A DNA stretch of 60,638 nucleotides, taken from assembly GCA_949155905.1 (NCBI GenBank), contig CASCWU010000008.1, forward strand, positions 1-60,638, written 5' to 3'. This stretch comes from an uncultured Lachnospiraceae bacterium (GTDB taxonomy: Bacteria > Bacillota > Clostridia > Lachnospirales > Lachnospiraceae). A program made the position numbers and the translations under genes. The first letter of the stretch is position 1. Each line of letters begins with the position of its first letter. Below the pieces are notes generated by a model, which saw only the letters and a list, made by a program, of their open reading frames with translations, made no database searches and was not told the DNA's origin. Below, in pieces: positions 1 to 60,638 of this stretch.

Positions 1-1
1 T

Positions 2-527
2 GGATACTGCTATCTGGCCGCTGACGGTTCCATGATCACTTTTTTCAGCAGCCCGAAACTGGCTCCTCCGGAGTATTTCTGCTCGCCCGACCACTCCGCC
101 AGCGGCATCTACAGCATCCATATCAATGCTTTTTTGATCTTGATACGCCCATCTATACGGACGCGTTCCTCCAGCCCATACATGAAAAGAACGAATTTGG
201 TGCATTCTGCGACATCGTGAACCGGCACGACACACTACCTGGATTGGCTTGAGCAACTACCATTCGTACAAGCCAGAGTATATCAAACAGGAAATAGGGG
301 CAAACCTCATTGCCTATAACATAACGGAAATGCTAATCAACTGTGCCGTCATCGAAAAAAAGGAACCAAAACATACGCACAAAGTAATTTTCACCATGGC
401 CGCCCATATTTGTAGGGTCTTTCTGCGTCTGGCCACAGAGAAAGTCCCGTACAATGTGATGCGGTTGCTGCATTCCCATACGGGAGGAACGCCAATACAC
501 AAGACTACAAACAGCCCATTTCCGTAA
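2..527 (+). pseudogene. IS4-family transposase remnant, several frames
   Basis: Three consecutive stretches in different frames read like the C-terminal half of an IS4-type DDE transposase. The first (2 to about 138) contains SIHINAF, the second (about 124-235) continues as FDLDTPIYTDAF and NEFGAFCDIVNR, the third (249-527) contains KPEYIKQEIGANLIAYN and MAAHICRVFLRL. The first frame change falls in a T run near 139-145; a second change or deletion lies near 235-249. The N-terminal part is beyond the window edge. Family assignment is from recalled motifs (the conserved YIKQEI..LI.YN tail). It is not functional. No gene is visible between 528 and 711. Confidence 0.7.
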
Positions 528-711
528 ACCATGATACTTTATCTATAGGGCATCCTAAGCATCTATACCATCATACCATTTTTTAGGCAGATAGGAAGTC
601 TGTCTATTTGGCATGCCTCAAATGTGTCTGCTCCTGCCAGCATTAGCCTATGGGGAAGCTGGGCATCCTGATTCTGCCATTTTTCCTATAGTAAGCCTTA
701 TGTTGCTGGTA

Positions 712-1299
712 CTAACTTAATGACATTGCTTCATGGACACACACTCCCTCTGAGAGATCCGGCAAGCAAGTCTGCTTCCTCCATTCCTCTCCCGTCAGCT
801 TCGCCTTCACTTCCAACCCTATCTTCACCCGTTTCTTTTCTCCTAAGAGCGACAACTCCAGCTCCGCAATCCTTTTATGCCGGTCAATCCGCCTTACAAA
901 ATTCCCCTTTTCCTTTAGAGGACCCCTGGATACGACTAATGTTCCATCCACCAGATATCCAACGGAAAAACGGATACAGTCCCGTTCATCTAACATCTCC
1001 CGTAAAAAGGCTTCCTCCTCTTCCCGCATGGGAAAAAAGCCCCCTCCAATTCTGACAGGAACCACCACTCCGGATATTCTTTGCAAAAGCTTCTCCAGCT
1101 CTGCCGGCTGGCTGCTTTCTATCAATATGTAACCAGGAAAGGCAATCTGCTCTATCGTATGCCACAGACCTTCATACCTTTTTTGGAACTGGCAGATCGG
1201 GGAAAAAATTTTAGGCTCCAGCTTGGAATCCAAAGCATTTCTGCACTTTTCAATAGCCGATTCTTCTCTTCCGCTTATGCACTGTACGACATACCACAT
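712..1299 (-). CDS. loaP: LoaP-type NusG-family antiterminator
   Basis: A specialised NusG paralogue that makes RNA polymerase read through terminators in long operons, usually polysaccharide or antibiotic clusters. The NGN domain starts at the N-terminus (WYVVQC, then a FPGYILIE motif typical of NusG-like folds) and a KOW-like segment follows in the second half (about residues 120-170). The ATG at 1299 is preferred because GGGAGA lies seven bases upstream; a TTG at 1323 is the alternative. It lies 75 bp after a tyrosine recombinase gene, an arrangement I know from capsule loci of Lachnospiraceae. The operon it should serve is not visible: an IS remnant lies downstream, so this may be an orphan or edge copy. 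Confidence 0.82.
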   Translation of the reverse strand: MWYVVQCISGREESAIEKCRNALDSKLEPKIFSPICQFQKRYEGLWHTIEQIAFPGYILIESSQPAELEKLLQRISGVVVPVRIGGGFFPMREEEEAFLREMLDERDCIRFSVGYLVDGTLVVSRGPLKEKGNFVRRIDRHKRIAELELSLLGEKKRVKIGLEVKAKLTGEEWRKQTCLPDLSEGVCVHEAMSLS

Positions 1300-1339
1300 G
1301 ATTCTGTCTCCCGCCTTTGCCAAATATTAGGTATTGACT

Positions 1340-1363
1340 ACAACATAATATTCATTACGTTGT
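1340..1363. repeat. Inverted repeat between recombinase gene and loaP
   Basis: Two 10-base arms, ACAACATAAT and ATTACGTTGT, form an inverted repeat with one mismatch around a 4-base centre. The size and layout resemble the core site of a tyrosine recombinase, and it sits between a recombinase gene and the gene it may control. The use as a recombination site is inference; no convincing second copy was found in the window. Confidence 0.45.
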
Positions 1364-1398
1364 TTTCTCTTTTTTTCTTATCTTTTCTTTTTCCCTTT

Positions 1399-2463
1399 TT
1401 ATTTTTTTCCTCCTCCCGCCCCAAAATTTCTTTTTCTGATATTTTTTTCAGATACTTCTCTTTCTGATTTTTCCACCGCAGGATTCGCCTGCCTGCATCT
1501 TTTTTCCGTATTACATTTCATAGATTCCATACATTTCTCCTTTAAAACTCCAGCTTTCCGATTCTTTCCCTTTCTTTTTTCTCCTTCCTGTTCCTCCTCC
1601 CAGACCAATGTTTTTAAAACTCCCATTTTCATCCGGTCTAGCTGTTTTTTATGTTCCCTTCCGGTCGTTTTAATATAAATCCGTGTCGTCTCAATGCTGC
1701 TATGTCCCAGTACGTCCGCTAATTTAGCAATATCATGCTCCAGGCGATAAAATCCTCTGGCAAACAAATGGCGGATATTGTGGGGAAATACCTTCTTTTC
1801 CTCCACACCTGTTATCCGACACAGCTTTTTCATCGCCCGCCAGAGGTTGCTGCGATCAAGCGGCCTTCCCGTCCTGGTACAAAAAATACTTCCGCTGTCA
1901 AGCTTTTCTTTTTTTACGTATTCCTGCAGGATGGCAAGCAGACTGCTTGGATAAAGAATCCGCCTTATCTTCCCTTTGTTGTAGATTTCCGCAATTCCGG
2001 TCTGGAGTGTCGAAACGGTGATATACTGCAACTCACTGATTCGTATTCCAGTGCTTCCCAGGGTCTGAATGATGAGAACCAGCCGTTTATCTCCGTTTTT
2101 CATAGCAGCCTGAACCAACCGCTCATAATCCGGTTCCGTCAGTTCCTGGTTCTCTGAACTGAATACTTCCTTTTGTATTTTAATCGTTTTCACACACAGC
2201 TCCGTCCAGCCCATCGCCTCACAGAACTGATTGGCAGCGACCAGATAGGAATTGATGCTGGAAGCCTTATACTTGCCGCACTGCTCTAAAAATTCCTTGT
2301 ATTGAATTAAAGCCTCCTTGGTAATGGGCTGCTCCTTGACAAATTCCATAAGCTTATGGAGATCTCTGAGATATTTCTGAGTCGTCTGGCTTCGCTTTTC
2401 TTCCCGAACTAAAAGTGTCCGAAAACGTTCCACTGCCTGCTCCGTTATCCTTCGTTCTTCCAT
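1399..2463 (-). CDS. Tyrosine recombinase (XerC/D-like)
   Basis: Site-specific DNA recombinase of 354 residues. A SAM-like core-binding N-domain spans about 10-95 and the catalytic domain about 105-280. The full catalytic set is visible: R141 (in GIRISEL), K165, H228 and R231 (HNIR), H254 (LGHSS) and Y263 (RIYIKTT). After residue 280 there is an unusual tail of about 75 residues very rich in Lys, Arg and Glu. It lies just upstream of loaP on the same strand, so it probably acts on a local site, for instance to switch loaP transcription, rather than on an integrated element. No strong ribosome binding site is visible before the ATG. Confidence 0.85.
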   Translation of the reverse strand: MEERRITEQAVERFRTLLVREEKRSQTTQKYLRDLHKLMEFVKEQPITKEALIQYKEFLEQCGKYKASSINSYLVAANQFCEAMGWTELCVKTIKIQKEVFSSENQELTEPDYERLVQAAMKNGDKRLVLIIQTLGSTGIRISELQYITVSTLQTGIAEIYNKGKIRRILYPSSLLAILQEYVKKEKLDSGSIFCTRTGRPLDRSNLWRAMKKLCRITGVEEKKVFPHNIRHLFARGFYRLEHDIAKLADVLGHSSIETTRIYIKTTGREHKKQLDRMKMGVLKTLVWEEEQEGEKRKGKNRKAGVLKEKCMESMKCNTEKRCRQANPAVEKSEREVSEKNIRKRNFGAGGGKK

Positions 2464-2565
2464 ACTGTTTTCTTACTGCCTGCTGCAGCTACTCTTCCCA
2501 TAACATGCTACTGCTTCCTACAGCAAGCCCTCCTTCCTGTTTTCTTTTATTATACGGGAAAAGGA

Positions 2566-2616
2566 AGGCAAAGAAAGAGCCAGGAAAATAGCTGTATTTG
2601 CCGTTTTCCTGGCTCT
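2566..2616 (-). terminator. Intrinsic terminator after the AbrB/PIN pair
   Basis: A perfect 13-bp inverted repeat (2576-2588 with 2604-2616, AGAGCCAGGAAAA) lies just after the stop codon of the PIN gene and is followed on the minus strand by TTTCTTT. Confidence 0.8.
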
Positions 2617-2631
2617 CTTAAAAACTATCCC

Positions 2632-3030
2632 TCACTTATATTTTTTAGTAAACTCTGCCGGAGTTAAAATTTCTGGTCTTGCTATCTCTATCTCCATAAA
2701 ATCACGGTCTCCCGTCACCAAAATATCAACATCCTCTAGTATTGCAGTATAAAGTACAGGATAATCTTTTCCATCCCTAATCTCAAATAATGTTTCTTCT
2801 ATTTTATCCGGCGTATAGACATACTCATAATCCATTTTTGCTAGTAAATGGTCTACTACATCTAGTTTATTAGGAAATTTTCTTTTTATAACTTCTTTTA
2901 ATTCCTCTACAATATAAGAATACAAAACTAATTGATGCTCTACAAAAATATATTCCATCATCTGGTTCATTTTTTTACTCGAAAATACCAGCAATGACAC
3001 TAGGACATTGGTATCTACCATAATCCTCAA
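2632..3030 (-). CDS. PIN-domain toxin
   Basis: A predicted Mg-dependent ribonuclease toxin of 132 residues. The N-terminal MVDTNVLVS motif carries the first conserved acidic residue of the PIN fold, and further acidic residues occur in RDGKDYPVL and VTGDRDF. It belongs to the group annotated as putative toxin component of the PIN family (COG1569-like), judged by recalled motifs. The reading frame opens with a TTG directly after the stop of the antitoxin gene; an ATG four codons in is an alternative start. The tight coupling to an AbrB-type protein makes a type II toxin-antitoxin pair likely. RNA target unknown. Confidence 0.8.
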   Translation of the reverse strand: MRIMVDTNVLVSLLVFSSKKMNQMMEYIFVEHQLVLYSYIVEELKEVIKRKFPNKLDVVDHLLAKMDYEYVYTPDKIEETLFEIRDGKDYPVLYTAILEDVDILVTGDRDFMEIEIARPEILTPAEFTKKYK

Positions 3031-3288
3031 TTATTTCACCATTCTTTCTTCCCGAAGCTCTCTAATCATAGACACAACATCTTCTTCTGTTTTCCATCCG
3101 ACTCGTTCTGCTTCTCCCGCAAAAGCTAACTGTGCCTCCTGCAATGCTTCCATAGAAGAATTTGCCAGATAAATCCGTCCTGCCTCCTCTAAAAAAATCA
3201 CCTTGCTTCCTTCTTTGATTCCCAGCTTTTTTCTAACTCCTATTGGAATCGTAATCTGACCCTTTGCAGTAACCTTGGCAAGCTCCAT
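3031..3288 (-). CDS. AbrB/MazE-type antitoxin
   Basis: DNA-binding antitoxin of 85 residues. The N-terminal half holds the swapped-hairpin motif seen in AbrB, MazE and SpoVT proteins (AKGQITIPIGVRKKLGI, then GSKVIFLEE); the C-terminal half should bind the PIN toxin encoded immediately downstream. The frame is open for 36 more codons upstream, but the ATG at 3288 has a perfect AGGAGG eight bases before it, so the shorter form is chosen. Such antitoxins usually repress their own promoter, which would lie between 3289 and 3420. Confidence 0.85.
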   Translation of the reverse strand: MELAKVTAKGQITIPIGVRKKLGIKEGSKVIFLEEAGRIYLANSSMEALQEAQLAFAGEAERVGWKTEEDVVSMIRELREERMVK

Positions 3289-3448
3289 ACTCACAACCTC
3301 CTGTCTATGCTCTTTTTCTTTATTATAACGATTCTCGGTTACAGAATCAACCCTCTTTTTCCTCTTTCTCAAGCAGTAAAGATCACCTCTCCTCACAAGC
3401 CACTTGCCGCTGCCAGATGACCAAAATCCTATATATGGCTCCGTGCAT

Positions 3449-3484
3449 AAAAGAAACGGTGCAGCCTAAAAATAAGACTGCACC
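3449..3484 (-). terminator. Intrinsic terminator of the beta-propeller gene
   Basis: GGTGCAG and CTGCACC arms (3458-3464 with 3478-3484) form a hairpin 30 bp after the stop of the minus-strand gene at 3514, followed on that strand by GTTTCTTTT. Confidence 0.7.
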
Positions 3485-3513
3485 TCATTTCTTTCCACAA
3501 AGAATCTGCCAGC

Positions 3514-6087
3514 TTAGGAAAAATCCTTCACCCCATAGCTTGTTCCATCAGAAAGCCGATATACCGCAATCTGCTGTCTGTCATAGCCGTAAAGGATATA
3601 CAGATAATCCCCGATATAGATCCCGCGGCTGCCGTACTGGTTTTCCCATTCCCCGAAATCATGGGTAATCCGCTCGGTAAAGCCTTCCTCCTCCGTATAG
3701 GAAAACAGACAATATTCATACGAATTTTTCCACTCATAATCCGTCGATTTTCCGCTTTCTATTGAAAAGCCAATCACATTTTTATCCGCCGACACGAGGA
3801 TTGCCTTATGGTTGTATTCGGCATCGCTGCTGGAATAGTCCGCATCACGTACCACGCACTTTGCTACCTCTCTGACGTTAGCCGGATTCGAGATATCAAA
3901 CATCGAAAGCTTGACTCCCTCTGTTCCGCCGCTTGTTTCATCTGCCTCCTGGCCGATGCCAAGCAGGAGGCCCTTTCCATATGGGTGCAGATATTCCGAA
4001 AAGCCTGGTATTTTCAGCTTCCCGATAACCTTTGGATGATCCGGCTCCGATAAATCCACGGAAAAGAGCGGATCGGTCTGGCGGAAGGTGACAAAATAGC
4101 CGATATCGCCAAAGAAACGGGCAGACTTTACGTATTCTCCTTCGGCCAGATTTTCGATGCTGCCGACTACTTGCATTGCCTCATCCAGAACATAAAGCTG
4201 ATTCTCGGTACTCATCTCATTTTCCTGACTGCCTTCTCTTGCCTTTTCCACATCACAGGTCGTTACGACGCGAAGCTTTCCTTTGTACTCATCCATAGAA
4301 AAGGAATTGTTCAAATATCCCTTTATCGTAGCGGATCCTGCAGCCGCCATGCTTCCGTCCTGATAGGAATATTTCATAATCGTCGTCGTTGTCTCGTCGT
4401 TGCTCTCATACGGCGTCCACCAACGGTATTCCGTCTGCCAGAGATAAAGATTCTCGTTGCTCATATAAAGCTGTGTCGCATCCCCTAAAATCGCCACGCT
4501 GTCCAGGTGCTGTCCCGGGTTTTTCAGATCCGTAGAGGTAATGATCACACTGTTCGGCGTCTGCGGTGTTTCCGGCAGATAAATCCGGTCGCACGGCAGC
4601 ATCGCTCCATCTACCTGCGGAACATAACAATTTTTAAAATATTCGGTCTCCTCTGCAGTATCACAAAAATACCAGCTATTGTTCTGTTTATAGGAAACCA
4701 GATATACGATTCCGTCTACCATACGAACTGCCTGATACTCACCCTCCTGTACCCGCGTCTCTATTCTCTCCGGGGAGGCTGGATTGCTCACATCATAGAC
4801 AAACAATTCTGTCCTGCTCGTTCTATTCCCGAACCGATAGCCCGGATAACAATCCACGGAATCAACTGCGATGTCAGCGCTTTTTTCGTTCTGAATCCAG
4901 ACTTCACCGTCCTCCCATGCGGTCGGATCCTCTCTGTTATCATATTCCGTCACCGTCGCTACCACTGCCAGACGTCCGTCGCCAAGCAGCATATCGGACC
5001 AGCTCCGTCCGCCTGATTTTTCTCCCTGATAAGGTGGGAGTGCAATACTGCCTGCCTGGGTTACGTCCTTACCGTCTGCCCGGTAAATATAGATAGCTCC
5101 GCTCTCACTGCTCAGACGGTAAATATAGGTGCCGTCGGTTTTTAAAATATCGCCCTCATCCACACCTGCTACCTGGACATTCGTCCCGGAAAAATCCGCT
5201 TCTGACTCATCCATGGATTCTGCTGCATCCATGGATCCCGCCGCACCCATGGATTCCGCCGAGTCTATAGATTCGGCAGGAACGGTATCTGCTGATGCAG
5301 AGCCATTGTCAAAGCCTTCCGGCTCTGCCTTTTCATTAAAAATTACCCCTCCATCTGACATTCCTGCCATGTCTGCGGAATTTAAAATGTTATCTGCTCC
5401 ATCATAGTCATAGCTCTCCTTTTTCCAGCCAAGGGTCGTTTTGATCTGATCCCAGAGGCTAGGCTTTGTCTCCTCCTGCCGTCCGATAATTCCTGCCTCT
5501 TTATAAAGCTTTAGCAGCTCTTCATAGTTTTCTGCCTTTTGAATTCCAACCAACACATCCTCTCGTTTTTCGGCGCTGCATTCCGCATCCTCCGCGGCTG
5601 CACCCGATGAAGTCCCGTCTGCAGCCGCGTCTGTTTTTTTATCACCCCCTGCTTCCAGATTTTCTCCGCTTGCTCCGCCAGACTCCCCGGTTTTCTGACT
5701 GCTATCTCCCGCAGTGGTATTCTGCTTCCACTCTATAAGCTTCCCTCCCTGTCTGGAGAGCGCCAGAGTTCGCCCGCCTACTGCTAACACCAGGACAGCG
5801 GCCATAGCAACCAGCACAGCTCCTGCCCGTCTGACCGCATATGTCCTTTTCTCAGAATATTTCTTTCTGTTCTCTGTATTTTGTGTTTTGTATTCTGTAT
5901 TCTGTGTCCTTTGTTCTGTTTCCTCTTTGCCCTGTCCTGCTTTTTCCTGTTCTAATTCATAGTCAAGAATCTTTTCCCTGATACGTTCTGGCTTTAAAGA
6001 ATCCGGCAGCTTCATCTCTTCCCTCTCCTTTCCCAGCATCGCTTTTATCTCTTCCTCCCAACTATCCTGTCTTCTTTTTTTCTTCAT
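3514..6087 (-). CDS. Membrane-anchored secreted beta-propeller protein
   Basis: A protein of 857 residues. An acidic and basic cytoplasmic N-terminal segment (1-85, with a TQNTEYKTQNTE duplication) is followed by one hydrophobic membrane segment (about 88-110), then a long Gly/Ser/Glu-rich stalk (to about 300) that includes short SMDAAES-type repeats. From about 300 on comes the domain I recognise as Beta_propel (PF09826), whose hallmark is NVQVAGVDEGDILKTDG. It sits 36 bp after an ECF sigma factor gene on the same strand, so the cytoplasmic part may act as the cognate anti-sigma and the outer propeller as sensor. That role is inferred from position only. Confidence 0.8.
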   Translation of the reverse strand: MKKKRRQDSWEEEIKAMLGKEREEMKLPDSLKPERIREKILDYELEQEKAGQGKEETEQRTQNTEYKTQNTENRKKYSEKRTYAVRRAGAVLVAMAAVLVLAVGGRTLALSRQGGKLIEWKQNTTAGDSSQKTGESGGASGENLEAGGDKKTDAAADGTSSGAAAEDAECSAEKREDVLVGIQKAENYEELLKLYKEAGIIGRQEETKPSLWDQIKTTLGWKKESYDYDGADNILNSADMAGMSDGGVIFNEKAEPEGFDNGSASADTVPAESIDSAESMGAAGSMDAAESMDESEADFSGTNVQVAGVDEGDILKTDGTYIYRLSSESGAIYIYRADGKDVTQAGSIALPPYQGEKSGGRSWSDMLLGDGRLAVVATVTEYDNREDPTAWEDGEVWIQNEKSADIAVDSVDCYPGYRFGNRTSRTELFVYDVSNPASPERIETRVQEGEYQAVRMVDGIVYLVSYKQNNSWYFCDTAEETEYFKNCYVPQVDGAMLPCDRIYLPETPQTPNSVIITSTDLKNPGQHLDSVAILGDATQLYMSNENLYLWQTEYRWWTPYESNDETTTTIMKYSYQDGSMAAAGSATIKGYLNNSFSMDEYKGKLRVVTTCDVEKAREGSQENEMSTENQLYVLDEAMQVVGSIENLAEGEYVKSARFFGDIGYFVTFRQTDPLFSVDLSEPDHPKVIGKLKIPGFSEYLHPYGKGLLLGIGQEADETSGGTEGVKLSMFDISNPANVREVAKCVVRDADYSSSDAEYNHKAILVSADKNVIGFSIESGKSTDYEWKNSYEYCLFSYTEEEGFTERITHDFGEWENQYGSRGIYIGDYLYILYGYDRQQIAVYRLSDGTSYGVKDFS

Positions 6088-6123
6088 CCTGACCGCTCCT
6101 TTCTATCTGCCGCAAGGCCTCTC

Positions 6124-6660
6124 CTACGCCAACAGCTCTGCCAGACGCTCCAATGCCCGGCTTTTTCTCGAACGCACGGTAGCATGATTCATATCTAACA
6201 TCTCTGCTACCTCCTTCGTCGTGTAGCCCTCCAAAACAGAAAGCACCAAAATCATCCTGTCTGCCTCTACCAGCTTACGGAAGGCAGCCCGCACATCCAG
6301 GCACCCGGCCACATCCGAGGCTCTCTCCTCTGCCAGATCCGAAAAATCCTCCCGCAGCTCTAACGGCTTTTCCAGGTATTGCCGCTGCTTTGTTTTACAA
6401 CGGTTGGACAAAATCTTAAATAGCCAGGATCGAAATTTCTCCGGCTCCCGCAGGCTTGCAAGCTGTGTCCATGCTGCCATCACCGTTTCACTGACGACAT
6501 CCTCTGCGTCCTGTCGGTTATGCAGATAATAGCAGGCTGATTGATACAGCTCCTTGCTAAACCTCTCGTATAGTTCTGTAAAGGCATCCACATCCTTTTG
6601 CTGCGCCCTCCTTACCAGTTCTGTCTGCCGATCCCCATCTGCCTTTCTCTCCTTGTCCAT
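6124..6660 (-). CDS. ECF-type RNA polymerase sigma factor
   Basis: Sigma-70 family factor of 178 residues without regions 1 and 3. Region 2 spans about 20-90 (FTELYERFSKELYQSACYYL, then RSWLFKILSNRCK) and region 4 about 118-175, with a helix-turn-helix YTTKEVAEMLDMNHATVRS. The ATG is preceded by a GGGAGGAAGG sequence. It is the first gene of a two-gene unit with a membrane beta-propeller protein, the usual layout for a sigma factor held by a membrane partner. The 6661-6780 stretch upstream is AT-rich and may hold an autoregulated promoter, but I could not fix one. Target genes unknown. Confidence 0.87.
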   Translation of the reverse strand: MDKERKADGDRQTELVRRAQQKDVDAFTELYERFSKELYQSACYYLHNRQDAEDVVSETVMAAWTQLASLREPEKFRSWLFKILSNRCKTKQRQYLEKPLELREDFSDLAEERASDVAGCLDVRAAFRKLVEADRMILVLSVLEGYTTKEVAEMLDMNHATVRSRKSRALERLAELLA

Positions 6661-6834
6661 AACTCACCTTCCTCCCTCCTCTGTTGTAGCACGGCTCGAA
6701 ATGTCCGCTTCTATTTATATAGTGTATGAAAAAATGGATTTTGTTGCAGGTTCTAAAAAAATCTCAAATGAAGATCTCAAATGATAAAGGTAGGGACATC
6801 GTATAAAGGGAAAGACATCCTGTTTTCCTATATA

Positions 6835-6879
6835 AGAAAAAAGCTCTGTAGAGAATCTGCCTCTTCTCCCACAAAGCTT
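6835..6879 (-). terminator. Intrinsic terminator downstream of the rRNA methylase gene
   Basis: Arms AAGCTCTGT (6841-6849) and ACAAAGCTT (6871-6879) pair with one G-U, and the minus strand then reads TTTTCTT. The nearest gene feeding into it is the methylase that stops at 7094, so the transcript would carry a 3' region of over 200 nt containing the tandem repeat. Confidence 0.6.
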
Positions 6880-6902
6880 TTCTTATCAAGAATCTTATCT
6901 AT

Positions 6903-7075
6903 GCTATGTCATGCTATACTATACTACATCACATTATGCTATCCCATTCTGCACTATATGCTATACCACACTATGCTACGTCACACTATGCCATGCCGCA
7001 CTATGTTACACCACACTATGCCATGCTGTACTATGTTACATCACACTATGCTATGTTTATGTCACACTACACTAT
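6903..7075. repeat. 15-bp tandem repeat array
   Basis: Six consecutive 15-bp units at 6966-7055 share the core CACACTATG or close variants, with a 30-bp super-period (alternating GCCATG and GTTACA endings). More degenerate units extend to about 6903 on the left and 7075 on the right. The array occupies most of the stretch between the sigma factor start (6660) and the methylase stop (7094); no gene is called there because the readable frames only reflect the 15-bp period. Confidence 0.85.
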
Positions 7076-7093
7076 CTTTGCATTTCCTTGCAC

Positions 7094-7903
7094 TTATCCC
7101 TTCCGTCTCATCTGATACATCAGCAGCGCCGCTGCGACTGCTGCATTTAAGGACTCTACTTTCCCTGCCATCGGGATTTTCACATAGCAATCTGCCTCTC
7201 CTGCCGCCTCATCGGTCAAGCCATTTGCCTCATTCCCGATCAATACCGCTGCCCGGCTCGGATAAGTAATCTCATCATAACATGCTTTTCCCGCCAAATG
7301 CGCCGCAAACAAATGGATTCCCTTTTGCTTTAACGTCTGCAAAAGCTTTAAAAAATCTGCCGCATAGGCAAATGGCACGCGGAAAATCGACCCCATCGTC
7401 GCCCGTACTACTTTAGGATTATAGTAATCTACGGTTCCCTGTGACATCAAAACGGCATCTATGCCTGCTCCCTCTGCTGTGCGGAGCATCGTCCCGAGGT
7501 TGCCCGGATCACGGATATCCTCTAACAGCAGCAAACGCACCGTTTCCCGTTCTAACAATTCCTCTATCGAATAAACCGGCTGTCTGACTACTGCTAAAAT
7601 CCCCTGCGGCGTCTGAGTATCGGAAATGGTTTTAAACACAGTATCTGCTACTACTCTGACCAGCCCGGCTTCTTTTGCTTCCTTTGCCTCTAAGCATCCT
7701 GCAAGGTTTCCTGCCCTATCCTCTTCTCTGGCATAGCTTTCCGATAGATAAATCTGCTGCGCCAAGCCCAGGCCGCAGGCCTCCTCTACCAGCTTCCTGC
7801 CCTCTGCGACAAAGCTTCCGCTCTCCCGTCTGGCTCTCGCCTTGCTTTGCAGCTCCTTTATATGCTTGATCTGCGCATTCGTGCTGCTTGTGATGACCTC
7901 CAC
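7094..7903 (-). CDS. TrmH/SpoU-family RNA 2'-O-methyltransferase
   Basis: SAM-dependent methyltransferase that adds a 2'-O-methyl group to a ribosomal or transfer RNA. Residues 1-90 form the small substrate-binding domain (TNAQIKHIKEL, FVAEGRKLVEEA). The knotted SPOUT domain (about 105-269) shows the three family motifs: EDIRDPGNLGTMLRTA, VLIGNEANGL, and KIPMAGKVESLNAAVA. Length of 269 residues suits the YsgA/RlmB-like group; the exact target base cannot be read. The start is a GTG with GGAGAG about ten bases upstream. The 3' region contains a tandem repeat array before the terminator near 6840. Confidence 0.85.
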   Translation of the reverse strand: MEVITSSTNAQIKHIKELQSKARARRESGSFVAEGRKLVEEACGLGLAQQIYLSESYAREEDRAGNLAGCLEAKEAKEAGLVRVVADTVFKTISDTQTPQGILAVVRQPVYSIEELLERETVRLLLLEDIRDPGNLGTMLRTAEGAGIDAVLMSQGTVDYYNPKVVRATMGSIFRVPFAYAADFLKLLQTLKQKGIHLFAAHLAGKACYDEITYPSRAAVLIGNEANGLTDEAAGEADCYVKIPMAGKVESLNAAVAAALLMYQMRRKG

Positions 7904-8027
7904 TATGCTTCTCTCCTCTTTTTCCCCACTCTGTTTCCTTCTGCGCCTGAAAGTATGGATCGTTCTGGATCAAGAAACCTGTGTTCTTCTTCGGCTAAGA
8001 CTCTGCCGGAAGGGTATCTTAGCGCTC

Positions 8028-8687
8028 CTACCGCATTTCTGCCAGACGATTTAACACTTCGTTTTTCCCTATCACGATCAGTACGTCCTCCGGCTCAAAC
8101 GGTCTGCCCGGATCCGGATTGGCGTCGAGATAATCTCTGGTACGAACGCCGACCACATTGATTTTATACTTGGCTCTCAAGTTTAACTGACGCAGACTGG
8201 AACCAATCCACTCCTCCTTGACAGCAAGCTCCATCATACTAAAGGTAGAGGATAATTCTACCGCATCGAAAAAATTACCCATCATTAAATTGTGAGCAAT
8301 CCGCATTCCGGTTTCCTTTTCTGGAAATACCACAGCGTCCGCTCCTACCCGGCGCAGTACCCGTGCATGGATATCGGACTGTGCCTTTGCCAGTACATAC
8401 GGAATTCCCATCTCTTTGACGAGAATCGTCACCATAATGCTGGCCTCCATATCCTCTCCGATTCCGATAATGGCGCCGTCAAAATTTCTGATTCCCAAAG
8501 CCTCCAGCGCTTCCTCATCGGTTACGTCCGCCGTCACCGCATAGGTTACAGTTTCCGCCAGATCATGTACCTTGTCTGCATCGCTGTCTACGACCATAAC
8601 CTCACAGCCGCTGTCCGCCAGAGTCGCCGCTACACTGCGGCCGAATCTTCCCAGTCCAAATACCACAAATTCTTTTTTTGCACCCAT
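8028..8687 (-). CDS. ktrA: Potassium uptake regulatory subunit (KtrA/TrkA, RCK domain)
   Basis: Cytoplasmic gating ring subunit of a Ktr/Trk potassium transporter. An N-terminal Rossmann RCK domain carries the nucleotide motif GLGRFGRS followed by VDSDADKV (about residues 8-40), and a C-terminal TrkA_C domain covers roughly 135-215 (VGVRTRDYLDANP, EDVLIVIG). The ligand is expected to be ATP/ADP or NAD. The ATG at 8687 has AGGG eight bases upstream; a GTG at 8696 that overlaps the ktrB stop is also possible. Directly follows ktrB, so the two form a translationally coupled unit. Confidence 0.88.
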   Translation of the reverse strand: MGAKKEFVVFGLGRFGRSVAATLADSGCEVMVVDSDADKVHDLAETVTYAVTADVTDEEALEALGIRNFDGAIIGIGEDMEASIMVTILVKEMGIPYVLAKAQSDIHARVLRRVGADAVVFPEKETGMRIAHNLMMGNFFDAVELSSTFSMMELAVKEEWIGSSLRQLNLRAKYKINVVGVRTRDYLDANPDPGRPFEPEDVLIVIGKNEVLNRLAEMR

Positions 8688-8692
8688 CTTTT

Positions 8693-10090
8693 TCACCCTA
8701 CCCTAATTTTTTCCTCCGGATATTTCCGCAATGTTCTGTCATTCTGCCGGTTAAAGGCCAATGCCATCGTAATCGGCCCCACACGTCCGAAAAACATGGC
8801 CAGAATAATCAATAGCTTTCCTGCCGGCAGAAGTGCAGAGGTAATCCCTCTGGTCAGTCCTACCGTTCCCATTGCGCTGACCAACTCAAAGAGCAGATTT
8901 AAAAACTCTCCTGGTTGTACCAGGCAGAACAGCACGACAAATACTCCTAAGCTCATCAGTCCGATTCCTACCACCGCCAATGCCTTTTTTACATAGCTGT
9001 CCGGAATTGTCCGCCGATACACCTCTACATCCTCTCTGCCCTTGACACTAGAAAGCACCGCCAGCAGCAACACGGCTACCGTTACAGTTTTGACGCCTCC
9101 TGCCGTGCCGGAAGGAGAGCCTCCTATAAACATAAGCAGCAAAAACAAAAAGGTGCTGTCATCCATAAAATTTTGCTGGGGAATCGTAAAAAACCCGGCT
9201 GTCCGCAGTGTAACAGATTGAAAAAAAGCGGCCTGCAACTTTTTGGGAAAGGACAAAAGCCCCAGTGTCTCAGGATTCTGGTATTCCAATACCAGAGTAA
9301 AAAGCATCCCGCCTGCTACCAGCAAAAGAGTCAGCATCAGTGCCAGCTTAGAATGTAAATGCAGCTTTTGGCATGTTTTTTTTAAGGTCAGCTTTTCCTT
9401 TCGCTTCAGCCGCAGTACCCGTATCACATCCCACCATACCGGAAATCCGATTCCGCCCAAAAGAATCAAGGCACTGGTCGTCAGGTTCATCCACAAATGA
9501 TCTCTGTAAGGCGCCAGACTGTCCGGCCCCAGCAGGTCAATCCCGGCATTGCAGAAGGCGGATACCGAATGGAATACCGAGTTCCACAGCCCTTTTAGCA
9601 GACCGTATTCCGGGATAAACACCAGCGCATAGCAAAGGGCGCCGATTCCTTCTACTAAAAAGGTTCCCCTTAGCACATGCTTCGTTAGTCTGACCAATCC
9701 GCCCAACGTATCCAGGTTATAGGACTCCTGGATCAGCATCCGTTCCTTTAACGTAATCCTGCGCCCAAGTATGAGCAATACCGTCGTCGTAAATGTGATA
9801 ATCCCAAGCCCGCCGAACTGAATCAAAAATAAAATAACTACCTGCCCAAACAAGCTCCAGTTTTCAAATGTATTGACCGTCACGAGCCCGGTGACGCAAA
9901 TCGAGGTAGTCGCTGTAAACAGAGCGTCTATCGGATCTGTATGCACTCCGTCTGCCCAGGAGACCGGCAGGCACAGCAAAGCCGTTCCTACCAGAATTCC
10001 GCAGAAAAAACCCAGTATAATAATTCTTGTCGTCGTCAAAAACTCTCGTCGTTTCATTGTCTTTTTATCCACCCTATCAGCCTTTTTCAT
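8693..10090 (-). CDS. ktrB: Potassium uptake membrane subunit (KtrB/TrkH)
   Basis: Integral membrane K+ translocating subunit, 465 residues with about ten hydrophobic segments. The four pore-loop segments of the family are visible, for instance TSICVTGLVTV near residue 65, FHSVSAFCNAGIDL near 180, and FIGGSPSGTAGGVKT near 320, each with a conserved glycine in the filter position. The gene overlaps the preceding Dus gene by four bases (ATGA) and is followed by its regulatory subunit. It provides Na- or proton-coupled K+ uptake and turgor control in this family. Confidence 0.88.
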   Translation of the reverse strand: MKKADRVDKKTMKRREFLTTTRIIILGFFCGILVGTALLCLPVSWADGVHTDPIDALFTATTSICVTGLVTVNTFENWSLFGQVVILFLIQFGGLGIITFTTTVLLILGRRITLKERMLIQESYNLDTLGGLVRLTKHVLRGTFLVEGIGALCYALVFIPEYGLLKGLWNSVFHSVSAFCNAGIDLLGPDSLAPYRDHLWMNLTTSALILLGGIGFPVWWDVIRVLRLKRKEKLTLKKTCQKLHLHSKLALMLTLLLVAGGMLFTLVLEYQNPETLGLLSFPKKLQAAFFQSVTLRTAGFFTIPQQNFMDDSTFLFLLLMFIGGSPSGTAGGVKTVTVAVLLLAVLSSVKGREDVEVYRRTIPDSYVKKALAVVGIGLMSLGVFVVLFCLVQPGEFLNLLFELVSAMGTVGLTRGITSALLPAGKLLIILAMFFGRVGPITMALAFNRQNDRTLRKYPEEKIRVG

Positions 10091-11055
10091 CCGCCTGGCA
10101 TCCGAAAGCGCCGTCCGACCGGCTCATAACGAGCCAGCAGTTCCTCCACCGCCATCTGGTATTCCGCTAAGGAAGCGGCTTTTTTCATTTTTTTCTCCAG
10201 CTTTTTGTCCTCTGGAAATAAAAAAATCAAATAGCACCAAAGCTCCTTCAGCTTAAACAAAACATTCCTTTCCCCGGAAAACAATTCCTGGTACCTGGTA
10301 CGGATTTCCTCTAAAAATGCCTCTATCCGCCGGTTTTCCGGCAGCTCTCCACCTTCTAATACTTCCACCAGTCCAGGATTACAAAGGATACCCCTTCCCA
10401 ACATCACTGCCGTTGTTTCCGGAAAGACCTCTAGCAGCCTTCTGTAATCCTCCCTGGTAAAAATATCTCCATTATAACATAGCGGCACCTTACATTCCTG
10501 CAAGGCCTGCCGATAGGCCTTCCAATCCGGCTTTCCCTTGTAATAATCGGTCTGTAGCCGCGGATGGACAATCAATTCAGAAAAAGGAAACTGGTTATAC
10601 ACCCCAAGCAGCCTTCCCCATTCCTCTGGATCGCCAATCCCCAGCCGTGTTTTTATGGATATCTGAAGGCGGCTGCCGCAACGGTCAAACACCTGACAGA
10701 AAAACTGCTCCAACTCCTCCGGGTCGGCCAGGAAACCGGAACCTCTCCGCCTGGAAACGACCGTCCGGGAAGGACAGCCTAAGTTTAAGTTCAGTTCCGA
10801 ATAGCCAAGCTCCTCCAATCTTTCTGCAGCCCAGACAAACACCTCTGCCCGGTTTGTCAAAAGCTGCGGCACCAACGGATAGGCCTGGTTATGCTCCGGC
10901 AGGACATCCGCCAACTCCCTGTGCTTAAAGCTGGGCGTCTGGGTAGGCGATAAAAAAGGAGCAAAATACTTTTCCATCGGCCGGAACTGCCTGTGATACG
11001 CATTCCGAAAAACATAACGTGTAATCCCCTCTAAGGGTGCCAAATAATAGTTCAT
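10087..11055 (-). CDS. tRNA-dihydrouridine synthase family protein
   Basis: FMN-dependent TIM-barrel enzyme that reduces uridines of tRNA to dihydrouridine. Residues 1-10 (YYLAPLEGIT) bind FMN, C94 in NLNLGCPS is the catalytic cysteine, and SIKTRLG, VHPRLQTDYYKG and YNGDIF supply the further flavin and substrate contacts. It is one of two Dus-like proteins in the window; the other, at 24439, is the DusB-type. This copy is shorter, more diverged, and sits between a secreted GH5 glucanase gene and ktrB with four-base overlaps on both sides. Confidence 0.82.
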   Translation of the reverse strand: MNYYLAPLEGITRYVFRNAYHRQFRPMEKYFAPFLSPTQTPSFKHRELADVLPEHNQAYPLVPQLLTNRAEVFVWAAERLEELGYSELNLNLGCPSRTVVSRRRGSGFLADPEELEQFFCQVFDRCGSRLQISIKTRLGIGDPEEWGRLLGVYNQFPFSELIVHPRLQTDYYKGKPDWKAYRQALQECKVPLCYNGDIFTREDYRRLLEVFPETTAVMLGRGILCNPGLVEVLEGGELPENRRIEAFLEEIRTRYQELFSGERNVLFKLKELWCYLIFLFPEDKKLEKKMKKAASLAEYQMAVEELLARYEPVGRRFRMPGG

Positions 11056-12122
11056 TTTGCCTTTGCCCTGAAATATTTTCTAAGCCATTTGCCTGATTCG
11101 CTTAAATCTGCACTCTTCCAACCAGAAGTCTTTTTGCAGCCACTTCCAATCACACTGCTTGTTTCCGCCTTATTTGCCAGGTTCCAGGCGCAATAGCTAA
11201 TCTCATACTGATCCAAAAGCTTTAACCATTTTTTCGCCTGTTTAAAATCATTTCCGCCATTGCCGGAGGCATCACAGGTTCCGAACTCACTGACAAAAAT
11301 CGGAAGTCCCTTTTCCACACAATCCTCCATCCGGTCTCTGAGCCAATCGGTATGAGTGCCTGCATAAAAATGAAGAGCATATAAAATATTGTCGTATTTT
11401 AGCGGCGACTTTGCCGCCTGGTCAATGTCCTGGCTCCAAGTAGGCGTCCCTACAATGATAACTGCATCCTTGTCATTTTCCCGAATGACCGGAATCACGG
11501 CGTTCGCATACTTTTTGATTGCCTTCCAATCCGTCCCACCATTCGGCTCGTTGCAGATTTCATAGATAACATTGTCATAATCCGCATACAGCTTTGACAT
11601 TTCCTTAAAAAATTTCTTTGCCTCTTTTTTATTGGTGTTCGGATCTCCATCGCTTAAAATATGCCAGTCGATAATCACATACATTCCCAGCTCTGTCGCG
11701 TATTTTACTCCGTTTTTTACCAGCTTTTTCAAGGCCTTTTTATCCCCATCGCTGCAATAGCCGTTGTATTCATTCGTATACATGGCAAGCCGGATGCAGT
11801 TTGTCTTCCAATCATCCCGCAGGGTTTTGAATGCCTTTTTATTTACATAATCTGGAAACCATGCAATGCCATGTGTAGACATCCCATAGAGCTGCATGGC
11901 ATCTCCGTTCTGATCCACAAGCTTTGCTCCGTCTACCCGTAAGGCACCATGCTCTTCTACTGGGGTCTTTGCCACAGCAGTCTTGGTACTGGCAGCCGTT
12001 TTATCTGCCGTCGTCCCAGCAGCAATCGCTCTATCTCCTCCTATTCCCATAGACGCCAGACATACTGCTATTGCCAGACACAGCGCCCACAGCCTTTTCC
12101 CTGCTTCCTTATTTCCTTTCAT
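11052..12122 (-). CDS. Secreted GH5 endoglucanase-type glycosidase
   Basis: Glycoside hydrolase of family 5, 356 residues. A signal peptide (about 1-35: basic start, then LWALCLAIAVCLASMGIG) and a Thr/Ala linker (36-58) precede the barrel. The acid/base is E192 in YEICNEP and the nucleophile E279 in VSEFGT, with the family's RLAMYT and HFYAGTH strands. It should cleave beta-1,4-glucan or a related polymer outside the cell. The ATG at 12122 is chosen because AGGAG lies eight bases upstream; the GTG at 12131 would overlap that site. No carbohydrate-binding or anchoring domain is present. Four-base overlap with the Dus gene downstream. Confidence 0.87.
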   Translation of the reverse strand: MKGNKEAGKRLWALCLAIAVCLASMGIGGDRAIAAGTTADKTAASTKTAVAKTPVEEHGALRVDGAKLVDQNGDAMQLYGMSTHGIAWFPDYVNKKAFKTLRDDWKTNCIRLAMYTNEYNGYCSDGDKKALKKLVKNGVKYATELGMYVIIDWHILSDGDPNTNKKEAKKFFKEMSKLYADYDNVIYEICNEPNGGTDWKAIKKYANAVIPVIRENDKDAVIIVGTPTWSQDIDQAAKSPLKYDNILYALHFYAGTHTDWLRDRMEDCVEKGLPIFVSEFGTCDASGNGGNDFKQAKKWLKLLDQYEISYCAWNLANKAETSSVIGSGCKKTSGWKSADLSESGKWLRKYFRAKAK

Positions 12123-12141
12123 GCTCCGCACTCCTTTCCTA

Positions 12142-12840
12142 TCACAAGGGTTCCCTTTTCAAAAGATCTTCGATCTCCCAGAGGTTTCGGATCTCCTTCT
12201 CTATCAGAACACCGTCTGGCAGTGGCAGCCCGTCCGGGTTGTACCAGCAGCACCGGATACCCGCCGCTCTTCCTCCCTGCATATCGCTGGTCAGGGAATC
12301 GCCTACGATCAGAACCTCTCTCTCGTTATATCGGCCAATCCGCTCCCAAATATAATCAAAAAAACGAGGATTTGGTTTTTCAAAGCCTACTTCATCCGAA
12401 ATAAAAACCCCGTCGAATAATTCTCCCAGTCCGGAAAGCTTCAGCTTCTTTTTCTGGGCTATGTAGCTGCCGTTTGTTACGGCATATTGCTTTACCTGCC
12501 CCTTTAGCTTTGCCACCAGTTCATAGCTTTGATCCCGGAAGCAAATCGTTTCCCCGAGCTGCTGCTGATATTCTGTATTGACGGCCTCTGCCTGATCAGC
12601 CGCAAGCCCCTCCAGAGTAAAAAACTCCCGGAAACGTCCGACCAATACCTCTGCCTTTGTCAGTTCTCCCCGCTCTAAGCGATCCCAATAAGAACGGTTA
12701 ATCCTGGAATAGCGAGCCAGCATTTCCTCACTGCACTCTCCCAGGCCAAACAGCTTAAAGCATTTTTTGATTGCATGGCGTTCCGCTTCCTTAAAATCCA
12801 GCAGCGTCCCGTCAATATCCCATAAAATCACCTTTATCAT
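12142..12840 (-). CDS. HAD-family nucleotidase (YjjG type)
   Basis: Haloacid dehalogenase-type phosphatase of 232 residues. Motif I is DIDGTLLDF (residues 8-16), motif II lies in VTNGS, motif III in the FEKPNPRFFDYI segment, and motif IV is VGDSLTSDMQGG. The helical cap and the KPNPRFFD signature fit the YjjG group, which dephosphorylates non-canonical pyrimidine nucleotides and so cleans the nucleotide pool; that substrate is by family analogy. Stop is 19 bp before the GH5 gene on the same strand, so it may lead that operon. Confidence 0.8.
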   Translation of the reverse strand: MIKVILWDIDGTLLDFKEAERHAIKKCFKLFGLGECSEEMLARYSRINRSYWDRLERGELTKAEVLVGRFREFFTLEGLAADQAEAVNTEYQQQLGETICFRDQSYELVAKLKGQVKQYAVTNGSYIAQKKKLKLSGLGELFDGVFISDEVGFEKPNPRFFDYIWERIGRYNEREVLIVGDSLTSDMQGGRAAGIRCCWYNPDGLPLPDGVLIEKEIRNLWEIEDLLKREPL

Positions 12841-12856
12841 ATGCTTCCCTGCCCTT

Positions 12857-13093
12857 CTAGCGGCTCATCTCCCGCAGCAGCTCCAACAGCTCCAGATCCG
12901 ACTGCTTTACCTGAAGATTCGTCGTCATCCTTTGCTGCCCTGGCTTCTGTATGCTGATTTCCAGGATCGTCCCCTCCTCGATGCCGCCGTCAAATGCCGC
13001 CTTTAAAAATGCTGCAAACTTTGGATGATTCTGTTCAAAACGCTTCTTTGCTCCCAATAATTTCATTATATTAGCAGGATTCTTTCTGTCCAT
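12857..13093 (-). CDS. Conserved small protein of unknown function
   Basis: A protein of 78 residues that I recognise only as a type common in Lachnospiraceae. The N-terminal half is predicted helical and positively charged (NIMKLLGAKKRFEQNHPKF), the C-terminal half looks like short strands (EISIQKPGQ, TTNLQVKQ) ending in a leucine-rich helix. No membrane segment, signal or metal motif. The ATG has GAAAGGA about ten bases upstream. It lies 16 bp before the YjjG-type gene and probably shares its transcript. Confidence 0.65.
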   Translation of the reverse strand: MDRKNPANIMKLLGAKKRFEQNHPKFAAFLKAAFDGGIEEGTILEISIQKPGQQRMTTNLQVKQSDLELLELLREMSR

Positions 13094-13124
13094 ACATACA
13101 AATCCTTTCTGAATACGGTTAGCT

Positions 13125-13214
13125 TTCGTTCATCTTTATTAGCTTTGCTGCCATGGTCTACCCGACCAGGCACTGTTAGGCTTCGTTCATCTTTATTAGC
13201 TTTGCTGCCTGGTC
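13125..13214. repeat. Direct duplication of the prfA 3' end
   Basis: A 28-base segment at 13182-13209, the last codons of prfA, is repeated exactly at 13125-13152, 57 bases away and just outside the gene. Both copies are followed by TGGTC, one with a single extra base. The outside copy still reads [10 protein letters not shown] and a stop in the prfA sense. The intervening stretch also pairs with the gene end (GACCAGGC with GCCTGGTC). Confidence 0.85.
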
Positions 13215-14249
13215 AGCGGCGATGCAGGCGTCGATGATTTCTTCGATATCGCCGTCCAGGATTTTATCCAGCTTATAGAGTGTCAGTCCAATCCGATGAT
13301 CCGTGACACGTCCCTGTGGGAAATTGTAGGTACGGATCTTCTCGGAACGATCTCCTGTGCCGACCTGGCTGCGGCGCAGCTCTGCTTCTGCATCCTTTGC
13401 CTTTTGCTGTTCGATATCGTAAAGCTTGGCGCGCAGCAGGGCGAATGCCTTTTCTTTATTTTGAAGCTGAGATTTTTCGGTTTGGCTGTAAATGACAATC
13501 CCGGTCGGATAATGAGTCAGACGAACCGCAGAGTCGGTCGTATTGACACACTGTCCTCCGTTTCCAGAGGCACGCATCACATCAATTCGGATATCCTTTT
13601 CATCAATTACCACGTCTACCTCTTCTGCTTCCGGCATCACAGCCACCGTAATCGTCGAAGTATGAATTCGCCCGCCTGATTCGGTTTCCGGCACACGCTG
13701 TACCCGATGAACACCGCTCTCGTATTTCAACCGGGAATAGGCACCCTGCCCGTTTACCATAAAGGTTACTTCTTTCATGCCACCAATGCCGATTTCATCC
13801 ACATTAAGCGTCTCTACCTTCCAACGGTGGCTCTCTGCGTAATGGACGTACATCCGGTATATTTCTGCTGCAAACAACGCCGCCTCGTCCCCGCCGGCTC
13901 CGGCACGGATTTCTACGATAACGCTTTTTTCATCATTCGGATCTTTTGGTAGGAGCAGCACCTTCAAACGTTCTTCCAAACGTACCAGCTCTTCCTTGCT
14001 GTCCGCTAATTCTTGTTTTGCTAACTCCCTCAGTTCTTCGTCGCTCTCCTCCTCTAACATCGCCAGGCTCTCCTGGATGTTATTCTGATGGGCGCGGTAT
14101 TCCTGAAACGTTTCGACAATCGGCGCCAGATCATTTTGCTCCTTCATCAGCTTGCGAAAATTTTCCTGATTGGCCACTACCTCAGGAGCATTTAATTCAT
14201 CCATCAGCTCCTGATACCGTCTTACTAAATCCTCTAACCGATCAAACAT
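13176..14249 (-). CDS. prfA: Peptide chain release factor 1
   Basis: Recognises UAA and UAG in the ribosomal A site and triggers peptide release. At 357 residues it has the normal length. The catalytic GGQ lies in [17 protein letters not shown], preceded by GGDEAALFA and the [14 protein letters not shown] segment of domain 2/4. It follows prmC by 27 bp; PrmC methylates the glutamine of this GGQ, so the pair is functionally and physically linked. A short direct duplicate of its last codons lies just downstream. Confidence 0.97.
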
Positions 14250-14276
14250 GTTATTCTTCCTTCCCTTTCGCCTTCC

Positions 14277-15197
14277 TTAGCTCTCTTTCTTTTTTTGGGG
14301 ATTGTGCTTCTGGCCGATCACAATCCGATCCAGACCGGCTAAGTCTTTGATTACCTCTACACCGTCAAAGCCCTGCTGCCGCATCCAGCCAGAAACGGCA
14401 TGTCCCTGGTCATAACCGATTTCAAAGGCCAGTCTGCCGCCTTCGTTTAAATAAAAAGAAGCCTCTGCCAAAATCCTTTTATAAAATGCCAGCCCGTCCT
14501 CCTCCCCGTCTAACGCCAGCCTCGGTTCAAAATCCTTTACCTCCGGCTCCAGCGTTTCTATTACACGGCTTGCAATATAGGGCGGATTGGAAACAATCAA
14601 ATCAAATTTTCCTTCTATCTGCCTGAACAAATCACTTTGTATCCAATGCAATTTTTGCTGCTTTTCTTTTAGCAGCCGCTCGCCGTTGCTTTTTGCCACC
14701 TCTAACGCCGCCTCGGAAATATCAGTGCCTGTCACCGAAGCCGGCTCTCCTAATATCGCCAAGGAAATTGCAATACAGCCCGATCCGGTACACAAATCCA
14801 AAATCCTGGCCTCCTTGGTATACGGCAATACCGCTTCTACCAGACACTCCGTATCCTGCCTGGGAATCAAGACTGCTGCGTTGACGGCAAACTCCAGTCC
14901 ACAGAAATTTCTCCAGCCCGTCAGATAAGACAGGGGTATCCTCTTTGCCCGCTCCTCTATCAGCCTAAGATATTCCTGTATTTGCCCGGCCTGTCCGCTC
15001 TCTAACGGCTCTTCCCGGTGCAGCAAAAACTCGGTTTTGCTCATACCCGTAACCGCCTCCAGCAAATACCAGGCGTCCAGCTCTCCCTCTGCTACTCCAT
15101 GCTCTTCTAAATAAGAAGCAGCTTCTCGGTATCCCTGAAACCATGTATCAAACAGCAGCTTCTCCGGCTCTTTCTCATATACCGTTTGATCTCTCAT
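14277..15197 (-). CDS. prmC: Release factor glutamine N5-methyltransferase
   Basis: SAM-dependent enzyme that methylates the GGQ glutamine of release factors. Residues 1-105 form the helical release-factor-binding domain; the Rossmann domain follows with motif I LDLCTGSGCIAISLA, a TGTDISE acidic motif and the catalytic NPPY motif. The 306-residue length is typical. The start codon overlaps the end of the DUF1385 gene by four bases (ATGA), and prfA follows, so it is part of one translationally coupled series. Confidence 0.95.
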   Translation of the reverse strand: MRDQTVYEKEPEKLLFDTWFQGYREAASYLEEHGVAEGELDAWYLLEAVTGMSKTEFLLHREEPLESGQAGQIQEYLRLIEERAKRIPLSYLTGWRNFCGLEFAVNAAVLIPRQDTECLVEAVLPYTKEARILDLCTGSGCIAISLAILGEPASVTGTDISEAALEVAKSNGERLLKEKQQKLHWIQSDLFRQIEGKFDLIVSNPPYIASRVIETLEPEVKDFEPRLALDGEEDGLAFYKRILAEASFYLNEGGRLAFEIGYDQGHAVSGWMRQQGFDGVEVIKDLAGLDRIVIGQKHNPQKKKES

Positions 15198-17209
15198 AGT
15201 CTTCCGGCTCCGGCCTGATCTTTCCTTCCTGTAGTATCAGCGCTTTCTTTCTGCGTTTCTTCCTTTTTATATACAAAAAAGTGATCCAGAGCATTTAAAA
15301 TCTCGTCGTCCTCTTCTTCGATTTGTTTCATCATCGAAGGTTTTGCTGCCGTATTCCGCTTGGTCGTCGGCTCCGGTCTTGCTCGTTTTACAAGATTTCC
15401 CTTCTTTTCCTCTATCTGCTCCTTTAAAAGCTCTTCTTCTCTCTTTGCCTGCCGTTTTACCGGACGCTCGGTCTGCTCCCTTCCTGCTCCGACAGAAGTC
15501 GTTCTGACGGACATCGGCCTTGGTTTTTTCACTTCTCCTGCAGCAGATTCCATTGTGGTTCCTGCTGCTATCGGCCTTCTTGCTTCTGTCCGCTCCCTGG
15601 CTCCGGCAGTCGGCTGGCTGACCGCACTTTTTTGGGAAACACCTGCCGCCGGCCTTTTGCCTGGCACCGGTCTTTCAGAAGCCTTCTCTGCCTCTGCCGG
15701 TTCTGTTCCGGCAGCTATCGTTCTAGCAGGAACTGGCCTGCTGGCAGTCGGCCTGGAGGTTCTGGAAGGTCTTGCTTCTGTAGCTGTCCCCCCTGCCCCC
15801 GCCGGTCTGGCAGCCGGCCTCTTTGCCGCCGTAACTTTAACAGCAGTGTTTGCTTTGACCGTAACATTTTCCTCTTCTTGCTTCGGTGTGGAGGCCGTCG
15901 GTGCCTTTCCGGCATTGGTTCTTTCTCCTGCCGGACGCGTAACGGACTTTTTTGGGGGGCGATTGGAGTCCTCTCTTGCTGCGGCGATTTCCTTTCTTAC
16001 CGCCTGCTCCCTCTGCACCGCTTCTGTTTTTTCCACTGCCTGCAGTTCTGCCGTTTCCTGCTTCCAGCCTGTTTTCTTTTCCTTTGGCTTTTGCGTCGCT
16101 TCCTCTGGCTGAGTTTCTTTGAGGATAGCTTCTCCTTCCTCGGCTTCTGATTGTACTTCCTTATAAGCAGCCTCTTCCCTAGTTTCTTCTAACTGAATTT
16201 CTCTGTCTATAACTTCATTTTTGTCTATGACTTCCTTTTGTTCCGTTTCAGGCTTCTCTGCCGCCTTCGTCTTTTTCTCTGGAACCGTATCCTCTTCTAA
16301 AAAAGCATGCCAGTCAAATACCGCCTCTACCGAACGGATCGCTACCTCGATCATCTCTTCGTCCGGCTCTCTGGTGGTCAGACCCTGCAGCCACAGACCA
16401 GGCTTGCTTAACAACTCTACCACCCGGTTTTCACTCCGCCCGGCCAGCTTGATAAACTCATAGGACACACCGGCAATCACCGGAATCAGCAAAACGCGGA
16501 ACAGCATCCGCAGCCACATGTTATCCACCCGGATAAACATAAAAAATAAAGCGCTTAATATAATGACAAAGAGCATAAAGCTGGTTCCGCAGCGCTTATG
16601 CCTCGTAGACTGCTGTTTGACATTTTCCACCGTCAACGGCATCCCATGCTCGATGCAGTTGATAGATTTATGCTCAGCCCCGTGATACATAAATACCCGA
16701 CGGATATCCTTCATCATCGAAATCGCCAGCACATAGCCGATAAAAATAGTAATCCGTATCAGTCCCTCTACCAAGGTCAGCACCGCCGAAGACGTCACCA
16801 CCTTCTCTAACAAGCTGGCAATCCAAAACGGCAGCAGCATAAAAATTGCTACCGCCAGCAAAACAGAAACGGCCACCGTACAGCCCATCATCACAGCCTC
16901 TGCCTTTTCTCCCATCATGGCAATCAGCTTTTTCTCAAACTCCGACGGCTCCGACTGATCCTCCTCCTCGTAAAAGCTGGCCGAAAACGTAAGCGTTTTC
17001 ATCCCCAGCACCATAGACTCTACGAAGCTAACCACGCCGCGGATAAAGAGCCACCCTAAAAAGGGATACTTCTTTGCCGCACCGTGAAACTCCTTTTTCT
17101 CTACTACAATCTGCTTATCCGGCTTCCTGACAGCAACCGCATAAATTTCCTCATTCTTCATCATGACGCCTTCTAGGACAGCCTGTCCACCAATACCCGA
17201 TGGCTTCAT
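15194..17209 (-). CDS. DUF1385 (YqhQ-like) membrane protein with giant disordered tail
   Basis: The first part (to about residue 300) is the DUF1385 family: GGQAVLEGVMMK at the N-terminus, several membrane segments around residues 90-240, and AEHKSINCIEHGMPL in a conserved loop. After that comes a tail of about 360 residues made almost only of Glu, Lys, Ala, Pro, Thr and Arg, which other members lack (family length is near 300). The ATG at 17209, just before KPSGIGGQAV, fits the family start and has AGGTG upstream; starts at 17263 (ATG) or 17278 (TTG) are possible. Function is unknown; the gene is conserved next to prmC/prfA in Clostridia. Confidence 0.85.
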   Translation of the reverse strand: MKPSGIGGQAVLEGVMMKNEEIYAVAVRKPDKQIVVEKKEFHGAAKKYPFLGWLFIRGVVSFVESMVLGMKTLTFSASFYEEEDQSEPSEFEKKLIAMMGEKAEAVMMGCTVAVSVLLAVAIFMLLPFWIASLLEKVVTSSAVLTLVEGLIRITIFIGYVLAISMMKDIRRVFMYHGAEHKSINCIEHGMPLTVENVKQQSTRHKRCGTSFMLFVIILSALFFMFIRVDNMWLRMLFRVLLIPVIAGVSYEFIKLAGRSENRVVELLSKPGLWLQGLTTREPDEEMIEVAIRSVEAVFDWHAFLEEDTVPEKKTKAAEKPETEQKEVIDKNEVIDREIQLEETREEAAYKEVQSEAEEGEAILKETQPEEATQKPKEKKTGWKQETAELQAVEKTEAVQREQAVRKEIAAAREDSNRPPKKSVTRPAGERTNAGKAPTASTPKQEEENVTVKANTAVKVTAAKRPAARPAGAGGTATEARPSRTSRPTASRPVPARTIAAGTEPAEAEKASERPVPGKRPAAGVSQKSAVSQPTAGARERTEARRPIAAGTTMESAAGEVKKPRPMSVRTTSVGAGREQTERPVKRQAKREEELLKEQIEEKKGNLVKRARPEPTTKRNTAAKPSMMKQIEEEDDEILNALDHFFVYKKEETQKESADTTGRKDQAGAGRL

Positions 17210-17275
17210 ACCGACACCTAACCTTTCCCCATATTCTCTCACAGCCCGGTCCCCACACTGCATTTCTTCTATATT

Positions 17276-17309
17276 CAAAAATAGGTTGAGATTCTAAAAA
17301 CCTCAACCT
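17276..17309 (-). terminator. Intrinsic terminator after rpmE
   Basis: Arms AGGTTGAG (17283-17290) and CTCAACCT (17302-17309) form a hairpin about 30 bp beyond the rpmE stop, with TTTTT next on the minus strand. It separates rho/rpmE from the DUF1385-prmC-prfA unit or acts as a partial terminator. Confidence 0.7.
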
Positions 17310-17339
17310 GTTTTCTTCCGCAGTTTGTAAATGGATTGT

Positions 17340-17552
17340 CTAATTCTGTTCCTGCTTTAAGCCATATCTACGGTTAAACTTATCAATCGCACCGCGTGCT
17401 GCAGCTGCTCTTTGCTGACCCGTATAGAACGGATGGCATTTAGAACATACTTCTACGTGAATATCCTTCTTCGTAGAGCCTGTCACAAACTCGTTGCCGC
17501 AGTTGCAGACAACCTTTGCCTGATAATACTCTGGATGGATTCCTTCCCTCAT
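17340..17552 (-). CDS. rpmE: 50S ribosomal protein L31
   Basis: Large-subunit ribosomal protein of 70 residues, zinc-binding type: the CNCG pair and the CSKC pair supply four cysteines for Zn. The conserved [10 protein letters not shown] start and FYTGQQR motif are present. The frame extends 17 codons upstream, but the ATG at 17552 is preceded by AGAGGTGAAATC and matches the family start. Placed between rho and the DUF1385 gene, as in most Clostridia. Confidence 0.96.
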
Positions 17553-17647
17553 GATTTCACCTCTCTGATTTCTACTCGAATTGGATTTTGCCAATTCTAA
17601 CAAACAGCTTTATGATTATAGCATACCCTGTCCAAAAAAGCAATCCC

Positions 17648-19285
17648 TTAAATAATCTTATTTTTCTTTAAATATTCAATCGTCTCGCGGTTGTTTCTGG
17701 TAATTTTGAAAATTTTTATGATATTTTCCATGGCATCGTCCGAGCGCGACGAACTAAGCGCCCGTTTCATCAAAAGGTTGGCGGCTGCCTCCTCCTGGTT
17801 AAACAACAGATCATCCCGTCTGGTGCTGGATTTTGCCAGATCAATCGCCGGGAAAATCTTTTTTTCCGACAGCCCGCGGTCTAAGACAATTTCCATATTA
17901 CCGGTTCCTTTAAATTCCTCGAACACCACATCATCCATCCGGCTCCCAGTCTCGACCAGCGCTGTCGCCAAAATTGTCAGGCTCCCGCCCTCTCTCATAT
18001 TTCTGGCTGCACCGAAAAAGCGTTTCGGCATATGGAGTGCCGCCGGATCCAGACCGCCGGAAAGCGTCCGTCCGCTTGGCTGTACTGTCAGGTTGTAGGC
18101 TCTGGCCAGTCTTGTAATACTGTCAAGCAAAATCACAACATCCTTTTTATGCTCGACCAAACGCTTTGCCCTCTCAATCACCATCTCCGATACCCGCTTA
18201 TGATTTTCCGGCAGCTCGTCAAAGGTAGAGTAGATAACCTCAACCTTGCTCCCTTCAATGGATTCCTTCATATCCGTCACTTCCTCCGGACGCTCGTCGA
18301 TCAACAAAATCAGCAAATACATATCTGGATAATTTTTCGTAATAGAACGGGCCACCTGCTTTAATAGCGTCGTCTTTCCTGCCTTTGGCTGAGAAACGAT
18401 CATTCCTCTTTGCCCCTTGCCAATCGGTGAAAGCAAATCCACCATCCGCATGGCCAGAACATTCTCCCCCGGAGTCTCTAAGCGCAGACGCCGGTTCGGA
18501 AAAATCGGTGTCAGATCCTCAAATTTAGGACGCCTTCCGGCATCCGCCGGATGAAAGCCATTGACGGATTTTAAATACAGCAGGGCGCTGAATTTTTCAT
18601 TCTGGCTTCGGATTCTGGTATTTCCTATAATGATATCTCCGGTTTTTAAATTAAAACGCCGGATTTGGGCAGGGGATACATATACATCATTTTCTCCTGG
18701 CAAATAATTGTCACAGCGGATAAATCCATATCCGTCCGACATTACCTCTAAAATACCCTCCTTGGTTTCTCCGCTGTCCAGGGCCGCTATCTCTGAAGGC
18801 TCCTCCGGAATATAGCTGCGCCGCACAGGACGTACCTCCCCTTGTGACGAAGTCTCCTGCTCCCCTCTCGTATGCTCGCTTCTCCCCTGGTCAGCCCTCG
18901 TATAGTCCGGGCGTGTCTGCTCTCCTCTGACACTTTCCCTGCCTCCGGCCTCTGCACGCGCCGGCTCGGTTCTGACAGGCTGCGCGGTTCTGGAAAAGGA
19001 ATGCTGGTTCGTGCGGCCTGCTGTATAGCTCTGATTCCGCACTGGCTCCCGTTTGACTGGCTCCCGTCTGACTGGTTCCTCTCTGACCGTCTTTTTTTCC
19101 GGGACAGCAGTTGGTTCTGCTTCCCTTCCGGCGGCGCTCTTAGGCTCGGACGCTTCTGCCGCAGTATTCTCACTTGCCTTCAGCAGCTCTACCAACTGCG
19201 GCTTTGTCATCGTGGAATACCCCTTCCTGTTCTGTTCCTTTGCCAGCTTCTTCAATGCTTCTTTTGACATGCTTTCATAATCCAT
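17648..19285 (-). CDS. rho: Transcription termination factor Rho with disordered insert
   Basis: Hexameric RNA-dependent ATPase that ends transcription. Residues 1-35 form the Rho_N fold (MSKEALKKLAKEQNRKG). Residues about 38-160 are an inserted, disordered segment rich in Arg, Glu, Thr and Ser, with REPVRREPVKREPVR repeats. The cold-shock-type RNA-binding domain follows (about 163-240, GYGFIRCDNYLPGENDVYVS), then the RecA-like motor with Walker A SQPKAGKTTLLKQ, LLIDERPEEV, LLDSITRLARAYN and the Q-loop/R-loop region. AAAGGAG lies seven bases before the ATG. The 5' leader holds its own intrinsic terminator. Confidence 0.96.
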   Translation of the reverse strand: MDYESMSKEALKKLAKEQNRKGYSTMTKPQLVELLKASENTAAEASEPKSAAGREAEPTAVPEKKTVREEPVRREPVKREPVRNQSYTAGRTNQHSFSRTAQPVRTEPARAEAGGRESVRGEQTRPDYTRADQGRSEHTRGEQETSSQGEVRPVRRSYIPEEPSEIAALDSGETKEGILEVMSDGYGFIRCDNYLPGENDVYVSPAQIRRFNLKTGDIIIGNTRIRSQNEKFSALLYLKSVNGFHPADAGRRPKFEDLTPIFPNRRLRLETPGENVLAMRMVDLLSPIGKGQRGMIVSQPKAGKTTLLKQVARSITKNYPDMYLLILLIDERPEEVTDMKESIEGSKVEVIYSTFDELPENHKRVSEMVIERAKRLVEHKKDVVILLDSITRLARAYNLTVQPSGRTLSGGLDPAALHMPKRFFGAARNMREGGSLTILATALVETGSRMDDVVFEEFKGTGNMEIVLDRGLSEKKIFPAIDLAKSSTRRDDLLFNQEEAAANLLMKRALSSSRSDDAMENIIKIFKITRNNRETIEYLKKNKII

Positions 19286-19377
19286 ACGTTTTCTCCTTTA
19301 CTTTTCCATTTCCAACAGTTGGTATCCTTTATTCTGCTAATAGGAATATCTGACGAAGTGTCTGACGATCTCACGAT

Positions 19378-19410
19378 TTATCCTAGAGACTGTTGTAATT
19401 GATTTCTCAT
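19378..19410 (-). CDS. Possible leader peptide in the rho 5' region
   Basis: A 10-codon frame (MRNQLQQSLG, stop) begins after a GGAG at suitable distance and ends about 90 bases before the rho start. It lies downstream of an intrinsic terminator in the same leader. Three of its ten residues are glutamine. Translation is not shown by anything but the ribosome-binding-like sequence. Confidence 0.22.
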   Translation of the reverse strand: MRNQLQQSLG

Positions 19411-19437
19411 TTTTTCTCCGAACTCTCCTTATGTTAT

Positions 19438-19464
19438 GATAAAAAGTCCTCCGGGCAGGAGAAC
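19438..19464 (-). terminator. Intrinsic terminator inside the rho leader
   Basis: On the minus strand GTTCTCC, a five-base loop and GGAGGAC (19446-19452 pairing with 19458-19464, one G-U) are followed directly by TTTTT. It lies between the predicted rho promoter at 19576-19604 and the rho start, with no gene in between, so it can only act on the rho leader transcript. Confidence 0.62.
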
Positions 19465-19575
19465 GCATTTGTGTGTATACACACTTACGCGCATAAGGAA
19501 ATGCCCCGGCGCTGGAATTCTGCTTCATAGAATTCTGTTTCCTAAAATTCATGAAATAACAATAGCCTTACATTC

Positions 19576-19604
19576 ATTATACCATGTTTTTTTTAAAATG
19601 CAAA
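19576..19604 (-). promoter_or_regulatory. Predicted rho promoter
   Basis: Minus strand: -35 TTTGCA (19599-19604), 17-base spacer, -10 TATAAT (19576-19581). The transcript would have a leader of about 280 nt holding a GAATTC hairpin, the palindrome GTGTGTATACACAC (19471-19484) and the intrinsic terminator at 19438-19464. The 19286-19681 gap is fully taken by this leader and the divergent malic enzyme promoter. Confidence 0.5.
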
Positions 19605-19619
19605 GAAAAAGTTGCCTTC

Positions 19620-19648
19620 TTGACTTCCTATTTCTCAAATGATATGAT
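19620..19648 (+). promoter_or_regulatory. Predicted malic enzyme promoter
   Basis: TTGACT (19620-19625), a 17-base spacer and TATGAT (19643-19648) form a near-consensus sigma-A promoter, about 30 bases before a GGAGGG ribosome binding site and the ATG at 19682. Confidence 0.65.
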
Positions 19649-19681
19649 TATCCTAATTTCACGAATGGAGGGATTCATCCT

Positions 19682-20830
19682 ATGGATAAAAAAGAGCAAG
19701 CACTTCAGTTACATAAGGAATGGGGCGGAAAGCTAGAGCTGACTGCCAAATGTCCGGTCGCTTCCCGCGAAGATCTGGCTATCGCCTATACACCAGGCGT
19801 AGCAGAGCCGTGTAAGGTCATTGCAGAGCATCCGGAAGCCGCCTACGAATATACCATCAAATCCAACACGGTCGCCGTTATCTCCGATGGCAGCGCCGTA
19901 TTAGGCTTAGGCAACATCGGAGCGGCAGCCGCTATGCCGGTTATGGAAGGGAAGGCGGTATTGTTTAAAGAATTCGGCGGTGTCAATGCCTTTCCCATCT
20001 GCCTAGACACTCAGGACACCGAGGAAATCATTGAAACCGTCGTACGGATTGCACCGGCATTCGGCGGTATCAACCTGGAGGATATCTCTGCCCCTCGCTG
20101 CTTTGAAATCGAAGCCAGACTAAAGGAGCGGCTCCATATTCCGGTTTTCCATGACGATCAGCACGGTACGGCTATCGTTGTGTTAGCCGGGGTTATCAAT
20201 GCTCTCAAAGTAACTGGCAAGCGCAAGGAGGACTGCCAGGTTGTCGTAAACGGAGCAGGCTCTGCTGGAATTGCCATCGCCAAGCTGCTGCTCCGGTATG
20301 GCTTCCTGCATTTGATTCTCTGTGACAAATCCGGAATTCTCTCCAAAGAGACTCCGGATCTCAACTGGATGCAACGTCAGATGATGGATGTCACCAACCT
20401 GGAGGGCAAAACCGGAACACTGGCGGACGCTATGCGCGGCGCGGATATCTTTGTCGGTGTTTCGGCTCCTGGTATCGTATCCGAAGAGATGGTGGCGGCT
20501 ATGGCGCCGGACGCCATTCTCTTTGCTATGGCCAATCCTGTGCCGGAAATCATGCCGGATCTGGCCAAAAAAGCCGGAGCGCGGGTAGTCGGTACAGGAC
20601 GGAGCGACTTCCCGAACCAGGTCAACAACGTCGTTGCCTTCCCTGGTATTTTTAAGGGCGCACTGGAGGGACGCGCCGAGCAGATTACAGAGGAGATGAA
20701 GCTGGCGGCTGCCGTCGCGATTGCCGGACTGGTAAAGGAGGAGGAGCTGCATGAGGACAATATCATGCCGGAGCCATTCCACCCGGATGTCGCCCGTGTA
20801 GTAGCCGCCGCTGTAAAAGCACATATTTGA
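19682..20830 (+). CDS. NAD(P)-dependent malic enzyme
   Basis: Oxidative decarboxylation of malate to pyruvate and CO2. The short form of 382 residues lacks the phosphotransacetylase-like tail of larger MaeB proteins. Visible motifs: YTPGVAEPCK near the start, the GSAVLGLGNIGA and VFHDDQHGTAIV segments that hold substrate and metal ligands, and the Rossmann motif VNGAGSAGIAIAK. GGAGGG lies nine bases before the ATG. The stop overlaps the start of the next gene (TTGA). It likely links C4 acids and pyruvate, supplying NADPH. Confidence 0.93.
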   Translation: MDKKEQALQLHKEWGGKLELTAKCPVASREDLAIAYTPGVAEPCKVIAEHPEAAYEYTIKSNTVAVISDGSAVLGLGNIGAAAAMPVMEGKAVLFKEFGGVNAFPICLDTQDTEEIIETVVRIAPAFGGINLEDISAPRCFEIEARLKERLHIPVFHDDQHGTAIVVLAGVINALKVTGKRKEDCQVVVNGAGSAGIAIAKLLLRYGFLHLILCDKSGILSKETPDLNWMQRQMMDVTNLEGKTGTLADAMRGADIFVGVSAPGIVSEEMVAAMAPDAILFAMANPVPEIMPDLAKKAGARVVGTGRSDFPNQVNNVVAFPGIFKGALEGRAEQITEEMKLAAAVAIAGLVKEEELHEDNIMPEPFHPDVARVVAAAVKAHI

Positions 20831-21786
20831 GACAGGGACTACGCTGGGGAGAGGATCGGTATTATACCCTCGCCTATTATTTAAAAGAAGCCTTTGGACG
20901 ACGTTTATACAAGCTGGCCTTAGACGGCGGTATGAGCTGCCCGAACCGGGACGGAACGCTAGGCACCCGCGGCTGTATTTTCTGCAGCCGCGGCGGCTCC
21001 GGCGACTATGCTGCCAGCCGCAGCCTGCCGATATCCGAACAGATCGAGGCGGCCAAGGCCTTGATTGCCCATAAGGCGCCGCCCTCCTCTTCCCCCTCCT
21101 ATATCGCCTATTTTCAGGCCTATACCAATACCTATCCGCCAAAGGGCCAGGAGCCTCTGTCCTGGCTAAAGGAGCGTTTCCTGCCTGCGATCCGGCATCC
21201 TGAGATAGCGGTTCTTTCGATTGCCACCAGACCAGATTGCCTCTCAGATGAAATCTGCGATCTGCTGGCGGAGCTAAACCGGCTAAAGCCTGTCTGGATC
21301 GAGCTTGGTTTGCAGACGGCAAATGAAAACACGGCACGCTGGCTGCGGCGCGGTTACTGCAACGCCGTTTTTGAAGAGGCCATCCATAGGCTGTCGGCGC
21401 GTTCTCTTTCTTCTATCGTCCATCTCATTTTGGGGCTAAAGGGAGAAACTGCTTCTGATATGGTTGCTTCGGTACAATATTTGAACCGTTTTCCGATCCA
21501 TGGTGTAAAATTTCAGCTTCTTCATGTCCTCTCCGATACAGATTTGTCATTAGAACGGGACAAGCTGCATATCCTTTCAGAAGAGGAATATATTGACTGC
21601 CTGCTGTCTTGTCTGGCGGCGCTTTCTCCCTCTACTGTCGTCCATCGGATCACCGGCGACGGGCCGAAGGCCTCCCTGCTTGCTCCTGTTTGGAGTCTGG
21701 AGAAAAAACGGGTGCTAAACCATATCCGACAGGAGCTAAAGGCACAGGACATCTGGCAGGGGAAGCAGTTCGTCAGACCGTTTTAA
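20827..21786 (+). CDS. Radical SAM protein, YtqA/TIGR01212 type
   Basis: Iron-sulfur radical enzyme of 319 residues. The cluster cysteines lie in CPNRDGTLGTRGCIFC, the wide-spaced form of the motif that marks the YtqA (TIGR01212) group; the SAM-binding GG-type segment and IATRPDCLSDE follow, and LGLKGETASDM and GVKFQLLHVL are further family segments. The start is a TTG overlapping the TGA of the malic enzyme gene. The group is broadly conserved; its substrate is not known to me. Confidence 0.85.
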   Translation: MRQGLRWGEDRYYTLAYYLKEAFGRRLYKLALDGGMSCPNRDGTLGTRGCIFCSRGGSGDYAASRSLPISEQIEAAKALIAHKAPPSSSPSYIAYFQAYTNTYPPKGQEPLSWLKERFLPAIRHPEIAVLSIATRPDCLSDEICDLLAELNRLKPVWIELGLQTANENTARWLRRGYCNAVFEEAIHRLSARSLSSIVHLILGLKGETASDMVASVQYLNRFPIHGVKFQLLHVLSDTDLSLERDKLHILSEEEYIDCLLSCLAALSPSTVVHRITGDGPKASLLAPVWSLEKKRVLNHIRQELKAQDIWQGKQFVRPF

Positions 21787-21818
21787 CGGCTTGGCTTATC
21801 TCATGATGGAGGTGCGCA

Positions 21819-22364
21819 ATGCAAAACGATACGATGACCTTGTATAAGCTGATGATTCTCTATTTTCTGGATCAGGTGGATTACCCTTTGACGAATGCAC
21901 AGATCTCAGGTTTTCTGCTGGAGCAGGAATACACCAATTATTTCACGATTCAGCAGGTGATTTCCGATCTGTTGGATGCGGAACTGATTCAGTCTGAAAC
22001 CATCCGCAACAGCTCGTATTTCCGTATCACCGAGGAGGGGAAAAATACCCTGCTGTTTTTCGGCGATAAAATATCCGATGCAATCAAAGAGGATATCCTT
22101 CACTTTCTTAGGGAAAATCAACACAAGCTCCGCGCTGAGGTTTCCACTCCTGTGGATTACTACGAACAAAAGAAGGGAGAGTTTATCGTGCGCTGCCGGA
22201 TATTGGAACGGGACAGTAAGCTGCTCGATCTTTCTCTGGCTGTCCCATCGGAAGAAGCGGCTATCCAAATTTGCAATTCCTGGCCAAAGCAAAACCAGGA
22301 TATCTATGCAAAGCTGTTAAAATGGCTGGTCAAGGCGCCTTCTGACCCTTCCGGCAAGCCGTAA
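21819..22364 (+). CDS. DUF4364 family winged-helix-like protein
   Basis: A protein of 181 residues in a family I know as DUF4364, conserved in Clostridia. The N-terminal 70 residues look like a winged helix (YPLTNAQISGFLLEQEY, TIQQVISDLLDAELI, FRITEEGKNTL), followed by a mixed domain with no motif I recognise. GGAGGTG precedes the ATG. A regulatory role is plausible from the fold but its target is unknown. It ends the three-gene plus-strand unit, followed by a hairpin terminator. Confidence 0.8.
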   Translation: MQNDTMTLYKLMILYFLDQVDYPLTNAQISGFLLEQEYTNYFTIQQVISDLLDAELIQSETIRNSSYFRITEEGKNTLLFFGDKISDAIKEDILHFLRENQHKLRAEVSTPVDYYEQKKGEFIVRCRILERDSKLLDLSLAVPSEEAAIQICNSWPKQNQDIYAKLLKWLVKAPSDPSGKP

Positions 22365-22375
22365 TTTCCAAAAAA

Positions 22376-22419
22376 GGCTGTGAAAATCGGAGTTTTTCCA
22401 CCCGTATTTTTTCACAGCC
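22376..22419. terminator. Bidirectional terminator between DUF4364 and engB genes
   Basis: Perfect 11-base arms GGCTGTGAAAA (22376-22386) and TTTTCACAGCC (22409-22419) separate two convergent genes; A runs on the left and T-rich sequence on the right serve both strands. Confidence 0.7.
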
Positions 22420-22425
22420 CTTCTG

Positions 22426-23052
22426 CTATCCTTCCTTTTCGCCTTGAGCAGTCCCTTCCTCCCGGCATTCGCCTAAATTCCGGCAAATCAACTTCCAGAT
22501 TTCCTCCCGCCCCTGCTTGGTTTCCGCGGAAAACGGCACAATGACCGTCTCCTTTGTCGCTCCTAAACTCTCCCGTATCAGCTTTATCTGCTTTTCCTTT
22601 CCGCTCCGTTTGATTTTATCCAGCTTTGTCGCAATGATGACTGGCTGATAGCCCTGATATAAAATCCAGTCGTACATGATTTTATCATTCTCAGATGGAG
22701 CGTGGCGGATATCAATCAGCAAAAATACCAGCTTTAATACTTTAGACTCCTTTAAATAGCGTTCTATCATCCTTCCCCATTTTTCCCGGATCTCCTGTGA
22801 TACCTTCGCATATCCATACCCCGGCAAATCCACAAAATACAAGCTTTCATTGATATTGTAAAAATTGATCGTCTGCGTCTTTCCCGGCTGAGAGGATGTC
22901 CTGGCCAACGCCTTCCGGTTGAGCAGGGCATTGATCAGGGAGGATTTCCCTACGTTGGATTTCCCGGCAAATGCAATCTCCGGCAGTGCATTGACCGGAA
23001 TCCTGCTGGTAATTCCTATCACGGTTTCTAATGCTACAGATTTTATTTTCAT
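22426..23052 (-). CDS. engB: Ribosome biogenesis GTPase EngB/YsxC
   Basis: Essential Era-type GTPase needed for 50S subunit assembly. G1 is FAGKSNVGKSSLIN, G2 lies in the TSSQPGKTQTINFY segment, G3 is VDLPGYG and G4 ATKLDK. Length 208 residues from the ATG at 23052, which has GGAAGGGG upstream; a start seven codons earlier is open but lacks such a site. The convergent layout with the DUF4364 gene leaves it as a single transcription unit. Confidence 0.94.
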   Translation of the reverse strand: MKIKSVALETVIGITSRIPVNALPEIAFAGKSNVGKSSLINALLNRKALARTSSQPGKTQTINFYNINESLYFVDLPGYGYAKVSQEIREKWGRMIERYLKESKVLKLVFLLIDIRHAPSENDKIMYDWILYQGYQPVIIATKLDKIKRSGKEKQIKLIRESLGATKETVIVPFSAETKQGREEIWKLICRNLGECREEGTAQGEKEG

Positions 23053-23081
23053 CCTGACAGTTCCCCTTCCCATATTTCTGC

Positions 23082-23110
23082 TTGCTTTTTTTCTTATCTT
23101 CTGCTAAGAT
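23082..23110 (+). promoter_or_regulatory. Predicted promoter of the phosphofructokinase gene
   Basis: TTGCTT (23082-23087), 17 bases and TAAGAT (23105-23110), upstream of a GGAGGAA ribosome binding site and the ATG at 23168. The -35 box is weak. Confidence 0.35.
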
Positions 23111-23167
23111 AGCCTCGTATCATATAAAAATTTTTTTAATCTACTGTAAGTTTGGAGGAATCTCTTT

Positions 23168-24421
23168 ATGTCAATCCAGTATCAAAACTGTCTTATCGCA
23201 CAATCCGGCGGCCCTACGGTGGCCATCAATGCCAGCCTTGCCGGAATTCTTTCTGCTTCCAGAGCATCTGGAAAAATCGGACGGATTTACGGAGCGCTGA
23301 ATGGAATTCAGGGAGTTCTTTCCGAACGTTTCCTGGAATTAGACGCTCTTCTGACTGCTGCGCCTGACGGATTTTTGACAGCCTTAAAGCACAGTCCAGC
23401 TATGTATCTTGGCTCCTGCCGGTACAAGCTCTCTGATCCGGATACCCCTTCCTCTGATTATGCTGCCATTTTTTCCGTTCTGGAGCGGCTTCAAATCGGC
23501 TACTTTTTCTATATCGGCGGCAATGATTCTATGGATACCATAAAGAAGCTTAGTCATTACGGAGCGCTTCACCACTCTCCTATCCGCTTTATGGGAGTGC
23601 CGAAAACCATCGACAACGATCTTCCGGCAACCGACCACGCCCCTGGCTATGGCTCCGCCGCCCGTCATATCGCAGCTTCGGTATTGGAAATGGCTTACGA
23701 CACCTATATCTACAATACTCCAAGCGTCCTGATCATTGAAATCATGGGACGGGACGCCGGCTGGCTGGCGGCTGCTTCTGCTCTGGCCAGAACGAAGGAC
23801 TCCCGCGCACCTCATTTGATTTATTTGCCGGAACGAAACTTTTCAAACGAAGCCTTTTTATCGGATATCAAAGGACTTCTTTCCAGGCAAAAGCATATCG
23901 TAGTCGCTGTATCTGAGGGCATCCGATACGCTGACGGCAGCTATGTCAGCGCAGACACTGCCGCCAAGGATCAGTTCGGACATGCTACGCTAAACGGAGC
24001 CGGAAAATTCCTGGAGCATTTCATTGCCTGTGAAATCGGCTGTAAGGTACGTTCGGTAGAACTAAACATCCTCCAGCGCTGTGCTGCACACCTGGCTTCC
24101 TCTACTGATTTAGATGAAAGCTTCCGGCTGGGAGAGGCAGCTCTTAACGGCGCCTTGGAAGGCAGGAGCGGCCAAATTCCGGTCATACTCCGTCTGTCAG
24201 ATAATCCTTACCAAATTCAGCTTGCCTATACCTCATTAGATGAAATCGCCAATCAAGAAAAACATGTCCCGTCAGAGTGGATCAACGAAGCAGGCAACGA
24301 CGTCACAAATGACTTTATCCAATATGCTCTTCCTTTGATTCAGGGAATTCCTCAGCCAGTTCCGAACTGGGAAAATGGGCTTCCTGTTTTTCCGTCTGTC
24401 TGCCATTTGCTGCAAACCTGA
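23168..24421 (+). CDS. pfp: Pyrophosphate-dependent phosphofructokinase
   Basis: Phosphorylates fructose 6-phosphate, probably with PPi rather than ATP. The phosphate-donor loop reads IGGNDSMDT, with N-D in place of the Gly of ATP enzymes, and PKTIDNDL carries the lysine that marks PPi users. SGGPTVAINA is the N-terminal nucleotide/phosphate loop and EIMGRDAGWLAA the substrate motif. Length of 417 residues agrees with the single-subunit PPi type. PPi use is inferred from these residues. It makes the glycolytic step reversible, which is common in gut Clostridia. Confidence 0.9.
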   Translation: MSIQYQNCLIAQSGGPTVAINASLAGILSASRASGKIGRIYGALNGIQGVLSERFLELDALLTAAPDGFLTALKHSPAMYLGSCRYKLSDPDTPSSDYAAIFSVLERLQIGYFFYIGGNDSMDTIKKLSHYGALHHSPIRFMGVPKTIDNDLPATDHAPGYGSAARHIAASVLEMAYDTYIYNTPSVLIIEIMGRDAGWLAAASALARTKDSRAPHLIYLPERNFSNEAFLSDIKGLLSRQKHIVVAVSEGIRYADGSYVSADTAAKDQFGHATLNGAGKFLEHFIACEIGCKVRSVELNILQRCAAHLASSTDLDESFRLGEAALNGALEGRSGQIPVILRLSDNPYQIQLAYTSLDEIANQEKHVPSEWINEAGNDVTNDFIQYALPLIQGIPQPVPNWENGLPVFPSVCHLLQT

Positions 24422-24438
24422 CTCTCCGGCTTCTCCGC

Positions 24439-25434
24439 TTAAACAGTCTCAGACCCCTCTATGACATCGGCCTTTGCCATAAATTCCTCCATCAGCCGGC
24501 GCAGGCTGTCCAGATCCTCGATTTCATTTACTCTGCCGCGCAGCCTGGAGGAATGCGGATAGCCTGCTGTATACCAGGCGACATGCTTTCGCATCTCCCG
24601 GATACCGACAAATTCTCCCTTCCACTGAATCTGAAGAGCAGCATGGCGCAGTACCATTTCGGCCACCTCCCTGGCCTTTGGCTTAGAAGGAGGCTGCCCG
24701 GTCTGGCGAAAGAAACGGATCTGTTCAAACAGCCAGGGATTTCCCCTCACTCCTCGTCCAATCATAACCGCATCGCACCCCGTCTCCTCCTCCATCCGCA
24801 GTACATCCTGCGGACAGCAGACATCCCCGTTGCCAATCACCGGAATGGATACTGCCTCCTTCACCTGGCGGATGATATCCCAATCGGCCTGCCCGCTGTA
24901 ATACTGCTCTCTCGTACGCCCATGCACCGCTATTGCCGCACCGCCGGATGCTTCGACAATCCTTGCAATTTCTACTGCATTGATTTCCTCCTTGGTAAAG
25001 CCTTTTCGGATCTTAACCGTCACCGGCTTTTGAATAGCTCTGCTGACTGCCGAAACAATTTCTCCCACCCGCTTTGGCTGCCTCATCAGCGCACAGCCTT
25101 CTCCATTGTTTACGACCTTTGGAACCGGACAGCCCATATTCAAATCCAGTACATCAAAATCCCGATCCTCTATCCGCTTTGCCATTTCTGCTAAAATCAC
25201 CGGATCTTCCCCAAAGAGCTGCAGGGCAACCGGACGCTCCTTAGGCAATACCTGGAGCAAGGCTTCTGTATTTTTATTGTTGTAATAAATCCCCTTTGCA
25301 CTGACCATTTCGGTATAAAGATAATCCGCGCCCTTTTCCTTACAAAGCAAACGAAATGGCAGGTCTGTGATGCCTGCCATTGGTGCTAATACCACATTAC
25401 CGGGAATGACCACCTTGCCGATTTTTAATTCCAT
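24439..25434 (-). CDS. dusB: tRNA-dihydrouridine synthase B
   Basis: FMN enzyme that forms dihydrouridine in tRNA. VLAPMAGITDLPFR at the N-terminus, NMGCPVPKVVNNGEG with the catalytic cysteine, VKIRKG, VHGRTREQYYSG and IGNGDV all fit the DusB group and its 331-residue length. GGAGGCAAAG precedes the ATG. It heads downstream of a run of minus-strand genes (citrate synthase to the DUF gene at 25456). Confidence 0.93.
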   Translation of the reverse strand: MELKIGKVVIPGNVVLAPMAGITDLPFRLLCKEKGADYLYTEMVSAKGIYYNNKNTEALLQVLPKERPVALQLFGEDPVILAEMAKRIEDRDFDVLDLNMGCPVPKVVNNGEGCALMRQPKRVGEIVSAVSRAIQKPVTVKIRKGFTKEEINAVEIARIVEASGGAAIAVHGRTREQYYSGQADWDIIRQVKEAVSIPVIGNGDVCCPQDVLRMEEETGCDAVMIGRGVRGNPWLFEQIRFFRQTGQPPSKPKAREVAEMVLRHAALQIQWKGEFVGIREMRKHVAWYTAGYPHSSRLRGRVNEIEDLDSLRRLMEEFMAKADVIEGSETV

Positions 25435-25455
25435 CTTTGCCTCCGTCTTTTCTCA

Positions 25456-25803
25456 TTACCCTTGCATTCCTACTTCCTGTGGGCTTTTCCCCAATATAAA
25501 AACCTGATAATACAGCTCTAATGCTTCTAATAATTCCTGCCGTTCCCGCTGGATCTGCTTGACCTTGAGTACGCTGCCGATTTCATCATATAGCAAATCT
25601 CCCTCTTCTGCTGTTGTATGAAAATACAGACTTCCATCCTCCTCATACTCCAGCGTAAGGATTCCCCCTACGTCCTCGGTAAATAAGACACATAAAATCT
25701 GCAGCTCTTCCTGAATCGCCTCCGGCAGTCCACGGTATGCTTCGCCCAGGTAATACTTCTGCTCATAGGCATTTGAGACACATAAAATCTGCCTGTCTGA
25801 CAT
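25456..25803 (-). CDS. Conserved Lachnospiraceae protein (DUF6145-like)
   Basis: A protein of 115 residues that I associate with DUF6145: SNAYEQKYYLGEAYRGLP, then VLFTEDVGGILTLEYEEDG and a C-terminal ALELYYQVFILGK helix. No catalytic motif or membrane segment is visible and the function is unknown. The ATG at 25803 has AGGGAGG five bases upstream, so the 14 extra codons open to 25845 are left out. Stop is 22 bp from dusB, suggesting one transcript. Confidence 0.7.
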   Translation of the reverse strand: MSDRQILCVSNAYEQKYYLGEAYRGLPEAIQEELQILCVLFTEDVGGILTLEYEEDGSLYFHTTAEEGDLLYDEIGSVLKVKQIQRERQELLEALELYYQVFILGKSPQEVGMQG

Positions 25804-25819
25804 CTTTTCCTCCCTGTTT

Positions 25820-26695
25820 TTAACTCTCTGATGGCTGCTTTCCATATTCCTGCAAATATTTCGTAGCCTGTTCCAAGGAAATACCTATTTTTTTCTGCAG
25901 CCTTTCCAAAATAGCCTTTTCCTCCAAACCATACTCCTGTCCCAGTTCAATTAACATTTTCACTTCACCCAGAAATATTCCCTGAGAAAGTCCCTGAGAA
26001 AGTCCCTGTTCTCTCCCCTGGCGGATCCATTTTTCAGATTGCGTTTCTAATACTGTTCCACCCATTACCTTCACCAACCTTTCTTCTTTTTGGTTTCCGT
26101 TCGTAATATGGACGATAATTGTATTCACAAGTCCCATCAAATCTACCATCTCACCATCTGATAGTTCTCCATTTTGATTCAGGCAAAGCATCTCATCACG
26201 AAAATAGCTTAAATCTTCTATTGTTTTTTCTATATTGCCATTTTCTGATACAAGTTCGCTTTCATATCTGGCTAAATAAAAAGGAATGTACGGAAATAAG
26301 CGTTTTTCTATCATTTCTTCTTTTGTAAAGCTTTCCAAAATAATATTGTCGGACTGATAATCCATTCTCCTTCCATCTGGAAAGCAAAAGGTAATTTTCG
26401 TTGTCTTTGGTGTCTTGGCTGTTTTCTTGATATAAATGACAGAAAAATGCGGCAACGGAATAACTGCATGGCCAATATCCCAGGTTGCTGACTGTCTGGC
26501 TGCAAGAAACGCATATTCCGCAATTCGGATCGCCATAGAACCATCCTCATAGCTTTGGCATTCGAGTAAATATACTTCTCCCTCTATCTTAATTAAAAAA
26601 TCTGAAATCTGTTCTTCTATTTCCTTGCTCCCATCCTTTGTCTCCTCTTCTGTCAGGTATCCCTCTGAAGGCAAAGCCTCCACCTTAGTATTCAT
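25820..26695 (-). CDS. Rpn/PD-(D/E)XK nuclease family protein
   Basis: A protein of 291 residues related to the recombination-promoting nuclease (Rpn, transposase_31-like) group. The nuclease core is the segment ISDFLIKIEGEVYLLECQS, where D and the E-x-Q pair stand for the PD-(D/E)XK site. The C-terminal third contains the GREQGLSQGLSQG repeat typical of these proteins, followed by helices. Such genes move horizontally and occur in several copies per genome, and may promote DNA exchange. Here it is embedded in a housekeeping run without a visible repeat around it. Confidence 0.7.
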   Translation of the reverse strand: MNTKVEALPSEGYLTEEETKDGSKEIEEQISDFLIKIEGEVYLLECQSYEDGSMAIRIAEYAFLAARQSATWDIGHAVIPLPHFSVIYIKKTAKTPKTTKITFCFPDGRRMDYQSDNIILESFTKEEMIEKRLFPYIPFYLARYESELVSENGNIEKTIEDLSYFRDEMLCLNQNGELSDGEMVDLMGLVNTIIVHITNGNQKEERLVKVMGGTVLETQSEKWIRQGREQGLSQGLSQGIFLGEVKMLIELGQEYGLEEKAILERLQKKIGISLEQATKYLQEYGKQPSES

Positions 26696-26734
26696 TGCAT
26701 ATTGCTTTCCAAACGCATGATTGATTACAGAAAT

Positions 26735-27028
26735 TTAGTTTCCATTTGCCCTCATCAGAGCCAGCCAGATCCCAAGTATTCCGATCACTGCGCCAAGTAA
26801 CATCATACTCATCCCCTGATTTCGCCCTTTAGGCTGCCGGTACAGCCTTGCGCCCTGCAGCAGATTGGTTCCGCCGCCGGATACGGCGAGAAGCAGCAGC
26901 GCCGGGCGGCTGTCTGGTTTTATCAAAATCAGCAGCAAGCCGACCGCAAATAAAATTCCAAACAACCCCTGACACGCCTGAAACCAAACTGTCCGCTTGT
27001 TTTCTATTTCCTGTTTACTCCACTTCAT
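26735..27028 (-). CDS. Small membrane protein of unknown function
   Basis: A 97-residue protein with three hydrophobic segments (about 14-38, 45-60 and 74-93) separated by short basic loops. I do not recognise a family with certainty. The start overlaps the end of the Dabb gene by 14 bases and lies in the same transcript as citrate synthase. Confidence 0.6.
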   Translation of the reverse strand: MKWSKQEIENKRTVWFQACQGLFGILFAVGLLLILIKPDSRPALLLLAVSGGGTNLLQGARLYRQPKGRNQGMSMMLLGAVIGILGIWLALMRANGN

Positions 27029-27323
27029 AGTCTACGCAGCTCCGGCTCCTTCTGACCTTTTTCATAAATTCCCCTACCTTGACATGCTCCGGGTGGACGA
27101 TGTAACGCTCTAAATCCTCTTTGGAATCAAAATCGGCAATCAGACAAAGATGATAATTGGCCTGGTTCGCGTCCGGATGGTTGAGTCCGGTTTCCGAACG
27201 GCGTATCCAGGAAATGCTATCCGGCAGCTTTTCTAACATCTCCTGCGCTATCCTGGCATTTTCCATGGCGCTCCTGCCCTCTGCCTCCTCTAAAAAGTCA
27301 AACATCACAACATGACGGATCAT
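27015..27323 (-). CDS. Dabb-family stress-responsive alpha/beta-barrel protein
   Basis: A small dimeric ferredoxin-like protein of 102 residues. The opening IRHVVMFDF and the closing HPEHVKVGEFMKKVRRSRSCVDY match the Dabb (PF07876) pattern, including the VxxHPxH-type histidine motif. Its substrate is not known; in other bacteria and plants the fold binds small hydrophobic or phenolic ligands. It overlaps the citrate synthase stop by four bases. Confidence 0.8.
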   Translation of the reverse strand: MIRHVVMFDFLEEAEGRSAMENARIAQEMLEKLPDSISWIRRSETGLNHPDANQANYHLCLIADFDSKEDLERYIVHPEHVKVGEFMKKVRRSRSCVDYEVE

Positions 27324-28726
27324 TTTGCTCCCTCCTTTGCTTCCTTGGTTCCTTCCGCCATACGCTTCCGCATCGGCACATATGCCCTTCGAGGCGAAAC
27401 GCTCTTGTAGGCCGGACGGATGATCTTTCCTTCGTTGATAATTTCCTCTAAACGATGGGCGCTCCAGCCTGCAATACGGGCAATCGCAAAGATTGGGGTA
27501 TACAGCTCCATCGGCAGATCCAGCATCCGATAGACAAAGCCGCTGTAAAAATCTACGTTTGCACTGACGCCTTTATAAATCCGCCGTTCCTTCCCAATGA
27601 TCTGCGGCGCCAAACGCTCCACCATCTCATACAGGGCATATTCCCTCTGCATTCCTTTTTCCTCGGAAAGATTTTTCACAAAGCGTTTGAACACTCTGGC
27701 ACGCGGATCGGAAATCGAATAAACGGCATGCCCCATACCATAGATCAAGCCGGCCTGGTCAAAGGCCTCTTTATGCAGCAGAGCGGTCAGATAGCCGCTG
27801 ACCTCCTCTTCATCCTCCCAGTTTTTCACCTTTTCCTTCATATCCTCAAACATCCTGACTACCTTGATATTCGCACCGCCGTGCTTCGGCCCCTTTAAAG
27901 AACCAAGCGCTGCTGCCATAACCGAATAGGTATCTGTCCCAGAGGAGGTGACAACACGGGTCGTAAAGGTGGAATTATTTCCGCCGCCATGCTCGGCATG
28001 CAGCACCAGCGCCAAATCCAGAAGCTTCGCCTCCAGCTTTGTGTACTGGCCGTCCGCCCGCAGCAGATGTAAAATATTTTCTGCCGTAGACAGCTTTTTA
28101 TCCGGCACATGAATAAACAGGCTGTTTCCGTCGTGATAGTGACTATAGGCCTGATAGCCGTATACCGAAAGCACCGGAAAGAGCGCAATTAACTGTAAAC
28201 ACTGACGCAGAACATTGGCCACGGAAACATCGTCTGCCGCCTCGTCATAAGAATACAGCGTCAGCACGCTTCTGGCCAAGGTATTCATCATATCGGCACT
28301 CGGCGCCTTTAAAATAATATCCCGTACAAAGCTGGTCGGCAGCGTCCGGTACTCTCCTAACATCTTTTTAAACTCTCGAAGCTGCTGCCTGGCCGGAAGA
28401 CTGCCGAATAACAACAGATAGACCGTCTCCTCAAAACCGAAGCGTTCCTCTTTCACAAAGCCCTTGACAATGTCCTCCACATCATAGCCCTGATAAAACA
28501 GCTTCCCGTCGCATGGAACCATATCCCGGTCTACCATGGTATAAGAAAGCACCTCCGACACCTCGGTCAACCCGGTCAGCACGCCCTGCCCGCTGATATC
28601 CCGCAGTCCCCGTTTTACCTCATACTTACTATACAGCTCTGGATTTAATGCAAAATTAGTTTTGCATACCTCAGAAAGTTCTTTGATTCTAGGTGTAATT
28701 TCCGAAAAATTCTTTTCTTTTTCCAT
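27320..28726 (-). CDS. Citrate synthase
   Basis: Condenses acetyl-CoA and oxaloacetate to citrate, probably for glutamate synthesis. At 468 residues it belongs to the longer clostridial form. The active-site histidines lie in LVLHAEHGGGNNSTF and GLIYGMGHAVYSISDPRA, and LKGPKHGGANIKV and FYSGFVYRMLDLP supply CoA and citrate contacts with the catalytic Asp region. AGGGGGAAAATTAT precedes the ATG. A 2-methylcitrate activity cannot be excluded from sequence. Confidence 0.93.
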   Translation of the reverse strand: MEKEKNFSEITPRIKELSEVCKTNFALNPELYSKYEVKRGLRDISGQGVLTGLTEVSEVLSYTMVDRDMVPCDGKLFYQGYDVEDIVKGFVKEERFGFEETVYLLLFGSLPARQQLREFKKMLGEYRTLPTSFVRDIILKAPSADMMNTLARSVLTLYSYDEAADDVSVANVLRQCLQLIALFPVLSVYGYQAYSHYHDGNSLFIHVPDKKLSTAENILHLLRADGQYTKLEAKLLDLALVLHAEHGGGNNSTFTTRVVTSSGTDTYSVMAAALGSLKGPKHGGANIKVVRMFEDMKEKVKNWEDEEEVSGYLTALLHKEAFDQAGLIYGMGHAVYSISDPRARVFKRFVKNLSEEKGMQREYALYEMVERLAPQIIGKERRIYKGVSANVDFYSGFVYRMLDLPMELYTPIFAIARIAGWSAHRLEEIINEGKIIRPAYKSVSPRRAYVPMRKRMAEGTKEAKEGAK

Positions 28727-29251
28727 ATAATTTTCCCCCTTAAAAATAATGCTGTAACAAATAATTTCCTCATCTCTTTTTCCATACTATCATTAAAACC
28801 TCTGCTCTTTTTACCCCTATTTTATGAAACAGAAGTTCCAAAACAGTTCTGTCTTAAACAGAAAAATTCAGAAATATTGCAACAGTACTTCTTTATACTT
28901 CCAATAATAGTATTTTTTAATCATATCATATTCTAAGCATTTCGGCAATAGTATTATGAAAAATTTAATATCTTTTTATAAGATTTTTTCCAATTACAGT
29001 TTCCATTTCTGTTCCTCTTTGTCTCACATTTTATTTTAAAATCATCCTTCTGCTTTTATTTTTGATGATAAAATTATCCTAAAAATAAAGTTGGATTTTT
29101 GATAAATTTTGATATGATTCTATCTTTTTATCCCTCTGCTTTTTTGTTTTCTCCTCCCCTGTTTTCTCAAATTTTTCGTTTCTGTCCCTCTGCAACCCTC
29201 CAGGCGCCTTCCCCTCCGGAAATTCTGTTTGCAGAATTTCAAAACAAATGC
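28727..29251. other. AT-rich intergenic region
   Basis: The divergent gap between citrate synthase and the ABC-F gene is strongly AT-rich. The part near 28727 should hold the citrate synthase promoter; I see no convincing gene, hairpin or repeat up to 29251. Confidence 0.5.
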
Positions 29252-29279
29252 TTGCAAATTCCTGATTTTCCTGTAAAAT
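29252..29279 (+). promoter_or_regulatory. Predicted ABC-F promoter
   Basis: TTGCAA (29252-29257), 16 bases and TAAAAT (29274-29279), giving a leader of about 85 nt before the ATG at 29369. Confidence 0.45.
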
Positions 29280-29289
29280 GTTGAATGAA

Positions 29290-29333
29290 ATGGTTCTGCC
29301 GGAACAGCGATAGATTAGAATAAATCGAACCAT
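29290..29333 (+). promoter_or_regulatory. Possible competing hairpins in the ABC-F leader
   Basis: GTTC at 29293-29296 can pair with GAAC at 29302-29305, or, as ATGGTTC (29290-29296), with GAACCAT at 29327-29333. The two structures exclude each other. No U tract or leader peptide is clear, so regulation is only a possibility. Confidence 0.25.
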
Positions 29334-29368
29334 ATGTAACACTATACTAAGATAGAAAGGATTTTAAC

Positions 29369-31033
29369 ATGATTCAGGCAAGCAATATCACATTGAGACT
29401 GGGCAAGCGCGCCCTTTTTGAAGATGTCAATATCAAATTTACCGAAGGAAACTGCTATGGCTTGATTGGTGCAAACGGCGCCGGAAAATCGACCTTCCTC
29501 AAAATTTTAAACGGACAGCTAGAGCCGACCAAGGGAGAAGTGATCATTACACCAGGTCAGCGTCTTTCCTTTTTACAACAGGATCACTTCAAATACGATC
29601 CGTTTCCGGTTTTGGATACGGTCATTATGGGAAACCAGCGGCTGTATGATATTATGAAGGAAAAGGATGCAATCTATGCCAAGGAGGATTTTACGGAGGA
29701 GGACGGAATCAAGGCCAGCGAACTGGAGGGAGAATTTGCTACGATGAACGGCTGGGAGGCCGAATCAGATGCTGCTACCCTGCTAAACGGCCTCGGCATC
29801 GAAACCGATCTGCACACCAAGCAAATGAGCGAGTTAAACGGCAGCCAGAAGGTCAAGGTGCTGCTGGCACAGGCCTTGTTTGGAAATCCAGACATCCTGC
29901 TGCTAGATGAGCCGACCAACCACTTGGATATGGATGCGATTCGCTGGCTGGAGGAATTTTTGATTGATTTTGAAAATACCGTCATCGTCGTTTCCCATGA
30001 CCGTTATTTTCTCAATAAGGTCTGCACCCATACGGCGGATATCGACTATGGCAAAATCCAGCTTTATGCAGGTAACTATGATTTCTGGTACGAATCGAGC
30101 CAGTTAATGATCCGCCAGATGAAGGAGGCTAATAAGAAAAAGGAAGAAAAGATCAAGGAGCTGCAGGAATTTATCCAACGCTTCTCTGCCAATGCTTCCA
30201 AATCCAAGCAGGCAACCTCCAGAAAACGCGCCCTGGAAAAAATCCAGCTTGAGGATATTCGTCCGTCCAGCCGGAAGTACCCATACATCGACTTCCGTCC
30301 GGCAAGAGAAATCGGCAATGAAGTATTGACGGTCAACCATCTCAGCAAGAGCATCGACGGCGTTAAGGTATTAGACGACATTTCCTTTATTATCAACCGG
30401 GAAGACAAGGTGGCCTTTGTCGGCCCGAATACACAGGCTATTACGACACTGTTCCGTATTTTAGCAGGGGAACTCGAGCCGGACGAAGGGGATTATAAAT
30501 GGGGCGTTACTACGACAACCGCCTACTTTCCAAAGGACAATACGAGGGATTTCTCCGGAGACGAACAGATCGTCGAATGGCTGATGCAGTATTCCCCGGA
30601 AAAGGACGTCACCTACGTCCGCGGCTTCTTGGGGCGAATGCTGTTTGCCGGAGAAGAGGGAGTGAAAAAGGTGAAGGTTCTCTCGGGTGGAGAAAAGGTT
30701 CGTGTTATGCTCAGTAAAATGATGATTATGGGAGCCAACGTCCTGTTGTTAGACGAACCAACCAACCACCTGGACATGGAATCTATCACAGCCTTAAATA
30801 ATGGCCTGATGAAGTTTTCCGGCGTCGCACTCTTTACTTCACAGGATCACCAGTTTATTCAGACGATTGCCAATCGGATTATGGAACTGACGCCAAACGG
30901 CCTGATTGATAAGATTTCTACGTATGACGAATATTTAGACAGTGATGAAATGGCAAGAAAACGCCAGATTATGAACTTCGTAGCAGAGGAAGAGCCTGGT
31001 GAGGAGGAATCAGAGGAACATACTATCGACTAA
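29369..31033 (+). CDS. ABC-F family ATPase (YkpA/YbiT-like)
   Basis: Soluble protein with two ABC cassettes that acts on the ribosome (translation factor type). Cassette 1 has Walker A GANGAGKST and Walker B LLLDEPTNHLD with a changed signature LNGSQ; a charged linker with many Lys/Glu (about 245-300) follows. Cassette 2 keeps signature LSGGEK and Walker B LLLDEPTNHLD but its Walker A reads GPNTQAITT, lacking the GK[ST]. I recall the same degenerate loop in YkpA-type relatives, so this is a group trait, not a mutation. Length 554. A role in antibiotic resistance is not supported; YbiT types are house-keeping. Confidence 0.9.
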   Translation: MIQASNITLRLGKRALFEDVNIKFTEGNCYGLIGANGAGKSTFLKILNGQLEPTKGEVIITPGQRLSFLQQDHFKYDPFPVLDTVIMGNQRLYDIMKEKDAIYAKEDFTEEDGIKASELEGEFATMNGWEAESDAATLLNGLGIETDLHTKQMSELNGSQKVKVLLAQALFGNPDILLLDEPTNHLDMDAIRWLEEFLIDFENTVIVVSHDRYFLNKVCTHTADIDYGKIQLYAGNYDFWYESSQLMIRQMKEANKKKEEKIKELQEFIQRFSANASKSKQATSRKRALEKIQLEDIRPSSRKYPYIDFRPAREIGNEVLTVNHLSKSIDGVKVLDDISFIINREDKVAFVGPNTQAITTLFRILAGELEPDEGDYKWGVTTTTAYFPKDNTRDFSGDEQIVEWLMQYSPEKDVTYVRGFLGRMLFAGEEGVKKVKVLSGGEKVRVMLSKMMIMGANVLLLDEPTNHLDMESITALNNGLMKFSGVALFTSQDHQFIQTIANRIMELTPNGLIDKISTYDEYLDSDEMARKRQIMNFVAEEEPGEEESEEHTID

Positions 31034-31132
31034 ATAATTTCCTTAACAAGAGACACTAATGATACTATACTGCTCAAAACAGCAAATCTTCTCCATAGAA
31101 GCCTATAGAAACTTGTAAGCATAATTTATACG

Positions 31133-31173
31133 AAAAAGGAAAGGACTTCCTTGTTAAACGTCCTTTCCTTTTT
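31133..31173. terminator. Bidirectional terminator between ABC-F and kptA genes
   Basis: Perfect 14-base arms AAAAAGGAAAGGAC (31133-31146) and its complement (31160-31173) flank a short loop that contains the stop codon of the minus-strand gene at 31154; the arms themselves provide A/T runs for both directions. Confidence 0.75.
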
Positions 31174-31777
31174 CTTCTGGCAAACGTTCCAAATACCGGC
31201 AATCGACCTTTTCGGTCAGCCACACCCCATTCTCGGACTGGTAAAAGCACTGCCCTTCCCGGTACATCCTCCCGCTTTCTACTTTTAGAAGCACCGGAAT
31301 CCCATGCCTGGCTCCAACCTTTTTGGCCGTCTCCAGATCCTGAGAAAGATGGACGTATTGCCTCCCCATCGGCTTTAGGCCCTCCTGCAAAATACTGCCA
31401 AGAAAACGGGAGGCAGTCCCATGATAAAGAAATTCCGGCGGCTCTATCGGCTCTAATTCCAGATTAACCGGAATGCTATGCCCCTGATTCGCCCGAATTC
31501 TGCTTCCACTCTCGTCAAAGCGGTAACGCCCCTTCTCATCCTCTGCAACGATTTTTTCTAACAGCGCCCTGTCAATGGGACGCCCCGTCCGTTTCAGCCC
31601 CGCTAACAAGTCATCTACCTCTGCCCAACCATGCTCATCTAATGCAATACCGGCGGCATCCGGGTGATGCCTTAATACAAGACTAATAAATTTGCTTAGC
31701 TTATCCTGGCTTTTTTTATCTGCTTGCTTCATATCCTCCCTGCTCTCGCCTTCTATCAAAGGGCTTCTGCTATTCAT
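31154..31777 (-). CDS. kptA: RNA 2'-phosphotransferase (KptA/Tpt1)
   Basis: NAD-dependent enzyme that moves a 2'-phosphate from RNA to ADP-ribose, releasing nicotinamide. The N-domain shows FISLVLRHHPDAAGI and EHGWAEVDDLL; the C-domain the HGTASRFLGSILQEGLKPMGRQYVHLS series (split here over two motifs) that binds NAD. The conserved Arg-His-Arg-Arg set is present. Length 207 residues. In bacteria the physiological RNA substrate is unknown. It follows the glucuronide operon by 69 bp on the same strand, perhaps only by position. Confidence 0.9.
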   Translation of the reverse strand: MNSRSPLIEGESREDMKQADKKSQDKLSKFISLVLRHHPDAAGIALDEHGWAEVDDLLAGLKRTGRPIDRALLEKIVAEDEKGRYRFDESGSRIRANQGHSIPVNLELEPIEPPEFLYHGTASRFLGSILQEGLKPMGRQYVHLSQDLETAKKVGARHGIPVLLKVESGRMYREGQCFYQSENGVWLTEKVDCRYLERLPEEKGKDV

Positions 31778-31846
31778 AAAGTTCCTTCGCTCTTTGAAGC
31801 ATTCTGATTTTATGATAGCAGAAAACCCTCTTTTTGTAAACTCTGT

Positions 31847-33658
31847 CTATCCTAAGCCCCTTACGGTCTCCTCCACTAGTCTTTGTATCTCCCCATAGTC
31901 CTCCCGTTTCAGCAATTCTCCCGGAACCATATAGCTCCCGCCGCAGGCCACAACATGCGGCAGTGCCAGATAGTCTCCGAGATTTTCCGGACTGATTCCA
32001 CCGGTCGGCATAAAGCTCATATCCCGATAAGGGCCTGCCAGAGAGCGAAGCATTTTCACGCCGCCTGCCGCTTCTGCCGGGAAAAATTTTACGATATGCA
32101 GTCCCATCCGTCGGCATGCTTCGATCTCCGTCGGCGTCGCACAGCCTGGAAGCACCGGAATTTGTCTCTCCAGACACCAGGCAACGACCTCCGGATTCGT
32201 CCCGGGGCTGACAATCGCAGAGGCTCCGGCCTCTATAGCACGCTTGGCAGTTTCCACATCCAATACCGTTCCGGCCAAAATCAGTACCTCCGGCACCTCC
32301 TTATGAATCGTCCGAATTGCCTCCTCTGCTGCCGCAGTCCGAAAGGTAATCTCTGCTACCGGAAGGCCACCCGCCGCCAATGCCCTTGTCAGGGGAACTC
32401 CCTGCTCCGGGCGCTCCAGTTGAATAACCGGCACAATCCGAAGCTGCCGCAGCCGTTTTTCTAATACCTCTGTTTCCGTTGTCTCCTCCACGTTTTCTTC
32501 GTCTGCCTCTTTTTCTGTCCTCTCCTCCCGAAAGGATTCCTCTTCTGCCCTAACAGAACTTCCCCTATCAGAAGAACTGCTCTCCCTGTGTTTGGAGAAA
32601 AAATCTGCCAAGGCTTCCCGCGTCGGCAAGCCTTCATTGTCTCCTCGGTGCATCACCTGAAGACAGCCAATCGCATTCCCTCGCTGTACGGCCTTTCTCA
32701 GCGCTGCCTCTGCCTCCTTCCCGCCTTCCGGGAACCACTCAAACAGCCGTTTCTCTTTTCCTGGCAGCTCCTCTAACAATCCGCTCAAAACTCCCACTGC
32801 AAAGCCGTCGCCTGCTCCTACGGTATCCACGACCCGCTCTGCCTGAAAACCTGATACATAACCAGTCTGCGCCTGTTCTATAAAACATCGTCCATTTCTT
32901 CCATTTTGAGAATCTAAACCAATTCGACAAATGGAATAAAAGGCTCCCTCTGCACCGGTTTTTATCACCACTGCCCGAACCCCCATCGCATGATACACCC
33001 CGGCGATTTCCTCTGGTGTATCTTTTCCGGTCAAAATACGTCCTTCTTGCAAGCCAGGCAAGACGACATCCGCTAAGGAGGCGATTTCCTGTAAGGTATG
33101 CTTCATCTGCTCCTCACTCTCCCAAAGAGAAGGACGCAGATTTGGGTCGAAAGATACAAGGCAGCCTGCCTGCCGTGCCTTTTTCGCCAGTGCGAGAACA
33201 GCGCCGCGGGTTCCTTCGTTTAAGGCCGGAAAAATTCCGGTAAGGTGAAGAGCAGCATATTCCTTCAGGCTCCATTCCTCTACCTGCTCCTTTGTCAAGG
33301 CCGACGCCGCCGAATTTTTACGGAAATAAAAAATGTCCGGATCGTCTCCCTCTGCTGCCGCCCTGCCCTTTAGCATCATGCCGGTCTGTCTCGTTTCATC
33401 CCAGAGGATACGCTCTGTTGCAATCCGGTTTTCCACAAGGCCGGCAAAAATCCTTTTTCCAAACGGATCACGTCCCAGCCTCGTTGTATAGACCGGTTCA
33501 TGTCCCAGCCTGGCCAGTCCAATCGCTACGTTGTATTCCGCACCGGCCACGCTGATGGAAAAATCCTCTACAGAGGCCAGCTCTCCCGGCCTGTTGGCCG
33601 TCAAAAGCGCCATCGGCTCTCCGACTAATAAAATACGTTTGCTCTGCTGCTTGACCAT
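31847..33658 (-). CDS. Fused KDG kinase and KDPG aldolase
   Basis: Bifunctional enzyme of 603 residues for the last two steps of hexuronate breakdown. Residues 1 to about 345 are a PfkB-type sugar kinase (SVAGAEYNVAIGLARLG near the start, VVDTVGAGDGFAVG with the catalytic Asp), fitting 2-keto-3-deoxygluconate kinase. A Glu/Ser/Arg-rich linker (about 350-397) leads into a class I aldolase (398-603) with the Schiff-base lysine K524 in HIVKFFPAE, the EITFRT and AGTVLD motifs and GCATPTE. There is no internal ribosome binding site at the joint, so a single polypeptide is expected. Confidence 0.92.
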   Translation of the reverse strand: MVKQQSKRILLVGEPMALLTANRPGELASVEDFSISVAGAEYNVAIGLARLGHEPVYTTRLGRDPFGKRIFAGLVENRIATERILWDETRQTGMMLKGRAAAEGDDPDIFYFRKNSAASALTKEQVEEWSLKEYAALHLTGIFPALNEGTRGAVLALAKKARQAGCLVSFDPNLRPSLWESEEQMKHTLQEIASLADVVLPGLQEGRILTGKDTPEEIAGVYHAMGVRAVVIKTGAEGAFYSICRIGLDSQNGRNGRCFIEQAQTGYVSGFQAERVVDTVGAGDGFAVGVLSGLLEELPGKEKRLFEWFPEGGKEAEAALRKAVQRGNAIGCLQVMHRGDNEGLPTREALADFFSKHRESSSSDRGSSVRAEEESFREERTEKEADEENVEETTETEVLEKRLRQLRIVPVIQLERPEQGVPLTRALAAGGLPVAEITFRTAAAEEAIRTIHKEVPEVLILAGTVLDVETAKRAIEAGASAIVSPGTNPEVVAWCLERQIPVLPGCATPTEIEACRRMGLHIVKFFPAEAAGGVKMLRSLAGPYRDMSFMPTGGISPENLGDYLALPHVVACGGSYMVPGELLKREDYGEIQRLVEETVRGLG

Positions 33659-33781
33659 TTATGCTCCCCTTTCCCTCTTTTTCTTCTTCCTGTTTCTTTC
33701 CAGCCATTTCCCGGCAGCAGTGGATACCGCTTTCGCTGCGCCCACTACTGCCAGCGCTCCTGCCATCCGTTAATTCTTCGC

Positions 33782-35680
33782 TTACTGTTCCAGGCTTTCC
33801 CAGCGTTCCTTTAAATAAAACGCACTGTCCTTAGGCTGACGCTGCCTGGTAAATACACCCTTTTTGTTTCCATCTACCCGCTTGATTCCTTCTACCGTCT
33901 GGAAATCCGCAAAATTCCACACCTGCTCTCCCTTTACAAAATCATAGGAATCAAACACCTTGGAATACATGTCCAGATATTCCTTCTGATACTCCTGGCT
34001 CCACATCACCGACGGAAGCTTATGCTCTGACGCATAGGTATCCGCGCCATACTCTGTGAAAATAAACGGCTTATTTAAGCCCTTGGCAGCCCAGGCATCC
34101 ATTTCCTTCCGAAACATAGCCTCTGCCTCTTCTATTTCATAGCCTCCGGCAATATACCAGCCATAATAACGATTTAAGGATATCACATCACTAAAAGAAT
34201 AGCAATGACATGTATCTGGCAGGGAGTTTGCTAACATCGCAAAGGTTCGCGGACGCTTCTGCACATCTAACTCTCTGGCACGTTCAAATACCTTGGCAAA
34301 ATAATCTACAGCAGCTTCAGACGTTGTTTCCGGCTCATTCATCAAGCTCCACATAATCACGCAGGCATGATTTTTGTCTCTCTTTATCATTTCCTCCAGC
34401 GCATTCAGGTGATTTGCCAAAAGGCTTTCTGTTGTCGGTTTTAAGAAATACGGAACCATTTTCCCCAAGGCGGCAATATCAAAATTTTGCAGACTTTCCA
34501 TAAAACCTACTGCCGGAAGCTCATCTATCACCAAAAAGCCCTCCTGATCGGCCATCTGATACATCTCCTCACTATACGGATAATGGGAGGTACGGAAGGA
34601 ATTGGCTCCAATCCATTTCATCAGCTCAAAATCCCGTTTCATGACTCCGGCTGAAAAACCTTTGCCGATGATATCGCTGTCCTCGTGCTTGCCGAAGCCC
34701 TTTAAATACACAGGCTCTCCGTTTAATAAAATCTCACATCCCTTTACCTCTATCGTTCGGATACCCTGATCCTCCCAATATTCATCCACCAGGCTATCCC
34801 CTTCATACAGCCGGAAGCAGAAGCGATACAAATACGCATTCCGTACCCTCCAGAGATGTACCGCAGGCACACGCAGCTCTCCTTTTAGGATAGTTCCTTC
34901 TTTTCGGATAGTTTCCTCCTTCCAGAAGGCTTCTCCCTCCGCTGCCAGATCGCCCTCCTCCTCATAAACAGACAGCTTTACTCTCAGCTTATTTGCTATC
35001 AGCTTACCTGCTGTCAGCTCGTTTGCCGTATCCGTCACCTCTACCTCGTAGGAAACCACCGCATCCTCTCCCTCCAGCCGATAGGATAAGGTATAGTCCT
35101 CGATTGCACAATTCGGTACGGAAACCAGCCAAACAGAACGATGAATCCCTGCATAGTTAAAAAAGTCAAAATAAGGCTTGGTCATTTTTCTGCCGGACGG
35201 CAGTATCTTTGTCTGCCCGGCAGGCAGCGTATCATCTGCCAGCTCGTTGTTGCCCTTCACGACTACCTGATTTGTTTCGTTATAACGAATCGCCTCGGTA
35301 ATATCCAGAGAAAACGGTAAAAATCCTCCCTCGTGACCTCCGACTGCCCTCCCGTTGACAAAAACGGCTGCCCGGTGGGTGACAGAGCCAAACCTCAGGT
35401 ATACGCGGCTTCCCTTCCATTCTCCTGGTACAAAAAAGTCCCGCTCATACCAGAAATCTCCCGTAAACTCCCGTTTTTCCTTTTCCGTAAAAAAATCGCA
35501 GAAGCTGGCAGGCACCGGAAGCAGCTCTGCCTTGGCTCCACGGCCTGGCAGACCATTTGTCCAGCCCTCCTGCTCGCCCTTTTCCTCCGGGTCAAAGCAA
35601 AATTTCCACATTCCGTCCAGTTTTTCTTCTCTTCTGGTTGCTGTCATCTTAGGATACAGCATAGATACTAATTTTCCCAT
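33782..35680 (-). CDS. uidA: Beta-glucuronidase (GH2)
   Basis: Hydrolyses glucuronides to glucuronate and an aglycone. The GH2 sandwich, Ig and barrel domains are complete (632 residues). Acid/base E449 lies in WSLMNEPET, nucleophile E543 in FTEYGAD, and the N-x-K motif (N605, K607) that marks true glucuronidases is in VDGNKKGVFTRQRQ. The loop after AVGF (about 393-424) is as long as in E. coli GusA, so this may be a Loop-1 type. The ATG at 35680 has GAGGTG seven bases upstream. No signal peptide, so it is cytoplasmic. Confidence 0.95.
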   Translation of the reverse strand: MGKLVSMLYPKMTATRREEKLDGMWKFCFDPEEKGEQEGWTNGLPGRGAKAELLPVPASFCDFFTEKEKREFTGDFWYERDFFVPGEWKGSRVYLRFGSVTHRAAVFVNGRAVGGHEGGFLPFSLDITEAIRYNETNQVVVKGNNELADDTLPAGQTKILPSGRKMTKPYFDFFNYAGIHRSVWLVSVPNCAIEDYTLSYRLEGEDAVVSYEVEVTDTANELTAGKLIANKLRVKLSVYEEEGDLAAEGEAFWKEETIRKEGTILKGELRVPAVHLWRVRNAYLYRFCFRLYEGDSLVDEYWEDQGIRTIEVKGCEILLNGEPVYLKGFGKHEDSDIIGKGFSAGVMKRDFELMKWIGANSFRTSHYPYSEEMYQMADQEGFLVIDELPAVGFMESLQNFDIAALGKMVPYFLKPTTESLLANHLNALEEMIKRDKNHACVIMWSLMNEPETTSEAAVDYFAKVFERARELDVQKRPRTFAMLANSLPDTCHCYSFSDVISLNRYYGWYIAGGYEIEEAEAMFRKEMDAWAAKGLNKPFIFTEYGADTYASEHKLPSVMWSQEYQKEYLDMYSKVFDSYDFVKGEQVWNFADFQTVEGIKRVDGNKKGVFTRQRQPKDSAFYLKERWESLEQ

Positions 35681-35765
35681 ATTGAAACACCTCATTTTTT
35701 TATTTTTATTTTTTTAAAAAGTGCCTTCCCCGTCCACATGCTTATTCTGCGCTTTCTTTCTCACA

Positions 35766-37235
35766 TTACCTTTCTCTCTGAAAAAATGCTCTCGCATTTT
35801 CTCCGCATACTCCTTTGACCAGTTCCGTCAGCCTGGCCTGCTCTGACGGAGTTTTTCCTGGATATTCTCCGCGCTCTACCCATGCTCCTACCAGATTGCA
35901 GAAAATCCGGCGGAAATATTCATGTCTGGTAAAAGAAAGAAAGCTTCTGGAATCCGTCGTCATCCCGATAAACCCGGAAAGAGCAGAGACATTGGCAAAG
36001 CATTCTAGCTGCTCCTCCATCCCTTTTTTGTGATCACTAAACCACCAGGCAGGGCCAAGCTGCACCTTACAGCGAACGCCCGCTCCCCCAAAGCTTCCAG
36101 CCAGAACCGCCAGCATTTCATTCATCTGAGGATTCAGACCATACAATACGGTTTTTGGCAACAGGTTCTCTTGATCCAGCGCAGAGAGAAATGCCGTCAG
36201 CTCCCGTGCCACGCTCTGATCATCCATTCCGTCACAGCCAATATCCGCTCCCAGCCGCCGGTAGAGCCGCTCGGACTGATTCCGTACCGCTCCGATATGA
36301 AGCTGCATAACAATCCCTTTTTTCGCGTAGAGCCTTCCTAACTCCAGCAACAACGCGCTCCGGTAGCACCCTATCTCTTCCTCGTTCAAGGCTTCTCCTT
36401 CCAGCCTCCGGCGAAATACCTGAGCCGCCCAAGATGCTTCACCAGGCTTTCCTGCCTGTCCGGATTTTGCACTCTCACCGAGCTTGGCACCCTCTCGGAA
36501 CATCGGAGAAAAAATCCAACGCTCCAGGCTATGATCCGAGGCGACGCAGCCTAACTCTTTAAAAAAGTCCAGCCGTCCTTCTAATACCTCCACCAAGCCT
36601 GTAAAATCCGTAACCCTCTGCCCTGCCGCCTCTTCCAGCTTCGTGATATACTCTGGAAAATCCGGCTTTTCAATGCCCAGCGCACGATCTGGACGAAAGG
36701 TTGGGCAGACCTGAATCGGATAACCCTCTTCCTTCAGCTTCTGATGCCACTTCAGTGTATCCGCCGGATCGTCTGTCGTCCCGACCACCTCTACCCGCTG
36801 CAGCTCTAACAGCTTGCGTGCGGTCAGACCATTTTCCAGTTTTTCCTTAGTCAGATCCCAGATTGCATCGGCATACTCCGGGCAGACTGTCAAATCACAG
36901 CCAAAGTACCGTTTTAATTCCAAATGCGTCCAGTGATACAACGGATTACCGATCAAATTCGGCACGGTAGCGGCCCAGGCGTCAAACCGTTCCCGATCAG
37001 AGGCCGGTCCGGTAATCAATTCCTCCGAAATCCCCATCGCACGCATCGCACGCCATTTATAGTGGTCGCCGTACAGCCAGACCTCTGTGATCGTTTGATA
37101 TCCCTTATCCTCATAAATCTCCTGCGCACTCAGATGATTATGAAAATCGAAAATCGGCTGCTTCTCTACCTGCTCATAAAGCTGCTTTGCCGTTTCTGTT
37201 TCCAGCAGAAAATCCTCTGCCATAAAGGTGTTCAA
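35766..37235 (-). CDS. uxaC: Glucuronate isomerase
   Basis: Converts glucuronate to fructuronate (and galacturonate to tagaturonate). Family motifs: FDFHNHLSAQEIYED near the start, EVVGTTDDPADTLKWH, MQLHIGAVRNQSERLYRR and GMTTDSRSFLSFTRHEYFRRI near the end. A TTG at 37235 is chosen as start because AGGAGG lies eight bases before it and the resulting NTFMAEDFLLETE matches the usual beginning of UxaC; the frame is open further upstream without such a site. Between the uxuA-uxuB fusion and uidA in one operon. Confidence 0.94.
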   Translation of the reverse strand: MNTFMAEDFLLETETAKQLYEQVEKQPIFDFHNHLSAQEIYEDKGYQTITEVWLYGDHYKWRAMRAMGISEELITGPASDRERFDAWAATVPNLIGNPLYHWTHLELKRYFGCDLTVCPEYADAIWDLTKEKLENGLTARKLLELQRVEVVGTTDDPADTLKWHQKLKEEGYPIQVCPTFRPDRALGIEKPDFPEYITKLEEAAGQRVTDFTGLVEVLEGRLDFFKELGCVASDHSLERWIFSPMFREGAKLGESAKSGQAGKPGEASWAAQVFRRRLEGEALNEEEIGCYRSALLLELGRLYAKKGIVMQLHIGAVRNQSERLYRRLGADIGCDGMDDQSVARELTAFLSALDQENLLPKTVLYGLNPQMNEMLAVLAGSFGGAGVRCKVQLGPAWWFSDHKKGMEEQLECFANVSALSGFIGMTTDSRSFLSFTRHEYFRRIFCNLVGAWVERGEYPGKTPSEQARLTELVKGVCGENARAFFQRER

Positions 37236-37339
37236 CTGTATCCCCTCCTTTTCTGTATTCCTATTTTTCTGTATCCCCATTCTGTAAAAAACTCTGCGCC
37301 AGAAACATTCCTTCACAACATGCTTCCCGGCCTCCGGCC

Positions 37340-40093
37340 TTATAAATTCCGATACTCCTTCAACTCCTGCCTGACTGCCCCGGCTCCGGCTAACATCCGC
37401 GCCAGACTCTTTACCGTCCGGGCAAATAACGGCGTTTTGGTTACATCATAGCCAAAGATATCCTCCCGTGAAAGCAGGGGACTTATCTGCTCAGAAAGCG
37501 CCTTTAATTCCTGTTCTCCCAAAACAGCTCCCGGCGGATTTGACGGAATTTCCTGCCGGATTCTTTCTGCCAGCAGCTCCCGTATCGGAGAAAGAATCGG
37601 CTCTAGCTCTGCCAACCTTGGATCCGGACTGACCGTATAGTCTGCTCCGTTATCGTCTATTCCGGTCAGATAACGAATCCACCCGGCATAAACCAACGGA
37701 ATCGCCTTTAATTCCTCTAAGGAACGGCCCTGCTCCTGATATGCCCTGACCGTTTCCCCAAACCGTACCCCGAGCTTTTGGGAGGTATCCGTTGCAATCC
37801 GCCATGGAGAATCCGGCAGAAAGCTGTTTGGAAGCCGTTTTTTCAGCACCTCCTCTAAAAACTCCTCCGGCTTTAAAATACCCGGATCGGTGACAACCGG
37901 CATTCCCTCTGTCCGTCCAATCTGCTCTGCCAGCTCCCTTAACGCTTCATCCTCCATCTCCTCGGCAATCCGCTCATAGCCTAACAGACAGCCGAATACG
38001 GCCAAGGCTGTATGAAGCGGATTTAGACAGGTGGATACTTTCATCCGCTCTGCTCTTTTGACTGTTTCGCGGTCGGCAAAATAAATCCCCTTCCCGGAAA
38101 GAGGAATCCGTCCTGCCGGGAACCAGTCCTCCATCACCAGATACTCACATTCCTCTGCGTTGACATAAGGAGCCGCATAGCTGTTGGCCGAGGTAATCAC
38201 CGGCTCCATCCCGGCAAAGCCCTTCTGTACGAACTGTTTTAATACCTCCTCGGACGGACGTGGCGTAATCTTATCAATCATCGTCCATGGGAAGCCCACC
38301 TTTGTTTTATCCTCCAGCCAGCTTAAAAAGCCTGGCTCTGCCGTTTTGTTCGCCGTCCAGGCCGCCGCATAGGCACAGATAGCCTCCTGCAGCTTTTTCC
38401 CATTTTCCGAGCAGTTATCCATACTGACCAATGCAATCGGGGCAGCGCCGGCCTGATAACGTCTATACAGCAGTGCGGCCACCTTCCCCAGATAGCTTTC
38501 CGGTACTCCCTCCGGCCCGTTTTGAAAATCCCGCTCTACGGCAGAAAGCGGCTTCCCGTCTGTGCCCTGAAAGGCATAACCTTTTTCGGTAATCGTAAAG
38601 CTAAGCGCCCGCACAGAACTCTTTTTCATTTGAACCGAAAGCGCCTCCCAGTCCGAGTCCTGTCCGTTCTGCCGCATCACTGTCTCCTGCCGGGTCTTGC
38701 CGCCCGCCGAAGCATCTGCAATATTATAACATGCTGCTATGCTGCTGCAAAGCTGTTGTTTCATCGTTCCATCCGCACAAAGCGTTACGGCTACAAACTG
38801 ATTTCCACAAGGCCGATAGATCGTTTCTATCAACTCTCCGTCAAAGCCCTCTACCACTAAGACGCCCTTTGTCTGTGTTCCTGCTTCGATGTCCTCCTGC
38901 AGCACTCTGGCCGGAAATGCCCGGAACAAATTTCCCGCTCCGAAATGAATCCATTCCGGTTCCGCCATCGTCCTTTCCTTTTCTTTCTTCTTTTTCTTTT
39001 CCCATACCAGTTTTCCTGCCTGTTCTACCTGTGCTGCCTTCTCTATCGCTTCCCAGAGACCGTTTAAATACGCCGCGCCCAACGCCCGGTCATACAAACC
39101 ATAGCCTGGCATCGCTACCTCATCCCAGATCATCCTGCCATGATCCGGACGAATCGGCCCGTCAAAGCCAGTCTCATACAAGGCCCGCATAATCTCGTAC
39201 ATATCAAAGCTTCCGTCCGAGGACAGATGTGCTGCTTCCTCAAAGTTTTCCGGGGTATGGAATTTTAAGTTCCGAACATGGGCAAAGTGGATTCTTCCCT
39301 TTAATGCCCGAATCATGTGCGGCAAATCATTTTCCAGATTCGTCCCATAGGAGCCAGAGCAAAACGTCACTCCATTGTGAACATCGTCTACCATCTGCAT
39401 CATCCGCAAAATATTTTTTTCATTGATAATGATACGAGGCAGGCCAAAAACGCTCCAGGCCGGATCGTCTGGATGAATCGCCATCTTAATATCATATTTC
39501 CGACATACCGGCATAATCGCTTCCAGGAAATACTTCAGATGTTCAAACAGCTTTTCCTCGTCTATTTCCCGGTACAGCTCAAACAGCTCCTTCACATGCT
39601 CCATCCGCTCCGGCTCCCAGCCAGGCATAACCGTTCCGTTCATATCCGAAGAAATTGAGGTAAACATCTTTTCCGGATCTAAACCGTCTACTGCTGCCTG
39701 CGTATAGGCTAACACCGTAGAACCATCCGGGCGCACCCTGGCCAGCTCTGTCCTTGTCCAGTCAAATACCGGCATAAAATTATAACAAACGAGATGAATA
39801 TCCTCTTCTCCCAACGCCTCTAAGGAACGGATATACGTCTTAATATAGCGATCCCGATCTGCCGTTCCGGCCTTGATCGCATCATGCACGTTGACACTTT
39901 CTATCCCGGCAATGTGCAGTCCGACTTCCTCCACCTCTGCCTTTAATGCCCGGATTTCCTCTCTGGTCCATTCCTCTCCCGCAGCCTTCCCATAAAGCGT
40001 GGTGATCACGCCTGTCACGCCCGGAATCTGGCGGATTTGCTGCAGCGTCACCGTGTCATAAGCCGATCCGTACCAACGCAATGTCATTTCCAT
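37340..40093 (-). CDS. Fused mannonate dehydratase (UxuA) and fructuronate reductase (UxuB)
   Basis: Polypeptide of 917 residues. Residues 1 to about 365 are UxuA: MTLRWYG start, CYNFMPVFDWTRTELA, AIHPDDPAWSVFGLPRI, FCSGSYGTN, HVRNLKFH and PIRPDHGRMIWDE. A Lys/Glu-rich linker leads to M376 and a complete mannitol-dehydrogenase-type reductase (WIHFGAGNLFRAF as NAD motif, SMDNCSENGKKLQEA, FPWTMIDKITPRP). Together they reduce fructuronate to mannonate and dehydrate it to KDG. The ATG at 40093 has GGAG six bases upstream. An AAAGGA lies close before the internal ATG at 38968, so some separate UxuB may be made. Confidence 0.92.
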   Translation of the reverse strand: MEMTLRWYGSAYDTVTLQQIRQIPGVTGVITTLYGKAAGEEWTREEIRALKAEVEEVGLHIAGIESVNVHDAIKAGTADRDRYIKTYIRSLEALGEEDIHLVCYNFMPVFDWTRTELARVRPDGSTVLAYTQAAVDGLDPEKMFTSISSDMNGTVMPGWEPERMEHVKELFELYREIDEEKLFEHLKYFLEAIMPVCRKYDIKMAIHPDDPAWSVFGLPRIIINEKNILRMMQMVDDVHNGVTFCSGSYGTNLENDLPHMIRALKGRIHFAHVRNLKFHTPENFEEAAHLSSDGSFDMYEIMRALYETGFDGPIRPDHGRMIWDEVAMPGYGLYDRALGAAYLNGLWEAIEKAAQVEQAGKLVWEKKKKKEKERTMAEPEWIHFGAGNLFRAFPARVLQEDIEAGTQTKGVLVVEGFDGELIETIYRPCGNQFVAVTLCADGTMKQQLCSSIAACYNIADASAGGKTRQETVMRQNGQDSDWEALSVQMKKSSVRALSFTITEKGYAFQGTDGKPLSAVERDFQNGPEGVPESYLGKVAALLYRRYQAGAAPIALVSMDNCSENGKKLQEAICAYAAAWTANKTAEPGFLSWLEDKTKVGFPWTMIDKITPRPSEEVLKQFVQKGFAGMEPVITSANSYAAPYVNAEECEYLVMEDWFPAGRIPLSGKGIYFADRETVKRAERMKVSTCLNPLHTALAVFGCLLGYERIAEEMEDEALRELAEQIGRTEGMPVVTDPGILKPEEFLEEVLKKRLPNSFLPDSPWRIATDTSQKLGVRFGETVRAYQEQGRSLEELKAIPLVYAGWIRYLTGIDDNGADYTVSPDPRLAELEPILSPIRELLAERIRQEIPSNPPGAVLGEQELKALSEQISPLLSREDIFGYDVTKTPLFARTVKSLARMLAGAGAVRQELKEYRNL

Positions 40094-40209
40094 GGTATTC
40101 TCCACCTTTCTGCTTTTTTAACTGTCAAAAAATCTCCTCTGAATTCCTTTTATTTTCTCCTATCCTTACCATATCACAAATCTGTTTTATAGAACATACT
40201 AGAAATTGC

Positions 40210-40238
40210 TTGAAACATTGCAAAAATTGCGGTATACT
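40210..40238 (+). promoter_or_regulatory. Predicted promoter of the AraC-type regulator
   Basis: TTGAAA (40210-40215), 17 bases and TATACT (40233-40238). Three ATTGC copies (40205, 40217, 40226) overlap it and could be regulator half-sites. The divergent uxuA-uxuB promoter should lie in the same 190-bp gap. Confidence 0.55.
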
Positions 40239-40285
40239 AAACAACAGGAAAAAATGGATCGAAAAAATCGAGAGGAAATACCAAT

Positions 40286-41188
40286 ATGGCAGAAAAAAAG
40301 CAGATGGCAGCCAACGACGAACGCCAATATATGCTGGCAGAGGATTATGAAATATACGAAAAAGCCGGCGCTCCGGTCGGAGCAACCAGCCTTCATTACC
40401 ATGATTTTTATGAAATTTTATATATTGCGGGCGGCCATTTTGATATTTATGCAGAGCCGTCCGTCTATCACTTAGGACAAGGCGATTTTCTTTTGATCGG
40501 CCGGAATCAGATTCACCATTATCTCTACCAGCCCGAGCAGCATGATACGAGCCGCCGTATCCTGCTTTGGGTGACAGACACTCTTTTAAGTCAGCTTTCC
40601 TATGGGCAGGAATCCTCAGGCCAAAGCCGGATCGATCTGTCTCAGTGCTTTTCCAAACCGAAATGCGCCTGGCATTTTCCGGCTGCTACGGAACGGCTGC
40701 TCCAGGAATACTTGCTCCGTCTGGTCGCTGCCGAAAGCGAAAATGAAGAACAGCGCCAAATCCGGCTCTTAACCGACCGAGCCTACCTCACCCTGTTTTT
40801 TACGACGCTCTACCAGCAGCAAAAGCATAAAAAATATCTGGCGGACGTAGAGGAGGACTCGCCTTATCCTCTGGTCCGCCAAATTTCTAACTATATCGAC
40901 CGGCATCTTACAGACGATCTCTCCTTAGAAACACTCGGCTCTTATGTCCATATGAGCAAATATCATTTCCTGCGCTCCTTTAAGGCACTAACAGGGCTGA
41001 CCGTCCATCAGTTTATTTTACAAAAACGCTTAATCCGCGCCTGCGATCTGCTCCGTCAGGGCGGCACCCCAGGCGAAGCAGGACTGCAATGCGGCTTCTC
41101 GGATTATTCGTCCTTTTTCCGAAATTTTAAACGAGCCTATGGGATTTCTCCCAGAGAATACAGCTCTATCGAGCATACGATTCTATAG
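40286..41188 (+). CDS. AraC-family regulator of the glucuronide cluster
   Basis: Transcription factor of 300 residues. The N-terminal half is a cupin-like sensor (HYHDFYEILYIAGG, HLGQGDFLLIGRNQIHHY), the C-terminal 100 residues carry the two helix-turn-helix motifs (LSLETLGSYVHMSKYHFLRSFK and GLQCGFSDYSSFFRNFKRAYG). GAGAGGAAA precedes the ATG. Placed head to head with the uxuA-uxuB gene, so it probably activates that operon in response to a uronate or pathway intermediate; the ligand is not known. Confidence 0.87.
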   Translation: MAEKKQMAANDERQYMLAEDYEIYEKAGAPVGATSLHYHDFYEILYIAGGHFDIYAEPSVYHLGQGDFLLIGRNQIHHYLYQPEQHDTSRRILLWVTDTLLSQLSYGQESSGQSRIDLSQCFSKPKCAWHFPAATERLLQEYLLRLVAAESENEEQRQIRLLTDRAYLTLFFTTLYQQQKHKKYLADVEEDSPYPLVRQISNYIDRHLTDDLSLETLGSYVHMSKYHFLRSFKALTGLTVHQFILQKRLIRACDLLRQGGTPGEAGLQCGFSDYSSFFRNFKRAYGISPREYSSIEHTIL

Positions 41189-41211
41189 GAAGCGGCAGGC
41201 ATAAAGCATCC

Positions 41212-41823
41212 TTATGCCACAGGAAGCCCTACGCCGGCTCTGCGGCTCTCGCTCTTCCACTCAAAAAGCTGAAGAATGGCATCTACCACACGGAAGCAAA
41301 GCTCCACGATATAACGGCAGTCCTCCCGGACTGCTTTGATCACCTTTAAATAGTTTTCGTGCATCTGCTTGATAAACTCACAAATTTCATCCACGGAACG
41401 AAAGCTTCCGTTCTTCTCTCGGATACTCTTGGCGAGGCTGCTGGCCTCCTGACCCTGCACATATTCCTGAATCGCATCCTTGAGACGGTTTTCATAGGCG
41501 CAATGCTCTCTTAGTCCCCCCTCAAATACGGTGTTGTGCGGATACGTAAAATAATCTGCCAGGTAGTGGGTGATAACCCCTAAATGCCTGCAATAGTAGC
41601 CGTTCATCCCCTTTTCCGGCTGAAAATCCTCTGTGATCTTGCGGATTTCCTTCTTTAAAATCTCAAAGGTCGTATCAATCCGATGCTTTCTCGTCAAAAA
41701 GGACGGAACACAATCCGGCAGGATGCTTCCTAAGTAAAAGGCCTTGCGATGCTCCTGCAGCTCTTCCACTCCGCTGTTGCAAAGCAAATACCCCGCCAAG
41801 GAAATATGTGATTTTTTCTTCAT
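41212..41823 (-). CDS. Zinc-dependent phospholipase C-like protein
   Basis: A 203-residue member of the Zn_dep_PLPC group. Putative metal ligands are in the HISLAGYLL start, ILPDC, and GVITHYLADYFTYPHN, giving the His/Asp set of the family. No signal peptide is visible, unlike clostridial alpha toxins, so a cytoplasmic hydrolase of unknown substrate is likely. GGGAG precedes the ATG. Convergent with the AraC gene. Confidence 0.75.
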   Translation of the reverse strand: MKKKSHISLAGYLLCNSGVEELQEHRKAFYLGSILPDCVPSFLTRKHRIDTTFEILKKEIRKITEDFQPEKGMNGYYCRHLGVITHYLADYFTYPHNTVFEGGLREHCAYENRLKDAIQEYVQGQEASSLAKSIREKNGSFRSVDEICEFIKQMHENYLKVIKAVREDCRYIVELCFRVVDAILQLFEWKSESRRAGVGLPVA

Positions 41824-41899
41824 AATCGTAATTTTCTCCCTTCTTCTCTATCCTAAAACGAACTATAAGAGGACTCCCACCTCTCTAAATTACCGTCAA

Positions 41900-41941
41900 A
41901 ATGGCAATGGACTATCTGAATGTGTCAGATCCATTGCCATT
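41900..41941. repeat. Inverted repeat after the MATE gene
   Basis: Twelve-base arms AATGGCAATGGA (41900-41911) and TCCATTGCCATT (41930-41941) lie 35 bp past the MATE stop. It could be its terminator, but the following T run on the minus strand is poor. Confidence 0.5.
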
Positions 41942-41975
41942 CTAACGCTTTTTCACCAAATAATCAACAGGAATT

Positions 41976-43436
41976 TTACTGGCTAATTCTTAAATATTTC
42001 CATTTTCCTGTCCGGTAACGGGCGAAAATCAGAATAGAACGAAGCATCTGATCTGCAGCCAGCGCTACCCACGCACCATTTAAGCCCATATGGAAGACAT
42101 TGATTAAGATAATTGCTAACGTCGGACGGACAATCAGCATCGTAATAAACGTCACAACCGCCGTAGCCTTCGTATCACCGGCTCCGCGCAATGCACCGGC
42201 TAAAATAAACTGCATCGCCTGGAACGGCTGTAAAAACGCTACATACCAAAGAATCACCGCACCGGCCTCAATGACCTCTTTTTCATCGTTATAGAGCATC
42301 ACGATCTGCCTGCCGAATAGCAGGAATACAATCGTTAAAAGAAACGCACAGGCATACCCGATTCGGCTGGTACGGCTGCTGTATGCCTCCGCCATATCCG
42401 AACGAACACGTCCTAAGCTCTGTCCGACCAGGGAGGTAGCGGAAACGGCAAAGGCCTGTCCAATCATAAAGGAAAGCGCCTGGATATTCATACATACCTG
42501 ATGGGTCGCATAAGCCACCGTACCCAGCCCGGCAACTGTCCTTGCATAAATAATCATACCGGTTCGCATCACAAGCTGCTCGATCATCGCCGGAATTCCG
42601 ATCTGGAAAATCGACTTTAATGCTCCCTTATCCGGCTTAAAGCCCTCTTTGATTTTTAACTGCAAATACTGCTTCCCGTTCATAATCGCATACATACCCA
42701 GTAAAAATGCGATAAATTGTCCGATGATCGTCGCCAGAGAAGCACCGGCCACCTCCATACGAGGGAAGCCGAAATGTCCGTAAATCAACACATAGTTCAA
42801 TATAACATTGACCACATTGGCCACTACGTTATATACCATTGCCGTCTTGGAATTCCCCACTCCGCGCAGCGTGGCCGTAATGGTAGAGGTCAGCGCCATA
42901 AATACAAAGCCCAGCATCTGGATCTGCAAATAAGTCGTACCACCCTCTAACGTCACCGCATCCGGCGCACCCATAAAGCGGATCAGCGGCTCTGCTGCAA
43001 AGAACCCGATCACAGACATCAGCAAGGATAAAACAAACGTCATCAGAAAAGCCTGCCGTAAAATCAGGTTGGCCTTTTCCGGCTTTCCAGCTCCCTTATA
43101 ACGCGCTACCATCGCCGTCGCACCGACGTTCAACGACATGAACAGCGTCATCAGCAGGAATTTCGGCTGTGTCGTCAAGCCTACCGCCGTCAGCGCCGAA
43201 GACCCGAGATGCCCTACCATCATCATATCCACCATAGACGCCAGCTGCGTCAGCGTCAGCTCAATCAAGGACGGCCATGCAATATGTACAATGTCCTTAT
43301 ATAGCATTTTTGATGTAATATTTTCCGGCAGCGGCACTTTTTTTAATTTCTTCCGCGCCTCTTCCTCCTCCGTTGTACCCGGCGGCACCAGATCCAAAGC
43401 CATCTGCGGCACCGCTTTTTTGCCTGTACTGTCCAT
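41976..43436 (-). CDS. MATE-family multidrug efflux transporter
   Basis: Cation-coupled exporter of 486 residues with twelve membrane segments in two similar halves. Family marks include the first helix IAWPSLIELTLTQLASMVD, the MVGHLGSSALTAVG segment, and the matching IGIPAMIEQLVMRTGM segment in the second half. The ATG at 43436 has AAGGAAG eight bases upstream and starts a 45-residue Pro/Glu/Lys-rich cytoplasmic N-tail. Substrate not readable from sequence. Confidence 0.9.
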   Translation of the reverse strand: MDSTGKKAVPQMALDLVPPGTTEEEEARKKLKKVPLPENITSKMLYKDIVHIAWPSLIELTLTQLASMVDMMMVGHLGSSALTAVGLTTQPKFLLMTLFMSLNVGATAMVARYKGAGKPEKANLILRQAFLMTFVLSLLMSVIGFFAAEPLIRFMGAPDAVTLEGGTTYLQIQMLGFVFMALTSTITATLRGVGNSKTAMVYNVVANVVNVILNYVLIYGHFGFPRMEVAGASLATIIGQFIAFLLGMYAIMNGKQYLQLKIKEGFKPDKGALKSIFQIGIPAMIEQLVMRTGMIIYARTVAGLGTVAYATHQVCMNIQALSFMIGQAFAVSATSLVGQSLGRVRSDMAEAYSSRTSRIGYACAFLLTIVFLLFGRQIVMLYNDEKEVIEAGAVILWYVAFLQPFQAMQFILAGALRGAGDTKATAVVTFITMLIVRPTLAIILINVFHMGLNGAWVALAADQMLRSILIFARYRTGKWKYLRISQ

Positions 43437-43650
43437 ATCGTCTCTTCCTTTCTCTTTGTAAACGATTTCAATTCTGCACATGCTTTTGACATATTTAATT
43501 AGTATAACATGCCTCGGCAAAAAATCCTATAGCTTTTTTACCTATTTTCTTATCATTTCTTGTGCAATGTTGCACATTTCTTTTCTTTAGAAGCATGAAA
43601 GCCAGTTCCAAGGTTATACTTTCTTTTCCCATAAATTTCACCGTCAGGTA

Positions 43651-43712
43651 AAAGAAAAACTCTCCTCCTACAGCAGAGGCATTTCCCACTCTGCTTCGGA
43701 GAAGAGTTTTTT
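43651..43712 (-). terminator. Intrinsic terminator of the B-repeat gene
   Basis: An imperfect long hairpin begins about 10 bp after the stop at 43720: minus strand AAAACTCTTCTCC pairs with GGAGGAGAGTTTTT, followed by CTTTT. The loop contains a second short stem. Confidence 0.6.
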
Positions 43713-43719
43713 ACAACAT

Positions 43720-46700
43720 CTATTTCGTCTGAAGTTCTTCTATGGAAATCCAGTGAGCATACAAGGTCTGCTTGCCTGCTGCCGTTATCTCCACTTCACT
43801 TTGCTCCGTAATAAGAGTCCCGCCGACCTCTGCCGTATACCAGCCCAGGAAATAATAGCCGCTCCTGGAAACAGCCGGCAATGCCGAATAATAGCTTCCT
43901 GGCATAACTGTCTTTCTGGTAAATTTTGGCGTCGCACCATTTCCGTCAAAGATAACGGCAATCGTATTCTCCTCCCAGTGAGCATATAAGCAGGTGGTGG
44001 CCGGTGTCGAAAGAATCGTCTCAGAGGTTATCTTTTCTCCGCCGTTCGGCGCTGTATACCAGCCTAAAAAGCGTTCCTCTCCCTTCGTCGGAACAGGCAA
44101 ATCCCCATACTTCCCTTCGTATGCAATCCTGACAGAAGCAGTCTCTACGATCCCTCCCTGGGCATCTAGTAACACCTCATAGGTATTTGGCGTCCAATGG
44201 GCAAAATAGGTTTTAGCCGAAGTAATCTCTGAGATATCCTGACCTGTAATCTCTGTCTTTCCGGTTTTGGTTGTATACCACCCATCAAAGGTATAGTATT
44301 CTCTCGTCGGAGTAGGCAATGTCCCATACATCGTCCCATATATCACCGAATATGGCTGTATCACCGGTTCTCCGCCATTGGCATGAAAGATAACGATAGC
44401 CTCCTTTGGAATCCAGTGAGCATACAGCGTATGCGGATCCCCTGATGCCACCTCTTCATCTCCTGTCACCTGTCTGCCTCCCTCTGGTTCTGTATAATAG
44501 CCTGCAAACATACTGCCCTTTTTACTCGGCAGAGGTATACTGGCCGATCCGCCATAGCTTCCCTCGTAACGCGGGGAGCGGCTGGTAGAATAGATAATCG
44601 AAGAAGTATTTGTTTCCGGATTTCGTATTACCATCGAGCCTCCGTTAAAATCATACTTTACCTTGATTTTTGCCTTTTCCCAAAGAGCATATACTGTATG
44701 ACTCTTCATCTCTTCTACATCCGTTGCAGAAGCAAGCTTCTTACCACCCTCCTTCGCCGTATACCAGCCTAAAAACTCATAGCCATACCGTTGCGGAACA
44801 GGCAAATTCCCATAGTTCTCTCCATAAAATACCTGTCTGGAGCCTTCCTCACAGCTTCCCTTGTTTGCATCAAAGGAAACTGTCGATTCTATTCCCTTCC
44901 ACTTGGCATAGAGGGTTTGCTTTGCTGTCACCTCAACCGTTGTACCGGCCTCTATCTGTTTTCCGGTGCTTCCGCTGCTCGTAAACCACCCCTGGAACAC
45001 ATAGCCGGTTCGTTCTGGAGTAGGAAGGCTTCCATAGCTCTGTCCATACGTTACGATTTTGCTCAAAGACGGCTTTTTGAATCCGCCCTCCCAAACGCGT
45101 CCGCCATTGGCATGAAAAACGATCTCCGGAGTAAGGACTTCCCAATGGGCATACAGGGTTTTAGCAGAAGCCCAATCTACTATAGAAGTGGACAATATCT
45201 GTACTCCCCCCGATTGTGCCGTAAACCAGCCAAGGAACTGATACCCGGTACGGCTCGGTGTTGCCATGCTGCTAAATTTTTCTCCATAATAAACGGTCTT
45301 GCTCTTTGTAGAACAACTTCCTCCATTTGCCTGATATGTCACCTTAGAAGAAACGCCTTTCCAATGTGCCGTCAATTCTGTCGGCACCAACAGATCTACC
45401 TTACTGGAAGCCGTCACCCTTGTATTTCCCAGATACCATCCCTGGAAGGTATAATTCGTTCGTTTCGGAGTCGGCAGTGTTCCATAAGTAGAACCATATT
45501 TCACGGTTTTCGCCGAAGAAGATACCGAACCGCCGTTTCCGTTGAAAAGAACTGTCGTTTCCAAGCCTTCCCAATGAGCATATAAAATATCTGCTGCATC
45601 AACGCTTGTCACTTTCTTTGCACTGGAGGAGGTTGAGGTATACCAACCAGTAAAACGATATCCTTCCCGCTCTGGAGTTGGAAAGGCAGCATAGCTCGTT
45701 CCCTTCGTTACACTGGTAGAATCCAAATCCACCTTCCCGCCGTTTGCCTTAAAAGTGACGGTATAGCTTTGATCATTCCAATGGGCATACAGTTTTTTCC
45801 CATAAGACGCATCCACCTTCATAGTAGAGGTAATCTTCCGTCCGCCGTTCTTTTCCGTATACCAGCCCTTAAATGTATGCCCGGACCAGGTTGGCGTTGG
45901 CAATGTTCCATACTTTTCTCCATGTTCTCTTAACCGATGCGTTTCCGGACTAGTACCACCGTTGGCATCAAACCAAAGATGATATACCTTCTTTTGCCAA
46001 TGAGCATACAGGGTATGAGCCTCCCTTACTGATACTACCGTATCCGAGGTTATTTTCGTTCCTCCGCTCTCCGTGGTATACCAGCCAAGAAAATCATAGC
46101 CTTCCCGCTCTGGTATCGGCAGTCCTTTATAGGTTCCCTGATAATATACAACGTAATGCGTACCGGAAACCTCTCCGCCCATCGGCGCCAACGTCAGTTG
46201 AATAGTGGCGCCTGTCCAAGAAGCATAAAGAGTATGATTTCCTGCTGTTGTCACCTTTGTGCTGGAGCTTACTTTTTTTCCATCCTCGGTACGCCATCCC
46301 GTAAAGGTATAGTTTGCTTTCTCTAACCCCGGTAAATCTCCATAGGATTCTCCAAACACCACAGAAACAGTCTTACTGCCGCTAGATGACCCCGGACCAG
46401 TATCCCGCAACGTCACCTGATAGGTATTTCCTTCCCAATGTGCATACAAAATTTCTGAGGTCGTAGCCTCTATTACTGTCTCCTCTGTCACTTCTTCTCC
46501 GGTACTGCCAGTAGAGGTATACCACCCAGTAAAATGATACCCCTCCCGTTTTGGCACCGGCAGGCTTCCGTATTTATCTCCATAGGAGTATACCCGTTCT
46601 GTCGTACTGACCCATTCGTGATCGACCAATATTTCCCCACCGTTTGCACGAAAGGTAATCGTTGGCTTTCTAATCTTCCAATGTGCATATAATGTACTGT

Positions 46701-48270
46701 CGGTCAGCTTCCAGCAGCTTGTATCATTCGTTATCAGCGTCCCGCCGGATGCCTTCGTATACCAGCCTGTAAAGTCATATCCCGTCCGCTTCGGCGTTGG
46801 CAGCGTCCCGTACTCTCCTCCATAATAAATCAGCTTGCTGTCCTTTGACACCGTTCCCTCCTGCGGATCAAAGGTGACAGTGGTTTCCTCCCCCTTCCAC
46901 TGCGCATATAACGTAAGCTCTCCATCTAAGGTCAGTTTACTAGTTGCCTTCACCGGAGTCTCACTGTTGATGCTGGTAAACCAGCCCTGGAACACATAAT
47001 GCTCCAGCTCTGGAACCGGAAGCTCTCCGTAGGTTTCCCCGTAAGCGATAAACCTGCTTTTTGGCTCCGACATAGTACCCCCGTTCGGATCAAATGTCAC
47101 CCGATATTCATTCATCCTCCAATGCGCATACAGAGTCTGATTCGCGGACAGATCTACGACGTCTGTCGCAAATACCTGTTTTCCTCCCTTCTCTTCCGTA
47201 AACCAGCCTAAAAATACCGCATGATCCTGATAATTCGGGGTCGGCAGTGTTCCATAGATGCCGTCGTTTTTCACGGTCTTGCTTTTTGGAGAAACACTCC
47301 CTTCCCCAGCTGAAAATGTCACCTGATATCCTTCCGAAATCCATTGAGCATATAGGACATGGTTTGATTTTGCTGTCACAACCGTATCCTTCTCTACAAT
47401 AGTTCCGCCATCCGCTGTGAGAGCCCATCCGTCAAAGGTATACCCTTCTCTGACCGGGGTCGGCAATGTTCCATAAGTTTCACTGACAACAACCTCCTTC
47501 GTCTGAGCAGGCATTATTCCTCCCTGCGGATCAAAGCTGACGGTGCTGACGGCTCCACGCCATCTGGCATAGAGCATCGTCGGAGAAAGGGTTGTTATGG
47601 TATCATTGGCTCTTACTTCGCTTCCCCCATATGCTTCCGTATACCAGCCTAAAAAGGTACAGCCTGGCTTCTCCGCCCTTGGCAGCGCTCCATATGCCTG
47701 GCCATATTGAACCATTTTCCGCTCCTGTGTCACCCTACCGCCGTTCGCGTGAAAATAAACGGCATAGGAAAGCGGATTCCAACGGGCATATAAGCTATGC
47801 TCTCCTGCTACTGATACGATATCCGTCTCTACCACACGTTGACCGCCCTGCGGCAATGTATACCAGCCAATAAATTCATAGCCCTTTCTTGTTGGAACAG
47901 GCATCGTGCCATAGGCTTCCCCATAGGTGACAGCCGACGTTTTTTTACTTACCGTTCCTCCTATTGCTTCCCAGACTACCTTTCCCTCTTTGGTAGTCCA
48001 ACGAGCATAAAGCCGGATCGTATCCTCGCTGGCCACCCTCGTTTCTGCCGAAACCTTTACTCCGCCAGTTTTTGCCGTATACCAGCCAGCAAAAAGACAT
48101 CCGCTCTTGCTTGGCTCCGGCAATGTCCCATATACCTGTCCAAACAGCACCGTCCGTTCAGTCTCCTTCACAGTTCCGCCATCTGGATCAAACAATAAGG
48201 TCGTCGGCTTGGCTGCCCAAACCGCATACAGCGCAGACACACCTTCCTCATAGCAATCGGTCTCCGTCAA
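43720..48270 (-). pseudogene. B-repeat surface protein, C-terminal part cut off by an integrated element
   Basis: About 1,500 codons encoding some 21 InlB-type B repeats (Listeria-Bacteroides repeat, PF09479), each about 70 residues with GWYT near the middle and LYAHW or a variant at the end. The frame enters from the element junction near 48262 without a proper start or signal sequence; only a TTG is available. The rest of the gene lies at 58288-60594 on the other side of the element. The C-terminus ends right after the last repeat (ISIEELQTK) with no LPxTG or other anchor. Originally a very large adhesin or matrix protein; now not expressed as such. Confidence 0.8.
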
Positions 48271-48307
48271 CCGCGTGCCGAGGGTTCGAATCCTTCTGCC
48301 CCTGCCA
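48258..48307 (+). other. tRNA-Trp-like 3' half at the left element end
   Basis: From 48258 the sequence resembles the anticodon arm of tRNA-Trp (CGGTCTCC, then AACCGCG with a changed loop), followed by a proper T arm (GAGGG, TTCGAAT, CCTTC at 48280-48296), the acceptor 3' strand TGCCCCT, discriminator G and CCA at 48305-48307. The 5' half is absent, so it is not a tRNA gene. It fits an element that normally inserts into the anticodon loop of a tRNA-Trp gene and carries a copy of the 3' end. Confidence 0.65.
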
Positions 48308-48313
48308 ATTTTT

Positions 48314-48350
48314 CCCCGGAAACTCTAGGGTTTCCGGGGTTTTCTTTTTT
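48314..48350 (+). terminator. Terminator carried with the tRNA-like end
   Basis: CCCCGGAAAC (48314-48323) and GTTTCCGGGG (48330-48339) form a strong hairpin followed by TTTTCTTTTTT, seven bases after the CCA. It would serve the tRNA gene when the element sits in its normal site. Confidence 0.8.
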
Positions 48351-48352
48351 GC

Positions 48353-48394
48353 TTTCTATCAGTTTCCAGCAGCTTTTCTATCAATTTTCTATCA
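48353..48394 (+). promoter_or_regulatory. Left integrase arm-type sites
   Basis: TTTCTATCA occurs at 48353-48361, 48375-48383 and 48386-48394 (spacing 22 and 11), in the same orientation as the three copies at the right end. Confidence 0.6.
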
Positions 48395-48403
48395 CCCAAT
48401 CCA

Positions 48404-49454
48404 TCAGGTGGGTTGATAGATGGCCTTCTCCATGGCAGCGGCCATGTCCAGCTTGGAATTTTTATCGACGTGGGCGTAGAAATTCAGCGTGGTGGACGCG
48501 CTGCCGTGGCCCAGCCACTGTTGTACCTGGACGATGGAAAAGCCCATGTTTAGCAGATTGCTGGCCGCACTATGCCTCAAGTCATGAAGTCTGACACTAG
48601 GTAAGCTGCTTTTTGAAATGATGTTATGGAACGTGCGGGACAGATAGTTGGGTGATATAACCGTTCCGTCTGCCCAGGTGCATACATAGTCGCTCTGTAT
48701 GTACCCTTTGCCGAGAGCAGCCTGTATGCGCTCCTGGTCGCGTTTCTGTGACCGTCAGAGTGCGGGTCTCGAAGTCGATATGCTCCCATTTCAGCCCAAG
48801 CACTTCACTCCTGCGAAAGCCATACACAGCGCATAGATTAACCGGCAGCTCTACCACGTTGCCAATGAACAGCGCCAGCAGGGTGTCTATCTCCGTCGGG
48901 TTTAGGAAACTTGCGTTGTATCGCTCGGCCTTTGGCTTTCTCGCGGTAGCAGCGGGATTATACTGGATTAGACTATCATGTACCGCGTCATTCAGCGCCT
49001 TGGATATCACCTGATGGTGGTGCCGGATAGACATAGCCGACAGCGTACCTTTACCGTTCTGTTTGCTCCCTGGCTGTTGTTTGGCCTGGTAATACGCGTC
49101 CAGGTCGGTGGGTTTCAATTCTTGCAACAATACCGGGTGCTGTTTGAAATACGGCACTATGTGATTAGCGACCATCGCTTGGTATGTGCGGTAGGTATTG
49201 GGCTTGATGTTCGCCCCAGCCCGCTTGATCCAGCGCTCTAGGTAATCAGCAAAGGTTAGCTGGCAGTAAGGCACTTCCTTAGCCTCCCACTCGTCTATCA
49301 AGGTGCGCAGAATCTTTTCAGCGTTACGTTTGTTCCCTCTCAGCGGTAGGTCGGTGGAGAACCACTTTTGCTTGCGCTTTCCGTTCTCGTCATGGAGATT
49401 CAGGACGGCATAATATTTGCCGCCTTTCGTTGTTACAAAGCCCGTGATTGCCAT
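48404..49454 (-). pseudogene. Element integrase (tyrosine recombinase), frameshifted
   Basis: The N-terminal part reads from 49454 through the arm-binding and core-binding domains to the catalytic arginine in YGFRRSEVLGLKWEHID and TLTVT. Then the frame is lost: the rest continues in another frame from about 48745 as QERIQAALGKGYIQSDYV and on to LHDLRHSAASNLLNMG, LGHGSAS and the nucleophile Tyr in LNFYAHVD, ending at 48404. Compared with relatives, the strand pair carrying the catalytic lysine is missing at the joint, so a deletion of some tens of bases is likely. The element probably cannot move with its own enzyme. Confidence 0.8.
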
Positions 49455-49485
49455 TTATTTACTCCTTTCGAGGCTTTCACACGCT

Positions 49486-49707
49486 TTACCTGATGGATTC
49501 CATTATAGCAGGTTTCGCGCCCTTATTCAAGCCCAAGAAGTCAATCACGCTGGCTTTCGGAATTATATACCTCTTCCCCACCCTCACCGTAGAGATTGCC
49601 CCACTTTGCAGTAGGCTATAAGCGGCATTTCTGCCGATGTGGAGCATTGTCTGTAAATCATCTACTGATACGACATCCGGGTAATTGCTAAACATAGCAT
49701 TTCCCAT
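49486..49707 (-). CDS. Excisionase-type small DNA-binding protein
   Basis: A 73-residue protein with a MerR-like winged helix: VSVDDLQTMLHIGRNAAYSLLQSGAI, then VRVGKRYIIPKASVIDFLG. This is the pattern of excisionases of Tn916-like and related elements, which bend DNA at the ends for excision. The ATG at 49707 has AAAGGAAG upstream; the longer frame to 49860 has no ribosome binding site. It lies 32 bp before the integrase, as usual. Confidence 0.8.
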   Translation of the reverse strand: MGNAMFSNYPDVVSVDDLQTMLHIGRNAAYSLLQSGAISTVRVGKRYIIPKASVIDFLGLNKGAKPAIMESIR

Positions 49708-49901
49708 ATGGCATACTTCCTTTACTTTCGGTATAAAGTGCATCACACAAGCCCACGTTGGCGCGTGGCGCGATACCAGCGAATGGTGACAACGGCTGAC
49801 TAAACCGTCCAGGCCAATCCCCCAGTACCCCCCTTTGACCCTGCGGTACGGGCGGTGCATTACTTGTGCGCTGCTATGAGGTTTTCAAGGTGCTATGTAG
49901 T

Positions 49902-50234
49902 TCAAGGAGCAAAGTCATAGATAATACTGTTAAGTATATCGAGTTTCTCGCCACACATCATTGGACGCAATTCTTCGAGAAACTCTAGCTGCACAGAACT
50001 GAGGGCTATCTTTGCTTTCGGCTTGGATTCCAGGGTATGTCCAGTGCAAATTCTAACTCCTCCGCCGTAGCGCCCTCGTACTGTTTCTATGGGGTATGAA
50101 CACATGAGTTTAAGAACGTCATTACGAACCGTTTCCCGCGAAACGCCGAACTCTCGCATAAAATAGGAATATGTCACTTGTTTCTTTTGACGTATGATTT
50201 CTATTTCAGCCTCACGGCGTTCCGTGGGAGTCAT
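49902..50234 (-). CDS. DeoR-type helix-turn-helix regulator
   Basis: A 110-residue protein with an N-terminal HTH (QKKQVTYSYFMREFGVSRETVRNDVLKL) followed by the wing YPIETVRGRYGGGVRI, and a short C-terminal helical part. The sugar-phosphate sensor domain of full DeoR proteins is missing. Proteins of this kind are common next to the integrase in elements of gut Firmicutes and may control excision or replication genes. The ATG at 50234 has GAGGGGGTGA upstream. Confidence 0.7.
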   Translation of the reverse strand: MTPTERREAEIEIIRQKKQVTYSYFMREFGVSRETVRNDVLKLMCSYPIETVRGRYGGGVRICTGHTLESKPKAKIALSSVQLEFLEELRPMMCGEKLDILNSIIYDFAP

Positions 50235-50373
50235 GTGTTCACCCCCTCTCTGCTCTCTTGCAGCTATCATAACAGGTAAAGGGCTGGGTTCACTTGGCCT
50301 TTAGAAAAGTTTTTGATAGATTTTTGAATTTGTTTATCACATTTCCAATTGCAATCTATAAATGGTTACAAGC

Positions 50374-50412
50374 AAAAAGACCGAACCAGCCTCACGGCTG
50401 ACCCGATCTTTC
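50374..50412 (-). terminator. Terminator of the peptide/ADP-ribosylation operon
   Basis: Minus strand AAAGATCGGGTCAGCC pairs across a four-base loop with GGCTGGTTCGGTCTTT and is followed by TTTTT, about 50 bp after the sirtuin stop. Confidence 0.8.
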
Positions 50413-50463
50413 ATATTAACAAAATTATTATAGAAGTATTACGCAGTCCAGCCCAAGTTGCAA

Positions 50464-51312
50464 CTAATAATGCTTAAAAAGTGCCTCCCCAATATCCCCA
50501 TCTATACAGATGGAACGCCCTGCGATTTCCTCCGGGCACACAGCTTGCCCCATGTTCACACACGCGTAAACCGCCCGAGGGTTCTCCGCCGTCATCTGCC
50601 AGAACGGGTACTTGATAATCCCCGGCGTGTTGTACCCCACCCCCAGTTCTAAACGCAGCACTCGACCGGCCCGGTGAGACTTGACGAAATCGCTATACCG
50701 TTCCGCAGCCTTTAGCCACCCCTCATCCTCCACAAAAGTATCGTCTGCCCGGAGATTCATACTCATGGGCGCGCCGCATTTGGGGCACCTCGGGATAAGC
50801 CTGGACGGTATTTTCATGCCCTCCTGCTCCTCCACCATGCGGCGCATGACATCCTCATTGTCATAGGTGTCGATATTGCACGGCCTGCTGCACTGGAACA
50901 GCCCATAGTCCCCTTGGGTGTAGAACAGCCGCTTTTTGTCGAAACCCGCTTTCTGGAAGCAATGGTCTACGTTAGTGGTCAGCACAAAATAATCCTTGTC
51001 CTTCACCAGTTCAAAAAGCTGGCTGTATACCGGCTTTGGCGGGTTCATATAGCGGTTGACACAGACAAACCGGCTCCAGTAAGCCCAGCGTTCCTCCGGG
51101 GTTTTGTAGGGGTAGAAGCCGCCGGAGTACATATCATGGAAGCCATACTTTTCCTCAAAATCCGAGAAGTATCTCTGAAAGCGCTCCCCGTCATAGGTAA
51201 ACCCCGCCGAGGCAGACAGCCCCGCTCCCGCGCCGATGAGCACAGTGTCCGCCTGTTCCAACGCGGCCCCTAACCGCTCAATTTCCGCCGAGCAATTCCC
51301 GGTAGATCTCAT
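50464..51312 (-). CDS. Class M sirtuin (SirTM), protein ADP-ribosyltransferase
   Basis: NAD-dependent enzyme of 282 residues. The nucleotide motif is GAGAGLSASAG (27-37), followed by TTNVDHCFQKAG with N114, and TQGDYG with Q133 where deacetylase sirtuins have the catalytic histidine. The N-to-Q distance of 19 equals that of the N118/Q137 pair I recall from the streptococcal SirTM. A zinc ribbon is formed by C141, C145, C176 and C179, and GVGYNTPGIIKYPF closes the site. SirTM proteins mono-ADP-ribosylate rather than deacetylate. It is last in the operon and overlaps the macrodomain gene by 35 bases; the ATG at 51312 is chosen for its AGGGACT-type site. Confidence 0.88.
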   Translation of the reverse strand: MRSTGNCSAEIERLGAALEQADTVLIGAGAGLSASAGFTYDGERFQRYFSDFEEKYGFHDMYSGGFYPYKTPEERWAYWSRFVCVNRYMNPPKPVYSQLFELVKDKDYFVLTTNVDHCFQKAGFDKKRLFYTQGDYGLFQCSRPCNIDTYDNEDVMRRMVEEQEGMKIPSRLIPRCPKCGAPMSMNLRADDTFVEDEGWLKAAERYSDFVKSHRAGRVLRLELGVGYNTPGIIKYPFWQMTAENPRAVYACVNMGQAVCPEEIAGRSICIDGDIGEALFKHY

Positions 51313-52042
51313 AGTCCCTGTCCTTGAACACATTAAAAATCACCTCCATACCGCCCCGATATTTCCGTACCGTTTCCACCGCGATTTCAGCCGCCCTCCG
51401 GTTTGGAAAGCGAAAGACCCCGGTGGAAACGCAGCAGAAGGCCACGCTCTTTATGCCCTTCTTTTGAGCGAGTTCCAGGCAGGAGCCGTAGCAATCTTCC
51501 AGCAGCTTTTCATCCTGCGGGGTGACCTCACCGCTGACGATCGGCCCTACCGTATGCAGAATGGAATCGCACGGCAGATTGTAAGCGCCAGTCATTTTGG
51601 CTGTGCCGGTAGGCTCCTCGTGTCCCTGTTTTCCCATGATCTCAGCACATTCCAGCCTCAGCTGCACTCCGGCAAAGGTGTGGATGGCATTGTCTATGCA
51701 GCCATGCCTCGGCATGAAGCACCCCAGCATCTGGGGATTGGCGGCATTGACGATGGCCCCGCACTTCAGCGTGGTGATGTCCCCTTGCCAAAGATAGACG
51801 CCCGGCTGGACAGGCTGCAGGCTCCGGTGATCCGTGATCCCTTTGCGGCAAATTTCCTCCTGCAAATACGCGTCCTGCACCTGCAAAAATTCACCGCTGA
51901 CAGGCATAGGTGGTCGCACGTTGAACAGGGCGCGGAGAAGCTGATTTTGTGCATCCATGCCTTTGGGTATCTCCAGGTCCCCGCCCCGCTCGGCCGCCAG
52001 CGCCTGTATCAGCCAAAGGCGGCGCTCTTCTTGTGTGCTCAT
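51278..52042 (-). CDS. Zinc macrodomain, protein ADP-ribose hydrolase
   Basis: Removes ADP-ribose from modified proteins. The macrodomain (about 80-250) has QGDITTLKCGAIVNAANPQ, the zinc-site segment LGCFMPRHGCIDNAIH (C108, H113, C115), TGTAKMTGAYNLPC, HTVGP and STGVFRFPNRRAAEIA. The helical N-terminal domain (1-78) is that of the macrodomains encoded beside SirTM. Its start overlaps the nitroreductase stop by four bases and it overlaps the sirtuin gene, so writer and eraser are produced together. Confidence 0.9.
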   Translation of the reverse strand: MSTQEERRLWLIQALAAERGGDLEIPKGMDAQNQLLRALFNVRPPMPVSGEFLQVQDAYLQEEICRKGITDHRSLQPVQPGVYLWQGDITTLKCGAIVNAANPQMLGCFMPRHGCIDNAIHTFAGVQLRLECAEIMGKQGHEEPTGTAKMTGAYNLPCDSILHTVGPIVSGEVTPQDEKLLEDCYGSCLELAQKKGIKSVAFCCVSTGVFRFPNRRAAEIAVETVRKYRGGMEVIFNVFKDRDYEIYRELLGGN

Positions 52043-52623
52043 GCGCGGATGATCCTCCCCTCCTTCCGGGGCTTATCAAGGGGCTTTGGCCCCTCCCGAT
52101 ACCCCAGCAGCAGGTGCCCCACCGGCGTCATATCCTCCGGGACGCCCCATTTCTGCCGCAGCTCCCGGCCATAGTCCGTGTCAAAGGTTTTCTCGGCCCT
52201 GCCGATATAGCAGGCCCCCAGCCCCAGGAAGTGGGCGGCCAGCCACATATTTTCCGCCATGAAAGCTACATCTTCGTGGGCATAGTACCCATCACGCACA
52301 AAGATGGTCAGCACAGTGGGCGCGCCGTAGAAGGCGTCCTTGATGCTCAAATCGTCCCGGATGCTGGGCTGTTCCGCCGACACAGGCCGGATCTTCTCAG
52401 GGTCGGCTGTCTGCACCATATCCATAGAGCGGTTCAGCCTGCCCAGCCGGAGGTTGACCTCCTTATCCTGGCAGACCACAATACGGGAATACTGGTTGTT
52501 CCCCGCGCTGGGGGCGTACAGCCCGGCCTGCAGGATCTGCTCCAACTTGCTTTCCTCAACTTGCCTGTCCTGAAACTTACGGATGGCGTGGCGGGTGATG
52601 ATTTTCTCTATCATTTCGTTCAT
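52039..52623 (-). CDS. Nitroreductase-family flavoprotein
   Basis: FMN-dependent oxidoreductase of 194 residues. ITRHAIRKFQDRQVEE at the start and APSAGNNQYSRIVV bind the flavin phosphate; NMWLAAHFLGLGACYIGRAE and VGHLLLGYREG complete the family pattern. Such enzymes reduce quinones, nitro groups or peptide thiazolines (or oxidise the latter). GGAGG precedes the ATG by five bases. Sitting between the lectin-fold and macrodomain genes, it may act on the peptide product or on the electrophile sensed by the HxlR regulator; both are guesses. Confidence 0.85.
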   Translation of the reverse strand: MNEMIEKIITRHAIRKFQDRQVEESKLEQILQAGLYAPSAGNNQYSRIVVCQDKEVNLRLGRLNRSMDMVQTADPEKIRPVSAEQPSIRDDLSIKDAFYGAPTVLTIFVRDGYYAHEDVAFMAENMWLAAHFLGLGACYIGRAEKTFDTDYGRELRQKWGVPEDMTPVGHLLLGYREGPKPLDKPRKEGRIIRA

Positions 52624-52633
52624 GGCGTCCTCC

Positions 52634-53242
52634 TTAATCCATACAGGTCACGTTGATCTCGGAGACAAACGCCTCCGTGCCAACATCTACAAAAATACCT
52701 ACAGAGCCATGCTGGCCTGCACCATGTTTCATGTTCTCCACAGAAAGGGCCAATTTCCCATTCAGATAAAACGCGGCCCGGTCATCCTCGATTACAGCTT
52801 TCATGGTGAACCACTCATCCAACGCAAAATCTACCGGCGCTTCATATTTTATAATACCAAATTCCCGGAAATAGTCGAACGTGTATCCAGGGTAGGAAAA
52901 ATACTGGCATCCATGGGCTTTCCGCACCAGATCTGTGCATCCCCGTCCATTGGTGGGCCGCACGTAGAATGATTCAAATTCCGAATCGGCCTCGTTGGCC
53001 CGGAACACGATGCCGATGAATCCCCGGGCAAAGTCCGGGGCATCCGGCAGAAGGCGGCTCAGCATCCTGCACTCGATCGTGCCGTTATGGAAGAGCAGTC
53101 CATTCGCTCGGGCATATGTGTTTTGGTCATACTGGTCGATCTTGTCTTTCTTCACCACCCGCAGGGCCGGTTTGCCGTCCAGCTCTACGGTATCTGTCGC
53201 GGTATGCACCGCCGTAAAATTTTCTTTCTTTATATCTATCAT
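52634..53242 (-). CDS. Concanavalin-type (LamG/DUF1080-like) single-domain protein
   Basis: A 202-residue protein with a jelly-roll fold pattern: alternating strands such as GLLFHNGTIECRML, GFIGIVFRANEADSEFESFYVRP, WFTMKAVIEDDRAAFYLNG and HGSVGIFVDVGTEAFVSEI. It resembles 3-keto-disaccharide hydrolase and LamG families, but no catalytic residues can be assigned. No signal peptide. The ATG at 53242 follows the radical SAM stop by two bases and has AAGGAGA upstream. A peptide- or glycan-binding role in the cytoplasm is possible; I do not know a precedent in this operon type. Confidence 0.7.
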   Translation of the reverse strand: MIDIKKENFTAVHTATDTVELDGKPALRVVKKDKIDQYDQNTYARANGLLFHNGTIECRMLSRLLPDAPDFARGFIGIVFRANEADSEFESFYVRPTNGRGCTDLVRKAHGCQYFSYPGYTFDYFREFGIIKYEAPVDFALDEWFTMKAVIEDDRAAFYLNGKLALSVENMKHGAGQHGSVGIFVDVGTEAFVSEINVTCMD

Positions 53243-53244
53243 GT

Positions 53245-54276
53245 TCAAATCTCCTTCCAGCATTGTGGGTCCGCCCCATAAAAGTTCCCTTCTCTGCCGC
53301 TGGCAACGGCGGGGCACCCCCGGCACCAGGCCAGCAGCTCGCATTTCTGGCACTTCTCAAACTTCGTGTACTCCCGGTACCGCTCCATCTCACAGACCCA
53401 CACATCCGCCAGCCTGTCCTCGAACACGTTTGCCACCCTGCTGTTCTGCACCCGGCGGCAGGCGTACACATCGCCGTCAGGCAGGATGGTCAGATGGCAG
53501 TTCCCACAGTTGCAGCCGCCGTAGATCATGCCGGGCTTGGTGGTGTCCGGTATTACAAATTCCCCGGTCTCATACTCATAGAGCGTCCAAAGATGGTCTT
53601 TTTTGTTGAAATATGTTTCACAGCCCCGGGCTTTGTACTCCTTGAATTTCTTATCACACTCGGCTAAAAGCTGGCGATAGCGCATGGGCTCGATACCCAC
53701 ATCCTTTTCCTCGCTGGTGGGGCAGTAGCGGGCGAAGGCGAACACATCGGCCTTGTGCTCCACCACTGTGTCGATGATGGCGGGAATCTCGTCAAGATTC
53801 GTGCCGGAGACGGTAGTCATAATGACTGCTCTAATTCCGGCTTTTTTGATGGTCTGTATCTTTTCCAGTGTGATGTCAAAGCTGCCCTGCTTGCGGAACC
53901 AATCGTGGGTCTCCCGCATCCCGTCAAGGGAGAGCTGGTACTTTTCACAGCCCAGAGATCTGAACCGGGCGCATACCTCGTCCGTCAGATGGAAGGGGTT
54001 GCCTAAAATAGTGAAGGGGGCCCCTTGGGATTTCATCAGCTCCAGCAGCCGCCAGAAATCCGGGTGGAGGATGGGGTCGCCACCGGTGATGTAGAAGTAG
54101 GGGGAACGGCCATGCACCTCGCATAAGTCCAGACAGTTGTAGAAGGTGTCCTCCATCTGCTTGAAGGTCATGCTGTCCAGCCTTTTGCAGGCGTTTTCGG
54201 AGAAAATGTAGCAGTGCTGGCAGCGTTGGTCGCACTCGTCGGTGATGTGCCATTGAAAAGCGAAATAAGGTTTCAT
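53245..54276 (-). CDS. Radical SAM/SPASM peptide maturase
   Basis: A 343-residue radical SAM enzyme. The SAM cluster is bound by C15, C19 and C22 (CDQRCQHC), with the GGDP motif at 65-68. The SPASM region holds nine cysteines (255, 257, 260, 273, 309, 312, 318, 321, 339), enough for two extra clusters, as in enzymes that form thioether or C-C links in ribosomal peptides. The gene lies 96 bp after an Ala-Cys-Gly repeat peptide gene. I recall a TIGRFAM class called the ACGX system for such a pair; this needs an HMM check. Product chemistry is unknown. Confidence 0.88.
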   Translation of the reverse strand: MKPYFAFQWHITDECDQRCQHCYIFSENACKRLDSMTFKQMEDTFYNCLDLCEVHGRSPYFYITGGDPILHPDFWRLLELMKSQGAPFTILGNPFHLTDEVCARFRSLGCEKYQLSLDGMRETHDWFRKQGSFDITLEKIQTIKKAGIRAVIMTTVSGTNLDEIPAIIDTVVEHKADVFAFARYCPTSEEKDVGIEPMRYRQLLAECDKKFKEYKARGCETYFNKKDHLWTLYEYETGEFVIPDTTKPGMIYGGCNCGNCHLTILPDGDVYACRRVQNSRVANVFEDRLADVWVCEMERYREYTKFEKCQKCELLAWCRGCPAVASGREGNFYGADPQCWKEI

Positions 54277-54372
54277 AGTGTCTGTCCTTTCTATGTTGAA
54301 CCGGGTTTACCGGGTGACTGTCGGGTGTTCCCGGCCCGAAGGCTGGGAACACGATGGGCATGGAACGCGAGA

Positions 54373-54558
54373 TTACTTGCCGTCCCCAGCGCCGCAGGCA
54401 GAGCCGCAAGCAGAGGGCTTTTCCTCTTTCTTCTCGTCCCCAGCGCCACAAGCGGAACCGCAGGCGGCAGGCTTTTCTTCCTTCTTCTCATCGCCCGCGC
54501 CACAAGCAGAAGCCACCTTCTTTTCCTCGTTCCATTCAGCCAGATTTGCCAGTGCCAT
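54373..54558 (-). CDS. Ala-Cys-Gly repeat (ACGX-type) precursor peptide
   Basis: A 61-residue peptide. After a short leader-like start (MALANLAEWNEEKKVAS) come five ACG triplets with cysteines at 19, 33, 37, 51 and 55. The repeating unit is 18 residues: ACGSACGAGD followed by EKKEEKP. The composition (only Ala, Cys, Gly, Ser, Asp, Glu, Lys, Pro after residue 17) and the regular cysteines point to a substrate for modification. GGAGG lies 12 bases before the ATG. First gene of the operon, directly ahead of a radical SAM/SPASM gene. No double-Gly or other cleavage site and no transporter are visible. Confidence 0.85.
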   Translation of the reverse strand: MALANLAEWNEEKKVASACGAGDEKKEEKPAACGSACGAGDEKKEEKPSACGSACGAGDGK

Positions 54559-54636
54559 GATAGGTACGTACCTCCGTTGGTTTATTCAGGGAAACCTGCG
54601 GCGGAGCCGCAGTGTTTTTTGCCCCCTGTGATTCCC

Positions 54637-54664
54637 ATTATACCGATTTTTCCGAAGCGTACAA
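54637..54664 (-). promoter_or_regulatory. Predicted promoter of the peptide operon
   Basis: Minus strand -35 TTGTAC (54659-54664), 16-base spacer, -10 TATAAT (54637-54642), giving a leader of about 75 nt before the peptide ATG. Confidence 0.6.
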
Positions 54665-54686
54665 GTACGCACTTTTTTGTGGGGTA

Positions 54687-54702
54687 GTTACATAAAAGTA
54701 AC
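54687..54702. promoter_or_regulatory. Candidate HxlR operator
   Basis: Perfect inverted repeat GTTAC-ATAAAA-GTAAC lies between the two divergent promoters, 22 bases from one -35 box and 8 from the other. Size and layout suit a dimeric winged-helix regulator of the HxlR/YodB type. Confidence 0.5.
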
Positions 54703-54710
54703 CCACCCTC

Positions 54711-54739
54711 TTGACAGTGTGGGGCCAATACAGTACAAT
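54711..54739 (+). promoter_or_regulatory. Predicted promoter of the HxlR gene
   Basis: TTGACA (54711-54716), 17 bases and TACAAT (54734-54739), a near-perfect sigma-A promoter about 40 bases before the ATG at 54781. Confidence 0.7.
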
Positions 54740-54780
54740 TAGAGTGTAACATGACATTTTGAAGTATTGGAGGCTGATAT

Positions 54781-55113
54781 ATGCTGACCAAAGAAGAACT
54801 CCCCGAGTGCCCAGTGGCCACCACCGTCCAGCTCATCGGAAGCAAATGGAAACTTTTGATTATCCGCAACCTGCGTATGCGCCCTTGGCGGTTCAACGAA
54901 TTGCAGAAGAATTTGGAGGGAATCAGTCAGAAGGTACTGACGGATTCCCTGCGGGCGCTGGAAGCCGATGGCCTTGTCACCCGCACGGTCTATGCGGAGG
55001 TGCCGCCCCGGGTGGAGTATACCCTTAGCGATCTGGGCGAGACCATACGGCCCATTCTGGATGTTATGGAGCAGTGGGGCGCGGGGTATAAGGAGATGGC
55101 TAAAGGCAAGTAA
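54781..55113 (+). CDS. HxlR-family transcriptional regulator
   Basis: Winged-helix regulator of 110 residues. ECPVATTVQLIGSKWKLLI is the family signature, with C10 at the position used by HxlR, YodB and HypR to sense thiol-reactive electrophiles; FNELQKNLEGISQKVLTDSLRAL is the recognition region and RVEYTLSDLG the wing. GGAGG precedes the ATG. Transcribed away from the peptide operon, with a candidate operator between the two promoters, so it likely controls both. The signal is inferred from family members (quinones, aldehydes, diamide). Confidence 0.9.
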   Translation: MLTKEELPECPVATTVQLIGSKWKLLIIRNLRMRPWRFNELQKNLEGISQKVLTDSLRALEADGLVTRTVYAEVPPRVEYTLSDLGETIRPILDVMEQWGAGYKEMAKGK

Positions 55114-55148
55114 AGTGTTTCTAACTCACAAAGTCAATTTGTTGCTTT

Positions 55149-55469
55149 CTATTTCCCTATAACTACTTGCTCAATATGCTGCACAGAGTTCCGTAACTTA
55201 ATTACGTTCTCATAATAAGTGGCCTCGTCAATCAGCCCGGTAGCGTTAGCGACAAAAGCCAGCTGATTCAGATTGTTGCCTATCTCTTTCAACTCGCGGG
55301 TCATAGCAAAGTAATCGGCAGGCGGCGATTCTTTAGGCTCATACCCAACAATAAGCTGACGAACATAAGCCGACTTTGTCAACCCACAAGACTTAGCTCG
55401 TCTAGTAATCCTCTTGTACTCTTTCTCACTCAGCCGAAGACTGAGCTTTTTCGTTCTACTGATGTCGAT
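55149..55469 (-). CDS. mobC: MobC-like relaxosome accessory protein, start unclear
   Basis: The frame reads LSLRLSEKEYKRITRRAK (a ribbon-helix-helix-like start), GLTKSAYVRQLIVGY and the MobC signature ELKEIGNNLNQLAFVAN. It helps a relaxase open the transfer origin. The frame is open from 55505 but has no ATG or GTG; AAAGGAG points to an ATC at 55469, and the only usual start codon is a TTG at 55382, which would drop the DNA-binding part. The start may be mutated. A relaxase gene normally follows; here the HxlR/peptide cargo follows instead. Confidence 0.6.
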   Translation of the reverse strand: MDISRTKKLSLRLSEKEYKRITRRAKSCGLTKSAYVRQLIVGYEPKESPPADYFAMTRELKEIGNNLNQLAFVANATGLIDEATYYENVIKLRNSVQHIEQVVIGK

Positions 55470-55537
55470 ATGAACATCTCCTTTCTGCCGCGCGACATTG
55501 CGGCTCTAAAACCGCCGGGGCGTATATGAATGGGGTC

Positions 55538-55710
55538 GTAGGGGCAGCGCCCCTACCCAGCCGCGCAAGCGGGCATTTGAGGGCATGTGTCGGACAGAAT
55601 GTCTGACACTTTGTCCTACAAATGCGATGCTGGCTCGTACTTAAAACTCAATAATTTTCGTTTTAACTACTTTTGGGCCTACGGCCCAATTTAGCGGCTT
55701 TCAGCCGCTT
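55538..55710. other. Probable oriT region with nested hairpins
   Basis: Upstream of mobC lie GTAGGGGC-AGC-GCCCCTAC (55538-55556), the near-palindrome GTGTCGGACA-GAA-TGTCTGACAC with one mismatch (55587-55609), TTGGGCC-TAC-GGCCCAA (55673-55689) and AGCGGC-TTTCA-GCCGCT (55693 on). The position next to a mobC gene suggests the transfer origin; the last hairpins may terminate the gene ending at 55709. Confidence 0.45.
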
Positions 55711-56335
55711 ATAAATCATCCCCTAAGCAGAAATCTTCGGCGCTTTCGCTGCCAAAAAGAATCACGCTTAGCGTGGCAATAGCCCGGTTTATGTTCTTGT
55801 AAAACGTCGAATGTTCAATCGCAAACCGCTCCTCAATAGCGGATATACTTATCGGGGTATCGCAGAGATAACGGGCATAAATGAGCTTGTAACCCCGCTG
55901 AGCGGAAGGGTTGGTTTCGTTTTTGCACATCTCTTTGTAACAATCCAGAGCCGCATTTAAGCGCGCCCATAGCACCTGATTCGAGGCAGTTAAAAGCGAC
56001 ATTGAGGTCAATTTCTGATTCCTGACGCTTTCCTCCTTCTCCATCAGGCGCTGATATTCGTAATCCTCCAGCAGTTTCAGGTTGTGTTCCATGCCGCATT
56101 TCAAGGAAACTTTCAGGTTGCGGTAGTTCTTCAGCAGCTTTTTTGTGACAATAATCCTCGAATTTTTCTGATTTTTACGCTGCTCTTTCGCAACCGTTTC
56201 AGCCTTTTTCTTGGAGAATCCGGCTACCAAAGCCAGCACTTTTTCGGCCTGCTGTGGTGTCCAGCCGGTAATCAAAGCTAGTTCTTTAGCGGTATCTTTG
56301 TACTCGTTTCCCAGGGTATCATACTTGTTTTTCAT
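55709..56335 (-). CDS. Element protein of unknown function (ArpU-like C-terminal HTH)
   Basis: A 208-residue protein without a clear family. The first 60 residues are helical (LALITGWTPQQAEKVLALVAG), the middle is Lys/Glu rich, and the C-terminal 60 residues (SISAIEERFAIEHSTFYKN, then INRAIATLSVILFG) look like the HTH found in late regulators of the ArpU/RinA kind. The ATG at 56335 has GGGAGGA upstream. It follows the replication initiator by 20 bases, so a regulatory role in element replication or transfer is likely but unproven. Confidence 0.6.
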   Translation of the reverse strand: MKNKYDTLGNEYKDTAKELALITGWTPQQAEKVLALVAGFSKKKAETVAKEQRKNQKNSRIIVTKKLLKNYRNLKVSLKCGMEHNLKLLEDYEYQRLMEKEESVRNQKLTSMSLLTASNQVLWARLNAALDCYKEMCKNETNPSAQRGYKLIYARYLCDTPISISAIEERFAIEHSTFYKNINRAIATLSVILFGSESAEDFCLGDDL

Positions 56336-56355
56336 GGTTATATCCTCCCACAAAT

Positions 56356-57261
56356 TCAGTTATTAGCGTTGTAAATTGCTTGTGTTGCGGTACTGCATGA
56401 GGCCGGAGCGTTGAACAAAACTGCAAGCAAATACCTGTGTGGATTATGTACCGGCCCAGCTTTCCCAAGGTTGTCCAGCGCATAGGAAACGTGCTCATAG
56501 GTCAATGAGCGCATACGCTTGCGCACAAGGGCAGTCGGAAATACTGTGCCTCCAATCTTCATTTCCGGCCCGTCCCGGCAGAGAGTTTCCGTGATGATCT
56601 CCACAACTTCATCCGCCAAATCTTCGTCGTAATTCTCACAAAGTACCGTGTACTCGATTTGCGAACGCACGTCAGCCTGCAATTCTTCAACGTCTTTCTC
56701 CGTCATTTTGTTTACTTCACACTCCCTATCCCCTGGAAGGAAGGTAGGAAGGATAAGGTCTTTATTCTCAAGTTCTTTACTATTAAGTTCTATAGATGAA
56801 AGATTTTTAACGTCCAGAAGTTCATTTTCTTTACTGCAAGAAGTCAAATTTCCTGACTTGCAGAGGTTAATATCCGGCGATTCTTGAGCACCAGTGTCAC
56901 CAGAAGTAAAGTCCTTTATGTAGATTCTGGCGGGTTTTCCCTGCCCCTGTCGCACCTTATCAATCAGGCCAATTTCAGCTAATTGTTTGGTGAATTTGAT
57001 GACCGTGGGATGTGAGCGTAGGATGTCCTTTTCCATCTGCTCCACGGTGTAAATGATGAAAAGCCGACCGTTTTCATCACTGAACTTGTCCTCATGTTGA
57101 GCAGATAGACCGGCTCTCTCCAGCATTTTTGCGTACAAAATGACAGCGCCATAGTCCAACCCGGAGAACGCCGGATTCTCCAAAAGCTCCTTTGGAACCG
57201 AGAGATAGCGGTACCTTCTGGCGGTCTGAGGACGCATATATTCCAGTTCAGTTTTGTCCAA
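56356..57261 (-). CDS. RepA_N-type replication initiator
   Basis: A 301-residue protein with the N-terminal winged-helix RepA_N domain (YRYLSVPKELLENPAF, YGAVILYAKMLERAGLS, FIIYTVEQMEKDI, KQLAEIGLIDKVRQG) and a C-terminal domain (after about 180) seen in element initiators, ending in MRSLTYEHVSYALDNLGKA and NPHRYLLAVLFN. It should start autonomous replication of the excised circle. The TTG at 57261 is chosen because AAAGGAG lies eight bases before it; no ATG matches the family start. Common in integrative elements of Clostridia. Confidence 0.82.
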   Translation of the reverse strand: MDKTELEYMRPQTARRYRYLSVPKELLENPAFSGLDYGAVILYAKMLERAGLSAQHEDKFSDENGRLFIIYTVEQMEKDILRSHPTVIKFTKQLAEIGLIDKVRQGQGKPARIYIKDFTSGDTGAQESPDINLCKSGNLTSCSKENELLDVKNLSSIELNSKELENKDLILPTFLPGDRECEVNKMTEKDVEELQADVRSQIEYTVLCENYDEDLADEVVEIITETLCRDGPEMKIGGTVFPTALVRKRMRSLTYEHVSYALDNLGKAGPVHNPHRYLLAVLFNAPASCSTATQAIYNANN

Positions 57262-57283
57262 ATTATCATCTCCTTTTCTCTTG

Positions 57284-57478
57284 TCAACGATAAATTTTGC
57301 CGGTGAGCTTGTCCATAAGCACCACCCTTTCCGCAATCGAAAAACCGGATAATTCAGCCAAGCGCCTCAATTCACAAATCAATTCCTTGGCTTTTTTGTG
57401 GCGCTCCTGCATGATATTGTCCAATGCCTGCCCGGATGTTGGGTCGCAGTAGTGCTCTGAATTTCTGTATATCTTCAC
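57284..57478 (-). CDS. Small conserved element protein
   Basis: A 64-residue protein, MKIYRNSEHYCDPTSGQAL at the start followed by a charged helix (QERHKKAKELICELRRLAEL). I recall similar short proteins (K-Y-x-x-HY-x-DPT-x-G) next to RepA_N genes of related elements. Function unknown. It precedes the initiator by 23 bases. Confidence 0.6.
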   Translation of the reverse strand: MKIYRNSEHYCDPTSGQALDNIMQERHKKAKELICELRRLAELSGFSIAERVVLMDKLTGKIYR

Positions 57479-57510
57479 GATTCCTCCTCTCTGCCAACTC
57501 TATAAACCAC

Positions 57511-57546
57511 AAAAAATGGCCCTGATAACCGAAGTCATCAGGGCCA
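57511..57546 (-). terminator. Intrinsic terminator after the gene at 57558
   Basis: TGGCCCTGAT (57517-57526) and ATCAGGGCCA (57537-57546) pair perfectly and are followed on the minus strand by TTTTTT, directly after the stop of the upstream gene. Confidence 0.8.
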
Positions 57547-57557
57547 AAGTAGGGCTA

Positions 57558-58049
57558 TTATAGCTGACTTATCACGTCATACACTGCTTGAATATGTGCT
57601 TTCCAGCGTTCGCGATCCGCCTGGTTTTTCCATCTGGAACACATATCATGGTCGGGATTCTGAACCTTTAGGAGTACACACAGCAGCATATTTGCCTCGG
57701 TTTCCGGCAAAACGATCTGACGGATTTCGTGGTCGATGTACTCCCATGCGTTTGTGTCCAATTCAGAAAAAGCAATCCTCCCGGTTAGGAAGAACTCTGC
57801 CACACACTCGGCTATCAGCACCCTAATAGAATCAAAGTAGGTTGGGTACATAAAGCGTAGCTCAGATGGGTACTCGCCTTTCCGTGGTGAGAACTTGCTG
57901 ATAAGATGGCTTTTTATTGTCTTGATAGCCTGCGGAACGTCCAACTCCTTGAACCTCACTTGCCGGAGCTGCTTTTCAATCAACACCTCTAGCATATCCT
58001 GACCGAAGGCGGTTTCCTTTACACTGATTTTGCTATTAGTCGTATTCAT
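57558..58049 (-). CDS. Element protein of unknown function
   Basis: A 163-residue, mostly helical protein with no motif I recognise (segments such as FKELDVPQAIKTIKSHLI and IRVLIAECVAEFFLTGRIAF). The ATG at 58049 follows GGAGAATAACAAA; an ATG five codons upstream overlaps that site. It is the last gene before the right arm sites and has its own terminator, so it is transcribed alone. Confidence 0.6.
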   Translation of the reverse strand: MNTTNSKISVKETAFGQDMLEVLIEKQLRQVRFKELDVPQAIKTIKSHLISKFSPRKGEYPSELRFMYPTYFDSIRVLIAECVAEFFLTGRIAFSELDTNAWEYIDHEIRQIVLPETEANMLLCVLLKVQNPDHDMCSRWKNQADRERWKAHIQAVYDVISQL

Positions 58050-58136
58050 TTTGTTATTCTCCATTGACTTTTGTAATTGCTATTTTGGCCGAACCTTATC
58101 ATGGTAATTAAAATCAGGTAAAAGCGTTATGGAAGC

Positions 58137-58179
58137 CTTCTATCAAGTTATTGGATTCTTTCTATCACTTTTTCTATCA
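58137..58179 (+). promoter_or_regulatory. Right integrase arm-type sites
   Basis: CTTCTATCA (58137-58145), TTTCTATCA (58159-58167) and TTTCTATCA (58171-58179), spaced 22 and 12 bases, mirror the left set (22 and 11) in the same orientation. About 100 bases of element follow to the CTCCG core at 58283. Confidence 0.6.
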
Positions 58180-58287
58180 AACGTGCAGAAAATTTGCAGA
58201 TTCAGATAAATTCTAAGCCTTGGCAAACGTCAAAAACCCAGGTTTTAAGCCATTTTTAGGTATCCTCTAACACTTGATAAAACTCCG

Positions 58288-60594
58288 CTGATGGTGTTTG
58301 GATTCACACTTCCCCCTGTCGGATAAAGCGTCACCTGCCAGGCTTACTCCACCGGCTCCTCTGCTTCCGACACCATAACATCAAAGCTAATCCAGGCTTC
58401 CCTTCCATCCTTTTTCGCCCATATCGTCACCGGATACAAGCCTGCCTCTGTGAAGGTATCCGTCCAGACTCCTCCGGCTATCGTGCCAAAATCCGTCTCA
58501 TAGGAAACCGGCTTTTCTGAAAAATACCCATCTAATTCCAGGGCAACCGTTTTCCCCACCGTCGTCTCTACCTCTCCTGGCTGGCGCACGGCATAAATCC
58601 CTGTACCTCCTAAGAAAATGACCGGATATTCCTCGCAAATCCCATCCTGTCCCCGGCTGTCTACATAAATCAACATCGATCCATTGCCATTTTCAAATTC
58701 GTCCTCCTGATAAACAAGATAATAAAAATCTCCTTCTGGCATCAGATCATATAGTCTGCCTCGTAATACTGCCTGTACCCGGTACTGACTGATATCCGGA
58801 TCCGTCAGCTTCACTTCAATCCGTGTGCCGTTTCGGATCTCACCGGTCGTTTTTCCGTCATAGGTGACAGAAGCAATTTCCGGAAGCCTTGCCTCTCCCT
58901 TTTCCTTTGAGCATAGAGTCAGATGCTTTTCGGCTATCAGACCGGTTTTTCCTACCGCTCGGATCACAATGTCGTTATTCCCGTTCTGAAGCTCCAACTC
59001 ATCTGTATAAAAAGCCAGTTCCTCCCAGGAACAACCATAGGAAATCTCAACAGGAATACCGTTGCAGGTGACAGAAACCTCTTCTCCGTTTTTCACACTG
59101 CCGGAAAGCACTGTTTTCCCAAAATATTCAAAAAACTCGTAATCCTCCGATAAAGTAATCACCGGAACGGCAGAACAAATCGTCACTGCATAGCTTCCAT
59201 CCCAGCCCTCTGTACCGTCTGCCGCAACAAGCGAGGTACGTAAGGTATAGTCCCCGTCCTCGATTCCCGTAAAAGAAGCTTCAAATGTCCCGTTTGCCGG
59301 AAGCTGCTTCTCTGCCGCTACCGTTCCTGTCGTATCAATCAACTGTAGCTATATAGTAGCGCCAGGCTGCACGCCAGCCGTACCAGATACTGTAAAGCTG
59401 CCGTCGGTCAGATTTAACAAGGTGTCCGGGTTGTCCAAAAGCGGAGCAGCCAGTTGGGTATAAAGACCGACGTCATAGGAGGCTTCCTCCCCATGATTGA
59501 TCACCCGATAGCTCCAGGTTCCCGGCATCCCGTGAAAGAGTAATGCGCCCTGTGTCCCCAGGTTCAGGACAGCTTGTATATCATCCTCTGCTACATTCAA
59601 GTTTTCATAACGCTGTCCGGCATAGTAACTATGTCCAGCCGGATCGGTTATCTCTAAGGAGAAATCTCCCAGCCAATCGTCAGACAAAAGTGCATAGTCG
59701 GTTCCGCTGCCGACCTCAAAGGAAAAGGAATCTGAGGTTGCACCTGCTGCCAGAGTTCCGGTTTGCCGATCTGTTTGAGTGAGGTGGAATTCGTCGGCGA
59801 GCGGGTGGAGTGGAAGGTCGGCTGTTTGCCAGTCAGTAGATGGTTCAGCCGTTATGTCTGTCACATCTGTCGTATCCGTAATGGTACTGTCTGTATTAGT
59901 GACATCTGCGACAGTTTCCTTTACAGACGCTTCCTCTGAAGTATTGGCAGTCTCTTCTAGCTGTAGCTGTTCTGCGGTTTCCTCTATGGCAGATGGAGTG
60001 GTGGTCTGAAGCCCTGATGGTAAGCCAGGGATGTCTGCATCTGTTGTCGAAGAGCTTTCCGGTGCTACGATTAAACTGTCTGCTTTTGTAATAGTTGTAT
60101 CTTCAGAATTAACTAAATTGCTTTCTTCTGCCCCTGTAGCTACTTCCTCTGTTTCTGGTATTGTAAAAGTTGTATAGGCCATCGTATATGGAGTACGATA
60201 GTCACTTCCATTTGGTACTAATTTTGAAGTATAAGGGAAAGGTCTTTTTACATCCTTTTGGACAGTCGTTTCCTTATTTGCAAAATCACATACTTTTACA
60301 GTTAACGTATGTACTCTTTTATTTAATAGTTTTCCGATACTAACTGTCACTGTCTCCTTTTCCTTGAAATCCCAGTTGTCTATTTTTTTTAGTTTTTTCC
60401 CATCTAAAAATAGTTCAACTGATTTCACACCAATGTTATCAAACGGACTAATCGTAAAATCAACCGTTCCTTGAAGCATATTTATATTCCAGTCAATTTC
60501 AGCAGATGGGGCTTCGTCATCATATTGGCATAGATTTTGAGCAAAAATATTCCAATAATTATAAGCCTCTAAAGTATTTTCATTAACACCACTT
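58288..60594 (-). pseudogene. B-repeat surface protein, N-terminal part with in-frame stops
   Basis: One minus-strand frame runs from 60594 to the element edge, broken by TAG at 59349-59351 (between GVQPGATI and LQLIDTTGTV) and TAA at 58344-58346 (between EAEEPVE and AWQVTLYPTGG). The codons around both stops read on sensibly. It holds an Ig-like domain (about 60479-60240), a Thr/Glu-rich linker, a pre-peptidase-like beta domain (59800-59380), two more beta domains, and the first part of a B repeat just before the element. A stop at 60595 and no ATG before 60479 leave no signal peptide, so the 5' end is also lost. Confidence 0.75.
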
Positions 60595-60607
60595 TACAAG
60601 TTTTTAA

Positions 60608-60632
60608 CAAAAAGTGCCGTATGAAGCACTTT
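60608..60632 (-). terminator. Hairpin upstream of the broken surface protein gene
   Basis: AAAGTGC (60611-60617) and GCACTTT (60626-60632) form a hairpin followed on the minus strand by TTGTTAAAAAC. It may end a gene lying beyond the right edge. Confidence 0.4.
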
Positions 60633-60638
60633 GGTGTA

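Follow-up and report, generated by a model that had tools for sequence, protein, structure and literature searches.

What joins a radical SAM (rSAM) peptide-maturation system to a protein ADP-ribosylation pair is the question raised by seven genes lying inside positions 50464-55113 of the window, that is, of the whole 60,638-nucleotide stretch of DNA that was analysed. Six minus-strand genes face one plus-strand gene, and the arrangement described in the earlier note was recovered in full, with every strand as it had given and with the named families borne out by profile or structure matches (TIGR04341, TIGR04340, PF00881, NF003163, PF01638 and 5a3a). Specifically, the minus-strand series opens with an ACGX-repeat peptide of 61 aa with five Cys-Gly motifs (54373..54558; TIGR04341, 63.7 bits, cut-off 28) and a radical SAM/SPASM peptide maturase (53245..54276; TIGR04340, 602 bits, cut-off 400, with further matches to PF04055 and PF13186), two scores that place the pair in the ACGX system. 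It continues with a jelly-roll protein (52634..53242), a nitroreductase-family flavoprotein (52039..52623; PF00881, 88.7 bits, cut-off 23.5), a zinc macrodomain of the protein-ADP-ribose hydrolase type (51278..52042; NF003163, 336.2 bits, cut-off 272) and a class M sirtuin, SirTM (50464..51333; 243.7 bits to 5a3a, the S. pyogenes SirTM structure). Opposite them stands an HxlR/DUF24-type regulator of 110 aa (54781..55113, plus strand; PF01638, 109 bits, cut-off 20.8).

By coordinates, 96 bp separate the peptide and rSAM genes, 2 bp the rSAM and jelly-roll genes and 10 bp the jelly-roll and nitroreductase genes; the nitroreductase and macrodomain genes overlap by 4 bp, and the macrodomain and SirTM genes by 56 bp counted from the first ATG. 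The cassette had been called "fused", which holds for the adjacency of the genes and fails as a literal fusion; rSAM-nitroreductase fusion proteins do exist (P0082, P0088, P0103 and P0112, near-identical to each other). A minus-strand stem-loop occupies the space between the peptide and rSAM genes (54277..54372; RNAfold -26.5 kcal/mol). It is weak relative to shuffles in the window (z -1.6), and the stem-loop 3' of the peptide gene falls below z -2 in 58 of 64 loci, window included, against single-base shuffles. A terminator-like hairpin downstream of SirTM (50377..50393, minus strand) comes from a consensus scan alone, which returned 10 sites in the region and 4.3 in shuffles. The window copy is flanked by integrase, MobC and RepA_N genes, in agreement with the mobile-element setting proposed earlier.

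The two ADP-ribosylation proteins carry the residues of their classes. SirTM reaches PF02146 only weakly (17.6 bits, cut-off 24); when aligned to 5a3a, it has the class M residues N118, Q137 and R192 of SpySirTM, and the corresponding N121, Q140 and R195 are kept in 39/40 (one gap), 40/40 and 40/40 proteins, window included. It is thus assigned to the class M sirtuins, with Gln replacing the catalytic His and the Asn and Arg partners retained, and its ADP-ribosyltransferase activity is predicted. The macrodomain matches the structures 8rsi (257 bits) and 5kiv (243 bits) and keeps C108, H113, C115, D117 and H121 in 32/32 proteins, window included. The available passages on zinc macrodomains describe three zinc ligands and a Dx3H motif in the catalytic loop and give no ligand numbers, so that the choice of ligands is an alignment reading; on the alignment to 8rsi and 5kiv, both features are present and the zinc-binding residues are putatively assigned. 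An extra zinc-loop Cys was considered as a mark of ACGX-linked macrodomains and dropped, being present in non-ACGX loci too.

The peptide is defined by its Cys-Gly repeats: in 66 peptides, found by likeness to that of the window and including the window and the viral locus L111, 448 of 449 Cys residues are followed by Gly. For the maturase, the nearest other rSAM model is SbtM (TIGR04082), at 166.5 bits against a cut-off of 350, and the next model scores 106.6; the sactipeptide and ranthipeptide maturase models StsB (65.4 bits, cut-off 625) and PapB (55.7 bits, cut-off 340) are far from reached. A literature search on the ACGX radical SAM peptide family found no paper.

The cassette recurs. 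The best 80 of at least 538 relatives were taken as ACGX loci, and are therefore those nearest to the window; content was counted in the 59 with at least 4 kb downstream of the rSAM gene, the 21/80 shorter ones being dropped and the window and L111 excluded. Among these 59 nearest relatives, SirTM is present in 33, the macrodomain in 24, the nitroreductase in 41, a QOR-like protein in 17, either of the latter two in 56, and a PNPOx protein with two [4Fe-4S] units (U0) in 31, and 10 of the 33 SirTM-bearing loci lack a downstream macrodomain in the stretch used. Locus L054 of the commensal Agathobaculum sp. Marseille-P7918 contains peptide, rSAM, SirTM, macrodomain and nitroreductase genes and lacks U0; L047 and L106 are loci with U0. 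From the same best 80, HxlR is found in 59 of 70 loci with at least 1.5 kb upstream and the peptide gene in 61 of 73 with at least 0.7 kb upstream, several of the 12 misses having a peptide gene visible in the raw sequence. The cassette gene order is repeated across dozens of records, and on this and the genome-level co-occurrence described below a chance neighbourhood was rejected. A scan of viral contigs gave the single distant locus L111 (59%), and the class of genome G232 (2/46 genomes) and the order of G220 (3/35) gave already-known loci only. Unlabelled families recurring in at least three loci include an upstream Rrf2 regulator (U11).

The jelly-roll protein stands apart from this recurrent set. 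As the longer open reading frame call overruns into the rSAM gene, position 53242 is the more fitting start, and the resulting 202-aa protein gives an AlphaFold model (pLDDT 84.9) that resembles CBM66 and other concanavalin-type jelly rolls in a fold search, so that the lectin fold proposed from the sequence was correct in kind. With the trimmed query, it appears at 0 of the 80 loci (best 80 of at least 538 relatives) and has 2553 relatives in its own right, which rules it out as a core part; early weak matches at other loci were an artefact of the over-long reading frame and vanished upon trimming.

A Cys-bearing regulator beside the cassette, as the earlier note had it, proves an invariant feature: Cys10 is present in 63/63 cassette HxlR proteins, window included, and is the sole Cys in 57 of them, as in the window. 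The protein thus has the conserved N-terminal redox Cys of the DUF24 thiol sensors, and sensing is predicted; it scores below the RrpA/RrpB models NF047364 and NF047367 (112.8 bits, cut-off 175, and 83.2 bits, cut-off 185). Between the divergent genes lie an upstream inverted repeat read from the sequence, GTTAC-N6-GTAAC (P1, 54687..54702), a predicted palindromic operator, AGTGCGTACTT (P2, 54663..54673, minus strand), at the -35 element of the cassette promoter, and a predicted -10 hexamer TATAAT (54637..54642, minus strand). In 57 intergenic regions, window included, the P2 palindrome (up to one mismatch) occurs in 56 (shuffles, 0.1) and the P1 form (up to two mismatches) in 52 (shuffles, 5.5), with 13 bp between P1 and P2 in 47; a hexamer within one mismatch of TATAAT lies 18-19 bp past the ACTTGT position in 50/56 regions.

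The motif also occurs beyond the cassette. The window's own genome has one further exact copy of 13 bases, at the head of a nitroreductase reading frame in whose vicinity lie an HxlR gene and a paralogue of the jelly-roll protein. Across 398 genomes, 15 exact sites were found, compared with 12 for a reversed control pattern; five head ACGX cassettes, three more lie beside HxlR and the surroundings of seven contain no member of the query families. Elsewhere within 1.26 Mb of ACGX loci, 12 matches are of the order of chance. Three SirTM loci devoid of an ACGX gene (L142, L149 and L151) have the HxlR gene, the motif, the upstream repeat and the -10 element; since SirTM loci without ACGX, 187,515 bases in total, contain the motif (up to one mismatch) three times, with 3.0 expected by chance, support for these sites is their surrounding layout, not the match count. 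This shared layout suggests that the regulon can make use of SirTM where the peptide is absent.

The association of SirTM with the cassette extends to whole genomes. Even sampling of the phylum gave 398 genomes, nine with ACGX and 389 without, in which a SirTM-like gene (E <= 1e-15) is present in 7/9 and 16/389, respectively (Fisher p 2.8e-8), in 6/8 ACGX genomes when the window's own genome is left out (p 3.7e-7), and in 5/9 and 9/389 at E <= 1e-60 (p 2.9e-6). It lies within the ACGX locus itself in 5/9 genomes and on a separate contig in two of the seven that have both (G232 and G326). As part of what would refute the link, the earlier note named the finding of the peptide/rSAM pair mostly without SirTM and the macrodomain; with SirTM at 33/59 close relatives (best 80 of at least 538) and 5/9 even-sample loci, the pair is not mostly without it, by a borderline count. 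SirTM is an accessory of the ACGX cassette. Gain and loss are frequent, with 14 changes along the rSAM tree compared with a mean of 19.7 in shuffles, and pairwise distances are correlated between rSAM and SirTM (Mantel r 0.41, 40 loci), rSAM and macrodomain (0.53, 32 loci), and SirTM and macrodomain (0.69, 29 loci; p 0.0005 in each case), and uncorrelated between SirTM and HxlR (r 0.055, p 0.35). ACGX-linked SirTMs group on their tree (3 changes, 14 when shuffled), and their forming a single clade is not rejected (AU p 0.743).

Taken together, gene content, conserved residues and promoter layout support a recurring operon-like cluster that combines ACGX peptide maturation, SirTM/zinc macrodomain and a Cys-bearing HxlR in a redox-enzyme setting, and there is good support for reading it as a redox-stress operon to which the ADP-ribosylation pair is an accessory. 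The main reading, with a probability of about 0.55, is that the operon answers electrophile or thiol stress and that its rSAM-modified peptide would be an intracellular thiol buffer, or a carrier of redox equivalents, likely switched by reversible ADP-ribosylation. As the families suggest, Cys10 of HxlR would sense quinone, aldehyde or disulfide stress, releasing or activating the promoter; the stem-loop 3' of the peptide gene would keep the peptide in excess over its enzyme; the maturase would modify Cys-Gly, perhaps to a thiooxazole like SbtM, its nearest named relative; and the nitroreductase, QOR-like or PNPOx-ferredoxin proteins would recycle or complement thiols. The modified peptide would be kept in the cell as the buffer or carrier, and SirTM would switch it off and the macrodomain switch it on.

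The weakest step is the target. According to the available text of PMC11490716, the characterised SirTM acts on lipoyl-GcvH-L, a protein of its own operon and the sole known SirTM target, no hydrolase other than the Zn-Macros is known to cleave Cys-ADP-ribose, and SirTM/Zn-Macro targets beyond the GcvH-L operon are unknown. By analogy, SirTM may mark a product of its own operon here too, with the peptide as the foremost candidate, a step of low probability; that SirTM writes and the macrodomain erases ADP-ribose on the modified Cys-Gly peptide as a stand-in for the lipoyl domain is doubtful. A strict form of the link to ADP-ribosylation, by which the peptide was first proposed to be gated, is opposed by the three peptide-less SirTM loci and by the peptides themselves, whose length, Cys content and acidic content show no difference between 31 SirTM-bearing and 22 SirTM-lacking loci, so that peptide make-up was dropped as a mark of SirTM.

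These observations, and the absence of SirTM from 26/59 ACGX loci (best 80 of at least 538), which counts against the main explanation, favour co-regulation alone, whereby the ADP-ribosylation pair is part of one HxlR stress regulon with the peptide system and acts on some general target in the cell or on a flavoprotein, while the ACGX peptide system is a separate effector often placed in the shared operon. This is a possible account, of minority likelihood: the clustering of ACGX-linked SirTMs, the correlated rSAM, macrodomain and SirTM distances and the own-operon target of the characterised SirTM all argue against it. Alternatively, the protein that SirTM modifies may be U0, or a different flavoprotein encoded at the locus, whose electron transfer to thiols would thereby be switched. 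U0 tracks SirTM in the nearest relatives (23/33 loci with and 8/26 without, p 0.004; best 80 of at least 538), and U0 or PNPOx proteins adjoin SirTM outside ACGX loci (L142, L147 and L151); however, U0 is missing from 10/33 SirTM-bearing loci and from the window, whose genome contains only matches to the ferredoxin part and no full PNPOx-ferredoxin protein, which makes this target unlikely. Lastly, rSAM/SPASM peptide systems of the sactipeptide/ranthipeptide kind are often secreted, and the product could be a bacteriocin-like RiPP with the redox genes conferring resistance or self-protection. This very improbable alternative was dropped, since the steady downstream families on the cassette strand (U0, U1 and U3, which with U11 are the annotated ones among the unlabelled recurring families) are not transporters or proteases, the peptide has no signal sequence by eye, and the regulator and enzymes suggest thiol stress.

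The cassette narrows the candidates for SirTM/Zn-Macro targets to a short, testable list encoded in a single operon, whose promoter and regulator are predicted and which many Clostridia-type species carry; it would also place the ACGX family in the physiological setting of thiol or electrophile stress and would tie RiPP maturation to ADP-ribosylation signalling. If SirTM and the macrodomain do act on the modified peptide, it would be the first SirTM target besides GcvH-L, as well as the first ribosomally made peptide under reversible ADP-ribosylation gating.

Among known systems, the maturase has as its nearest other model the SbtM thio(seleno)oxazole system (TIGR04082), described in part in PMC11002830 and PMC12538549, and falls far under its cut-off. 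Both NCBIfam ACGX models (TIGR04340 and TIGR04341) are exceeded, and their model lines name the rSAM and peptide only, with the HxlR, flavoenzyme and SirTM/macrodomain partners unnamed. In the available text of PMC6943732, quinones, diamide and HOCl are sensed by DUF24 regulators through an N-terminal Cys, and a nitroreductase gene is among those under their control; the YodB, CatR and HypR regulons of B. subtilis resemble the cassette in the regulator type and the nitroreductase target (YodC), whereas peptide, rSAM and ADP-ribosylation genes are not named in that text. A GcvH-L-type operon was ruled out: profile searches found neither GcvH-L nor LplA in the window cassette, and in the window's own genome (93.8% complete) the best GCV_H match reaches 20.9 bits (Pfam cut-off 22.2) and one BPL_LplA_LipB protein lies elsewhere. 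The closest parallel is nevertheless the extended SirTM operon of S. aureus and S. pyogenes, given in the passages of PMC4518038 and PMC11490716 as GcvH-L, LplA2, Zn-Macro, SirTM, OYE and LLM, which has in common with the cassette the catalytic residues of SirTM and Zn-Macro, oxidoreductases of the flavin type, a small sulfur-bearing protein with its modifying enzyme, overlapping genes and a redox-stress context. Unlike it, the cassette has a Cys-Gly-repeat peptide and a radical SAM enzyme in place of GcvH-L and LplA, and nitroreductase, QOR-like or PNPOx-ferredoxin proteins in place of OYE and LLM, and it adds an HxlR regulator with a conserved predicted operator. The combination had been put forward as undescribed, and a literature search for it found no report; what is new here would be a SirTM/Zn-macrodomain redox operon in which a Cys-Gly peptide takes the place of lipoyl-GcvH-L.

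The HxlR-linked redox cluster encodes a Cys-Gly peptide together with a presumed modifying enzyme, and all seven genes that the earlier note described are found in the window. Family names were taken from NCBIfam and Pfam models and assign, on the minus strand, the ACGX-repeat peptide (54373-54558; TIGR04341, 63.7 bits), the radical SAM/SPASM protein of the ACGX system (rSAM, 53245-54276; TIGR04340, 602 bits vs a cut-off of 400), a nitroreductase (PF00881) and a macrodomain (51278-52042; NF003163, 336 bits), facing the HxlR gene (54781-55113; PF01638). The macrodomain matches the solved zinc macrodomains 8rsi and 5kiv; the sirtuin (SirTM, 50464-51333) falls under the Pfam SIR2 cut-off, scores 243.7 bits against the solved S. 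pyogenes SirTM 5a3a and, in that alignment, retains the Gln replacing the catalytic His. The protein previously called lectin-fold keeps its kind of fold, its model (mean pLDDT 84.9) being similar to CBM66-type jelly rolls in a fold search, and its start is corrected from 53353 to 53242. The cassette genes overlap or abut, with the sole exception of a 96-bp gap 3' of the peptide gene, within which lies a stem-loop; against single-base shuffles its z score is -1.6 in the window copy, and 58 of 64 loci score below -2. The window copy is flanked at 48404-49860 by a tyrosine-integrase region split between two ORFs and an excisionase-like gene, and at 55149-57336 by MobC and RepA_N/DUF6017 genes; an ORF of 1516 aa with 20 Listeria-Bacteroides repeat matches (PF09479) occupies 43720-48270.

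The neighbourhood recurs, with SirTM as a frequent accessory of the ACGX cassette. A scan of a collection of 84,980 species, with an alignment of ten rSAM proteins as the query, confirmed at least 538 rSAM relatives; the best 80 of these were taken together with flanks of at most 10 kb, and downstream content was counted in the 59 loci having at least 4 kb downstream. Among these 59, SirTM is present in 33, the macrodomain in 24 (23 of them with SirTM), the nitroreductase in 41, a zinc-dehydrogenase/quinone-reductase-like cluster in 17, either a nitroreductase or a quinone-reductase-like gene in 56, and a protein composed of a PNPOx split barrel and two 4Fe-4S motifs (U0) in 31; a divergent HxlR gene lies upstream in 59 of the 70 best-80 loci having 1.5 kb upstream. 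Since the best 80 are the closest relatives, an even sample of 398 genomes of the phylum, the window's own genome included, gives a second view. There, the ACGX rSAM exceeds its cut-off in 9 genomes and a SirTM-like gene (E <= 1e-15) occurs in 23, some of these being distant sirtuins of 26-37% identity; both are found in 7 genomes (Fisher p 2.8e-8; 3.7e-7 with the own genome left out). At E <= 1e-60, a SirTM-like gene is present in 5/9 ACGX genomes vs 9/389 others (p 2.9e-6), and by coordinates one locus holds both genes in 5/9 (G000, G067, G220, G315, in which SirTM is truncated by the contig end, and G337). The remaining four loci carry peptide, rSAM and nitroreductase without SirTM, so SirTM is common in the cassette but not constant. 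In eight loci (L034, L044, L054, L070, L087, L092, L093, L096) the cassette is followed by a gene for a DUF5131 radical-SAM-like protein, which in six of them comes directly after SirTM. L032, L055, L071 and L105 have a gene for an Rrf2-family regulator (U11) upstream of the cassette, and HxlR was not found in the last three of these. Two cassette records are titled as distant taxa (L074, L084; Candidatus Brocadia and Bacteroides), for which assembly contamination or mislabelling is likelier than transfer.

The distances of rSAM, SirTM and macrodomain are correlated (r 0.41 to 0.69, p 0.0005), and those of SirTM and HxlR are not (r 0.055). SirTM presence requires 14 changes on the rSAM tree vs 19.7 when shuffled. 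In a tree of 58 SirTMs, which has long branches and low core support, the division into 42 from ACGX loci and 16 others requires 3 changes (shuffled mean 14); the AU test does not reject a single clade of ACGX-linked SirTMs (p 0.743), and the constrained tree even outscored the free search. Cassette SirTMs keep the Asn/Gln/Arg set (39/40, 40/40 and 40/40), all 32 cassette macrodomains have the C-x4-H-x-C loop and Dx3H unchanged, and Cys10 is invariant in 63 cassette HxlR proteins, in 57 of which it is the sole Cys. In 66 peptides collected by similarity to the window peptide, Gly follows Cys in 448/449 cases, with the N-terminus MALSNL[FSA]GW in 35 and the C-terminus CGAGDK in 35. Ten aligned ACGX rSAMs share an invariant CxCxxC (residues 255-260) ahead of the usual SPASM cysteines. 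Four near-identical database proteins are rSAM-nitroreductase fusions, and in one locus (L079) a single reading frame contains both matches. The nearest other NCBIfam model for the rSAM is SbtM (166.5 bits; the next scores 106.6), an enzyme described as making thiooxazoles from Cys (PMC11002830); because the score falls below the SbtM cut-off of 350, this resemblance may serve as a pointer to the chemistry only.

The predicted operator AGTGCGTACTT lies between the HxlR and peptide genes in 56/57 loci vs 0.1 in shuffles, and a partner repeat, GTTAC-N6-GTAAC (up to two mismatches), is present in 52/57 of these intergenic regions vs 5.5 in shuffles, 13 bp upstream of the operator in 47 loci. A TATAAT-like hexamer (up to one mismatch) stands 18-19 bp past the ACTTGT position in 50/56, which places the palindrome over the -35 region of the predicted cassette promoter. 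The window holds a single site, its shuffles averaging 0.51 at one mismatch. The own genome has one more exact 13-base copy, in locus L173 (contig C66), ahead of a nitroreductase reading frame that looks interrupted; an HxlR gene and a jelly-roll paralogue are close by. Across the 398 genomes, exact sites number 15 vs 12 for the reversed control pattern: five head ACGX cassettes with SirTM, three others adjoin an HxlR gene, and none of the query families is near the remaining seven.

In 18 SirTM stretches without ACGX, the motif (up to one mismatch) occurs three times (L142, L149, L151), a chance number (3.0 expected), and the surroundings of each site have the layout of the cassette promoter. 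Specifically, the inverted repeat lies 13 bp upstream with one mismatch in L149 and two in L142, and takes in L151 the form GTATC-N6-GATAC, read by eye and missed by the pattern search; a TATAAT-like hexamer is found 19-20 bp beyond the motif in all three, and an HxlR gene adjoins the site in L149 and L151 and is about 2.5 kb off in L142. L142, L147 and L151, which have no ACGX genes, combine a SirTM/macrodomain pair with a PNPOx or U0 flavoprotein, and L142 and L151 also have an HxlR gene and the operator; these loci may represent a sister type among redox loci.

Each part of the cassette belongs to a known family, but within the searched literature there appears to be no description of the operon that joins them, of its regulator and operator or of its recurrence. 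No paper found by search of open-licence full text, which leaves subscription journals mostly outside, combines sirtuin, macrodomain and radical SAM, joins either ACGX or SirTM with radical SAM, or unites macrodomain, sirtuin, operon and nitroreductase. Among the matches listed, none concerns this system by title in a search for ACGX anywhere in the open-licence literature, nor this combination by title and abstract start in two wider searches.

The proposed reading is that the cassette is an operon for thiol or electrophile stress, on which HxlR would act via the palindrome. DUF24/HxlR regulators of B. subtilis are described as sensing quinones, diamide and HOCl through an N-terminal Cys and as controlling a nitroreductase gene (PMC6943732). 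The modified peptide would remain intracellular, serving as thiol buffer or carrier, and by analogy SirTM and the macrodomain would switch an operon protein, most likely the peptide. Counting against the peptide as target, peptides of SirTM-positive and SirTM-negative loci show no difference, and in L142, L149 and L151, which lack the peptide, SirTM follows a predicted promoter laid out as in the cassette. U0 is a rival target: it tracks SirTM (23/33 SirTM-positive vs 8/26 SirTM-negative loci, p 0.004), but it is missing from the window and the own genome. No hydrolases other than zinc macrodomains are known to cleave Cys-ADP-ribose (PMC11490716), and the only SirTM target named as known is the lipoylated GcvH-L of the extended SirTM operon (PMC11490716; PMC4518038). 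That operon is the parallel to the cassette, its lipoylated GcvH-L being a sulfur carrier made by a ligase of the same operon.
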